Positions 1-64,000 of a stretch of DNA of 64,000 bases are shown piece by piece. The notes under the pieces were generated by a model. The model was given only the letters and a program-made list of their open reading frames with translations, did no database searches and was not told the origin of the DNA. How positions within the stretch are numbered: the first letter of the stretch is position 1; every line of letters begins with the position of its first letter. A program made the translations under genes and the position numbers. The DNA comes from Morinoia aosen (taxonomy: Eukaryota > Arthropoda > Malacostraca > Amphipoda > Talitridae), in contig CM059570.1 of NCBI GenBank assembly GCA_030386875.1, forward strand, positions 30,681,422 to 30,745,421, given 5' to 3'.

Positions 1-228
1 ATGATAAAAGTAATATTACGGCTCTTGATGTAATGTTAGAGTACGTTTCTGGTCGGTAAACTGACTACTTCTTGTACGAATTTGGAAATAGGAATTAAGG
101 CAATTAAGCGGACGTGAGTGGATTTTTGTGACCTGAATTTGTATGTTATGTTCCTCAGGTGATGAGCTTCATTACGTCGAGAGAGCGTCGTTTGAATTTG
201 CTGAATGAGCTTTGAGGTGAAAACTGCT
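1..228. other. unassigned AT-rich DNA
   Basis: I see no gene or repeat in this short leading stretch. Confidence 0.4.
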
Positions 229-562
229 CAATGACGTCACGTTTAGTGGACACTTCTGCGTCTTTGAATAATAAATGACGTCACATTTATTCAAGACATC
301 TGCGTCTTTGGATAAGAAATGGCGAAATGTTTGGTGAAGACTTCTACGTCTTTGGACAATAAATGACGTTATGTTTGGTGTAGACTTCTACATCTTTGGA
401 CAATAAATGACTTTGTGTTTTGTGTAGACTTCTGCATCTTTGGACAATAAATGACGTCACATTTAGACAAAACTTCTGCGTCTTTGGATAAGGAAAGACG
501 TCACGTTTGGTGTAGGCTATTTGTGTCTTTGAATAATAAACGACGTCATATTTGGTGTAGAG
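229..562. repeat. 44-bp minisatellite carrying CRE palindromes
   Basis: About seven diverged copies of a 44-bp unit (core CTGCGTCTTTGGATAATAAA, then TGACGTCA) run head to tail. The perfect 8-bp CREB/ATF palindrome TGACGTCA occurs at 232-239, 276-283 and 452-459, and near matches occur at 496-503 and 541-548. Whether the sites are used is unknown. Confidence 0.75.
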
Positions 563-1126
563 TCGTACGCTTTTCGAACAATACTGTGATGTATTCTAAG
601 TTTATTTTTACTTCAAACTATCGATACATTTTAGTTTATTTTAGCGATCAGTTTTAACTTGAGAAACCCAGCAGTGCTTTGCCACCGCCCAAATTGAGTG
701 ATATTTTTCTGAGATTTTCTTCCAGTGAGAGAGTGAAGTGGTGAAATATTCGAACATGTTTTGATAAACTGATGTGATCAAGACGAACATGGGCTTGAGT
801 TTTATTTTCTCTCGACAGTTTTGTAATTTTTTAATCTGAAGAACATAATGAGATTAATCCGTGCAAGTGTTATCAAAAATATTGTGTCAAAAAATTGTGA
901 GAACTTTCGTATCGTTAGTTTTACTCACTTTTTTTTTACTGAGAATTCTGGTGCATAATGGAGAGGGACTCCATGCGCAAGATGATCACATATGCCTTAT
1001 GATGTGCGATTTGTTCGCGTTATACACAACATAAATGTTTGCTTCACGGTTTTGAATAAAATTTAATCTATATTAGTATGTAAAACGTGAAAACGATTGT
1101 GCAGTATTTTAACTGTCCTTTACCGA
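563..1126. other. unassigned AT-rich DNA
   Basis: No open frame, repeat or RNA gene is recognisable here. Confidence 0.4.
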
Positions 1127-1455
1127 GCATACTTGCATAGATGTCAAATGAAAAGTTCCTTCGTTTTAATATATTTTAAAGTATTTTCATGGCATGCCTC
1201 CATAGATGTTAAACAAAAAGTTTCTTCGTTTACATATTTTTTCACGTATTTTCATGTATTTTCATGCCATGTGTACAAATGTGGAGGTCAACTAAAAATT
1301 TCATTTTTTTAACGTATTCTCATGTATTTTCATAGCATACCTACATAAATGTCATATAAAAAGTCTCTTCGTTTTCGGATATTTTCATGTATTTCCATGT
1401 ACTTTCATGGCATGCCTACATAAATGTCATATAGAAAGTACTTTCGTTTTCATGT
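1127..1455. repeat. degenerate ~68-bp tandem repeat
   Basis: About five diverged copies share GCATGCCTACATAAATGTCA, an AAAAGT..CTTCGTTTTC block and ATGTATTTTCATG. The copies differ by indels, so the array is old. Confidence 0.65.
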
Positions 1456-2159
1456 TTTTTCCTGAACTTTAAATTTACTGAGATAAGAAAAGCGATACGC
1501 GAGGGGCGGTTCCTTCTTGGCTCCCCTCTGGAGCTTGGAAAAACTTGAATTTCCTGGACATCTCGGGACAGGAAATAAAAACTGAAATATCTCTCTTATA
1601 TGCATTCTTTTTAACGAAGGGGAACGTAACGAAAGCGATGAAAGCGAGAAAGAAAATAATTCAATAGCGGAGCTTTGACGCAGATCTCAGCTTCCTACCA
1701 CACAGGAAGACAAGGAAGTATGGTGTGTTCCTCTCGATATCGTTTAACTTTACGCCGACATTTTCAGTACTTCTGTCCTTAAGTGGTAAATGTTCCAAAT
1801 GTATTCAGAGATGACTTCGGCCGAAATTTTCGAGCGTAAATTTTTCCCTCAATTTTTCGAGCAGATTGACCGCATTTTTCCAAAACGGGTTAAGCGCTCG
1901 CAAAGAAACGTAGGTATATACTAGGACAAATTCGCTCCCGAGTGTCGATGAGAAAAGTTAACGGAGTATCGGTAAAATTTCTGGAGACATTCTTGCATTG
2001 ATTGAAACTTAGATGATTTAAAATTTTACGAGAAAGTTCAAAACGAGCTTTAGCTTTTCAGATCGTTTGTCGCAAGCCTTAGCGTGCGATGACTGGAGGT
2101 GTGGGACACAGAGTATCGTCATCAGATCACGAGGCACGAATTGTGGAGCTGGTTTTCGT
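1456..2159. other. unassigned DNA
   Basis: This is mixed-composition unique sequence. A modestly GC-richer patch at about 1490-1560 has no coding signature I can identify. Confidence 0.4.
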
Positions 2160-2470
2160 GTCTGAATCGATGTTCTGACGCGTTTTTTTAGTCTTCCTAT
2201 TACCATTTTTCCTTTCACTACTTTTCCATGTAAGACTTCTCTTAATAGCACTTATATTTTTCTTCTAGCACGTCTCATTATACCATTTTTCTTTTTGGCA
2301 CTTCTCTTATCGTCATTTTTCCATTTTCACTTTCTCCTTCTAGCACTTCTCATTTTGCCACTTCTCTTTTTTCCTCTGGTATATTTACCGCATCTCTTTT
2401 TACTACTTTTCCTTTCCGCCCTTCTATTTTTACTTCTTATCATTTTGCGATTTTCTTTACTTCACAAATT
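2160..2470. repeat. pyrimidine-rich degenerate repeat tract
   Basis: The plus strand is strongly pyrimidine-biased, with recurring CTTCTAGCACTTCTCATT and CATTTTTC words spaced irregularly by about 18-40 bp. The hydrophobic open frame at 2295-2483 is a by-product of this T-rich tract. Confidence 0.5.
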
Positions 2471-3040
2471 TTACCCCCAGTAAACTGAAATGAACCACAG
2501 AACATCAAAAATAATATCTAAACATCAAGATCATTGGTGATCAGTTGACATTAAAAAATACAGAAGCGACTCAATGACTTGACGACTTTATACTTCATCC
2601 GATCGAAATTGGTAAATGCTGAGAAGAAAACCTGCAATTTCAACCCGAGGGAACAACATTAAGAGGTAAAAAATGCTTAAAAAATCATCATTGACATTGA
2701 AGGCACAGCTGTAAAAAACAAAAATGTGCTCTTCAGTGAAGAAACTTTTGAAACAATAAAATATTTTTTCAGGGGACCAGCTTCAAAACAATAAAACATA
2801 TTTTCCAGTGGAAATTATTTTACCGTGAATGAGAGAAAGGACATTAGACGCGGACGACTTTCAAACAATCACAGACCTAAAACAAGAGAAGCAAGACTCC
2901 CCTACAATCATCACTACCTACTCCGTTGACGTATGACGTTGTCTTTGAAATGAAGAAAAGCCCTTAATTTAGCAGAGATTGCCATCCAGAGCTTTATTTA
3001 TTGCTTCTTTTGTATGGGGAGCAGACACGCAGACTGACGG
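2471..3040. other. unassigned AT-rich DNA
   Basis: This is unique sequence with no supported feature. Confidence 0.4.
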
Positions 3041-4265
3041 TGGCAACGCTGTGGTGCAGTGGTGGCAACGCTGGTGTGCTGCAGTGGTGGCAACGCTGGT
3101 GTAGTGCAGTGGTGTGCTGCAGTGGTGGCAACGCTGGTGTAGTGCAGTGGTGGCAAAGTTGGTGTGCTGCAATGGTGGCAAAGCTGGTGTAGTGCAGTGG
3201 TGTGCTGCAGTGGTGGCAACGCTGGTGTAGTGCAGTGGTGGCAAAGTTGGTGTGCTGCAGTGGTTGCAACGCTGGTGTGTTGCAGTGATGGCAACGCTGG
3301 TATGTTGCAGTGAGGACAACGCTGGTGTGCTGCAGTGATGGCAACGCTGGTGTGCTGCAGTGGTGGCAACGCTGGTGTAGTGCAGTGGTGGCAAAGTTGG
3401 TGTGCTGCAGTGGTTGCAACGCTGGGGTGTTGCAGTGATGGCAACGCTGGTATGTTGCAGTGAGGACAACGCTGGTGTGCTGCAGTGATGGCAACGCTGG
3501 TGTGTTGCAGTGAAGGCAACGCTGGTGTGCTGCAGTGATGGCAATGCTGGTGTGTTGCAGTGATGACAACGCTGGTGTGTTGCAGTGATGGCCACGCTGG
3601 TGCGCTGCAGTGATGGCAACGCTGGTGCGCTACAGTGATGGCAACGGTGGTGCGCTGCAGTGATGGCAACGCTGGTGTGCTGCAGTGATGGCCACGTTGG
3701 TGCGCTGCAGTGATGGCAACGCTGGTGCGCTGCAGTGATGACAACACTGGTGCGCTGCAGTGATGGCCACGCTGGTGCGCTGCAGTGATGGCAACGCTTG
3801 TGTGCTGCAGTGATGGCAACGCTGGTGCGCTGCAGTGATGGCAACGCTGGTGCGCTGCAGTGATGGCAACGCTGGTGTGCTGCAGTGATGGCAACGCTGG
3901 TGCGCTGCACTGATGGCAACGCTGGTGCGATGCAGTGATGGCAACGCTGGTGCGCTGCAGTGATGGCAACGCTGGTGCGCTGCAGTGATGGTCACGCTGG
4001 TGCGCTGCAGTGATGGCAACGCTGGTGCGCTGCAGTGATGGCAACGCTGGTGTGCTGCAGTGATGGCAACGCTGGTGCGCTGCAGTGATGGCAACGCTGG
4101 TGCGCTGCAGTGATGGCCATGCTGGTGCGCTGCAGTGATGGCAACGCTGGTGCGCTGCAGTGATGGCAACGCTGGTGCGCTGCAGTGATGGCAACGCTGG
4201 TGCGCTGCAGTGATGGCAACGCTGGTGCGCTGCAGTGATGGCAACGCTGGTGCGCTGCAGTGGCA
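3041..4265. repeat. 25-bp minisatellite, about 49 copies
   Basis: The unit is GCTGGTGCGCTGCAGTGATG plus GCAAC, each copy with a PstI-like CTGCAG. The 4260-side half is nearly homogeneous; the 3040-side half is more diverged, with GTGTAGTGCAGTGG variants. Because 25 is not a multiple of three, the minus strand stays open in all frames as a 25-residue His/Cys-rich repeat. This is not evidence for protein. Confidence 0.95.
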
Positions 4266-4920
4266 GCCGTATTTATTACCCCGAGTGAATAAGAGGTCGT
4301 TCACAATTTTTTCTCTTGAGAATAACAGAAATTTCTTAGGGGTAAATCCGCTAAGCGTAACAAATGTGTTTGAGTTCACAGTCCAGGACGTCGCACGAAT
4401 GTTTTATGCCATTTTTAAAAGCATATAAAAAGCTTACTATCCTTGTCCGCACCTGGAAAATCTTGAAAAGACGTTAGAAAAGAAGCTATCATCGGAACAC
4501 TGCGAATGTAGCCACAAAACTTTCATTTTGGCGGAATAAAACATAGCGTTACTGATTTTGCGTCTCGGGGAATAATAAATGACCTTGATAATAATATTTT
4601 TGGTTTAACTTTTTTGTCACATTGTCGGTTATCATGACTCGGTAACTGTACAACGAATGTATAATTATCCTTGCCGGGGTGACGATATATAGACAAAGAC
4701 ACTTGCTGAAGGCGATGGAAGTTATCGCTGCCCTATAGAGATAATTAAGCATGATTTGGAATTTTGGGAAGGTATGAAAGAGCGAAATTTCGGTTTTAAT
4801 TTACGCAAGTTATTATATTTTTTGGGGTTCAGCACCGATTCTCAAAAAATGCACATACACACTAGTGTGCAGTTTTAGGTAAGCAGATCATACTATTGAA
4901 AAGAAGTTCAGTATGAATGC
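4266..4920. other. unassigned AT-rich DNA
   Basis: No supported feature. Confidence 0.4.
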
Positions 4921-4924
4921 ATGC

Positions 4925-5007
4925 AAGTGTATATATATATATATATATATGTTGCAGAGGATATGTTTATATATGTTTATATATATATATATGTTTATAT
5001 ATATATG

Positions 5008-5038
<31 letters not shown>

Positions 5039-5055
5039 GTTTATATATATAAGAG
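4925..5055. repeat. (TA)n / ATATGTTT microsatellite
   Basis: Long TA runs are interspersed with ATGTTTATATAT blocks. Isoleucine/tyrosine-only frames here are artefacts. Confidence 0.9.
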
Positions 5056-5965
5056 CGTACGCCGAAACACAAAAATTCTTAGATCTACACAAATTTGTTC
5101 ATCATACTTAGTTATTTCGACGGGCAGCTGTGGTTTTATCTTTCGTCGGCGCCAAAAAAGTGTCTTTGGCGACTCTGAGGCGGCTATACATCGCCGCCCC
5201 GGTGATGATAGGCACACAAAAATAAGCAAGGGGCGGCGAAACAGATCCATGATTATTGACATAGCAGCGAAAAGTTAAACGGAATTCAATTACAGGAGTA
5301 AATTTTGCAGTTAAGATATATTCTCTGTATTAAACTCACGTTCAAATTTTCTGCGGTTTTGTCACGGCTACCTCACTTTTGACCCGAGGTAGCGCAATCT
5401 AGGAGCAATATTTCTTCCTCAAATAACCTCAGAGTCAAAAGAACAGCATTCGGTGCGAGCGATCTTTGTTAACTCTATACAAAGAAAGTGACAGGAAGAT
5501 AAGTCATCACGTTCTTACTTTACAGGCTCTGGTGCATGTTGAAGTGGCGTATATCAAAGGGCATGTTGAGTACCTGGTTATCTGATACTATAAGTAAACG
5601 CCCACTTCTCAGCTGGTTTTCTCATGCCATAAGTAAGCGCCTGGTTCACTTAGCTTCCGTTTGCTCATATCTCAGAGCAAAAGAGCTTCCATTAACTTCT
5701 GTAAATAAAATGGCTGAGAGGCATTTCTTTCTGGTTGTTTATCGGATAGAATTTTTGCATTTTGTTCTGAGTTTAACATACGGCTTCTCACACTATTATC
5801 ATGAGCTTTGACTTACGCTTCTGATACAAAATTCATGCCGTTCTTGTTCCCTGAACAGTTCATAAAACTGCTCATCGCACAAAGTTTCTTGATTTTAGGA
5901 GGTTCTGATGGCTGAAGTCTTTCCGTCGTCTTTTTTAATTAAAACGTTTTCGTGATGTTGGTAGC
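5056..5965. other. unassigned DNA with one GC-richer patch
   Basis: Bases about 5120-5245 contain several GCCGCC/GGCGGC words in inverted positions and are GC-richer than their surroundings. They may be a degraded dispersed repeat. The rest shows nothing. Confidence 0.3.
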
Positions 5966-5969
5966 TGCA

Positions 5970-6395
5970 GCTGCCAGTGTGTCAGTAATTAATTACACTG
6001 TGCGTGTCAGTGTGTCAGTAATTAATAACACTGTACGTGCCAGTGTGTCAGTAATTAATTACACTGTGCGTGTCAGTGTGTCAGTAATTAATAACACTGT
6101 ACGTGCCAGTGTGCCAGTAATTAATAACACAGTACGAGTCAGTGTGCCAGCAATTAATTACACTGTACGTGTCAGTGTGTTACTAATTAATTACAATGTA
6201 ATTGTCAGTGTGTCAGTAATAAATTACACTGTGCGTGTCAGTGTTTTAGTAATTCATTACACTGTGCGTATTAGTGCGTCAGTGATTCTTTACTCTGTGT
6301 GTTCAGTAATTTATTACTCTTTGTTTGTCAGTAATTTATTACTCTGTATATGTCAGTAATTAATTACACTGATCGTGACAGTGTGTTCGTGCTTT
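5970..6395. repeat. 33-bp minisatellite
   Basis: About a dozen copies of a 33-bp unit (GTCAGTGTGTCAGTAATTAA, then TTACACTGTGCGT) decay toward the right end. The multiple-of-three length keeps the plus strand open as an 11-residue repeat, but no start context or splice signal supports a gene. Confidence 0.9.
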
Positions 6396-7904
6396 GTTTG
6401 TCCTCGTGTCTAGACAAAGGGAACGAAATGATCGCCTCTGGCCGCACATTTGTCAGTTACGTGTCCACCAGGAAAATTCAGCGCGAGGGCTCACTCCAGT
6501 CCAAGTGACTGCGTTGTAGAGTGCCTCTCTACGTTGGGGTGAGGCACTCGTAATTCATTCTTTTTGGATTCACGGATCAACAGATCGAGACCCATGCTTT
6601 AATCCTGTGTCACAATTCGTGTTTGGTGTGATATTTGAACGGGTGTTGTAAGATAAAAAGGGTTATATTGTGAAGTTCGAGTACTTAATAAAAGTTTCTA
6701 AGGATGAGAAGCAAATTGTTGGAAGATTTAGGGCGAAATTCATGAAGAAAACAATACATAACTGCTTTTCTATTCTAGGTTTTCCATGTTCAACGTTGAT
6801 GTATATCTGCTGATATTCTTGTTTCATTGATACTCCTGTTTTCAATCATTTAAACAGAAATCCAAAGAATTTAAACGTTTTTGAAAACGGTGTTTCAGTA
6901 GAAGTGAGGGTAGAGGTAAATTACGTCATATACTTGAGCGTGATGGGTGTTCAACGTCGTGACATTGAATTGAATTGATGACTTTGTGCAAAAATATATA
7001 TGTGCAGTAGAGTTTAAATTCAGTATTATTTTGAGTGACGCAAAAAATAAACTTGTAAGCCACAATTTCCCAGGGATATGTAAAAGAATTAGGTTCGAGT
7101 TAGACGTTAAAGTTTTCATGTTTTGCTCATATCACTGAAACCAATTTTCCTCGGCATAAAACACCGAGTGTCATTTTGAGTTCAGTAATCATTAAATGTG
7201 ATTGTTATTCAACCACAGAGATTACGTGTCTTGCTGTCAGTGGCATAGGTCTTTGTGTGCTCGCTAGTTCAGATATGTGAAACAAAGTGGGATATCTACA
7301 CGTCTCAGTTATTTGTGGGTCTTATTAATGGGTAACTAGTAGATTATTAAAAGGTTTTACGTACTTGCTAATTCATATATTTGAAGCAAGGTTGAGTATC
7401 AATACGTTTAGATTATTTCTGTTTTCTAAATATTTTATTGACTGTCATAAAGTCATCCTGTACATAGAAATGATGTCCTGAAGAAAATAGAATACACCGA
7501 TGAAACGTCTCTGTTGCGTCTTCGGTTGCAAAACGTCCTATATAATGATAATAGTTATATTAATAAGGACTGTCATAATTTAGCTCTTGTTATCAAAACA
7601 GGCAACTATGACATCAACACTAGACTGCTAAATGAAAATAATCCTAATAAACATTAGAGAATCACAATTATAATAACGCTTATTCGCTGCTTACAGATAC
7701 ATAATCACTTTCTGTTAAATTAATCAGAGCACTTGTCTGCTGTTTTCAGATGTATCAATAATAGAAATGTGTGTCCGACGTATGTTGAAAATCGATACAC
7801 ACTAAAATAATTAAAACACATGACCACTGTTAACAGAGAATGGTTTCGGGTGATTATGATTAAAACACTTCTTTACTGCTTGCAGATAATCTCTTTATGC
7901 AGTA
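6396..7904. other. unassigned DNA with a small hairpin
   Basis: A 9-bp-arm inverted repeat (GAGTGCCTC at 6519-6527 and GAGGCACTC at 6541-6549) is the only structure seen. The rest is AT-rich unique sequence. Confidence 0.4.
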
Positions 7905-8190
7905 ATAATCACAACGCGTGTTTGCTGTTAACAAAAAATCGTTCCATAAAACCATAATCACAACCTGTATCTGTTGTCAGCAGATAATCACTCTGTGCAG
8001 CAAAATTATGTCATCACAACGCGTGTCTGTTGTTGGAGGATAATCACTCCATGCAGCAATATTCAAATAACCCCAACGCGTGTTTGTTGTTGGCGGATAA
8101 TCACTCCATGCAGCAATATTCATATAACCACAACACGTGGTTGTTGTTGGCGGATAATCACTACTCGCACCAAGAATCACTACGTGTGTT
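7905..8190. repeat. ~56-bp tandem repeat, about five copies
   Basis: Copies share CAACGCGTGTTTGTTGTTGG, GGATAATCACTCCATGCAGC and an AATATTC..ATAACC tail. The middle two are most alike. Confidence 0.8.
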
Positions 8191-8984
8191 CGCTGTGTTC
8201 CTATAATCACAGACGGGAGTCGCTATTTATCAAGAAGCGCACGAGCCACGAACGCCGCTGTAAATTAAGACCTTGTCGAAAGTGCGGGCTTGTGAGGAAA
8301 CTTCTTGATTTACTTGCATAGCGTACTCGGAAAATTATGCGAGTAGTCAGAAAAGCTCGTTCATTTGTCCAAGAAAATTGAGTACGCGGTCGGAAAACTC
8401 TACGGAACTCTTTGCCGTATTCAGAAGACTTCAAGATTGTTTGCTGTGCGTAAGATAGGCGTGATAAGGCCCCAACTTTGCTTGGTATGGATGTATGAGC
8501 TTGATTTTGTGCTTTCAATACAAAGTTCATCTATCGTATCTGCATTTGGCTAGTGCAATGAAGTTTAATGATAAAATCAGGTTTATATTAAAACAAGTTC
8601 GAGTATGTATGTCAGATCTCTCAAATAAGGATAATAATAAATAATAATAAATAATAATGATAAATAAGGATAATAGCTCATGAATTTGTTGAATTTCTAT
8701 GAATATTTCAGAGAATATTCAGTAACAACACGTAACTATGGACCAACTACCGTATTTTTCTTTTCGTATAGCTAATGAATGTTAAAATTTGTCGGCAAAA
8801 ATATTCAAATTTTAATGGATATGTAATTAGTTTTTTCGGTATCATATGATATTTCTTGAGTCTCTTGAGACTTATAGGGAGACTTATTACGTTTTAGATT
8901 AGAAACACCTGTCTCAGTAGTTAGGAGTGAGCTATAGCGTCTCCATGTAAGCGTTCACTCCAAATTGTAGAAAGTGTTAGAAGC
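8191..8984. other. unassigned DNA
   Basis: This is unique sequence apart from a short TAATAA microsatellite at about 8633-8668. Overlapping open frames of about 110 codons at 8207-8530 lack recognisable features. Confidence 0.4.
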
Positions 8985-9230
8985 CTTCCAGCATCTTAAG
9001 AGATTCTTTAACATTTATTGGTAATACCTGCTAGCCCTCCACAAGGAAATTAATTTATTTCGTTCGACAACAATTGAAATGCATACTTTAACGTTCTCAT
9101 GAAAAAAACCGGCTGCTACCTTCGAGAAAAGGTAGAGGTGTCCTTGAATGGAAAAAAGTCCACGGAGATTGCTCTCAGGATTTAAGTACCTTCTCAGCCT
9201 GGAAAAAATTTAACAATGAAATCGCTTTTG
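8985..9230 (+). mobile_element. dispersed repeat family, copy 1
   Basis: This segment aligns by eye along its length with 15290-15525. Shared words include ATGAAAAAAACCGGCT, AAGTCCACGG and AGGATTTAAGTA in the same order and spacing. A related AGTCCACGGAAATC...GTATCTTTTTGCATTCA block occurs in the foldback element near 18330. The ends and class are not determined. Confidence 0.6.
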
Positions 9231-10429
9231 GCCAGTAAAAAAAAATGAATGTCCACAAGTCTTGAAGAAAATCGCTGAAATTTTTCTGTTTATTTTTTTC
9301 AGTCATTCTATCTTAAGTGAAAACTCCTCTGCATCGCTTGTGGGATACCAATACGTTTCGAAAATTATACGAAATGCCATTCTTTCACTGGCATAAAGCT
9401 GTAAAAAATGTCGGTATTCGTCGATGACTTGAGTAGAAAAACCAAGTAGAAAATGGGAAAAATACCTTTCTCACAAAACCGCATTGAATCAGTTAAGAAA
9501 TATTTCAGAGAAAACTATTTTCACAGTAAACTTACCTCATAAAAGCATGAGAAAACTGCATTTTTGATCAGAGAAAATTGTTTTCACTGTATATTTAATT
9601 CATAAAAACACGAGAAAACTGCCTTTTAAATCCTCTCAAACTTGCTCGGTAAGTAAGGCAAAGAAAGCAGTTTTGTGAGCAGGACTTAAGGCCGGCGAGC
9701 TCAAGGAATTTTCTATTGCATTCTGAACGCGTAATTCCCTTTATTTAGGCGACGTATATTGAAATATCTCAGACCAGCACACGGTCTCGTTTCATAAAAG
9801 CCAAGCCTTGCTTTCTTGGCTCTTAAAAGGAAGACGCGTTTTCTTAGATAAATACTTCCGTAGGAATTGTTAAATGCAAGTGACTTTATGTTATAATGTT
9901 ACCTGATTTTTACTGTATTATGCGTCGAATTGTTAACGTGAAAATATTGGTTTGGTTTGATGATATTTTCAAACGTCCGCATCCCTGAAATTTTTCTGCA
10001 TTATTTTCGTTGCTCTGAAGTTGCTGCACTATTTTGTAAAAAACGGCGCTGTTTTTTCATTTGTTGTAACTACGTAAAAGCATCGCTAACCGATTTGAAG
10101 ACTTTTTTTATCGATACGGAGGCTGCGGAAAATAAAGAAATCAAACGAATCTTTTCGTATCTGTCATTAAATTTTTTTTAAATATGGAATAAAAAACATT
10201 AGTTCCATCTTACTGTTATCAGTTGGATAGCGAGAAACAGCTAGTTTCATTTTACCATCTTGAGTAGGACAAAGAACGGAGACTAGTAACTTTGGCCTAA
10301 TATTGATGGAATAGAAAAAAAGAGATTATTGGCGTTCGTTCACAACCATAAAGATATGACCTGGCATATTTTTCGAAATTTTCGTTAACTTTCAGCATCA
10401 GACTATGGCTATGGTAGAAGAGCCTGCCA
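9231..10429. other. unassigned DNA with a 67-bp duplication
   Basis: Bases about 9500-9630 contain two diverged copies of a ~67-bp unit (AGAGAAAACTATTTTCAC, CATAAAAGCATGAGAAAACTGC). The rest is AT-rich unique sequence. Confidence 0.45.
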
Positions 10430-10560
10430 TAAAAATATATGGGATATATATATCTTTATAATATATCCCATATATCTTATAAAGATATATGGGATATATC
10501 TTATCTTATATAGATAAGAGATATAGATATATAGATATATGGGATACACATATCTTTATA
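10430..10560. repeat. AT-rich palindromic tract
   Basis: ATATATGGGATATATATATC recurs in both orientations (ATATCCCATATAT), so the tract can fold into several hairpins. It lies directly left of the 55-bp array. Confidence 0.7.
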
Positions 10561-11395
10561 AGCTTTATCATTTGCATAGGAGCAGACTGTTAACAATACG
10601 AGACATTTTTCATAAATGTCATTATATGCACAATAGTAAAATATAAGAGATACTAGACACACATCTCTATAAGTCTAATCCTTTTTACAGCTTTTACAGC
10701 ATCAGACAGGAAGTAATACGAGACATATATTTTTATAAATTTCATCATCAGTAGAAAGTGAGATGTAAGCGATACGAGTCGTATATATATATATATATAT
10801 ATATAAGTTTCATCATCTGTAATGAGCTTACTATAAACGGTACGTGATTTATATCTCCATAAGTTTCATCATCTTTACAGCAGCAGATGGTAGGTAATAC
10901 GAGACACTTATCTTCATAAGTTTCATCACCTGTACAACATCAGACAGTAAATAATATGAGATATATATATCTTCTTGAGTTTCATCATCTGTACAACAGC
11001 AGAGTGTCAGTAATACAAGACATACTGTATCTCTTTATAAGTTTCACTGTCTCTGCACCAGCAAGCAGTAAGTAATACGATACATATATCTTCGCAAGTT
11101 TCATCATCTCTACACCATCAGACCGTAAGTAATACGAGTCATATATCGTCACAAGTTTTATCATCTCTACAACATCTGACAGTTAGTAATTTGAGACATA
11201 CTTTATAAGTTTCATCATCTTTACAGCATCAGACAGTTAGTAATTCGAAACATATATCTTCATAAGTTTCATCATCTACACAGAATCAGACAGGTAGTAA
11301 TACAAAACATACTGTATCCGTTTATAAGTTTCACCGTCTCTACACCAGCAGACAGTTAGTATTTCGAGGCATATATCTTCACAAGTTTCATCATC
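10561..11395. repeat. diverged portion of the 55-60-bp minisatellite
   Basis: About 14 degenerate copies share AAGTTTCATCATCTGTACA, CAGCAGACAGTAAGTAATAC and GAGACATATATCTT. They are the older flank of the homogeneous array that follows. Confidence 0.8.
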
Positions 11396-12075
11396 GGTAC
11401 AGCAGCGGACGGTAAGTAATACGAGACATATCTTCACAAGTTTCATCATCAGTACAGCAGCGGACGGTAAGTAATACGAGACATATCTTCACAAGTTGCA
11501 TCATCAGTACAGCAGCGGACGGTAAGTAATACGAGACATATCTTCACAAGTTTCATCATCAGTACAGCAGCGGACGGTAAGTAATACGAGACATATCTTC
11601 ACAAGCTTCATCATCAGTACAGCAGCGGACGGTAAGTAATACGAGACATATCTTCACAAGTTGCATCATCAGTACAGCAGCGGACGGTAAGTAATACGAG
11701 ACATATCTTCACAAGCTTCATCATCAGTACAGCAGCGAACGGTAAGTAATACGAGACATATCTTCACAAGCTTCATCATCAGTACAGCAGCGGACGGTAA
11801 GTAATACGAGACATATCTTCACAAGTTGCATCATCAGTACAGCAGCGGACGGTAAGTAATACGAGACATATCTTCACAAGCTTCATCATCAGTACAGCAG
11901 CGGACGGTAAGTAATACGAGACATATCTTCACAAGTTGCATCATCAGTACAGCAGCGGACGGTAAGTAATACGAGACATATCTTCACAAGCTTCGTCATC
12001 AGTACAGCAGCGAACGGTAAGTAATACGAGACATATCTTCACAAGCTTCATCATCAGTACAGCAGTGGACGGTAA
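11396..12075. repeat. homogeneous 55-bp minisatellite, about 12 copies
   Basis: The unit is CAGTACAGCAGCGGACGGTA, AGTAATACGAGACATATCTT and CACAAGYTTCATCAT, with a 55-bp period and very few differences. Each unit contains a GGTAAGT on the plus strand, identical to a strong 5' splice-site core, but no plus-strand gene is seen. Confidence 0.95.
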
Positions 12076-13861
12076 GTGGTCCTATCCTTATCATTTCCGC
12101 AACAACAGACTGTGTGCGGTACGGGAAATATATCACGTATCTTCAACCTACGCCTCATCCTCTCGAAGCTGTCCGGTCACAAGACAGATTGACTGGGCGG
12201 GCCCGGGCCTCGGAGGACAAAAGATGCCCATTGAGGCTTCCATCTCCTCTCTTATTGAGATTAATCGGAGCGAAATAGGCATCCCTGACCAGAACTCAGT
12301 TCCCTTGATTTATAGGGGGTGGGTCGAGTTGCGAGTCTTTCAAAGATCTATCGCATAGAAGTTCGACAGCTTTCATAACGTTGTTATTTTTAGCTTTTCC
12401 GATATTCCCCCTAAATTCTGTGTTTTTACTCGCCTACCCTTGCGCTTAGTGTTATTCTTGTGATTGCTGAATACGTGCTTTCAGTTTTTCTTCGAAAAAG
12501 TTGTCATATTCTATAAAAGTTTTATTAATCTGTGTGGCATAGTTCGGTTTTGGTGAGTTCACTGAGAATTCTTCAAGTATATATTACGGCGTCTTTGTAA
12601 AGACAAATATTTGTATTCGTTTGCATACATCTCAGCCCCAACCATGCTGGGGGGAGAATTCCATATTGAAGTCAGAAAAGTTCTGCAACAGCTTAGTGCA
12701 GTAAGATTAGTTCGCCTTTACAGATGTCACGTCTGCTCTCTGTAGTCAGTTTCTTAGCATCGTGGCTGCGTGTGCCACTGCAGTGATTCCGTCAGTTAAC
12801 TCCACTGTGCAGGACCAAACTGCAATTGACGACTGTATGTACTGACCACAGTTTACAAATAAAGTCTTCACTCAGTATGATCTGTATCGCTCGGGTGTTT
12901 CTTACGGTGCTGATTTATAGGCAAAGAGTGATAATTTATTGATAACTTATCGGGAATTTATTTCTAATTTATCGGGAATTTATTGCTAATTCATCATTAA
13001 CTTGTTTTCAATTTATTGTCAATTCACTGCTAATTTAATGCTAATTTTTGCTAATATTTGCGCCAAAAAGTAGAAAATCATTGCACACACAAAGAAAATT
13101 TATAACTGATCCTAACTCTGTTTTTTTTTCGCGTATGGGAAAGCGCTGGTGAATTTTACAATCGATGTATAAAACTGCGAAATTCTACCTTTCTGTTTGT
13201 AATAATTTTCATAGGAAACAACTCTAAACTTCAGATATTAACAGATCTTTTTGAATTATGTTTAAGCTTATCTTCTAAGCGATGTTCTAAAGTATCTGAT
13301 GTTATAAAGCAAAGCGAACAAATAAAAAACAGAACAAAAAATTAATTGAATCAGAAGTTGTTTTCAAGTTGAAAAAGCAAGACACTTTAGCGTTGCTTAG
13401 ATAAATTTTTCTTTGTATTTATTCAATAAAGAATACGTTTTTCAATTCATGCACTTTAACTTTGTTCTAATAATCCCAAAAACACCACAACAACTCCGTC
13501 CTAAACGCCCATTAAAAACATATGAATGAAGATCAAAGTCCCAGCGTCAGCTTTACTACAATGGAATCACGTAGAATTACCGGATTCCGGCTCCGTTTTA
13601 TAGGATTATCGGTTTGCTTTTTCCAAAAGATTACGGCTGCCGACGGCTCCAACTTTTTTGGACTCAGAGCAGAATTACACAAGATTACCTGGCCCAGAGT
13701 CTGGAGAGGATAATTGCGACAACCAGAGATAGCTGAGTGCCGAGCTCGGGCTCTAAAATTCCAAGTAATGTTGGAGGACGCAGCCTGAATGTCTCGTTAT
13801 GTTAAAATACACTCGAGTCTTTTGAGAAAACAAAGCGAGTGTGTGTCTTCTTCTTTCCTTA
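12076..13861. other. unassigned DNA with GC-richer patches
   Basis: A GC-richer patch at about 12165-12345 and a low-AT patch at about 13530-13750 have no coding signature I recognise. Bases 12940-13035 hold short tandem GCTAATTTATCGGGAATTTA-type repeats. An AATAAA at 12858-12863 with surrounding sequence looks LTR-tail-like but lacks supporting ends. Confidence 0.35.
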
Positions 13862-14046
13862 TCGTAAAATGGGTTTTGAAGTTTTCTAAGAGTAAAATAG
13901 GTTTAAGTTTTCCTAGGAGTAAAATGAGTTTAAGTGTTCGTAAGAGTAAAATGAGTTTTATATTTCCCTAAGGGTAAAATGGGATTTAAATTTTCCTCAT
14001 AGTAAGATGGGTTTTAGTTTTCCTAAGAGTAAAATGAGTTTTCATT
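13862..14046. repeat. ~30-bp tandem repeat, about six to seven copies
   Basis: Units have the form AAGAGTAAAATGAGTTTAAG plus TTTTCCT and differ by point changes and 1-3 bp indels. Confidence 0.8.
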
Positions 14047-15289
14047 GAATTTTGAAACTGCTCTGTAAATGAATTCAAATAATTCAGTGGAAGAAATTTT
14101 AATTGTGTTTGATGTAGAGAATGATTTGGTCAATCACCCAGCGTGGTAAAATATATTTGGAGGTTCATGGCTATTTCATGAATACAATTCTGATGCATTC
14201 GGAATGAAGAGAATTTTAATCGCATAAATTCAGGTAAATAATCAACGCAATAATACTTACGATATCAAAGGATGGTGATATCATGAGAAGTGTATGAGGC
14301 GTGTACACGTTGAGAACGAGTCTCAATTCTATCTTCCTTTAGCATTGCCGTCAAAGAAAGACCCGCGACAGCGCTTCCTCAACCCTAATATTGACGAAGG
14401 AGTTACAGTTTAATGAGTTGACAGTACTTTTAATTCAATATCCTTCTCAGTCCAGCTGTAAACAATTGATAAGAATTTAAATGGGAAGTCAAAGCGTTTG
14501 AGTCGAACCATTTTGCCTCATCGAGTCTGTTTGCATTGATATAATTGACCTCATTATTGTTTCAATGCAGAAATAATCAATTAATCAACAGACTGTTCTT
14601 CCCTGCTTCTGGACATGTACTTCCTGACTTCAGTCATGACCAGGGAATTATACAATCCTACGAATGGCGCACAAACGATTTGTTTTGAATTATGGAAAAT
14701 CCATTACGCTCTCCCCCTCTGACTTTGCAGCTCCTATTGATGTTTTCTAGCCAGAAATAATTGAGCGACCCTACCAAATAGAGGAAAATTAAATCCAAAG
14801 TTTTTCCCGAGGAAGATTACGCATTACAAAATGTATAAACTTTTGAGGAGTTTCTACGATTAAAACAGGAAGAATTTAGGTATCACGTGTTTAACAGAGT
14901 TGAATAAAGCTCAGAAATTTTAATGTGACGCAAGAGAGTATGCGATAAATATAAATGAGAAGTTCCTGAATTTTGTGTCTTCGGTATATTTTGAGCTTAA
15001 GCTTCAGAGGAGGAATATTTCAAGTACGAGCGTCACTATTTTTACTGAATGACGCGACATCATAGGCTAATGCTTGGACAAATGAAGGCCACCCATAGAG
15101 TACTGAAGTTGTTCGCTACAGTCCTGATGCAAGAATCTAAAAGCTCACAAAAAATTTTGATGAAAAATGATTTGTTCACACACAAAAGAAAGAATATTCA
15201 ACTATAGTAAATAAGGCAAGAGTTAAGGATCATCAAAAAATAGCAAGGTACTGTATTTGATTATGAAGACATATTATCATGGGTGAATT
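14047..15289. other. unassigned AT-rich DNA
   Basis: No supported feature. Confidence 0.4.
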
Positions 15290-15525
15290 TTCCAGCTTTT
15301 TCTAAGCCTCCATAGTATTTATCGATAATACTTGCAAGCCCGCTCAGCAAATCAATGTGTTTCATTCGACCACAAAAAATACGTATTATTTAACGTACAC
15401 ATGAAAAAAACCGGCTCTTGTTCAAAACGAATCGAAGTAAAGTCCACGGTCATTGCTCCCAGGATTTAAGTATCTTTTCCTCGAAGAAATTTCAACTGTG
15501 AAATCACATCTATGTAACACAAGCC
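15290..15525 (+). mobile_element. dispersed repeat family, copy 2
   Basis: This is the diverged sister of 8985-9230 in the same orientation. It shares CATGAAAAAAACCGGCTC, AAGTCCACGG, ATTGCTC(C/T)CAGGATTTAAGTA and a final AATTT(C)AACWRTGAAATC. A non-autonomous interspersed element is likely, but no termini are visible. Confidence 0.6.
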
Positions 15526-16504
15526 TTCCAATTTTGACATATATGCAAGTACAAACAGTGAATTTCCATAACATTATAGTGATAGGGCAACAAAAACCAT
15601 CATTCCCATCCGTAATAAACTTTAATCTAACTGGCATATCAAAAACAAGTTTGAAGCTCGATAAGACTCTTATTAAAAATGATCACCATAATGCTCTTTC
15701 CTGAAATAATCTGTCCCATGAGCTAATCAAATTAAAGAACAACAGAAATACCTCCTGAGTCAGCCACAAGCATTATTTCCGTAACTCATACCAGAATAAC
15801 TAGAAAATAGATGATAAGATATTAATGCATTTAATAAGCTATAAAATAATATGATAGGATATCAATAACAACATGGTATTCGACACTAATAAAAATCTAC
15901 CTTCATCCTCTTTCAAGAAATAGAATCTAATTTGTAGCTCAATTATGTTGTTCAGCTGCAGTCCGTTCCGAAATACATTAATATATCCCTAGGATCGCCT
16001 AAACATTCTACATGCTTCGATGAAAAGTTTCATGAATAATAATTTAAATGAAATTACCCCAACATTTCGTTCAAGAACAAAAAAATTTGGTCGCCATAGA
16101 ATCAAATAACTAACGCCGAACGTCATCCCCCCTCAAACAGACCAGTGAAAGTCATAAATGCACTTGCAATCATTGGATTGTGTGACCATATAACGCTTAT
16201 ATATTGGTACGACAGACGCTTCACCCTCGAACCGCCTGGCAATGCTTTCAACAACAGAAACACCATATATGTGGAAAATATTACACACATTGTCCATACT
16301 AGAGAAGATTTGCGAGCAATACCAGTACACCTTGCAAAGGATCTTACTACGACCGGCTTCTTGTAATGTCAGAATTTGTTCCACCAGACAACCGTCTATT
16401 AACACACTGAAGTGACGCCAAGCCTGAAGCTTCAGTGTTGAAGATGACTGTCCACAGCAGCAGTCTTGCCTTTTGTCACTGAACAAGTCGGTACTTCCCT
16501 TCAC
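15526..16504. other. unassigned DNA with a two-strand open segment
   Basis: Bases 16133-16525 are open for 130 codons on the minus strand and 16145-16366 for 73 codons on the plus strand, in non-repetitive sequence. I do not recognise either product. The remainder is AT-rich unique DNA. Confidence 0.35.
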
Positions 16505-17115
16505 TTTAAATATTACATCTCGCATTCATTTCGCACAGAATATCATATCTCACATTCAATTCGAACGAAATGGCATAGCTCGCATTCAATTCAAAAGAAA
16601 CGTCATATCTCATATTCATTTCGAACGAAATGTCATATCTCGAACTTCAATTCGAACGAAACGTCATATCTCACATTCATTTCGAACGAAATGTCATATC
16701 TCGAACTTCAATTTGAACGAAACGTCATATCTCACATTCATTTCGAACGAAACGGCATATCTCGAACTTCAATTCGAACCAAACGTCATACCTCACATTC
16801 ATTTCGAATGAAATGTCATATCTCGAACTTCAATTCGAACGAAACGTCATATCTCACATTCATTTCGAACGAAATGTCATATTTCGAACTTCAATTTGAA
16901 CGAAACGTCATATCTCACATTCATTTCGAACGAAACGGCATATCTCGAACTTCAATTAGAACGAAACGTTATATCTCACATTCATTTCGAACGAAATGTC
17001 ATATCTCGAACTTCAATTCGAATGAAACGTCATATCTCACATTCATTTCGAACGAAATGTCATATCTCGAACTTCAATTCGAACGAAACGTCATACCTCA
17101 TATTCATTTCGCAGT
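16505..17115. repeat. 61-bp minisatellite built from two half-units
   Basis: About ten copies of a 61-bp unit made of two related halves, ATTTCGAACGAAATGTCATA-TCTCGAACTTCA and ATTCGAACGAAACGTCATA-TCTCACATTC. TTCGAA palindromes recur every ~30 bp. The half-unit structure indicates a 30-bp ancestor that dimerised and then amplified. Confidence 0.93.
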
Positions 17116-17719
17116 TGCCGTGCACCATACAGTTTTCATTTCAGCTGCTTTTTAATATTTCAAGACTAATTGATGTCGGGAAAGCGCCATTTAATTTTGA
17201 CAGTTCAGCTATAAGAGAGCTTTTGAATTATTTACTTCGTCTAGCAATAAACAACATCCGAAGATTAGAAATAGTTACCACACGAATTACTACCATCAAA
17301 TGAGTCATTTCCATTGACACAAATAAGTATGAATGTACATGCACGCATATATATAACATAGATGAGGATGAATCGATGAATGCGTAAGCTGGTTATAATG
17401 ATGGAAGGTTTTCGAAGGCTCGTGACTGAAATGCTGCAAAAACCGAGCATATGGTAGCTAGATCAGCTTAATAACCAACTGCAAGACCACCAGAGAAAGG
17501 ATTATCGAATCGGAGACATGCTGATTGCCATAAAAATATTTTTGTCCGACTTTTAGGAAACTTCAGGCTGAAACAAGTTTTTGAGCGTTTCTTTATTTAT
17601 TTTTTCGAAATTCTTTTTACGTGAGTATGTTTTTGTATAATTTATATTCCTAAAGATGGAGAAGTGATTTCTACCATAATTTGTTTTTATACTAATAACT
17701 GTGTCGGATAGTATTCGAG
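17116..17719. other. unassigned AT-rich DNA
   Basis: No supported feature. Confidence 0.4.
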
Positions 17720-17723
17720 TTAA

Positions 17724-17944
17724 CCCTTTAACATGGGAATTTTTGTGCTCATATTTCGTTATCCCAACCGCCATCTCTAAACTGGCACCGGCATCAGGCA
17801 GTCACCGATATCAGGATGAGGGAGAAGCTGCCGCTTGGCAGTGTACTCAAAAGAACACATTAGGGAACTAATTTAAAGAAAAATATAATATATTGAGGCT
17901 ATTTTCAACAGAGAACCGGGGAGTCCTTTCAAGCGTTAGAGGGT
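17724..17944. mobile_element. TTAA-flanked MITE (piggyBac-like), 221 bp
   Basis: The ends read TTAA|CCCTTTAACATGGGA on the left and, inward from the right, TTAA|ACCCTCTAACGCTTGAA, giving an imperfect inverted repeat that starts CCCTYTAAC. TTAA lies at 17720-17723 and 17945-17948. TTAA duplication and CCC-starting ends are characteristic of piggyBac-class elements. It has no coding capacity and is presumably mobilised in trans. Confidence 0.55.
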
Positions 17945-18028
17945 TTAATAACAATTATTCACATGACCATCTGTATTTTTTATGTTTCCTCAGCCATCAA
18001 TAGGATTTAGACGCTAAAACACTGAGGC

Positions 18029-18160
18029 AAGCGAACCAGCTAGACTCTAACCGTCAGGAATCCTGCTGAATATTTTACAAATTTAATATGGTAAAATTAA
18101 TATTTTACAGATTTAATAAGGTATAATATTCAGCAGGATTAAACACCTAGAGTTAAACAG
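18029..18160. repeat. hairpin-forming inverted repeat
   Basis: AATCCTGCTGAATATT at about 18058-18073 is answered by AATATTCAGCAGGATT at about 18126-18141, a 16-bp perfect stem. Weaker pairing (CTAGACTCTAAC / TAGAGTTAAAC) lies outside. The loop is an AT-rich duplicate of TATTTTACARATTTAATA. Confidence 0.7.
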
Positions 18161-18249
18161 TTGATATTTTATCTACTTTTATGCAATGTGTGTGAGAATA
18201 TATTCATAATCTGGAAAAGTTGTGTTGGAATGTTGGATTGTTGTGTTGG

Positions 18250-18825
18250 AAGCCGGCTGTGTAGTATTTTTTCACGGTTTATTAACGACTGGATTTTCGT
18301 CCTAAATAAGAACAGAAATATGTTCTGAAAAAGTCCACGGAAATCACAAATAAAATTTCAGTATCTTTTTGCATTCATTTGAAACAGGAAGCCGGGGCTC
18401 GATAAGGCAAGACGCAAAACTCCATTTCACCAAACCATGAAGTACATTCAGCACAAAACACCTGTGTATTTTGAAATCTTAGTATACTGAAGCATTACCA
18501 TTACCATGAAGCTTTAGTTTACTTATGGCAATACTTAATAAATTTTTAAATTTAATACAGTATATGCTTATATGGTAATGCTTCAATATGCTAATAATTC
18601 ACAATAAACACCTGTTTTATGCTGAATGCACTTTATGGTCTGCAGAAATGAAGTTATGAGGCTTGCGGTATCGCGCGCCTTGACTTCCTGTGTTTAATGA
18701 ATGCTAATAGATACTTAAATGTTCGACGTAATTTCCGTAGACCTATCTAGAACATTTTTCTGCTCGGATCTTTGGATGAAAATCCGGTCGGTAACTACGA
18801 CAAAATACTACACGACTTGCTTCTA
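18250..18825. mobile_element. foldback element with ~240-bp imperfect inverted arms
   Basis: The left arm (about 18250-18500) and the reverse complement of the right arm (about 18575-18825) align throughout. Matching pairs include GTGTAGTATTTT, ACTGGATTTTCGTCC / ACCGGATTTTCATCC, GCATTCATT, CATTCAGCA and a shared GAAGCATTACCA at the loop. About 75 bp of AT-rich loop separates them. Arms related to the dispersed family at 8985 and 15290 suggest two inverted copies. No target duplication was found. Confidence 0.65.
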
Positions 18826-20394
18826 CTAAAAAAATCTACCTTCAAAAACAAAATACTTTCCTGAAAATGTATATATTCCCATAAACATTGCGAAAAAGTA
18901 AATAAAATATCGACGGTATAACTCTAGTAGTTTCATTTCATGAGTTGAACCGTTGAACAATTCTACTCCGTACTAATGTTATTGATGCATTTTTTGCTTG
19001 ATAATGGCCCGTTAGATAACCATCGTCATCTGTTTTTATGTGAAAATTTCTTGAGAGAACTCTCATTTTCTACAACCGTGACGTAGAGCTCCAAAATTGC
19101 AAAATTTTATATTTTTTGGCAACCAAATCCACGATTATTTTACTATCAACAACAATCAACATAAGAGGCATTATTTTTAGTGAAATTACCGGGAGCAAAT
19201 ATACATGTATAAGTATATTTGTGTTCTTACCGTAGTACATATCTCCGATGTATTGATTTGAATGTAATAAACAGAAATATTGGTAAGAGGCTTGAAGTTT
19301 CTCATTCACTCATTGCAAAATGCATAGCTAATAAAAAAACAGAGACCCTATTTCGAAAAACGCTACCGCTTAGCAGAAAGTAGTATCCTCCCATTGAGAC
19401 CGCAAATTCTTTCCGTGAAATATCAGCAAATACAGCGAGAGAGAATCATGCGCAATTTTCCACTTGGAACACGTAGCAGGAGCTAAATTTCGACCCCCAT
19501 TTCATCGAGATTTTATCCCGCCCTAATTATAACTTTTTGCAGGCATCATGACCGTTAGTTTCCCTAAATTAAGTCCGTAATGGGACAAATTAAAACTTCT
19601 GCTCGGCGATTACTGTTCTCAGGCAATGAGCCCGCGATTTCAAATGTTTTATCCTCGAGGGAAACATTTAGGCATTGGTCATTATGTGTGGTTATAAACT
19701 TACGCTAGATACTTGAAAAAACTGAAAAGAGGGGGATTGATGATAGCACTGATATATTTAAGCACTACGACCGTGAAGTGAATTGGTCGTTGTAAAATGG
19801 TTGGAGTTGTTGTCGGAGTTTGTTCGGTCTCATCGAAAAACGAAACTTGCAACGAATATAATGGTATCACAGACAATAAAGAATGTGTCCAGCATAAAGG
19901 ATCTTTTCGACAGTAAAAGAGTGCTTACTTGGCATCCCTGTGGATTCCATCACGAATAAGCAATAAAATAGAACTAAATATTCACAAGAGACATTCGTAA
20001 CTTGCTGTTTGGAATTTATGTCTGTCCCACGTTCCTTAGGAATAATACTCATCAGTCTTATGATCATTGCTCTAAGGAATATAATTATGTGAGTGTCTAT
20101 TTATTCAAAGCTTTTCAAATTTAGTGCGCAGGAACGAGCTCGTTAGTCGAGCAATTTCGACTTCTGGACTTCAGCTCTAAGTTCAATTTTGCGGATGTTT
20201 GGCTAAGGCAGTCAACTTAATGATGTGTAAACAGAATAAGTTTTAAATTATTTGAAACGTACATTGGCTTCAGCCTCTCTTCCTAGATAAAATTCTGAAA
20301 TAGACCTGCTAACAAATAATTTTTGAAACCCCAATGCGTATTTGTCAGGGAAAAATGAAGTGAAGAATACATGCCCGTGTGTTTTGGTTATGAA
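18826..20394. other. unassigned AT-rich DNA
   Basis: No supported feature. Confidence 0.4.
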
Positions 20395-21060
20395 ACACAC
20401 GATTGGATGAATTGGATGTCTGGCGCCTGACCGTCAGGTGTGGAAGTCAAACACATGATTGAATAGTTTGATAGCCAAACACTTGACTGGATAAATTGGT
20501 TTGCAAACATGCGACTGGATTGATTGCCAAACGCGTGACCGAATAAATTGTTTGGCAAACATGCGACTGGGTTGATTGCCAAGCACATGACTGAATAAAT
20601 TGGTTGGCAAACATGCGACTGGATTGATTGCCAAACACATGCACGGGTAGAATGACTGTCAAAATCGTGACTGGGTAGATTGGCTTTCAAACATGCAGCT
20701 GGATTGATGTTCAAACATATATTTGGTACACGAACACTCACCACAGCATCCCATATCTCATCGTGCTAGTTAAAACATGATTGAATGGCTTGAGCATCAA
20801 ATGCTTAACGGAGTTTGAACTTCACATATAACTAAGTATATAGGTAAAGACTTGATTCGTCGTCAAACACATGATTGACTGTTGATTGGTAATGACTGTT
20901 TTGGGCATGTAACAATATGACAGTAGATTGATTGTCAATACAACTGATTAACTGGGGATAGGTCATGACTGGATTGGCCTTGAAACATGTGACTATTGAT
21001 TGATCATTATATCCATGACCATAGATTGATCATCATCAAACACCTTACTGGGAATTGCTC
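20395..21060. repeat. 52-bp minisatellite with a degenerate tail
   Basis: Copies between 20427 and 20710 share GATTGCCAAACACATGACTG, AATAAATTGGTTGGCAAACA and TGCGACTGGATT, with an exact 52-bp period in the centre. Bases 20711-21060 continue as scattered CATGACTG..TTGATTG remnants. Confidence 0.8.
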
Positions 21061-21634
21061 GATTAACACATTCTATAGAGAAGGCATTCAACACGTGTCC
21101 CAGGTTTGACATTAAACGCGTTTCACGAGCGTTTTTGAGCTCGGGTGACGGTGCTGGACACTAAATGAACCTACCAACACTGAGAGCTGCTGGAAATAGA
21201 AGGGATAGGAAAGCCATCATTAATTTCTAGCATTCGGGGGAGTGGCTAAAGAGTCTCAAAATATGACGAAAGTGACTGATGGAATATTTTCGCTGGAATC
21301 CTGTTCGGAGCATTCATCAATTGAAAAGACGTGAATGACTGCCTGTCAATGAATATTTTGTAAAATTGATCGTCGAGCTGTTTTGAGGTTTATACTAAGA
21401 ACCTGTTGGTAAAATAAAATGCAAGTGTGATGAATACAATAAAATGAAGGAAAGAGTATCCAATCCTGAAACTAGACCTCACAAATGGGAAAAAATAACG
21501 ATATGAAATCAAACTGCTATCTCGGGGTAAAAAAAACAAAACATCGGCATCTTTGGGATGCTTTATTTCCAATCAAGCCTGATACATATGATCTTAAGCA
21601 TTGATTTTTCAAATGTCTTATAACTAACCCTATA
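21061..21634. other. unassigned AT-rich DNA
   Basis: No supported feature. Confidence 0.4.
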
Positions 21635-21818
21635 TACAGGACACCATTACGGTTCCCCCGTAAAGCCGGTACCCATTTCCGACACCTGGGTTGAGTGGGG
21701 TATAGTGCTTGAGCTTTCCCTTATACCCAACGGGGAAAATCTCCGCACCAGCGCCGGGATACGAACCCTCGTCTTCAACATACAAGGCTGATCCCTCAAC
21801 CACTGTGCCACGGAGAGC
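21635..21818 (-). mobile_element. tRNA-derived SINE
   Basis: On the minus strand the element starts GCTCTCCGTGG. An A-box-like TGGCACAGTGGTTGA lies at 21810-21796 and a B-box-like GGTTCGTATCC at 21767-21757, spaced as in a tRNA, so it has an internal RNA polymerase III promoter. Part of an acceptor-like stem can pair (TCTCCG with CGGAGA). A tRNA-unrelated body of about 100 bp follows, with GGGTATA and TATACCC words able to pair. The 3' end is uncertain and no clear target duplication is visible. It is not a functional tRNA: the anticodon-arm region is not cloverleaf-like and no tRNA end is present. Confidence 0.75.
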
Positions 21819-22010
21819 ACAACTGATTACATTATGAGCACAACTGATTACATTATGTAAGCCCTGATTACATTATGTACCAATTATTTATGCTCAAAAA
21901 TTAAATTGTGATCATTTTTTCCCCCTGATATAATGAAAAATTGCAATATGAACCAATTATTTATGCTCAAAAATTCAATTGTGATCATTTTTCAGGTTGT
22001 GAAAAATAAA
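21819..22010. repeat. short direct duplications beside the SINE
   Basis: AGCACAACTGATTACATTATG occurs twice in tandem, with CTGATTACATTATG a third time. A ~70-bp segment starting CAATTATTTATGCTCAAAAA occurs twice (21888 and 21955). Confidence 0.75.
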
Positions 22011-24744
22011 ATCCATTAGTCACCTTCAAAACAAGAAACCCAAGAGAACACAATGCTGATGAAATCGTTGCTTGCAGAGCTTTGTGCATTACATGCGACG
22101 ATGAACTTGAAATACGCCAAGTGGAATATAGTTTTCTTGAGAAACATAGAACTTAAACAAATAATTTCGTGAAATATACGTAGTAGGAGCCCCCAAAAAA
22201 TTGAAGCGATAAATACTTGACGCAAGAGACAAAGATTTGGCATTTGGCAAGATTTAGAACTTTCTAACCGTTTGGGATATTACATCGAGTTTACTGAGAT
22301 GAATGCACCTTTTAAAGGAACGCAATAATGGAATTTATGGGAATCAACATTACAAATGAGGAAGATGTTTGGTCACGAGTTGAAGGTTAGGAGGGCATTC
22401 TTTCCATTTTAAATAAAACAGGTTTTTTGTTTTGTTATAGACCAGTGGTTGTTGGCTCACTGCTGTCCTATTTTTCAGCACTTCCTACGTTCTATTTCAA
22501 TTTTATCTTGTTTCATGAGCTCCCTTCTTACTTTGCTGTTTATAACGCGCATGTTATTTCTGAGAAATCTCTACAGATTTCCCATTTACTTAACCCATTT
22601 GTAAAAAGTGCCTTCCCTCTTTCTTCTCATTGAAACGACTTTGTTGTGGTAAAGGAGACTTGAGCTAACTTATCAAATCTACTCAAAAATAATATACAGC
22701 ACCGAATGAAGAGAAATTAGACGAGACAATAACGCGGTCACACAAAGTCCTGCGTGTTCTCTGGTCAATGAATGAGAGACATCCAATATCCTGAGTTGTC
22801 AGAATGGGCTTCCCTGGCGAGCATTCTCATTTAAGGCTTTCTTCTACGTGCAATTTTGCCATGATGGCTATTGAATTTTTTGTTGAGCATCAAGAATCAC
22901 GCTTGATCTAGTAACGGCCATATTGTTTTGCTCTAGAATGAAATACTGCGGTGAATTCCATAAAATTATAATTTAAGGGAACTTACAATGAAATGATAAT
23001 TATCATGAATTATAATTATTATTTATAAAACCCAGTACGGCGTGAACTTTTCACGGCAATATTTAAAATTTATAAACGATGTGAGTGATTTCCCAACCTC
23101 CATCAAAAAGGGCATTTGTCAATAAATGGCTAAATTCGTCCGTGATTTTGAAAATGCAATTTTGCGCACTGGAGGCCACGTCAAAAGAGTAACTTTATCT
23201 ACTGATTGATTTCCCAAAATTATTAACGATCTCAACTATAACAATATGTGGTTATGTGGATATTGTGAATTGTAACCTCGCAGTCACGTAGATTGCGTAT
23301 ACACACGTGCTGCGCAAGGTTCTTCGAATTTCTGCACAAATTCTCATTTTATTTTAATGATATTTTGTAGCGTTTTTCATATGAAGGATGTTTCAAAACA
23401 AACTCTCATTTACCGGATTTTAAATTATAACACTTTTAGCATATATTCTGTCCGAGCTTCCTTAAGTTCGTTTGAAGTAAAGAAGTTTTCTATTAGATGA
23501 TATAGGCATTTTAGCACAGTATTCATGATATTTCGTTTATGAAGACAATTCATTTGTCAAAGGTTGTTTATTTATTCGTCATATTCGGTTATTTAAAGAC
23601 TATCACATTTTATGAAGATTATTTTCTTTGAAGCGCAGTATTCATGATATTCTTGTGTTGTAATTTGAACATCACTTATTTATTTGAAGATCATTTATTT
23701 ATTCATTGTATAACTTTTTTTAAATGTTATATTTTCAAGATGATTTTAGGTGAAACACAATATTTGTGATATTCTAATTTCGTTATAACAAATTCATTTA
23801 CAATTTCTTCGTTGCCGGAATTCGCACAGTAATTTTCAGAGTATAAATGCTTCAGTGCAAGCTATTTCAAGTCAACATTTTTTCTGGATGTTAACGTTCA
23901 TGAAATAAATTATATAAGGCTGGAAAAACAAGTTTAACCAATAAATTTAGTACGAAAAGTTACAATGGGAAAATATCTTTTCATTTTGAACTCTTTCAAC
24001 TACTCTTCCCTGCTTTCAACGAGCTTAGAATGGCTATAATGAGCTCAATATTGAGGATTTCAAGGTAATTTAAATCAGGCTACAAATTTGTTGAAACGAT
24101 CTGTATATCCTGATTGGTTTCATAATTGTCTTGCAATTCTTCTTTTCTTCCCAGCCAGTCATGCGAAATGGAATTACATTCAAAATTTATTCTTTTGTAT
24201 TTGTTGACGAATGACCATCATTACTGACCTAGGTTAATATTTTGAAACAATTAACCATTAATATTCGAAGTAATACTTTAGCGCAGACCTCAGTGTAAAT
24301 TTGACCCCCAAAACAGATGGAAAATCCAGCAATGATACAAAAACGAAATATATTTCACCCTTCATGAACAGGAGGTGCAAAAGTTTTCATTAAAAAACTG
24401 AAGCTACAAAATACAAAATTTATTCGTTTTATTCATTCGTGCTCATAAAAGCCAATCACGAAACTTGTTAAGTAAAACTAATTATTATTTATAAAGTATA
24501 GAATATGAATCTGTGCAGGGAACGTTGCGCTCGTTAAGGGTGCTTTGTTAACGAGGGTAAGCTTCTGAATTGGATCTGGACTTCACCCCAACTCTCGACG
24601 GATAATTCGTTAGCACTGCAATATAACTTCTTGCTAACTCCACACTCAAATTGACTTTAATATCACGAGATCGCTCGTTCAATTACAACTTCCATTCTCA
24701 AAGAGGCACTAAATATAAGCGGCACATTCGCTTGCTAACAAAGT
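22011..24744. other. unassigned AT-rich DNA
   Basis: This is a long unique AT-rich stretch. Weak ATTCATGATATT and TTTATTTATTC words recur around 23510-23770, but they do not form a clear array. Confidence 0.4.
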
Positions 24745-24749
24745 GTGGA

Positions 24750-24925
24750 TTAGGATTTTGGAATAAAGTATAATGATCCGAATAAAAAGTACGATTTTGG
24801 ATTAACGTATAATATCTGAATAAATATTACGATTTTAGATTAACGTGTAATAATCCAAATTAATATTACGATTTTATACTAACGTATAATGATAAAAAAA
24901 TAATACGATTTTGGATTAATGTCAC
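24750..24925. repeat. ~43-bp tandem repeat, about four copies
   Basis: Units contain TACGATTTTGGATTAACGTA then TAATAATCCGAATAAATAT, with small differences. Confidence 0.8.
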
Positions 24926-25380
24926 GAAAATTTATTAATAACATTGTTTTCTAACTTGTGTGTCGAAAAGAATTAGGAAAAATCAAAATTCGCTTGAGGA
25001 AAATAAACACGCTTGGTTTCGGGATATTTTTATTGAAAAATACATTACAGTTGATTGTGAGCCACCTGTGGGAATTATGAGGTATAAAGCCGTCTAGGTA
25101 CAGCATGACCTCTCAGTGACGTACTCCACAAAAGTTATTCGACGTGTTCCAATTAGAAAATAGTTTCGTGTCCGCCTTTGACATTCACGAGAGGCAATCT
25201 GTCCAGTACTCATTGTGAGTACGAGCAGCATGAAACAATCTATTGAAGAGCAGTCTTTATTGTATCTGTAAAACAAAATAACGTGTTCAGTATTGACTGA
25301 TGTCCGTTTCAATTGTAGACATCTTTTGTTTGACGTTCGTTAGCAGATTAATGGGAATGATGAAGCCTCTCAAATAATCC
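24926..25380. other. unassigned AT-rich DNA
   Basis: No supported feature. Confidence 0.4.
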
Positions 25381-25494
25381 CAGTCTAACTTTTCCGTCAC
25401 TTGCATGCATTTTTTTCGCCGCCTAAGCGATTTAAGCTATTAAATAGCTTAGGCGGCTAAAAATGCGCATGCAGGTGGCGAGAAAGTTAGACTG
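25381..25494. mobile_element. 114-bp hairpin MITE
   Basis: It begins CAGTCTAACTTT and ends AAAGTTAGACTG. The two ~54-bp halves are inverted copies with few mismatches, including GCATGC and GCCGCCTAAGC / GCTTAGGCGGC, closing on TTTAA. The whole element can fold into one long hairpin. The flanks show no clear target duplication, so the superfamily is unassigned. Confidence 0.75.
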
Positions 25495-26014
25495 AGTTGT
25501 TTATCTACTAATTGGTTCATTGAAAACAAATCGTCGTGTCACATGAAGGATAGGGCACACGATACTGCTGGTCACCGGGAAATGAACTCTGAAGGAGAAC
25601 AACTGCAAGTCAGCTCTATGAACCCATTTCCGAATTTAAACGAAAATTTAAAAATTTCATACATGTCAATTTGTTAGGAAAATATATCGAAGAGATGAAA
25701 TTTTTTTTGAAGAATACCACAAATTTAACTAATAAATGTAGTTGAAATACTTTGCACATATGGTGAATTAGACGCTTCCAATGAATCCCGCCATATTTGC
25801 AAATTATTCGTCAGAGGCACAAACATAAATCGTCCCACTAGAACACAAATCGCTTGCTAAGAATGAAAGATTTGTACAGGTAGATGGTGACTGTAGCTGC
25901 CGCTGCTGTGTGCAGGCAGAGAGGCGGCGTGGGAAGCGATGTTTTGGGTGCGAAATTGCTGTGAAATGACTCGAGCGGTTCCATCACGGAAAATACGAGA
26001 ACACTGCGCTGGCG
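25495..26014. other. unassigned DNA
   Basis: No supported feature. Confidence 0.4.
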
Positions 26015-26460
26015 TGGTGAAAAACAGGAAAAGAAATCCTGCTAACTGACGAAGCGTGATGGCGCTGCAACTGCACAAAGGTGATAAGTAAAACAGGAAA
26101 AGAAATCGGGCAAACTGACGAAGCGTGATGGCGCTGCAACTGCAAAAAAGGTAATAAGTAAAACAGGAAAAAATCGTGCAAACTGACGAAGCGTGATGGC
26201 GCTGCAACTGCACAAAGGTAATAAGTAAAACAGGAAAAGAAATTGGGCAAACTGACGAAGCGTGATGGCGCTGGAACTGCATAATGGTAATATGGAAAAC
26301 AGGAAAAAATTAGGTAAACTGGCATAGCGTGATGGCGCTGGAACTGCGTAAAGTTAATATTGTAGGTAATGAGTTAACCAGGAAAACAGAAAAGAAATCG
26401 GGCGAACTGACGAAGCATGATAGCGCTGGAACTATATAAAGTTATTAGGTAATGACTTAA
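26015..26460. repeat. ~69-bp minisatellite, about six copies
   Basis: Units contain AACTGACGAAGCGTGATGGC, GCTGCAACTGCA and AAGGTAATAAGTAAAACAGG. The first four are close and the last two diverged. Minus-strand frames of up to 141 codons are repeat artefacts. Confidence 0.88.
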
Positions 26461-26544
26461 CTTCGCTGGATTACTTAGTGATTCAAACTGACACCACAAT
26501 TTAGCAAGCGTTGTGTATTCCGTACGACGATATCAAGAACAAGG

Positions 26545-26945
26545 AAGCTTTCTGCAATATCTTTCTTTCTAAAAAACGCAATCTTTCTGTAATATCTTTC
26601 TTTTCAAAACAGGCAACCTTTCTGTAATATCTTTCTTTCTAAGACAAGCAATCTTTCTGTAGTATCTTTCTTTTTAAACCACAAAATTTTTCTGTAATAT
26701 CTTTCTTTCTAAAACACACAATCTTTCTCAATGATTTTTCTCTCTGACACAGGCAATCGTTTTGCAATATCTTCCTTTCTCAAACGAGTAATCTTTCAAC
26801 AAGATCTTTCTCACAGACACATACAATCTTTCTTTCTGAAACCGAAAATCTTTTGGCAAGATCTTCCTTTCTAGAACCGGCAATCTTTCTGCAAGATCTT
26901 TCTTCCTGAAATAGGCAATTTTTTTCTCAAAACAAACAACCCTCC
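26545..26945. repeat. ~36-bp pyrimidine-rich tandem repeat, about 11 copies
   Basis: Units have the form CAATCTTTCTGTAATATCTT TCTTTCTAAAACAGG. Variation increases rightward. Confidence 0.85.
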
Positions 26946-27549
26946 TTCAATTCTCTTCGAGAGAAGAAATTATAGCTCATGTCATGCATCCCCCAGCATT
27001 TCCAACTCTGAACAAATCTTAAAACTTTCGTGATGAGAGTGTGAAAGCAAAAGTCATCTTTGAGATGCGACTAAGAGACTACTGGTCTCATGCGGATCGG
27101 CTTCAGCGGTTTCCGTTATCAACAAAGTTAGCAATTTTCTAACTTCGCACTCTGCTAATAGAGAACATTACGTCAAACTTTTGTTTAGGCTGCATTATTT
27201 TCCGTGATGGGATAATAGTGTACAATTGTTGGAAGAAAAAATTATTTCGCTTTTTTCTTCACTTAAGTGCGCTATCCAGTGTGACTGGGCCTTACGTTTA
27301 AAGTTGCAGGTGAGGGTTACTCTTCTGAGCTGCGTACATCAATAACCTAACTTGAGTTTGGACACGGTCTAGCGAAGGTAGATTGAAGTAGATTACCTCT
27401 TGCGCAATGGAAATGATGTTACCAGATGAAAATGTAATCAAAATTGAAAAAGTTCTATTTCGTTGGACGTTATTTATTAACTGAAATAAAATTTAACGAC
27501 CTGTGATACAATTGTTTAACATTGAGTACGTTGAAGTCAGCGAACAAAC
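26946..27549. other. unassigned AT-rich DNA downstream of the gene
   Basis: No supported feature; it could include distal 3' UTR. Confidence 0.35.
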
Positions 27550-28063
27550 TTTATTTCGAGTAAAAAATAAATTTTTTCAGTAAAAAATAAATTCAGCAGT
27601 TACAATCATATTCGAATGCGCAGCTGGGCATAGGGAAAACAGCTGAACCTGCACGATTTTAAACATGAAAAGAAGCAAAATAAACTTGATTAATATTTGT
27701 TATGAATATCAATGAATTTCCATACAATGCTGATGGATATAATGCTGTGACTGCAATTGTAATACATGGAACTCGGCAGAATTGTTATTTAATCCGGGAA
27801 AATCACGTCGTCACATATGAACGTCACATATGAAATCACGCAAATGTCACTTATGAACACAGTAAAATCCAGAATAATTACGTAGTGCTAGATGCAGCAT
27901 CAACTGCAGATGGGCTTGAGCTGTATGTATGTAGGGTGGAACTATACATTGAAAATAAACCACTCTAGTATATATGGGGGATGAATGGGATGAATATACA
28001 ACACGCAGGGAAACGAAATCCTATTTGGAAGCAGCCGTGAAAACAGACTGTGAGCTACCGCTG
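27550..28063 (-). other. probable 3' untranslated region with candidate poly(A) signals
   Basis: On the minus strand downstream of the stop, the first poly(A)-signal-like hexamer is ATTAAA at 27793-27788 and the first canonical AATAAA is at 27555-27550. The DNA in between is AT-rich and not repetitive. No cleavage site can be chosen from sequence alone. Confidence 0.3.
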
Positions 28064-28542
28064 TCACACAGAGCTCTCTCTTCTGCTGTCGGCCAGCATC
28101 TCGAGGTCTTCGTCCCCAGCGGACTTTGAAGAGCAGAAATTCGAGCCTCCGACTACACTTTGACCGCAAGGAGACAGAGGAGAAGACTCGTGTTTCTGAG
28201 ACCCAGAACTTATGCCAGTGAAGCCACTTGAGTAACTCCTGGCACACACTCCCGCGAGCGGGTCGTGAATGCGACTTGGCTTTTGAGGGGAGAATATAAA
28301 AGAAGAAACTGAGACTTTGGGCGAAAGCTTCTGCAGAAACGGATCTGGAGGCGCTGGTTCCGGAGGCGTTGATGAATTTAACCGTCGGTCCAAAGCGCAC
28401 AGTCCTTTCTCGTCGAATATAAATGAACAATTTGAGAACTGGGGATGGGTCTGGGCGACTAAAGGAATTTCCAGGGCACTTGGAGAGAAGCGCAAGGGAT
28501 CGCCTGGTGAGTTCGTTCTCTGGCTTGACTTTGCGAGGCAAT
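28064..28542 (-). CDS. side-like: Side-family last coding exon: C-terminal cytoplasmic tail with PDZ-ligand-like end
   Basis: The coding part is 479 bp, from the acceptor TTTTTTTCAG to a TGA at 28064-28066, and encodes residues 333-491. The first two bases complete the Asp codon begun by the previous exon. The tail is Ser/Pro-rich and probably disordered. Visible short motifs are STPPEPAPPDPF (about 390-401, proline-rich), VSSFIFS (411-417, which fits the WIRS consensus hydrophobic-x-S/T-F-x-x for WAVE-complex binding) and the C-terminal ESSV, which fits a class I PDZ ligand (S/T-x-hydrophobic). These short motifs can arise by chance. A shorter open frame on the opposite strand (28317-28580) is only a shadow. 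The mRNA end is not fixed. Confidence 0.85.
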
Positions 28543-31500
28543 CTGAAAAAAATACAGCGAAAAATAAATTGATGGATTGAGTCTCTGAAAAAATCAATGT
28601 GGGGTTACTATGAATCAATAGATGAAACATAAAAAAAGGATAATAGGAGCCAAGCAAAACAGGATTTAATGTCACCCACTACATTCATGTTCATGTACTC
28701 AACCTCACTAATGTCAGGCTCGCATTTAAAGATTATTCTTGTGCTTCTAAAACAAATGAAACGTGACTCGTCAGATATCACAACATGCTGTCAGTTATTC
28801 AAAAGAAAGTGAAGATACCAACACAAAAAACATGCTCACTGGTGGTTCTACTCAACTTATATTTATATTTGTTCTGCCGTTTCAATTTCAAATGAAGAGT
28901 AATGAAATTTTAGCACTATTTTACATCGAGAGCGATACTTTATTTCTGGGAGAGATTCTTCAACCAAAGAACGGAATGCTTTCGTGTGAAATTTTTTGCT
29001 GACATGAATTAGCGAGCTTTAAAAGCCGACGGTTATTTAAATGCCTCAAAAAATGAAAAAGTTTCCCTTCATTGTACGTTATAAATTTACTGTAATAAGG
29101 TCGCATTATTTACAATGAACTCGAGGTGCCCCAAATTTTTCTTTCAGGCGTGATTTCAAAAGTACAAACTTTTTGAACGATTCGTAGTTCAACTTCATAT
29201 TCATGCCACAATAGTATTACCCTTATAAGTAAGGTTTTTTTTTTGAAAACTGCAATCGCATTTACTTTCTCACACAGATTCAAACTTGCTTCAAATACCT
29301 TATTGATTACAGCTTCTTTCAACGTTTTCTGTTCAACTGGAGGCACTCATTAGTTCTAATCGACCGCGTGATTAGGCTCCCTCGTAACAGCGAATACGCT
29401 CCCCTAATTTCAAGGACACTCTCTGTTTAATTTCGAGTAAGCTCTCCCGTAACAGCGAAAACGATTTTAAAAGCACTCTGCTGTTTAATTTCGATTAAGC
29501 TCTCCCGTAACAGCGAAAACGATTTTAAAGGCACTCTGCTGTTTAATTTCGATTAAGCTCTCCCGTAACAGCGAAAACGATTTTAAAGGCACTCTGCTGT
29601 TTAATTTCGATTAAGCTCTCCCGTAACAGCAAAAACGATTTTAAAGGCACTCTGCTGTTTCATTTCATTTCGATTGAGCTCTCCCGTAACAGCAAAAACG
29701 ATTTTAAAGGCACTCTGCTGTTTCATTTCGATTGAGCTCTCCCGTAACAGCGAAATCGATTTTAAAGGCACTCTGCTGCTTAATTTCGATTGAGCTCTCC
29801 CGTAACAGCGAAAACGATTTTAAAGGCACTCTGCTGTTTAATTTCGATTGAGCTCTCCCGTAACAGCGAAAACGATTTTAAAGGCACTCTGCTGCTTAGT
29901 TTCGATTGAGCTCTCCCGTAACAGCGAAAACGATTTTAAAGGCACTCTGCTGTTTAATTTCGATTTAGCTCTCCCGTAACAGCGAAAACGATTTTAAAGG
30001 CACTCTGCTGTTTAATTTCGATTTAGCTCTCCCGTAACAGCGAAAACGATTTTAAAGGCACTCTGCTGTTTAATTTCGATTAAGCTTTCCCGTAACAGCG
30101 AAAACGATTTTAAAGGCCCTCTGCTGTTTCATTTCGATTGAGCTCTCCCGTAACAGCAAAAACACTGCCTATCTTATAACAGCACACTGATGTTTATTTT
30201 TTACGACGTCAATCTCATTTCAAGCCACGCTTGAGAGCCTCGAACCTTACCTCTAGACACAGAAGCCACAGGGCACGCGATGGCATTGCCCTCTGGGTCC
30301 GGGTTTTCCGAGTAGCTTTTAGAAGGCCCCTTGTTTTTCCTGAGAGATGAGCTCGCTATGCTCACAGCATTGCTCGTCGACAGCGATATTGAGGGGGGCT
30401 TGAGAATGGACTCGTCAGTTATGGAGGTCGATGAGATGGAAATGGAGCTCGGTTTGACCGAGGCATCTTTTGGCAGGCCGGAGTCCCGTCTGGAGGAGGA
30501 CAAGTACGTCTGGGGGTCGCAGAGCTGCTCGTCTTGCTGGTCTGTCAAGTGCTGCTGTTGCTGCTGGGCTCCGTGGCAGCACCGGCGCTGCTCACAAAAA
30601 TAAAATACTTTGCGAGGAAAGTCTTTCACTGTATTAAAAGTTCATTTATTCCCCTAATATTAGGTCGACGAAAATCAAACGCCTTGTTTTTTTCGTGATT
30701 GAAATTGGACATTTGATATTTTAAGGCGTAATTGTTATTCGTGACCTGAATAGATGTGTGGGACCTAAATAGTTATTCATGTCATGAATAGTGTGTTATG
30801 GCATGGGATCCTATTTTGAACAGGAGAGGGATTAATTTCATTTTATTTTCCTCACCTATTATTTTACACCGCCCTCATAAGTACAGTTACAAAACTTATT
30901 TTACCCTTCTCTGCTTGAGACGAATTTATTTTGGGGGATGAAAAAACGACAATTAAAGAATATTTTATGCCATTGGATTTGCAAGAAATTGCTGAATAAT
31001 CTACAGATAAAACGAAAGAAATAGGAGACAATCCCAAAAACACGGACATGTTCCACCAACTTGTTCAAATCGTTGGTTTCATATCGGGTCATAGCTTCAT
31101 GGCGAAAAAAATCCTAATGACTCAATCAAAGTGTCAATGAGCTTTTAATATTGCATTTTACGTGTAGCTCTGCAAATAGATATTATATCGCTCAAAAAAT
31201 ACTCCTCATTGTGAACTATCGTCTGTTTCAATTCGAGTGAAGGATCAAGAATCGCTGGAATATTACCACAATGGTGAAAATACTAATTTCAAATTTTAAC
31301 TTTTTCGCGTTGCTTTTAACTTCCGTTGCCTCGCTTATTCAATGGGGTTGCTGTTTCATTCAGACAGTATTTTTTTTTTTTGCAGTCACAAAATGCTTTG
31401 AAAGGCATGACCGAATTTGGCAGCAAACTTTCAGTCGACTCATTTGGAATTTTAGTTCACTAACTCTAGTGTTTTCTTATTTAAACATCACGCGACTAAT

Positions 31501-34500
31501 TTTCTGTTTGTGACGTTCTCTAGTAACGACACAGACTAATTACAGAGTGAATTATTACAGTAATTTCAATGATGCAGTTTTGCTATATCAGGCGCTTGTC
31601 TAAAAGCTCCCGCAAAAACTTCGATGCTGTCAGTTATTAAACTAGATATACGTGTTAAATAAAGTGGTCTGCTCCGACACAAATGATGGAGTAATGTTAA
31701 TAATAAACTTGTGATTCATACTTAAAGCTGCTGTTCAATGAACTGAAGGAACTCATGTTCATTCTTTCTCAAATGCCTTCATTTTTGTGTCAGCATAAAT
31801 TTCCTGGTGAATTTCAACTGCCAAAAACGAAATAAATTTCAGAAATAAAAACTTGTCGCAGCATTGAAGTATTCAGGTTTACAATTTCAGGATTGAAGTC
31901 GGGACTGGCACAGCAAGCAAGGGAACAACAAATTATCCATTATTATTTATGAGCATTATTATTAAAGAGCATAAGTAATTAAGAGCATTATTAGCCACGA
32001 GCATTATTATTTAAAAGCATTATTATTGAAGAGCCTTATTATTTAAGAACATTATTATTCAAGAGCATTAATATATAAGCGCATCATTATTTAAGAGCGA
32101 TATTATTCAGGAGCATTATTAAGTAAGAGCACTATTATTTAAGAGCATTAATATTTACGAAGAAAAGGCGACACCAGACGGACGACCTGATATGAACGAT
32201 AACAGCATACAATTTGAATTTGTTCCCTTGAGTTCATAGCTTAAATTTCTCCTATGTCCCTTTTCCAATTGTCATTTAAAAAAAGTATGTAAGTTTTCAA
32301 ACTTTAGCCATCATACTTGTTAATTTTGAGATTGAGATAGCCTAACACATCATATAATTAATCTATTATCCTGGCACCAATATGCATGCAGGATATAATA
32401 CTGTGTATCTGCTCTGAGATTCATCCACTTGAACGCTGGCAAAAACGATTCAGTTAAATTTTCAAGCTTCTACAATACGTCGCCACGCTTCATGACTTTC
32501 AGATAGAATAAGTTTAGCTTGAAGTTAAACATTTTGTATTCAGTATTATTTAAACACCTGTCAACATCGAATACTTTCTGTGTGCAATTCGAAGCCCAAA
32601 AACGCACCCTCACTGAAGCATTGTATTAGGATTTAGAGATCTGTAACGTTGAAATATTGTGTTAGGATTTAGAGATCTGTAACGTTGAAATATTGTGTTA
32701 GGATTTAGAGATCTTACGTAAAATATTGTATTAGGATTTAGAGATCTTACGTAAAATATTGTATTAGAATTTCGAGATCTTACGTGAAATATTGTATTAG
32801 GATTTAGAGATCTCACGTAAAATATTGTATTACGATTTAGAGATCTTGCGTAAAATATTGTATTAGGATTTAGAGATCTTACGTAAAATATTGTATTAGG
32901 ATTTAGAGATCTTACTTAAAATATTGTATTAGGATTTCGAGATCTTACGTAAAATATTGTATTAGGATTTAGAGATCTTACGTAAAATATTGTATTAGGA
33001 TTTAGAGATCTTACGTGAAATATTGTATTAGGATTTAGAGATCTTACGTAAAATATTGTATTAGGATTTAGAGATCTTACGTAAAATATTGTATTAGGAT
33101 TTAGAGATCTTACGTAAAATATTGTATTAGGATTTAGAGATCTTACGTAAAATATTGTATTAGGATTTAGAGATCTTACGTAAAATATTGTATTAGGATT
33201 TAGAGATCTTTCGTAAAATATTGTATTAGGATTTAGAGATCTTACGTAAAATATTGTATTAGGATTTAGAGATCTTACGTAAAATATTGTATTAGGATTT
33301 AGAGATCTTACGTAAAATATTGTGTTAGGATTTAGAGAGCTGCATCATCACAATATTGAGCAAGGATTTAGAGATATGATTTATCGAAATATTTTATTAT
33401 AATTTTGAGATCTGCAACACTGAAATATTGTGTCAGGATTTAGAGACCTGACGCAACACTTAAGCTCTGCAGAGCAGTCAGAGCGTAACACTTTACCGCA
33501 AAATTTATGGGCAGAAATTTAGAACTTTGGTCTTTCATAAAATTTTACGGCCAGACTTAGATTTGCTATCACTTTTCAGGCAGTTCCAGGGCATCGTTAA
33601 CGTTATATTGGTATCACCTCAGCAGGACACTAAATCGCCCAGTTTATATTATTATTAGTAAGCAGAAAAAATTTTTTCAATTTAAAGCGGGAAATTTCTA
33701 CCCATCGTATGATGTTGTTAGACTTGTGATGACACCTATTTAGAGACAATTATAACATTTTTGAATGAAAAATTATTTTCTAGGAAAATAAGTGTTTGCA
33801 TGAAAACCAATTTCCCTAGGGAGTCAAGAAATTAAAAACGAAACAAGTCTTCATAGGAAAAGTTTTGCGAAGTACTTTTGAAGAGCCATCATTTCTGCAA
33901 TATTCTAGCACTTTAATTTATAATAATATTACATTACGCATATTATCTCAGGAAATGGTTTATTGCGTGTAAAGTTTTTCCCCGTGGAATTGGTTTTATT
34001 CTGCTATGAAATTCAGCTCTTCTGTACAATTTTGCCGCAAAAACACACTCATTTGTCATTAGAGGGCAAGTTACCAATTACGTTGTCTTGAAATATGCAT
34101 ATTGAGGAGGTTACTTAATTATTATTAGATTCTTTTAACATTCCATCGGATGCTTCTTTGCCTTCGGGCCACCAATGTAAGAAAAAAGCAAAAGATTATA
34201 CCCTGAAGACCGAAAATTTTTTAGTATCTTCTCGTGAAAATCGATAATCTTCGTACATCTTTTTCTTCTGAAAACCGATAATCTTTCTATATTTTTTCCT
34301 CAAAACCGTACGTAATTGAGTGTCGATTACTGAAAACCGTACGTAGTTGTGTATCGTTTCCTGAAAACCAAACGTAGTTGCGTTTCAAACCATGTACGCC
34401 ATAAATAACTGCGTACTTTCTCCTAAACACCGTACACAATTGCGTATTTTTTCGTTATAGTAGTACTCTTTTCGTACAGTTATACAGTATTACTTTTCGC

Positions 34501-37500
34501 GTACTACAGTACGCGAAGAGTTATGTGGATGCACGTAGTTACTCAAAATTTTTATCTTCTCCTGAAAATCATAGGTAATTGCGTCTCTCATCTTGAAACT
34601 GCCCACCTATGCTTAGCCTGTCCAAATAATAAAACCAACCTGGAACTAAAGAACTCATTTCGACAAAATTAGTTTCATTGAATTAGAACTAATGAATTTT
34701 TTCGAGCTCGCATTCGCATAATGAACTGCATATTCAACAGCACCTGATGCAGCCACACAAGATATTTTGATTTTGAAATTTAGGGGACAACTTAATTAGT
34801 GTCAGCTCATTGTGCTCCACGGTAGTGGTATTGTTATTAACATCTTCTTGTAACAATGCAGTGTTGTGTAAAATTCCTCGTGGCATTCAACCATGAAAAG
34901 TATATCCGAAAACATTAAAACATTTCACTCGCTAGGTTCCATTTACAAACATTATTACTAGGTAAGACAAACATTATTACTAGGTAAGGGCGTCTAGCTG
35001 AAAGACAACGCTACAAGGGACGTGGAAAATGTCATACTGGGGATAGATTTCCACGGATCATTTTGATAAGGAGGACAGAGATGGACAAAGCTGGACGTGC
35101 TCCAAGGAGATACTACGTTTCAAACAAAGCTGGACGTGCTCAAAGGAGATACTACGTTTCAAACAAAGCTGGACGTGCTCAAAGGAGATACTACGTTTCA
35201 AACAAAGCTGGACGTGCTCAAAGGAGATACTACGTTTCAAACAAAGCTGGACGTGCTCAAAGGAGATACTACGTTTCAAACAAAGCTGGACGTGCTCAAA
35301 GGAAATACTACGTTTCAAACAAAGCTGGACGTGCTCAAAGGAGATACTACGTTTCAAACAAAGCTGGACGTGCTCAAAGGAAATACTACGTTTCAAACAA
35401 AGCTGGACGTGCTCAAAGGAAATACTACGTTTCAAACAAAGCTGGACGTGCTCAAAGGAGATACTACGTTTCAAACAAAGCTGGACGTGCTCAAAGGAGA
35501 TACTACGTTTCAAACAAAGCTGGACGTGCTCAAAGGAGATACTACGTTTCAAACAAAGCTGGACGTGCTCAAAGGAAATACTACGTTTCAAACAAAGCTG
35601 GACGTGCTCAAAGGAGATACTACGTTTCAAACAAAGCTGGACGTGCTCAAAGGAAATACTACGTTTCAAACAAAGCTGGACGTGCTCAAAGGAAATACTA
35701 CGTTTCAAACAAAGCTGGACGTGCTCAAAGGAGATACTACGTTTCAAACAAAGCTGGACGTGCTCAAAGGAAATACTACGTTTCAAACAAAGCTGGACGT
35801 GCTCAAAGGAGATACTACGTTTCAAACAAAGCTGGACGTGCTCAAAGGAAATACTACGTTTCAAACAAAGCTGGACGTGCTCAAAGGAGATACTACGTTT
35901 CAAACAAAGCTGGACGTGCTCAAAGGAAATACTACGTTTCAAACAAAGCTGCACGTGCTCAAAGGAGATACTACGTTTCAAACAAAGCTGGACGTGCTCA
36001 AAGGAAATACTACGTTTCAAACAAAGCTGGACGTGCTCAAAGGAGATACTACGTTTCAAACAAAGCTGGACGTGCTCAAAGGAGATACTACGTTTCAAAC
36101 AAAGCTGGACGTGCTCAAAGGAAATACTACGTTTCAAACAAAGCTGGACGTGCTCAAAGGAAATACTACGTTTCAAACAAAGCTGGACGTGCTCAAAGGA
36201 AATTTCTACGTTCCAAACAAAGCTGGACGTGCTCAAAGGAAATACTACGTTTCAAACAAAGCTGGACGTGCTCAAAGGAGATACTACGTTTCAAACAAAG
36301 CTGGACGTGCTCAAAGGAGATACTACGTTTCAAACAAAGCTGGACGTGCTCAAAGGAGATACTACGTTTCAAACAAAGCTGGACGTGCTCAAAGGAAATA
36401 CTACGTTTCAAACAAAGCTGGACGTGCTCAAAGGAAATACTACGTTTCAAACAAAGCTGGACGTGCTCAAAGGAAATTTCTACGTTCCAAACAAAGCTGG
36501 ACGTGCTCAAAGGAAATACTACGTTTCAAACAAAGCTGGACGTGCTCAAAGGAGATACTACGTTTCAAACAAAGCTGGACGTGCTCAAAGGAGATACTAC
36601 GTTTCAAACAAAGCTGGACGTGCTCAAAGGAGATACTACGTTTCAAACAAAGCTGGACGTGCTCAAAGGAAATACTACGTTTCAAACAAAGCTGGACGTG
36701 CTCAAAGGAGATACTACGTTTCAAACAAAGCTGGACGTGCTCAAAGGAAATACTACGTTTAAACAAAGCTGGACGTGCTCAAAGGAAATACTACGTTTCA
36801 AACAAAGCTGGACGTGCTCAAAGGAGATACTACGTTTCAAACAAAGCTGGACGTGCTCAAAGGAGATACTACGTTTCAAACAAAGCTGGACGTGCTCAAA
36901 GGAAATACTACGTTTCAAACAAAGCTGGACGTGCTCAAAGGAAATACTACGTTTCAAACAAAGCTGGACGTGCTCAAAGGAAATACTACGTTTCAAACAA
37001 AGCTGGACGTGCTCAAAGGAGATACTACGTTTCAAACAAAGCTGGACGTGCTCAAAGGAGATACTACGTTTCAAACAAAGCTGGACGTGCTCAAAGGAGA
37101 TACTACGTTTCAAACAAAGCTGGACGTGCTCAAAGGAAATACTACGTTTCAAACAAAGCTGGACGTGCTCAAAGGAGATACTACGTTTCAAACAAAGCTG
37201 GACGTGCTCAAAGGAGATACTACGTTTCAAACAAAGCTGGACGTGCTCAAAGGAAATACTACGTTTCAAACAAAGCTGGACGTGCTCAAAGGAAATACTA
37301 CGTTTCAAACAAAGCTGGACGTGCTCAAAGGAGATACTACGTTTCAAACAAAGCTGGACGTGCTCAAAGGAAATACTACGTTTCAAACAAAGCTGGACGT
37401 GCTCAAAGGAAATACTACGTTTCAAACAAAGCTGGACGTGCTCAAAGGAGATACTACGTTTCAAACAAAGCTGGACGTGCTCAAAGGAGATACTACGTTT

Positions 37501-40500
37501 CAAACAAAGCTGGACGTGCTCAAAGGAGATACTACGTTTCAAACAAAGCTGGACGTGCTCAAAGGAAATACTACGTTTCAAACAAAGCTGGACGTGCTCA
37601 AAGGAGATACTACGTTTCAAACAAAGCTGGACGTGCTCAAAGGAAATACTACGTTTCAAACAAAGCTGGACGTGCTCAAAGGAGATACTACGTTTCAAAC
37701 AAAGCTGCACGTGCTCAAAGGAGATACTACGTTTCAAACAAAGCTGGACGTGCTCAAAGGAGATACTACGTTTCAAACAAAGCTGGACGTGCTCAAAGGA
37801 GATACTACGTTTCAAACAAAGCTGGACGTGCTCAAAGGAGATACTACGTTTCAAACAAAGCTGGACGTGCTCAAAGGAAATACTACGTTTCAAACAAAGC
37901 TGGACGTGCTCAAAGGAAATACTACGTTTCAAACAAAGCTGGACGTGCTCAAAGGAAATTTCTACGTTCCAAACAAAGCTGGACGTGCTCAAAGGAAATA
38001 CTACGTTTCAAACAAAGCTGGACGTGCTCAAAGGAGATACTACGTTTCAAACAAAGCTGGACGTGCTCAAAGGAGATACTTCGTTTCAAACAAAGCTGGA
38101 CGTGCTCAAAGGAGATACTACGTTTCAAACAAAGCTGGACGTGCTCAAAGGAGATACTACGTTTCAAACAAAGCTGGACGTGCTCAAAGGAGATACTACG
38201 TTTCAAACAAAGCTGGACGTGCTCAAAGGAGATACTACGTTTCAAACAAAGCTGGACGTGCTCAAAGGAGATACTACGTTTCAAACAAAGCTGGACGTGC
38301 TCAAAGGAGATACTACGTTTCAAACAAAGCTGGACGTGCTCAAAGGAGGTACTACGTTTCAAACAAAGCTGGACGGGCTCAAAGGAGATACTACGTTTCA
38401 AACAAAGCTGGACGTGCTCAAAGGAGATACTACGTTTCAAACAAAGCTGGACGTGCTCAAAGGAGATACTACGTTTCAAACAATTGTTGTTCGGACTTAT
38501 TACAATTGGTGCGATGGATGCAGAAAAATTCCAACTGGACGACAAAAATCTGCCTCTTCCGAGCAACAATTCTTCACAATAATAATAGTTGCGTTACAAA
38601 TTACAGGGTTGAAGTAGTCGAAAATACGTACCATTTTAAAGGTGCGATCCAAATTTGGTTCTTAAAAGCTATGGATTTAACTCAATTTTATCCTCAGAGT
38701 TGCCTAAATATTTCTTTCCCCTTAGCATCACAACATGAAGCTTTACATTACATTCTTACATTCTCACAGACACTCGATCATACTTCGCCAGAGCTTCCCA
38801 ACCTGAGGGTATTATACCCCACTTGGGTAGTTTGGGGTAAAAGAAATATAGAGAAATATTTACCTCTGACGACTTGCATCCATCATTCCAGTGAGATGAA
38901 CATTAATTAACTAAAACAGTTTTCACTTTCCTTTCTTTTTTACCCTTGTGTAATTTTTAATAAAGTAGTTAAGTGAAAATAAAAATTTACCATAATTCTT
39001 ATTAGTCGTTGTATCTTGTACACCCGAAAGCCCATTCGCTTACAACACGAAATTATTCCATTGAGTTATTAATGGGGTACCAGGAATGATGAAATTCATT
39101 GGCTAAAACACACACTTTTATCGATAGAGTGCAAATTACTAACTACAAATCCTTGTAAAGTAAATTACATATTGAAAAAGAATTCATTTATTAATCGATC
39201 TTTTCGATCTTTCAACGGATGTTTCACTGTTTTCACGTCTCCATTCACTGTCTAAGGTTGGGAACCTCTGTGGGACGGTTTTCTATTCTATAGAATCGGA
39301 GGCAGTGACCCTGATGGACAGCACTCCAACTAACTACGGTTCTCAATCCTACGGTTCACGATCCTAAAGAAACGGAGGCACTGACCCTGATGGACAGCAC
39401 TCCAACTAACTACGGTTCTCAATCCTACGGTTCACGATCCTAAAGAAACGGAGGCACTGACCCTGATGGACAGCACTCCAACTAACTACGGTTCTCAATC
39501 CTACGGTTCACGATCCTAAAGAAACGGAGGCACTGACCCTGATGGACAGCACTCCAACTAACTACGGTCCTCAATCCTACGGTTCACGATCCTAAAGAAA
39601 CGGAGGCACTGATCCTGATGGACAGCACTCCAACTAACTACGGTTCTCAATCCTACGGTTCACGATCCTAAAGAAACAGAGGCACTGACCCTGATGGACA
39701 GCACTCCAACTAACTACGGTTCTCAATCCTACGGTTCACGATCCTAAAGAAACGGAGGCACTGACCCTGATCGACAGCACTCCGACCAGCGCGATGGCGA
39801 CCAGCGCCGTCACCGTCCCTGCGAGCGCCCCCAGCAAGCTCGCTAAGTTGATGCTCATCGGCACGTCGCTGCCCGGCCTCTCAGAGTGGGACAAGCTCGA
39901 GCTGCCCTCTGGTGGACAGACGAAGGGAAATGTTTTAAAATACCTATCGAAAATGGGGCTGTACAATTAAAAAATTTTATCGCGTAAACGGTAAAGGTAT
40001 GTAGTGTGATTGCTGCCTGCAAAACGCATGGTGGACTGAAGAAAGGGGAATAGGAATGGTTTTCCTGCTGTACCTTCAATAAATTATGATTAGTAAAAAT
40101 AATTACTTTATTCCATTATTAAGAAGTTTATATTTATATCATTCATTCGTTATTATGGTGTTATTCCAACATTTCCCTAGGAAGTATTGATACCGCTTCT
40201 AATACTTAACTGTAAGAGACATTCTATAGAAAAAAATATTAAATTATTCAAGTGAACAAATTCGTAATTGAAAAATTTGTCAGGTGTCAAGATTTAACCG
40301 TGACTTATCATAGCAAGCACGAAAATTAGCCATGTTTTGGTACAGGATGAAGCTCATGAACATCGGTGTGCGATGGATAATAATAAGCCATTATAATGTG
40401 TTACTAAAGATGCTTGAATACTTCGTAGCATGTCACCACATGCGACCACCCTCTTGATCTCGGAGCTGAAAAACATTCCGGTTGATACTAAGGACATTAA

Positions 40501-43500
40501 CTGTGGAAATAAGTTAACTAAATCTGGTTGAATTACTCGAAATAAGTTTTGGTTGCATTGTTTTAGCTGAGCTGTTTTAGTACAATTACTTAAAAACAAT
40601 TCAATTGTTATAGCCGAGCTGTTTCAGCACAATTGTTTCAGTACAATTTAATTGTTTTAGCCAAATTTTGCGAAATTAAAATTTGTGAAATATCACAAAA
40701 TTAGCTTTAGTCGATAGAACCAGGAAAAGCAGTAGTACACAAAAGAGGGTAGTTTTAATTTGGAAAATATTTGCCTGAGGAATTAATTTTGTTATTGGAG
40801 CGTTCTTTAGTCTGAGAAGATACTCGAGGCATGACAATTTGTTCTCTGTCATTAGACTAATAGTTTTGCCTAGCACTAAACTACACTTCCAACACAAAAT
40901 TAAGTCAACTAAATTCCACACCAAGATTTGTGACGTGCTAGGAACAACCACCAGTGTGTCTCACCATAGCCATGGCGTGACCAGCGATGCTAAAATTCGG
41001 TTCATTTTTTTATTTTTTATTTCACCGTAATGTGCGACAATGAGCGTTCCAGCTACAATCACCTACAAAAGTGTGATTGTCGCACACTGAGCTTGAGTTT
41101 AAGTCGAAGAACAGGATATTTTTTAACACTTTTTCGAGTGTAGTTTGAGATCTTTAAAGCGATGTGAATGGAAAGCGTGAGAGAAATTCTTCCCAAGTGA
41201 TTGTGAGAGGTCAATTTGATTATGGACCATAGAGGAGAGTTGTTCTGTCGCTTCAGTTGTTTTTGTGATGTTCTGGGATCATTGGGAGGTATGTTCGACG
41301 GTATTTTGTAACTTTAGTCTAGGAAAAAGGTGGTTGGATATTTCTTCGTGCGTTTGAAGGCGGTGGGTTTCTGTTTCTTCTCAACGAAAACTTAATAGCC
41401 ACCAAACCAGTTTTCTACAATTCTTTCTGTTACTGTGGGCTTCCTGCACTAATAAAGTATGTGTGCCTTTGTAGAATAAAACGAGCCATGGGAAAATTGT
41501 AAGTTTAATTTTTGTGACACCAATTAATAGCAAATCTGATTTCGAAAGTAAAATTTAAACGTACTATGGAAAGAGTTAACGCCTGTGCTGGGCTTGTCTA
41601 CCAACAAGCCTAACCCTGACACATTTGCTGTTCTTGATTGCCGCTCTTCTTCTTGAGTCACCTGCAGATTAAGAACGCAAATGAGTTCTACCGCAAATAA
41701 TCAGATTCTGCAGAGCTGGAGGTTTCAGCGCTTCAGGCTTCAGCATCAAGTAGCATCCAGGCTTCAGCGCTCGGTCACCAGGAAAGGAGGCTCCATTAGC
41801 TCTCCTTGGTTTCGGGACATCATCGTCGTTTACGTGGGACCTAGATGTAAGACATTTTCATTCAAGATTCTATTTTTGTTTATTATTCTATGAAGAAAAT
41901 TGGATGTCAACTATTGTGAAAATACGAACTTCTTCATAAACATGTAAGCTGTTCGTGAAGCTCCAAACCGAAGATTGGAGCCGGGGCAGCTCTGCGCTCC
42001 CGTGGCCTGACGCGGCATGGGGAAGTTCCTGCAGCGACTTCGCGCCATTCTGTCTTCGCCTCACGCAGTGGACGCGTCGCAGCGGCTCAGCGGCGCTCCT
42101 CGGCCGGCGCACGTCTCTTGAGCCCTACTGCACGGAGTAACGGCCTTCTAAGCACGTCCTTTATGGTGAGTTGGGAAGCAATTCCAGTGCGGTGTTCTCT
42201 TTCCATCTCAGTGCGTCGATTATTTTAATAATTGCCAGTGCGAACGGATATTATAAATTAAATTTTGTCTGAGCCGTACAGAACTTTAAACTTTCAGGCT
42301 CAAATTAGCTTAAACTCTTTTGTAACATAGCAACCAGTCTAGCTGGTTAGCTAAATGCCATTGTTTGGGCTAATATTGTTCAGCTGCCGCAGGCTCGTAA
42401 AATAGAGTAATCTTAAATCTTTCCTAAAGTTTGTGAGCCGCGTCAGCATGACCATTTAGTTTCCCTGCAAGGTATACAAATTAAATATTAAAATTATATT
42501 TTCTCTTAAAGGTACGAGTACTGGCTCAGACTTCTTGAAGCGAGCTGGAGGAGTGCGGAGGGTAACCGCGCTGGACCGTTGCCAAAACTCCGGGCTCCCG
42601 CCGCTACGTCATCGGGGCGAACCATGCCGGACAAGCGATATATTTAATGTTCTATTAATTTTTACTGTTCGTACCTATGCTCAGTAAAATCATGGCTGCC
42701 GCATATAGTTTTACTCCTTTGGTGACCCTTCTCCAGATTTCATTTTCAAGAGCCTCTGTCTTTTTTGCTATTGTATTAATTTTGGGATTGATTTTTCTTA
42801 AATGTGTGGTGGTTGTAAGTATATTAAATTTATCTAAGGGGATTTTTCAATAATTGAAAAGCGAAAGAACTCTGCTCACTCACATCTTCAACTTTAACAG
42901 TGAATCTGAAATTCAGTTCAAAGAAGTTAAAGACGGGTTATCACTCGTCCTTATCACTGCTTTCCAACCTTTTGATTTCTTCTGAACTATTCATTATCAG
43001 TGTATAATAAATTCCTTGAACTATCCTGTCTGTGCTTACCTGAGGAGCACGTACCTTTAAACTGTCTTTCTTATTAAATTTCTAACAACCCCCCCCCCCT
43101 CCCCCCCAGCCTCTGCTCGGAGAACATGAATAAAATTGTATGAATGGGGAATTGTCATCCGTGTATTTTGGGGGGATTCAATGTATATTTTCATTCGGAT
43201 CTTTGTTAATCTTGTAATGAATTGAACCCGTAATCTGGCCTTGGTGGCTTCGTTCCGTTCTGGCATCGCTGGTTGGCTTCCGTGTTGTATTGGCTTCTCT
43301 GGCCCTTCGTTTTCCGACAGACTCTCACATCTCATCTTTACTCAATGTATGTACTACTGTACGCTTTAAGTTATTTGGATGCCTGCATTGACTCAATGGG
43401 TGTACGCGTAGAGTTATGTGGATGTCCGTAGTTACTCAATGGGTGTACGCGTAGAGTTATGTGGATGTCCGTAGTTACTCAATGGGTGTACGCGTAGAAT

Positions 43501-46500
43501 TATGTGGATGTCCGTAGTTACTCAATGGGTGTACGCGTAGAGTTATGTGGATGTCCGTAGTTACTCAATGGGTGTACGCGTAGAGTTATGTGGATGTCCG
43601 TAGTTACTCAATGGGTGTACGCGTAGAGTTATGTGGATGTCCGTAGTGACTCAATGGGTGTATGCGTAGAGTTATGTGGATGTCCGTAGTGACTCAATGG
43701 GTGTACGCGTAGAGTTATGTGGATGTCCGTAGTTACTCAATGGGTGTACGCGTAGAGTTATGTGGATGCACGTAGTGACTCAATGGGTGTACGCGTAGAG
43801 TTATGTGGATGCACGTAGTGACTCAATGGGTGTACGCGTAGAGTTATGTGGATGTTCGTAGTGACTCAATGGGTGTACGCGTAGAGTTATGTGGATGTCC
43901 GTAGTGACTCAATGGGTGTAAGCGTAGAGTTATGTGGATGTCCGTAGTGACTCAATGGGTGTACGCGTAGAGTTATGTGGATGTTCGTAGTGACTCAATG
44001 GGTGTAAGCGTAGAGTTATGTGGATGTCCGTAGTGACTCAATGGGTGTACGCGTAGAGTTATGTGGATGTCCGTAGTTACTCAATGGGTGTACGCGTAGA
44101 GTTATGTGGATGCACGTAGACTGCATCCACCTGCTTGTATTCACTTTCAGTTGAAATTTCCCTCTTGATGTTATTACAAATTTCCAAAAGTTGAAGTTCC
44201 ATCCTTTTCCTCTACTTTTTCCTACTTAAGAGCAGCAGAGAGGAACTTCGAAGTCTTCCTCAAGCTCAAAAGTCAAATACTGCAGTCTGGTTGTATTGCA
44301 GTTGAGAACCTTATTTAGAAATTATACTTATTTGCTTCAGGTGTATATCTGATCTCCTAAATAAACTTTTCTCTCAATCGACCGTAACTATATTTGAAAA
44401 CTATATTTCTTTACTTCAGATATGCATCTGATAACCTAACTCATATTTTCGCTCAATCTACAGTACCTTAATTATTTTTGAAGCCTATATTTCTTTACTT
44501 CAGACAATGATAACCTAACCTAACCCAAATTTTCGCTCAATCTACAGTACCTTAATTATTTTTGAAGCCTATATTTCTTTATTTCAGCTCTGCATCTGAT
44601 CTCTCAACTCAACTTTTCTATCTTCTATCTACCATAACTACCATATGAAAACGATATTTCTTTGCTTCAGATGTGCATCCGATGACCTGCATAAACTTTT
44701 AGCACAATCTACCGTAACTTTTTGAAAACTATATATCTTCGCTTCAGGTGTGCGTCCGACAATCTAACTAATCAAATCTACGAATTTACTATTGTGCTTT
44801 TTTAAATAACGGATGAATATTTATTGGCGTATATATACGAAAGCTCGCATCAACCTCAAATCAAACGTTACTATCTTCATTAAAACGGGTTGTTAAATTA
44901 TATTCCCTAAGTATATTAGCCGAATAAAGTTTGGCTTTTTCTCCTTCAATTTTTGAATTGTGTGAAACTTTGCTGGTGATTGAAGACACAAACGTTGGTA
45001 TAATCTTATCAATCAAAAGGAACAGAAAAATATAAATATTGTAAGTTTTATCGCAAAATTCTTCTGATGAACGTTTTGTAAACTTCCGTAATAACTAATA
45101 ACTAATATTATAGTAATAACTAATAACTAATATTATATTAATAACTAATAATTGTTGCGTGACGAGATTGAAATGAGTTGTGTTTCTCAAGAACTTAAGA
45201 CTATCTTAAATCCCATCTCATGACAACTTGAATAATTTAGTGACCTCTTGAAGTTGGAATGAAAATTAATACTTCGTCACCTCATATGTTATAAAACAAG
45301 ATTCAACCCGCTTGTCAACATTTATTTTAACATTGCGAATAACAAATTTTAGGTCCAAGAATAATCCACGACATTAACACCATATGTAAGTTATTTTATA
45401 TGGGTACCATACTGCTTGAATTTTACTATTTCTGCTCCTCGGAAAAACCTTTGAACAGAAACAAATGGTATAAAATAGAAAAATTTCCCACGCTCAGCCA
45501 AGCGTTACATCGATATCAGGTGAAGCAAATCCGAAGACTTGGAGGTGCACCCAACTGCCTGTATTCTTTTCGAATGAAATTTCCTCTCAAATATAAAACA
45601 CGTTTCCATGAGTACAAACTTCATCTTTTTCCGGCTTTTTTCAGATTTGAATGCAGTTGAGCATTAACATCGAAGCGTTCTTTTACAAAAGTAATTCTAC
45701 TTATACGCCGTTAGAAGAAATATCAAGCACACGAGAGCGTTAGCGTTCACGAGTAAATCGAAGATTTACTAGACGACAGAAATGTATTTGAAACGAATAT
45801 TGACTTTTTTGATACTTCCAGTGCTAGTGTACCTCGTGGCCTCGAATACTCGATTGTTCCTTTGCATCTTGTCTAGTAAAGGAATTAAATGAATGAGATT
45901 ATTAAGATAGCGGATCCTTTCTTGTAAAGGAATTAAATGAATGAGATTATTGAGATAGCGGATCCTTTCTTGTATAGGAATTAAATAAATGAGATTATTA
46001 AGATAGCGGATCCTTTCTTGTAAAGGAATTAAATAAATGAGATTATTAAGATAGCGGATCCTTTCTTGTAAAGGAATTAAATAAATGAGATTATTAAGAT
46101 AGCGGATCCTTTCTTGTAAAGGAATTAAATGAATGAGATTATTAAGATAGCGGATCCTTTCTTGTAAAGGAATTAAATGAATGAGATTATTGAGATAGCG
46201 GATCCTTTCTTGTATAGGAATTAAATAAATGAGATTATTAAGATAGCGGATCCTTTCTTGTAAAGGAATTAAATAAATGAGATTATTAAGATAGCGGATC
46301 CTTTCTTGTAAAGGAATTAAATAAATGAGATTATTAAGATAGCGGATCTTTTCTTGTAAAGGAATTAAATAAATGAGATTATTAAGATAACGGATTCTTT
46401 CCTGTAAAGGAATTAAATAAATGAGATTATTAAGATAGCGGATCCTTTCTTGTAGAGGAATTAAATAAATGAGATTATTAAGATGGCGGGATTTGCATAA

Positions 46501-49500
46501 TTACCACGCTCTTTGTGACAGATTTAGAATCACAGATACATGCCAAGGTTCAGTGAATATTTGGAAATATTATCATTATCATCTCTACTGCTTCTTTTTC
46601 TAAAACTTAAACTGAGTTAAATTGTGGCGTGCACATTTTATCATATGAACTTTCCTGCGCAAACATGTTTCTGACAGCCTTAAGTAGAGTCATTACAGGT
46701 AAATATTTTTGAGTATATTTTATCAAAACGCATAGCACTTGTTGAAAACCGTTCAACGACGAATGTAGTAGAAACAGAACAAAAATGCAGCTAGTCATTT
46801 TTGAATTATTTCATTTTTATTTTGGCTTCCGTTTTCCACTGATAAAAGAGCAACACTTTCTGCACGCTATACTCAACCAGAAATACAATAATTTCACTGG
46901 AATGAAACACTTCACAAGCTCAGATGCATCAACCTTGACAGAAATGTATATGTATGAAGATTTGACCTTCATTTAGGCACTACTAAAAGTTACTGCACTG
47001 GGACTGAAAATATTATTTTGTACTTCTGAGCAAATAATTCTAATATATCAAATATTTCATGTGTGACAGTAAATAAACACAACATCGATATTGAAAGTAG
47101 ACATTCATGCTCAAAGGCTTGATTAGAACATTGTCTCTTCACTCCTAGTACACGAAAGAAGAAACAAACATTCTCGAAGGCTTGGTTAACACGTCGCCCT
47201 TCTACACCAAGTAGAAGAAAGTGAAAAACAAACAGTTTTTTATCCCTGTAATAAGTAAGCTGGAACCGAAGAGCTCCGCAAAGCGAAGAGTTTCTTCAAT
47301 TTTTTAACAAAGTTTTAAAACAGAACATTTTATGTTTACCATATCAACGTGGAACCCATTAACACGGTAGAGGAAACAGGGAAGGGTAATTTCTATGGGA
47401 GAAAATACACCTTCTCTTGTTCGGCTAGCCAATAGAACGGCTTTACTTAAAACAAACTTTATGACGTAATCAAAACGCTATGTCGTAAGGCCAACGGTGG
47501 AGCCGTATTTGGCGGTAGCAGTGCTACCAGATGCAATATGAGCGCTGCTATTGGTTCGTTACCGTGACGTCAGCAAAACCACACTGTGAACGAAAAAAAG
47601 ACTGGTTTGAACCTACCTTGTTTCCTCTACCGCGCCCTTAACTACTCTCTTCCCAGTGTTGGTATCTAATATTCCTGGGCGAAGTATCTAACTCTTGCAG
47701 TCAAAAATTTGCACTTCAGGATTCAATTTCTATTTTTCAGTGAAATTTTCAGGAAACTCCAACAAGAAAGTCAGTCTCGCTGCATAGCAGACTGAAATGA
47801 TGCAACCTTATGTGAAAATATTCTACTTTGGAAGCTCTTCACGAATATTTTAAATTCTTTTCCCACAACGCTCGAAGTATTCCGAGTCGAATACACGTCA
47901 GGGCTTTCGGCGTACACCAAAAAATTGCCAATACACTTGAATATTCATGGAATGGAGAATTTAAAAGCAACTTTGAGTTTTTGCAGAAAGTTAGCGGCTG
48001 GTCAGAGCATCAGGGATTGAAAAGTGCGCTCAAAAGTTGTTAGAACAAGGAATACAGATGGGGCGATATGAGCTGCCAGCACCTGTGAGGCTATTGGGTG
48101 CAACACACACGTCACATTATCCGTCAAATTTGAAGCATTAGTTCACTCACTGAACATTGGCGAAAAATGCATAGGCAAAAATAAATGACAGATTTCCAAC
48201 TGATTAGTTTATCGACTGAAAATTAGCAAAAAATGAAACATTAGTTTACTTACTGACCGTTGTCGCAAAAGTTACATGCCAATATTAAGTACAGTTTTGA
48301 TTGAAATATTAGTTTACCTACAGAAGGTTGGTGCAAATTCATAAGAAAAAATTAACTAAAGAAATTTAACTGAAACAGTAGTCTACTGGCTGAATACTAG
48401 CGTCAAATACTTAGGCAAAATTAAATATTATTTTTCATAGAAACATTAGTTTACTTGCAGCGCACAGGCGCAAAATATTTAGGGAAAAATCAAGGGCAAA
48501 TTTTTATTTTTATGCTTATTGCTGGGTTTCTATAACGCTCAGCTGAGAATGAGCAATCTACTGATCATTAAATTAATTTTCTTCTGACGATAATAATTTC
48601 TATTTATTCTAGAGTAACCAGAGTAAGTAAATCAGCCGCTGTCTGAACTTTTGAACAATTCAAAGCTTACTAAAGCTCAAGTTACTTATACTTCAAAATT
48701 ATAAGTGAGGAAAACGTGATAATTTTTGGGTGTTAATGTGATAGCTATTGTTCATAAATGGATCTACAGCAGGTACACGGTAATTTTTGGGTGTGAATGT
48801 GATGGCTATTGTTCATAAATGGATCTACAGCGGTACGGGAAAGTTTTTGGTGATTAATATTGTGCGAATGATTATGTGGTAAACATCAAATATCAATTAC
48901 GAGGTCCAACTCAAGAATATTCAGGATGCAAAGAATATTTTTGGTATTTTAGAACAGAAATACTGAGTGTGAAAATGTGGTTTAACACAGCTTATGTAGA
49001 TATCAACTTTCATTCTGTACTCTTTGATTTATCCCTTTACCATACCAATAAATGATGGAACCTTTTGTAGTTGATTGTGCAAAATATACGCAACATGAAA
49101 GCTGGTTCACTATAAAATAAATACACATCAATGAAGTCATTAAAATAATAAGACTCAAAATACCCGAAATCCCTCGTGACTCAAAAATGTACTATAAGCA
49201 ACCTGAACGAAATGTTCTTTTCGGTCCCGCATAAGCAAAATAAACAAATTTTCAGAAGTGCAGGATAAAAGATCGTAACTTTAATTAAAGAGAAACTGCA
49301 AAAAGCTCAGGTTAGCGATAAAAATCGACGAACAACATAATACGCGGCGGGAAATATTACAGATAAATTCTTGCATGCCTGAAAGTCTTCGGAGTTTCTC
49401 AACCAGTTTTCAAGGAACTGAGATAATGAATTTCCGATAGGAAGCTTTAACTGTGAGCTAGTTACATGAAATCCTGCAGCAGATTCTTTAGCCCATATTG

Positions 49501-52500
49501 GGTCAAATAGGCTTTTGTGAGCTCGCATTTGTTGCTGGAACGTTTTCCTGTTCCTTCTTCGAACGCTCTTTACTGCAAGGGTTTACGGTGATGGTTTTGT
49601 GGGGAATACCGAGTTACTTTCAGAGTTCACTTCGCTTGGAAGTAAATGACCACATTGTGTTTTACAGAGTTATGGAGTCAGGAGTCTGGCTTCGACTCTC
49701 TTTTCCGTTCTTTCATTCTTCACTGCCGCTCAGAATTTGACTCCTTTGAAAAGTGTTGCAGCTTTTTTTAGGAGCGTTTACTTCTGCGCCGGTAACGAAG
49801 TAGTACGAAAAGATTATCTATATTTTCAATTATATTTCAAATGGGAGCAAGCGTTACTCCAGGGCATTGCAACAATTCAAATGAATTAACATGATGTTTT
49901 CTTGCATGAGTTAGTTGAAGTTTGGAGTTCAAGACACTTTTATATGCAAGTAGATGCCCTTTTATTTGCAATTTTAAATAATAATAGTGTTGTGCAATTA
50001 ATGTATGCAATTGTACTTTTGAATGCAATTTTATTTAGTGTTGTAGATTTTATGGATGCACTTTTATATAAATATAGTGTTGTACATTTCACGGATGCAC
50101 TTTTACATAATTATAGTATTGTACAGTTAATGGATACACTTCAACAAATTGTAATTTCATATACTTATAGTAATGCACCTTGAAAGGATGCATTTTAAAT
50201 GCATTTATGTATAATTATAGAGTTATTCATCTAATGAATGCACTTTTCTATAATTTTAGTGGTGTATATATAACGAATGCACTTTTCTTGCGAAAGATGT
50301 TACGTAAACGTGAGTTCAAATAAAGCGATATAGGTCGCCAACTGCGGCAATGCGAGACCGCTGGCTTTTCATTGAATTATTGAACGAAATATGTGGACCT
50401 CATGACTTCAATCTTGCGTTAGTGCAACATAACCTTAACTAATAATACACTTATTTATTTATTTTTACATTGTTTTGGTATCTGCTTCTTCCGTCTCTCT
50501 CTGACGCTTATGAGGACGCTCAAAGACCGTATCTGTGATACGAGTTTCACCAGTGCACAAGTACAAGAATATTTTAACGGCGGGTACTGTTGGGATGGAT
50601 ATGTTTGTTGGGCATCCACATCTGAAAGATTTATCCAAGGATAGAAAATTTAATTCTATCCCTCAATTTTGACGTGCCGTGGGCATCAGTAATGAATAAA
50701 GAAGTTGCTCAAGTATAATGTTTCGTTTCAAAGGCAACTGAATTAAGCATTGACAAATGTGAGCACAGTGAAATGTTTTTTTTGAACTCAAGACTTTCTT
50801 CTGCCTTGATAAAAACTTTGCGTCTGGGTGTGATGAAGACCGAGTGTGAGTGCTATATTATTCACTCAGAGATGTACAGTACAGAATTCTTTACAGGATG
50901 TATTTTGTAACTGTGAATCTTGAAAATTATCACGGCTCTCTCTTTATATCAGAAAACCGAATTTCTTCTCATACATTGAATAATTTAACCTTTAAAATAA
51001 ACTGGCGCCGATCTTGCAAGATCTTTCTTTAATAAAATGTTCCCCGCATAGAGAAGAACACGTGGGAAAGTATCGGGTGAATCAAGGATATTTCCCCTGG
51101 GCAGCCCCAGAAAGTGAAAACTTTGCATTTCCAGTAACGAAAAACCTTTACCTCGGTCATATTATCTTCTCTACACGACACCAAACTCCATGGCTTCGTA
51201 AAACTTTTGGGTGTACCTTTGTTAAAGAATTTTCTGGGGTCCTGCAAAGACTTCTTCAGACCGAGACTCATACTATTAAGTTCCGCCGAAATAACGAACT
51301 CGCATCGCACACTATATGCATCTTTTCCATTGATTTTTCTATACAGCAGTGCGGCAAGTTTAGCGCATATTTCTTGTCGTGTTTTTATAAGGCACTTCAT
51401 TCTCTAGTCGATGGAGTTTTATGACAGGAAATATGGAAGCGATGTGAAGGAGACCGCATGAGCGTATTGCATTATTTATTATTGGAAGGGCACGCAACCC
51501 ACCGTGAGCTAAATAATGGAAATCTGTAAGCCCTATTTCGATGGAAAGCCTCCGGCACTGCAGAAATTACTGAAGAAATCCGATAATATTAGAGAATTTT
51601 AAAATTTTAAGAATAAACACCACCAGAAAACCGATATTGGATGTAAATTTTACTTTATGGTCGAAACAAAAGATTTTTAATTCGGTGTGGGAAACTTCGC
51701 GACGGAATATAGTGTTTTGTGTTAGATAAAGTGCCTGGGTATTCGTAGGGCGGAGTTACTATTTTTGCCGTCTCGGTCATGGCCGGGTAGAGCATTTTCC
51801 AATGGTTTCTTTGTTAAGTATAGAATAGCTATTGATGTAATGAACCAATTATTGAAAAGCTTTGCTCAGTAATCGGAGAGATCTTCTAAGTTTTATGGGT
51901 CGAGTTATTTTTCGCAGCTGCCGTTCGGAAGTAAACCAAAAATGTAACATACTGCGCACATTTCAAACTAAGGTCCGCGTAACTTTTTGCTATTGATTAC
52001 GAAATTATCCGCACAAAAAAGTTTGCATTTGGAAAACAAAATAATTTTGACGTTGTATATTACTTTTATTTCAATGAGCTTAATACGTTACTATACAGCG
52101 CTTAAATTAGAAGTTTGTTCCAAAGATTATTTCACAGCACAGCTAGGTGTGAAAGGCAACAAAATGGTCAACAATGAGCACTCGTGTTAATGTAGGCAGA
52201 GTTACATCAAAACTAAAGGAAACAAAGAAGCCATTTCTCCGTTAACTGTATCATAATAACGAAAAAGCAAAATCTTAAAGGTTTCTTGCTCCCAAAATTT
52301 CTTCGTTCTTTTGATATCGAGGGAAGTTGAACTAATTCCTCTCTCAGTTGAAGCGCTCTTTCAATGTAAGTGCGCACTAAGAGAGTGTTTTTAACAATGA
52401 ATCGTCACTGAAATGGTGTTTTCTTTTCCAATTTTGGGTAAATATATTATCAAATCTAGACTTCGCAACATTAGGAATGCATTACCATCAATCATTTGCT

Positions 52501-55500
52501 TCGATTAGTGACTTGGGGATTACGATACTCTAGCGTGTGTATCATACAAGGATCCTTGCTCTGAGATAATTTAAAACTAATGATGTGCTTTTTACATCAT
52601 CTTTATTGGAAATCAAAGGTTTTTCTTTCTTTTCTTTCCTGTTAATTGAGACCAGCGTTATGAGATGCTTTCTATGGAGGCGAATGTTCACTTTTAAAAC
52701 ACAACCTCGAATCAACACAAATGTGTTTGGTCGTATCATAGAAAATTTTTGTGATGCAGCCTTTCATTCAAATGTAGCTGAAACATAGAACATTTCTACG
52801 ACACATGCTTGAATATAAAATAACGAAGTTGTAGCATAGGTAGTTTTTACTACACAACTTTGAACCAACACAAATGTTGCTGTGTTATAGATTATTTTAA
52901 CGACAAAAACTTGACTCAACACAAAGTTCTGTAGTTATGTCATAGATCATCAACAACACTCTTGCATCAATGGACTGTTGTGCAATTTCAGCAATTAAAA
53001 CAATACCTTTCTGTGTCAATGCACTGCTATGTGAGCTCATAAACAGGAAATATTGGTACTGACATGCTGAATGTACCATAAATACTAAATTCACGATAAA
53101 CACTGAATTAACCGTAAATACGGAATGCACGGTAAATACAGTATACTCTCACCGGTATCGTGCCTGGTCTCGAGCTGCTTCACAGGCAGGCTGGGCAGGT
53201 CGACCGGCAGCTTGACGGCAGACTTGGAGCGACCGCGTGTGTTGCCGGAGTAGATGATGAGCGTCACGCTCGCTCCGTTCTCCAGCCCGGCCACCTGGAA
53301 CCTGGACCATGTATCTTGTTTAGCATACAGCTTCACGTGCTCTAAAGATACAGCGTAGAACCTGGATCTACCCCCTTTAGAGCTTCACGTGCTTTAGAGA
53401 TACAGCGTAGAACCTGGATCTGCCACCTTTACAGCTTCACGTTCTCTAAAGATAGAATACAAAATCTGGATCTGCCACCTTGAACCTGGACCACGAGCCA
53501 GATATCTTACTTAGCATACCGCTTCACGTGTACAAAATATAAAGTGTAGAATCCGGATCTGCCACCCGGAACCTGGCCCACAAGTCAAGTATTTAGTTTA
53601 GTTTGAAGAGATGCATGTGCATTCAAGCAAGTCAGAATCTGTTTAGCCTGTAGAATTCAATGTCCACTTGTGCACTGGTGAAACTCGTATTACAGATACG
53701 GTCATTAAGCATCCTTATGAACTTGACAGAGAGACGGACCAATCATTGCATTTTCTTGAAGAATAGATACAATCATCGTTGCATAAATATTTTTTGGCTT
53801 GTAAGTAAAATTGAGCATTTGTCAAGTTTTTCATTTCGTTTGAATGGTATATATGTATGATGCCATTCAAATCGACATGAATTATTGAGAATGTCGCATA
53901 TATAATATTTATATATTTAAACAAACTATTACACTATTATTAAATGAAATAAGTATTTATAGTAGGAGTCTTCTCTAAAGGAAAGCAGCACTTAGAATAT
54001 AACGTAATTGAACACTGCTGAATAATGCTTGCACTGGTTTGATTATTTTTACCGAGACTCCAAACTGTGGAACCAATTAGATGCGAGTTTTGTGCTCGTC
54101 TGCTAGAGTACTTGCTCCAAGTTTCCCTGATTCAAAATTACTGAAACTCGCGAATGCTCGGAAGGTAACTCTCATACTCTGAGGACATGTACTCAATCAA
54201 CGTGAGCTGAAATAGCTGGAGATCTTATTTAGCCTTACGCCGTGCTTCTTGAACGCTAACTAAAAAACGCTGACTAAATAACTGTCCGGCTTGCAACTGA
54301 CGGCAATGCACAAATCCCAATAACCTGTAAAATAACTAAATCACTGTCAGCTTCACAACAGCTGACACTGCAAGAATTTTATTAACCTGTAAAATAAATA
54401 AATCACTGTCAGCTTCACAACAGCTGACACTACAATAATTTTGTGACTTGTAAAATAACAAAATAATTGCCAGCTTCACAACTGTTCACACTACACGCAC
54501 ACAACTGCCCGTTAGCAACACACGAGCGTAGGTAAACACTACAGGCGCAAGCAACAAGTGCACATCAGAAATTGACTGGACAGATATAGACCAGGGTGCT
54601 CTAAAATTCAGAGCTAAAAGCCCCGTTTAAATATATTTGTTTGCCCTCACAAAGAGGATAGTATTTAAAAGCGTTTGAAAGCAGTCTCAAAATTCTGAAC
54701 AGTTATAAACCAAAACGAGTGTTTGCCTCAATCCGGAAAAAAATGCTGCTCTAGGTTCTCGTGTTTATTACCCAAGCATAATATCTATGTTCGAGTATTA
54801 TGTCTGCATACGAGTATTATGTCTGCATACGAGTATTATGTTTGCATACGAGTATTATGTTTGCATACGAGTATTATGTCTGCATACGAGTATTATGTCT
54901 GTATACGAGTATTATGTCTGCATACGAGTATTATGTCTGTATACGAGTATTATGTCTGCATACGAGTATTATGTCTGCATACGAGTATTATGTCTGCATA
55001 CGAGTATTATGTCTGTATACGAGTATTATGTCTGCATACGAGTATTATGTCTGCATACGAGTATTATGTTTGCATACGAGTATTATGTTTGCATACGAGT
55101 ATTATGTCTGCATACGAGTATTATGTCTGTATACGAGTATTATGTCTGCATACGAGTATTATGTCTGTATACGAGTATTATGTCTGCATACGAGTATTAT
55201 GTCTGCATACGAGTATTATGTCTGCATACGAGTATTATGTCTGCATACGAGTATTATGTCTGCATACGAGTATTATGTCTGCATACGAGTATTATGTCTG
55301 CATACGAGTATTATGTCTGCATACGAGTATTATGTCTGCATACGAGTATTATGTCTGCATACGAGTATTATGTCTGCATACGAGTATTATGTCTGCATAC
55401 AAGTATTATGTCTGTATACAAGTATTATGTCTGCATACGAGTATTATGTCTGCATACGAGTATTATGTCTGCATACGAGTATTATGTCTGCATACGAGTA

Positions 55501-58500
55501 TTATGTCTGCATACGAGTATTATGTCTGCATACGAGTATTATGTCTGCATACGAGTATTATGTCTGCATACAAGTATTATGTCTGCATACGAGTATTATG
55601 TCTGCATACGAGTATTATGTCTGCATACGAGTATTATGTCTGCATACGAGTATTATGTCTGCATACGAGTATTATGTCTGCATACGAGTATTATGTCTGC
55701 ATACGAGTATTATGTCTGCATACGAGTATTATGTCTGCATACAAGTATTATGTCTGTATACAAGGATTATGTCTGCAAGAAAATATTATTCTTTTTTTAA
55801 CACAAGTGATGCGATTATTCATCGAAATTGAAACTAAAGAAAAGCACGTTTTAGCTTCACTTTTCTTGAGTCAAAAGTTTCAACACGGAGAGGAGCATTT
55901 TTTTTACATGACGTGAAAAGGGTCTTATACAACGTGAAAAGGGTCTTATACATTACTGACGTGAAACTCCTTATCAAAAAAGAGATTATTGGTTACTTGC
56001 TATTAACTTGGACACCTTTCATTACGAATCTTGGAGAAAGTGATTGGAATAATCTAGACATGCATTGGAATAATCTGGACATCATCACAATACATGAACG
56101 TTATTTTAGAATAGAACTTCAGCACGGAAATAAACCAAGGGACCCATTTTGAAGTTAATTCTTAACTCTTATCCCGTCTGACTGTAGTCATGACCAGGCA
56201 ACCGAGAACCAAATTTTTAAGTCATCAGTTTTCAGCGAAACCAGTAAATTGATTTGAACTAACCCAATTTCCCAACACGTGGCTATTCCACAAGTTGTAC
56301 TCCCATTCTTTACGGCACATCTTTATTCCTACACGTGGCTATTCCACAAGTTTACTCCCATGCTTTGACGGCACATCTTTATCCCTACACGTGGCTATTC
56401 CACAAGTTTACTCCCATGCTTTGACGGCACATCTTTATCCCTACACGTGGCTATTCCACAAGTTTACTCCCGTGCTTTGACGGCACATCTTTATCCCTAC
56501 ACGTGGCTATTCCACAAATTTACTCCCATGCTTTGACGGCACATCTTCATCCCTACATGTTGCTATTCCACAAGTTGTACTCCCATGCTTTGACGGCAAA
56601 TCTTTAGTAACGCAAGAGCCGTAACAAGTTTCGCTTTTTTTGCATGCCGTTTTGGCGCTAATATCGGATGAAGCATTTTAGTTGCAGTGCGGAACCATCA
56701 CTGCAAGTGTAGGGAATAAAATGAAATTCTACTTTCTCAAGCCCCATCGAAAAATCTTAAACGCTCACAATGAGACTAAGGTTATTTTTACGGAGAAGTA
56801 GAGCGACGCACGGAAAAGGTTCTTCACCTTTTATATTCAGAGTACAATGAAGAATTTTTATTAATAATAATGTGTTGTCTTGCATAAAATGGATTGAATG
56901 TTCACTGCGAAGGACGGTTGTGTCGGCAGCGGAAGCCCACTCTAATCCGCCTGTAATTCTGAGCAGCAAATGGAGTGCGATAGTTTATGCTAGTAAGAAG
57001 AGCCTATTCATTCTACAGCAAATAACCGTAAAGTTATATTTATTTATATTCATTCAATAGCAAATGATCACTAAGTTATATTCATTTACATTTATACCAA
57101 CATACAACCATTAAGTCATACACATATATTTATATTTATTCAATAGCAAATAACCATTCAAGTTATATTTATTTATGTATTTTCTACAGCAAATAACTAT
57201 TAAGTTTTCATCAGATTTCAGATTAATAAAAAATTAAATCTAAAAGTTTCGATAACAATAAGGTACAGGTAGATAAGATTTACAGAAATTTTTTTTAGAT
57301 AGTATTTGATGTAAATTAATCGTGGCCCTAGAAAAGCTGTTAGTGACAATTTTGAGCGCTAGATTCATCGCTGACGGATTATATTTTTTATGTAAAAGTT
57401 TGAATTTCTAGCATTATTTTATTTAATGCCTTGCAATCATGTCTCGTCCTTTCAAAAATAATGAAAAATCAGCTCCAAGTGGTGCATGGAGAGTATGCTG
57501 AAAGCTTACTATTTGTAAGTAGTTAGAAACTGAAGAAGTTATTTTCATTTTCAAAACTGTGTTTTAAAATAACACATGAAACAATAAAAATGATTGTTGA
57601 TCGTTTGTGAAACTGTGTGAAGAAATTTAGAATCATTTTTCAATTGTATATCCTGGGGGTAAAATGATTGTAACAGCAAAATATTTTTCTCAAGGCGAAA
57701 ATTGAACAATGATTTGTTTTGAGTGCCAGAAAGAAGTTAGAGCAGTGAGCCGTGCTGACCCTGTACTTCAAACTTAAACTTATTACTTAAACTTACGAAA
57801 TTGCATATCATCGGCAATGTTATTATTATTTTAAATTTGCATATCATCGGCAATGTTATTATTATTTTAAATTTGCATATCATCGGCAATGTTATCATTT
57901 TTCAAATTTGCGTATCATCGGCATTGTCATTTTTATTTTAAATTTGCGTACTATCGGCAATGTTATTATTATTTTAAATTTGCATATCATCGCCAATGTT
58001 ATTATTATTTTGAATTTGCACATCATCGGCAATGTTATTTTTATTTTATATTTGCATATCATCGGCAATGTTATTATTATTTTAAATTTGCAGATCATCG
58101 GCAATGTTATTATTATTTTAAATTTGCACATCATCGTCAATGTTATTATTATAATATATGTCGTTTCACCATCAAGACGCTACAGAATAATTCAAGTTGA
58201 ACAACACGTGTGACAAATGTAACAAATCAAGTGAAGCAATGCTTCTCCCCCATGTTCTTCATTATTAAATGGATAACCTCACATTTTGAATTTCATCTGC
58301 TTCTACATCATTCAGTTTTAAGAACAAATATTTCGAACAAAGCTTATGTTCACCCCTGTTCGTCAATATTAAATTCGTAATCTTTCAAAATTGAGTTTAC
58401 AACATTCAAGTTTAAGAACAAATGTAACGAACAATACCACATACCTTTTTTTCAATATTCAATTCATAACATTCCAGAATTGATGTTACAACATTCAAGT

Positions 58501-61500
58501 TTAACCACAAATATTCCGAATAACGCTGCTGTTTTGCAATATCAAATTCATAATCCCACAAAATTGAGTGTACATCCTTCAATTTAAAGAAAAAACATAA
58601 CGAACAATGTTGCTCACACCTGTTCTTAAATATTAAATTCATAAGCTTTTATTCTGAATTTCATCTGCTCCAAATCCAGATTTTAAATTTAAATAAATTT
58701 AAAAATTAAACAAAACGAAATTTAAATAAATTTAAACTCCAAACATTGCGACCAAACCGAAGCCCCACTCACGCTGGCTGCGCGGCGGAGACGTTGGCCT
58801 GCAGCACGCTGGGCTTGCCCGAGCGCACCTCCATGTGGAAGGTCTGCGGCAGCCCGCCCCCGTAGCCCGGCCTGCAGGCCACCGCCACACTGCTGGGCGT
58901 CATGTTCGTCACCTTGCATTCGTTGGGCGGGCCGGGACGGGCTGCAAAACAGGGCCAAGCTCTGATGTCACACGGAATACGGAAATGTAATTATTCAGAG
59001 GCTTCATCTGGATATAGCTTGCGTAGATATGGTTATTCAGTGGCTTCAAGTGGATGTAGGATACGTAGATGTAATTATTCGGGAGCTTCTTCTGGATATG
59101 GAATACGTACATATAATTATTCAATGACTTCTTCTGAATATAGGATGCGTAGATGTAATTACTCAGTGGCTCCTCGTGGATGTAGGAGACGTAAAAATAA
59201 TTATACAGGGGTTTCGTTTGGATATAGGATACGTACAGTAGATGTAATTATTCAGTGGCTTCATCTGGACACAGAATACGTAGATATAATTATTCATTTG
59301 CCTCTCCTCAGGATATACGATATACAGATATAATTAAGTAATGGTTTTGTATGGATGTAGGAAACAGAACTGTTCCTTTTCGCTTCCGACGACGTGTATT
59401 GAGGTTTCATTTGCGCGTACGACACAGAAACGTAGCCTTTCAGTCTTTGAGTGTATGTAGGATATATAAACATTATCTTCCAAAGACTTTGAGTGGATGT
59501 ATGATTTTGAAATGTAATCTTCAGGGGTTTCGCAGGGATATAGAAAGTAGAAATTCGATATTTCAGTTGTGTCAATAGATATGAAAGAAACGAGCGCTGC
59601 AGGCGCTGCAGAACTCGAATGAAGCGAGTAAACAAACGTATATTTCCAGCACTATTTAACTATGTGAAGCTTGTATTTCAAGTCCCCTTGCTCAAGCTTC
59701 GCATCAAATGAAAAGGTTTTAAGATGCGTTCAGGCCGAAGAACATCGTCTCTATAACATTTGCCTTTTGAAATCAAGAAAATAAAGAAACTTTTTTTCTT
59801 CAAGACATTTTATTCTTGCAAGAGCTACCCTCGAAAAACTAGGGAAACATCACTTGAATTAATGATTTTTTTTAATATTTAGAGTTGACTAAGTGGGTGA
59901 AAAGTTAGTTAATCTCGAGCTTACGCGGCATTGACTTGCTATATTTTTATCACCTCCATGTCTTTGAGTTGAAAATCACTTTGGCAGAACATTTGAAACT
60001 GCGCTGATTTCATGGTCTGAATGATTATTTTTATGGTCAAAATTTGCAAGTTTTTTTAGAACATTCAGCTTGCCCTGCAAGAATGATTAGAAGCTAATAT
60101 CAGAAAATATAAGCTGAAAAAATCTTATTTTAGCCAAAGAGAAAGAAGATTAGCAATATAGACTTCTCAATCTTACACTATTTGTTCGAGTTTCTGTTAT
60201 AACCTCACAAAATTATATTTCATCTGCGCCTACATAAAAGCTCATTCTCTCTCGTACAGCTCTGCACAATATTGCTCTAGCTCACATGGTTTACACGGGT
60301 TAGTGCTAATGTTTTCGATGTCGGCGTGTACATCTTAATTTCTGTGAATCAAATGTATGCCCATTCGAGAACTAATTCTTTTCTATCAAACGAACACCAT
60401 GAGTGTCATTTGTAGAAAATAATTTCCAAATCTTGTCCTTGCGTCAGGAAACATCCATATAATGCGTTTTTCTTTCAGCCTTTGTCTTTTATTGCGGAAT
60501 TTCCGTTCAAACTTTCAGGTATTCTGTTGAAACTTTCCCGCGCATGACTCGTGGAGAGTTGTTGCAGTGTTCTGCATTATTTCAAGGGCTTGCGATCACG
60601 AATATTCTGGTGGTGCTACCGCTCTCCAAGTAGTAATTTCACATCCCTAAAAAGCCGTTCTCTGTGGTCCCCAGCACAGTTGTTGTTCCCAGTATCTATA
60701 TTTTATCATTACTTTGTTTATTATCTCTGCTATAGATATGCATGAATGATTAATGCAGCCAGTGTAACCGCGCATGTCTAGATTTTATTACTATTGTATT
60801 TAATATCCATGCTATAGATATACTTGTTATATAGTGAAGGGGGCATCGTTGTGGCGTGACGCTGGTTGTGTTAATAAGAGTTCCGGAGGCTGAGGTTTAC
60901 GAGTCTCGGAAGATCGTTGTGCGCTTTGCGCGGATACCTTATCGCGTTCGGGTCGCATGTCTTGATGGGGCCTCCGGCGGAAGCCGTGCCTTGTGGCGCA
61001 TCGCATTGGCAAGGACCGGAAGAGCTTTGTTCAACTGCCGGGCTCTGTAGCTTTTAAGGAGAGTTTGTGTCTCGATGAGTCAGTACAAGATTAGGAACGT
61101 TGCTGTGCGTATCCTTACCCTTCGACTTAGTATTCGGCTAAGCTAACTGAAGTTACAGCTTCTGCTAAATAACCCTCATGTCTTACTGAAAACAACGATC
61201 CTACAATACTCGTACATGAATGATTAATGCAGCCAGTGAAACCGCGGATGTCTAAATTTTATTATTATTGTATTTAATATCCCTGCTATAGATATACTCG
61301 TACATGAATGATTAATGCAGCCAGTGTAACCGGGGATGTATAGATTTTATTACCATTGTATTTAATATCCCTGCTATAGATACACATGAATGATGAACGT
61401 AGCCCGTGCGTCCCTCTGGCATAATGTTGAATTCAGGACATTCTCTATGCATAACGTTACCATAGCCACTGTACCAACACATGGGTTTTCATCTGATTTT

Positions 61501-62209
61501 ATGCGGCGTTTTAACTTTTCAGGTTATTCTGAAAAAATTATTTCAGGGCTACTCTGTTCAGAGGGGCTTCAAACATTCATCCGGTGCTTGAAATATACAA
61601 ATTAAATTCTGCGGATATTTCATTTCTCTTTTTTCATCACTGCGCATTGCGAAGCAAGATATTTAAAAAAGAATGCCTGCTGAAGCATTTTTGACTTTCA
61701 TTAGTTAAAAAGCACATGAAATCAAGCCGTAAATATTTGTTGATAACTTTTTAATAAAATAAAATGTTATAGAATATGGTAACATAAAAAGCCGAGTGGC
61801 CCATTTTTAGGCTTCTCCTTAATTTTTCACCGCTAGCCATCAATCACGCACAAGCACCGAAGTAGAGAAAAATAGTTGTCAAGCCCCCCTTTTCACACAC
61901 ATTTCTTCCTGCTAATAAACGACTTATTTTCGTGAGTCAGAACTGCGATATCTGTAACCCTAATCCACCACAGCCATTCATTTCTCATTGATCACCCGTC
62001 TTCAACTGACCTGCGGGAACGATGTTGAAGACACAAGGCTCGCGCTGTTTGCCGACAGCGTTCTCAGCTCTGCACTGTAGAGTCCCGTACTCGAAGTCGC
62101 TCGTCGGCGTGTACTCCAGGACGCTGGTGTCTTTAGTGACCGAAAACGAGTCCTCGGGCACTTCAAAACTTTCAGCTGTGTTGTTGAAGGTCCAGTGGAA
62201 GCGGGACGC
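28064..62209 (-). CDS. side-like: Sidestep-family Ig/FnIII transmembrane receptor, 3' six coding exons (5' end outside window)
   Basis: Six minus-strand exons (62209-62011, 58941-58773, 53301-53153, 39908-39766, 30587-30251, 28542-28064) join with GT-AG introns and consistent phases into 1476 nt, that is 491 residues plus TGA. Residue numbers here start at the first base in the window. Residues 1-66 are the second half of an Ig domain (Trp6, Cys46, YGTLQC core), about 67-155 a fibronectin III domain, 192-219 the membrane helix and 220-491 the cytoplasmic tail. The run EYGTLQCRAENAVGKQREPC followed by VPA, and the GGLPQTF and NTRGRS motifs, are typical of Drosophila Sidestep and its paralogues (five Ig domains, one FnIII, one membrane pass). 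The family acts at the neuronal surface as partners of Beaten-path proteins. The upstream Ig domains and signal peptide must lie beyond base 64000. The family is clear; which paralogue it is cannot be told from this part. All functional statements come from the family. Confidence 0.9.
28543..30250 (-). other. intron between the two cytoplasmic-tail exons
   Basis: This 1708-bp GT-AG intron contains the 58-bp tandem array at about 29385-30165, which lies only about 85 bp from the donor. Bases 28543-29384 are unremarkable AT-rich DNA with no feature I can support. Confidence 0.8.
29385..30165. repeat. 58-bp minisatellite, about 13 copies
   Basis: The unit is CTCTCCCGTAACAGCGAAAA, CGATTTTAAAGGCACTCTGC and TGTTTAATTTCGATTRAG, with an exact 58-bp period and over 90 percent identity by eye. 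It lies inside the last intron of the Side-family gene. One copy has a small ATTTC duplication. Confidence 0.95.
30251..30587 (-). CDS. side-like: Side-family exon 5 of window: Gln/Ser-rich cytoplasmic tail, first part
   Basis: The exon is 337 bp and encodes residues 221-332 plus one base. It opens with RRCCHG, the cytoplasmic anchor after the membrane helix, then a short glutamine tract (228-232) and a serine-rich stretch. ENPD at 314-317 may correspond to the NPD motif found in tails of Side-family proteins; that match is from memory and short. The donor AGAG|GTAAGG is strong. The acceptor reads TGTGAGCAG, a NAGNAG tandem acceptor, so use of the first AG would insert one glutamine before Arg221. 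There are no membrane segments or folded-domain signatures; the segment is probably disordered. Frame continuity on both sides supports it. Confidence 0.85.
31945..32155. repeat. ~21-bp AT-rich tandem repeat, about ten copies
   Basis: Units of the form GAGCATTATTATTTAA vary in length. It lies within the intron after the transmembrane exon. Confidence 0.85.
32625..33445. repeat. 33-bp minisatellite, about 24 copies
   Basis: The unit is GGATTTAGAGATCTTACGTA plus AAATATTGTATTA, with an AGATCT and a TACGTA in nearly every copy. The flanking copies carry a longer 36-bp form with CTGTAACGTTG. The centre is homogeneous and the edges diverged. Confidence 0.95.
34215..34590. repeat. degenerate repeat with one stray 43-bp-family unit
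   Basis: Loose copies of CTGAAAACCGTACGTAGTTG-CGTAT fill 34215-34480. A perfect 10-bp-arm hairpin (TTCGCGTACT / AGTACGCGAA) lies at 34496-34517. It overlaps GTACGCGAAGAGTTATGTGG (34508-34527), which continues ATGCACGTAGTTACTCAA and matches the unit of the 43-bp array at 43378-44118. Confidence 0.65.
35083..38482. repeat. 39-bp megasatellite-like array, about 87 copies, 3.4 kb
   Basis: The unit is AAAGCTGGACGTGCTCAAAG followed by GAGATACTACGTTTCAAAC. Two main variants alternate (GAGATAC and GAAATAC). A third, one base longer (GAAATTTCTACGTTCC), occurs near 36203, 36476 and 37959, and a GCTGCACG variant occurs near 35948 and 37705. One copy near 36760 lacks a base. The 39-bp length and lack of stops leave three plus frames and one minus frame open for up to 1184 codons. 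The array is in an intron of a minus-strand gene, so coding is not supported. Confidence 0.97.
39290..39765 (-). repeat. 76-bp minisatellite containing copies of the adjacent exon end and splice donor
   Basis: Six copies with an exact 76-bp period (landmark CTGATGGACAGCACTCC at 39311, 39387, 39463, 39539, 39615, 39691) run into the real exon, where the seventh is CTGATCGACAGCACTCC at 39767. Each copy thus holds ~21 bp of the transmembrane exon (19 of 21 identical). Four keep the native donor AGG|GTCAGTGCC, the one at 39311 has GTCACT, and the one at 39615 has lost the GT. Confidence 0.93.
39766..39908 (-). CDS. side-like: Side-family exon 4 of window: juxtamembrane stalk and transmembrane helix
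   Basis: The exon is 143 bp, from the acceptor GTCCACCAG to the donor AGG|GTCAGT, and ends in phase 0. It encodes a Ser-rich stalk (GSSSLSHSERPGSDVPMS) and a hydrophobic helix, residues 192-219 (INLASLLGALAGTVTALVAI and on to VLSI), ending at Arg220, where the next exon adds RRCC as a basic stop-transfer signal. Two small-residue spacings, GALAG and ALVG, could support helix packing; this is inference. The donor is non-optimal (GTCAGT rather than GTRAGT). The last ~21 exon bases with the donor have been copied into a 76-bp tandem array just downstream. Reading past the donor gives VSASVSLGS and a stop. Confidence 0.9.
41655..42150. other. GC-rich island of unknown nature inside an intron
   Basis: The composition changes abruptly from AT-rich to GC-rich, especially 41965-42140. 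Plus-strand frames of 61-70 codons (41681-41893, 41955-42140), a 34-codon ATG frame starting MGKFLQRLRAIL at about 42017, and a 74-codon minus frame all exist. None has a family I recognise. CTTCAGGCTTCAGCATCAAG-type words repeat at 41725-41775. It could be a decayed gene fragment, an unannotated exon or a nested transcript. Confidence 0.3.
42520..42650. other. second GC-rich island, splice-acceptor-like start
   Basis: Plus-strand sequence TTTTCTCTTAAAG is followed by ~130 bp of GC-rich DNA open in two frames (for example YEYWLRLLEASWRSAEGN). Together with the island 400 bp away it could be a spliced nested plus-strand gene, but no family match is recognised. Confidence 0.2.
43089..43110. repeat. 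poly(C) run
   Basis: An almost pure run of about 20 C residues, unusual in this AT-rich DNA, with G-quadruplex potential on the minus strand. Confidence 0.85.
43378..44118. repeat. 43-bp minisatellite, about 17 copies
   Basis: The unit is ACTCAATGGGTGTACGCGTA plus GAGTTATGTGGATGTCCGTAGTT, with an exact 43-bp period and few changes (TCC/GCA/TTC in the third block, T/G before ACTCAA). A lone related unit occurs 9 kb away at 34508-34548. Confidence 0.95.
44300..44770. repeat. ~85-bp degenerate tandem repeat, about five copies
   Basis: Copies share TATATTTCTTTACTTCAGAT, GCATCTGATAACCTAAC and TTTTCGCTCAATCTACAGTA with indels. Confidence 0.75.
45860..46490. repeat. 48-bp minisatellite, about 13 copies
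   Basis: The unit is TTCTTGTAAAGGAATTAAAT, AAATGAGATTATTAAGATAG and CGGATCCT, with a BamHI-like GGATCC in most copies. A five-copy block (about 45890-46130) recurs almost unchanged at about 46130-46370, indicating amplification of multi-unit blocks. Confidence 0.95.
47363..47637. mobile_element. TTAA-flanked MITE (piggyBac-like), 275 bp
   Basis: TTAA lies at 47359-47362 and 47638-47641. The ends are inverted: CACGGTAGAGGAAACAGGGA on the left and GGGCGCGGTAGAGGAAACAA from the right, identical over GGTAGAGGAAACA. An inner palindrome GGTAGCAGTGCTACC and CCAATAG words in both halves add symmetry. It is GC-richer than its surroundings and has no coding capacity. TTAA flanks suggest the piggyBac class; the left end may have lost three bases. 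Confidence 0.65.
48115..48490. repeat. ~65-bp degenerate tandem repeat, about six copies
   Basis: Copies share AAACATTAGTTTACTTACTG, a TTGGCGCAAAAT block and AGGCAAAAATAAAT with much divergence. Confidence 0.7.
48715..48835. repeat. 62-bp direct duplication
   Basis: GTAATTTTTGGGTGTGAATG, TGATGGCTATTGTTCATAAA and TGGATCTACAGC occur twice, nearly identical, so the duplication is recent. Confidence 0.88.
49935..50290. repeat. ~39-bp AT-rich tandem repeat, about eight copies
   Basis: Units are of the form TAGTGTTGTACATTTTATGG ATGCACTTTTATATAAT. The multiple-of-three length keeps a 93-codon plus frame open; this is judged an artefact. Confidence 0.8.
51014..51424. other. non-repetitive segment open on both strands
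   Basis: The plus strand is open for 136 codons from an ATG at 51014 and the minus strand for 123 codons (51400-51029). The DNA is not repetitive and slightly GC-richer than its surroundings. Neither translation shows a domain, signal peptide or motif I recognise. It sits in the large intron of the Side-family gene. It could be a decayed element, a nested gene or chance. Confidence 0.25.
53153..53301 (-). CDS. side-like: Side-family exon 3 of window: second half of FnIII domain and start of stalk
   Basis: The exon is 149 bp, from the acceptor ATGGTCCAG to the donor GTGAGA. The first base completes Ala123 and the last base starts Glu173. It encodes FQVAGLENGASVTLIIYSGN followed by TRGRSKSAVKL, the E-F-G strand region of a Side-type FnIII domain; the N-x-x-GRS motif replaces the WSXWS-like turn. 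Residues from about 156 to 172 (DLPSLPVKQLETRHD) look like the start of a flexible juxtamembrane stalk. The intron immediately upstream contains partial tandem copies of this exon's 3' splice site and first codons (see the repeat at 53302-53590). Confidence 0.92.
53302..53590 (-). repeat. degenerate repeat derived from the FnIII exon acceptor
   Basis: About four to five diverged units upstream of the exon share GCTTCACGTGCTCTAAAGAT, ACAGCGTAGAACCTGGATCT and GCCACC. The copies at about 53473-53530 and 53561-53590 repeat the native junction (on the plus strand, exon GGCCACCTGGAAC followed by intron CTGGACCATGTATCTT) as CCACCTTGAACCTGGACC and CCACCCGGAACCTGGCCC. The repeat therefore contains imitation 3' splice sites. 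Confidence 0.8.
54290..54480. repeat. 62-bp tandem triplicate
   Basis: AATCACTGTCAGCTTCACAA, CAGCTGACACT and TAACCTGTAAAATAA recur with a ~62-bp period. CAGCTG and GTCAGCTTCACAACAGCTGAC can form small hairpins. Confidence 0.8.
54783..55785. repeat. 19-bp minisatellite, about 53 copies
   Basis: The unit is CGAGTATTATGTCTGCATA, extremely homogeneous, with TTTGCATA, TCTGTATA and CAAGTATT variants. Blocks of variants near 54830-55000 recur near 55060-55190, again showing multi-unit duplication. All three plus frames are open for 337-397 codons by repetition only. Confidence 0.97.
56268..56608. repeat. 56-bp minisatellite, six copies
   Basis: The unit is CCTACACGTGGCTATTCCAC, AAGTTTACTCCCATGCTTTG and ACGGCACATCTTTATC. 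Four central copies are nearly identical and contain the E-box CACGTG. Confidence 0.95.
57000..57205. repeat. degenerate AT-rich tandem repeat
   Basis: About four copies share AGCAAATAACCATTAAGTTA and TATTTATTTATATTCATTCA. Confidence 0.7.
57795..58160. repeat. 36-bp minisatellite, about ten copies
   Basis: The unit is AATTTGCATATCATCGGCAA plus TGTTATTATTATTTTA. The multiple-of-three length and stop-free sequence give several open frames on both strands of ~80-100 codons, all artefacts. Confidence 0.95.
58225..58650. repeat. ~95-bp degenerate tandem repeat, about four copies
   Basis: Copies share TTCTTCAATATTAAATTCAT, AACCTCACAAAATTGAATTT and ACAACATTCAAGTTTAAGAA. A related lone segment lies at 62225-62310, directly beside the last Ig exon. 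Confidence 0.7.
58773..58941 (-). CDS. side-like: Side-family exon 2 of window: first half of FnIII domain
   Basis: This 169-bp, strongly GC-rich exon runs from the acceptor GTTTTGCAG to the donor GTGAGT. It supplies two bases of a split alanine codon, 55 codons, and two bases of the next. It encodes residues 67-122, including NECKVTNMTPSSV and GGLPQTFHMEV, which match the cysteine-containing A-B strand region and the GGLPQ.F motif of Side-family FnIII domains. Cys75 and Cys89 are placed as in the family. NMT (79-81) and NVS (116-118) are possible N-glycosylation sites. Its GC content contrasts sharply with the surrounding AT-rich intron, as expected for a real exon here. Confidence 0.92.
58975..59560. 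repeat. ~43-bp degenerate tandem repeat, about 12 copies
   Basis: Copies contain GGATATAGGATACGTAGATG, TAATTATTCAGTGGCTTCAT and C. The left copies are clearest; right of 59350 they decay. The array starts about 35 bp upstream of the FnIII exon acceptor. Confidence 0.8.
60690..61390. repeat. 88-bp tandem repeat split by a solo LTR
   Basis: Units contain CATGAATGATTAATGCAGCC, AGTGTAACCGCGGATGTCTA and TTGTATTTAATATCCCTGCT; copies start at 60740, 61215, 61303 and a decayed one at 61386. The first and second are separated by the inserted LTR at 60825-61205. Confidence 0.85.
60825..61205. mobile_element. solo LTR with 5-bp target duplication
   Basis: The 381-bp segment begins TGTTATATAGTG and ends ATCCTACA, so it has the TG...CA (TGT...ACA) ends of a retroviral-type LTR. 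It is flanked on both sides by ATACT (60820-60824 and 61206-61210), a 5-bp target duplication. Removing it restores the 88-bp repeat unit. No internal coding region is present, so it is the solo LTR left by recombination between the two LTRs of an older element. A 5-bp duplication fits Gypsy, BEL/Pao or Copia; the family is unresolved. It is younger than the tandem repeat it interrupts. Confidence 0.85.
62011..62209 (-). CDS. side-like: Side-family exon 1 of window: end of last Ig domain
   Basis: The exon is 199 bp, opens in phase 0 after the acceptor ATTACGCAG and ends one base into a codon before the donor GTCAGT. It encodes residues 1-66. Trp6 in FHWTFNN is the buried C-strand tryptophan, and Cys46 in YGTLQC is the F-strand cysteine; its B-strand partner must be in an upstream exon not present here. 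The NNT at residues 9-11 is a possible N-glycosylation sequon. The KQREPC(V/I)F ending before VPA is a Side-family hallmark at the Ig to FnIII junction. The acceptor has only a weak pyrimidine tract, so the start could move by a few bases, but the frame continues perfectly into the next exon. Confidence 0.88.
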
Positions 62210-64000
62210 CTGCGTAATTAGATAATTCACATCATTCAAGTTTAAGAACAAATGCAACGCATTTGTTCTTCAAAATTAATTAAATTAAATTAAATTCGTA
62301 ACCTCACAAAATTGAATTCGTCTGGAGATGAAATTTATTCTAGACGACGCTTTGGGAGCTCAGCGGGAGCATCTCTGACGAACAATGGGAGCGGAACTTC
62401 AAGGGTGCAAGGGGCAAAATGAAAGAAAACGCCTGCATTGAGTGTGTGGTGCATGAGGAGTATATTGATACTCCTCATGCAGTGAAGGGCGGGTTCCTAA
62501 GAATAGAAACGTTGATACGCAAGAGGAGAAGGTAAGTTTGTGGAGTGATGTGGTCATGTGGAATTCAGATCGCGTTCCAACTGAAGGCATGTATGAAAAA
62601 CTTATGAATTTTTCAATGATGAAGCCTGCAACAGAGTTTGAACTTTTGGGTTAAGTAAATAATTGCTAAATGAGAATTTGGGCATGGAAAATGAATTTGC
62701 CGACGTATGACAACAAAAACACATAATTTTGTTTCCTAAACAGGAGACTGTGAAAGTTCGAATTTCTTGTTTAACAGATGTGAATATAGCTCGAACGTTT
62801 TACTGCGTTGTGTGCATTAATTGATCACGGAACGAATTGGGTTCATGGAACCTGCACAAATTTTTGCCCACACGTCAAGCTAGTGTGAAGTACTTTTAAT
62901 TTTTCAACAAATGTTAATATAGCTCAAAATTTGTAATGCACTGAGTGTAGAAATTGATCGGGGAACCGATCAGGTTCAGTTGTAAAGTCACTGCAACCTA
63001 ACTTTGAGCAGTCTCGTACGAATATCATTTATCGAGCCGCCACCCCAGTGACTTTCTACGATAATCGTAATTCATGACTTGTATATTTCTAAACATAACC
63101 CAAGAAATCAGGCTGAATATACTTGTAGACAGAAAATCATTGAGTTTGGCAGCTGCTACAACTAGAAGCTTTGAACTTAAAAATATTGCATAAAAAACTA
63201 ACCCTTCTGGTCATCACTGTTTTGTCGGGTTATTCACACGCCAGTAAAACATAGTCGCAGCACGTCCCACCCTCGATATATTGATTAATTTGATATAAAC
63301 TTCTTTCCAAATGTCTACTGATGCATTAGTTGGTGAGTTTTTTTTTTATGGGTACAATGAACAAATTTGTTCATTACAAATCCATTGCCAATATCTAAGC
63401 GCAAAAAAAGGGTTCTGAAATTTAAAATTTATTCTTTTTAAAATAGCATTAGATAAATATTCCTAAATTGCCCTATGTGCATCAGGCTGCTAAAATTTAC
63501 GAATATATCTGATTCAGCTCTAGCTGAGTAAAAATATTCATGAGGACACAATTCTCGCATGAACTTTTCGTGAGATGGTAAACCATTACATTGTAAAAAT
63601 AAAATATTTTACGAAATTCTTCGATGATTGGAAAGTTTTCTACTTTCCATTCCAAATAAAACAAAATTACTCTCATTTTTAAAATACCACAGTATATAGG
63701 AATTATTAATTAAAAAATAGTAGTATACGTTGAAATATTCATGAGCTCACATTTTCATGTTCGTGAATTATACCCTCAACGTTTCCAACAGAATTTCATC
63801 ACCTTACGTTTTTGACAATTCAGAGAAGCAAGCCATACATAATAAATCAGTGAGCCATGACATATATTAAAAAGTTTGTGATCGATGTGCCACTCGAGCT
63901 TTCCTGCTTGCAGTGACTTGAGTGAGACCTGACTAAAATTGCTTCATATTTTCATAAAATGAGGCTAAGTTTCAGTTTTAGTCGCAGAATTTCACGAGCA
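62210..64000 (-). other. upstream intron of the Side-family gene (continues past window)
   Basis: No Ig-like exon is visible on the minus strand here, so the next upstream exon lies beyond 64000. Bases 62225-62310 share sequence with the ~95-bp array at 58225-58650. A near-perfect 14-bp-arm hairpin sits at 62450-62481. The rest is AT-rich with nothing supported. Confidence 0.6.
62450..62481. repeat. perfect 14-bp-arm hairpin
   Basis: TGCATGAGGAGTAT and ATACTCCTCATGCA flank a 4-bp ATTG loop. It lies 240 bp upstream of the last Ig exon in its intron. Function unknown. Confidence 0.85.

Follow-up and report, generated by a model that had tools for sequence, protein, structure and literature searches.

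Tandem duplications crossing an exon–intron boundary are already described (PMC2812944; PMC4974935, both in their available parts). Internal tandem repeats of human paralogues and segmental duplications, mostly minisatellites, are in some cases located at exon–intron boundaries and can alter splicing and form introns, as the accessible portion of the work reports (De Grassi and Ciccarelli, 2009; PMC2812944). In the potato RdRp gene a boundary-crossing tandem duplication created an intron, and in fission yeasts multi-copy 24-bp exonic arrays contain introns (excerpted sections of PMC4974935), and for Drosophila intron gains by way of tandem duplication were argued (PMC2891723, in excerpt). How the intron-proximal site wins between two comparable sites was not known according to a 2018 paper (PMC6002489, in excerpt). 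At the locus considered here one exon faces five identical 5′ splice sites, neighbouring ones being 76 or 152 nt apart, which makes it a natural experiment and a natural test of the preference for downstream, that is intron-proximal, sites. Minisatellites that spread across the edge of an exon can bring many splice signals into a gene, and possible missplicing at the decoys is predicted here to yield protein lacking its inner tail. Tandem arrays are reportedly, judging by the title of one paper, a source of splice variants.

The window, i.e., the whole stretch of 64,000 nt analysed, carries a gene on its minus strand. Reading frames together with splice phases served to model five of its exons, the joined product being free of stops. 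These comprise the end of an Ig-like domain (62209–62011), two FnIII-like exons (58941–58773 and 53301–53153), the second of which, E3, precedes the transmembrane exon and begins at an acceptor chosen by phase (tccag|GTTCCAGG), the transmembrane exon of 143 nt (39908–39766; donor CAGG|GTCAGT after 39766, phase fitting the neighbours) and the cytoplasmic-tail exon of 337 nt (30587–30251; acceptor gagcag|CGCCGG). In this model exon end 39766 and exon start 30587 are both in phase 0 and give the predicted junction ...LSIR|RRCCHGA...; hydropathy of the transmembrane exon has its maximum at 2.38 (19 residues), and arginines come after the predicted helix (LSIRRRCC), a common arrangement on the inner side of membranes. 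We tentatively liken the gene to the Sidestep (Side) family and take it to be a probable nerve-guidance gene. Pfam returns Ig_3 alone at 17.1 bits, below the cut-off of 30 (12.8 bits in the joined protein), with no match to Fn3 in the joined protein. PDB matches across the Ig/FnIII part include titin, Robo2 and NCAM2 as well as further proteins, Side being absent from the chains listed. The described layout of the Side family is five Ig domains, FnIII, a transmembrane helix and a short tail (PMC9743010, in excerpt); any additional Ig exons of this gene would fall outside the window. The tRNA scan and the Rfam scan at the gathering threshold were both empty.

Downstream of the transmembrane exon, just as the original prediction held, extends a 76-bp array incorporating the exon end and its donor. 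Tandem Repeats Finder (TRF) places it at 39288–39783 of the minus strand with a period of 76, 6.5 copies and 97% matches. Minisatellites are head-to-tail units of roughly 10–100 bp, highly alike, and the array is one of them. Its unit consists of the last 18 nt of the transmembrane exon followed by 58 intron bases, which qualifies the array as a tandem repeat spanning a predicted exon–intron boundary, the position of that boundary resting on the gene model. The presence of a stretch of exon in every unit was thereby confirmed, although its length, previously put at about 21 bases, is 18. The exon end GGAGTGCTGTCGATCAGG (39783–39766, minus strand) recurs in six further copies at 76-bp steps, amounting to 7 matches against 0 expected from 100 shuffles, and all six share one mismatch, TCG to TCC, synonymous for Ser. 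The six downstream copies expected earlier resolve into five complete ones, which together with the exon-borne unit show 0–3 differences per 76 among themselves, and a distal sixth (39310) that does not stand as a full copy, being ragged with 24–25 differences. The array appears to be young or recently homogenised, since the exon-borne unit has 1 deviation from the consensus in 76 positions and no difference separates three of the downstream copies. Dating of the capture by synonymous change was tried over 24 bases, a length picked after looking, where exon and unit differ at 4 positions, each time synonymously (P 0.0077; P is 0.093 for the 2 differences in 21 bases and 0.31 for the single one in 18); it was rejected, as the outer 6 bases, in which the end of a unit is compared with the exon, are probably not homologous because the exon-borne unit equals the consensus at 75 of 76 positions. 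Approximately 100 bases beyond the array, in the intron, there is AATAAA at 39192 (minus strand), a hexamer common in AT-rich DNA, which could terminate a tailless transcript.

Similarity to the systems mentioned above is thus partial. The human repeats belong to paralogues with RNA support, whereas here we deal with one gene modelled from sequence, in which all copies except the exon-borne one are intronic and a donor copy is found in each (PMC2812944, available part). In potato RdRp, too, the duplicated segment straddles a boundary and brings splice signals with it, but there a single duplication took place and the new intron was detected, in place of a multi-copy array; the fission yeast arrays are multi-copy and tandem and bear splice signals, yet their repeat is exonic and the intron spans several copies, while here mostly intron is repeated beside an existing donor (excerpts of PMC4974935). 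As in the AGGT route of intron gain, duplication supplies GT and AG signals, but that route starts from a duplicated exonic AGGT segment, which the 76-bp unit is not, 58 of its 76 bases being intronic, 18 exonic, and its junction reading AGGGT (PMC2891723, in excerpt). The locus is set apart by a ladder of putative donor copies that lies next to an existing donor and alternates with candidate acceptor tracts; no decoy-donor array in a guidance gene is present among the matches listed from the open-licence literature, as far as the excerpts of it extend.

Inspection of the donor copies, all on the minus strand, supported the counts proposed earlier. CAGG|GTCAGTGCC is kept exactly in four downstream copies, at 39690 (39684–39692), 39538 (39532–39540), 39462 (39456–39464) and 39386 (39380–39388), whereas by sequence the copy at 39614 (39608–39616) has lost its GT and reads AGGATCAGT, and the one at 39310 (39304–39312), situated in the ragged last repeat, is weakened to GTCACT, as judged by sequence and U1 duplex energy. 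The window contains the string AGGGTCAGT 5 times against 0.09 expected, always inside the array, at the real site and at the four exact decoys. As predicted, these decoys are identical to the real donor, here over the U1-pairing stretch, and a simple U1 duplex calculation assigns −7.0 kcal/mol to donor 39766 and to each of the four. The other four modelled donors have −8.2, −9.5, −8.3 and −10.1 kcal/mol, leaving 39766 the weakest of five. Within 600 nt downstream, sites at least as strong as the exon's own donor number four for 39766 and zero for each of the other four donors (the nearest at 892 nt), this own-energy comparison being stricter for stronger donors; with −7.0 as the common cut-off for all donors, the others have 1, 2, 0 and 0 such sites versus 4 for 39766, and the contrast in donor crowding is real yet smaller than by the own-energy comparison. 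At least four sites at −7.0 or better are contained in 48 of 3170 (1.5%) overlapping 600-nt windows of the minus strand, which group in three places: about 1200–1800, about 21000 and the array itself (39288–39783). A site outside the array, 38803, reaches −7.5 and is stronger than the real donor; therefore duplex energy, which is a crude score, cannot alone decide site choice.

The unit also brings signals of the opposite type, which were no part of the original prediction. Acceptor-like GCCTCYGTTTCTTTAG occurs six times in the array with 13 of 15 pyrimidines ahead of AG, while all five modelled acceptors lie below that (7–12 of 15), and among 569 intron AGs only 9 reach 12 of 15, six of them being these tracts. 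Since each unit combines an acceptor-like tract with a donor copy, it can be read as a putative 54-nt cassette, 18 codons long, in exon phase and with in-frame stops; the first of six such stretches, from acceptor-like TTTCTTTAG to the next donor copy (39690–39743, minus strand), translates as DREP*D*EP*LVGVLSIR.

We consider it somewhat probable (roughly 0.55) that a recent, passive duplication crossing the boundary made these competing and possibly leaky splice sites; the repeats are read from the sequence and the history is what we infer from them. A tandem duplication would have spanned the boundary of the transmembrane exon and then expanded. A working donor would have been kept in the exon-borne copy, making the change tolerable, while with later copies the intron would have gained more donor copies as well as acceptor-like tracts. 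Because a duplication across a junction still leaves the exon with one junction intact, arrays of this type are probably tolerable in general. U1 should pair equally with the five sites, but donor 39766 is probably still used by most transcripts, because the 143-nt exon is likely to be best defined there, and some leakage to decoys or to 54-nt cassettes might result in a product that is tailless or unstable. On this view the array is not an evolved switch but would have arisen passively, at a cost to splicing. In favour of passive duplication are the small divergence between units, the tie in duplex energy between the four exact decoys and the real site, the precedents in potato RdRp (PMC4974935) and human paralogues (PMC2812944), the presence of a second boundary-crossing repeat of the same kind and the absence of any array enrichment at exon edges.

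This second repeat, more degenerate and likewise no part of the original prediction, lies upstream of E3 at 53310–53580 of the minus strand (TRF core 53326–53481, outer limits hand-drawn) and was recognised by 20-mer matches. The E3 acceptor together with the first exon bases, TGGTCCAG|GTTCCAGGTGGC, is copied there twice, at 53474–53493 (1 mismatch) and 53561–53580 (2 mismatches), with 0 copies expected from shuffles, and splicing to them would lengthen the exon by 184 or 271 nt that contain early stops. The E3 acceptor, itself chosen by phase, has the fewest pyrimidines among the five modelled acceptors. As to exon edges, tandem arrays (48 of them, obtained by hand-merging 81 TRF rows, with short stretches 8623–8675 and 27809–27834 omitted) occupy 26% of the window, so finding one where an exon begins or ends is unremarkable in itself: only 1 of 10 modelled edges falls inside an array versus 2.6 expected. 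At distances of 0/20/40/100 bp the numbers of edges near arrays are 1/2/4/5 of 10 against 2.6/2.9/3.2/4.0 expected (circular-shift P 0.88/0.76/0.43/0.39), i.e., there is no enrichment at the edges modelled.

The predominant use of 39766 assumed in the passive scenario is open to objection. Where U1 binds simultaneously to sites separated by more than 40 nt, preference for the downstream site was reported (PMC5933811, in an excerpt quoting Eperon, 1993), which would favour decoys over the real donor. Donor 39766 is moreover the weakest of the modelled ones, and folding of RNA, tried as a factor hiding the decoys and rejected, leaves them about as open as the real site by predicted pairing (mean unpaired 0.31 at 39766 and 0.32–0.38 at the exact decoys). 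It is conceivable, albeit unlikely, that decoy donors would be used at a meaningful, copy-number-dependent rate to provide a membrane-anchored isoform without a cytoplasmic tail. Apart from the reported intron-proximal preference (PMC5933811; PMC6002489, both in excerpt), this explanation gains from the four exact decoys being gathered in 600 nt, unlike at the other modelled donors, and from the reading frame: translation past 39766 into the array was foreseen to add nine residues and a stop, and does so as VSASVSLGS*, with the same ending from all six downstream donor positions and the helix retained. Against it speak the lengths of exons ended at the exact decoys (219, 371, 447 and 523 nt) and the state of two copies, one without GT and one weakened; the five complete downstream copies have just 3 differences from the consensus, one destroying a GT, too few to test selection in either direction. 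The product had been described as a receptor with no signalling tail, which is doubtful if the gene is Sidestep-like, since Drosophila Side is an attractant bound to the substrate, its cytoplasmic domain is short, and motor axons recognise it via Beat (PMC9743010, in excerpt). A Sidestep-like gene would not necessarily lose its function along with the tail, because an attractant acting from the substrate and recognised through Beat may tolerate it; the accessible sections of PMC9743010 contain no tests of tailless Side.

Weakness of the real donor can also be interpreted in the opposite sense, namely that the extra sites are landing places for U1, helping exon definition and strengthening 39766 instead of competing with it. 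In the efficient splicing of PAH exon 11, U1 bound downstream of the natural donor was the determinant (PMC5933811, in excerpt), but PAH is a human and different gene, and we hold this explanation improbable. The same low credence is given to a copy-number rheostat, where each 76-bp unit would raise the odds of exon extension or of poison-cassette inclusion and array length in an individual would set the ratio of tailed to tailless guidance protein. Slightly less credible still are the units as tandem poison cassettes, in which splicing would run from 39766 to a TTTCTTTAG acceptor further along the array and take up one or more 54-nt pieces, lowering the amount of functional mRNA. The pyrimidine content of the tracts, above that of every modelled acceptor, their share among the pyrimidine-rich intron AGs and the stops in the 18-codon pieces are consistent with it, as is the combination of at least three strong donors with at least three strong pyrimidine tracts in 1 of 96 array-strands (48 arrays, both strands), that one being the transcribed strand of the 76-bp array, by cut-offs set after this array had been seen. 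However, inclusion of a cassette would require the skipping of one unit or more, the distance from donor to acceptor inside a unit being just 22 nt. A yTnAy branch motif 15–60 nt upstream is found for 0 of the six tracts, against 56.6% of 3600 AGs tested on the minus strand, but 3 of 5 modelled acceptors are also without it, which renders the branch-point search uninformative. An assembly artefact, with the array collapsed or expanded and the decoys not as shown, is very improbable: three identical copies mean that copy number could be wrong, but two of the copies, those with their starts at 39707 and 39631, carry private variants, and an 87-copy array of 3.4 kb in the same intron suggests that the assembly is able to span repeats.

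Several other arrays of the window deserve mention. The 55-bp array at 10850–12077 presents 31 strong donor-like sites on the plus strand, with GGTAAGT in its unit; they are antisense to the gene and tied to no modelled exon. On the minus strand a 42-bp array (58974–59336), in which no splice-site copy was seen, stops 33 bases short of the acceptor of exon 58941–58773, and one minus-strand frame is open over 58909–59247 with 14 residues per unit. The long array sharing the intron with the 76-bp one (35085–38483) has a 39-bp unit with 97% likeness between copies; two of its forward frames are open throughout and a single stop, near 36762, interrupts the remaining one, the frames staying open because 39 is a multiple of 3.
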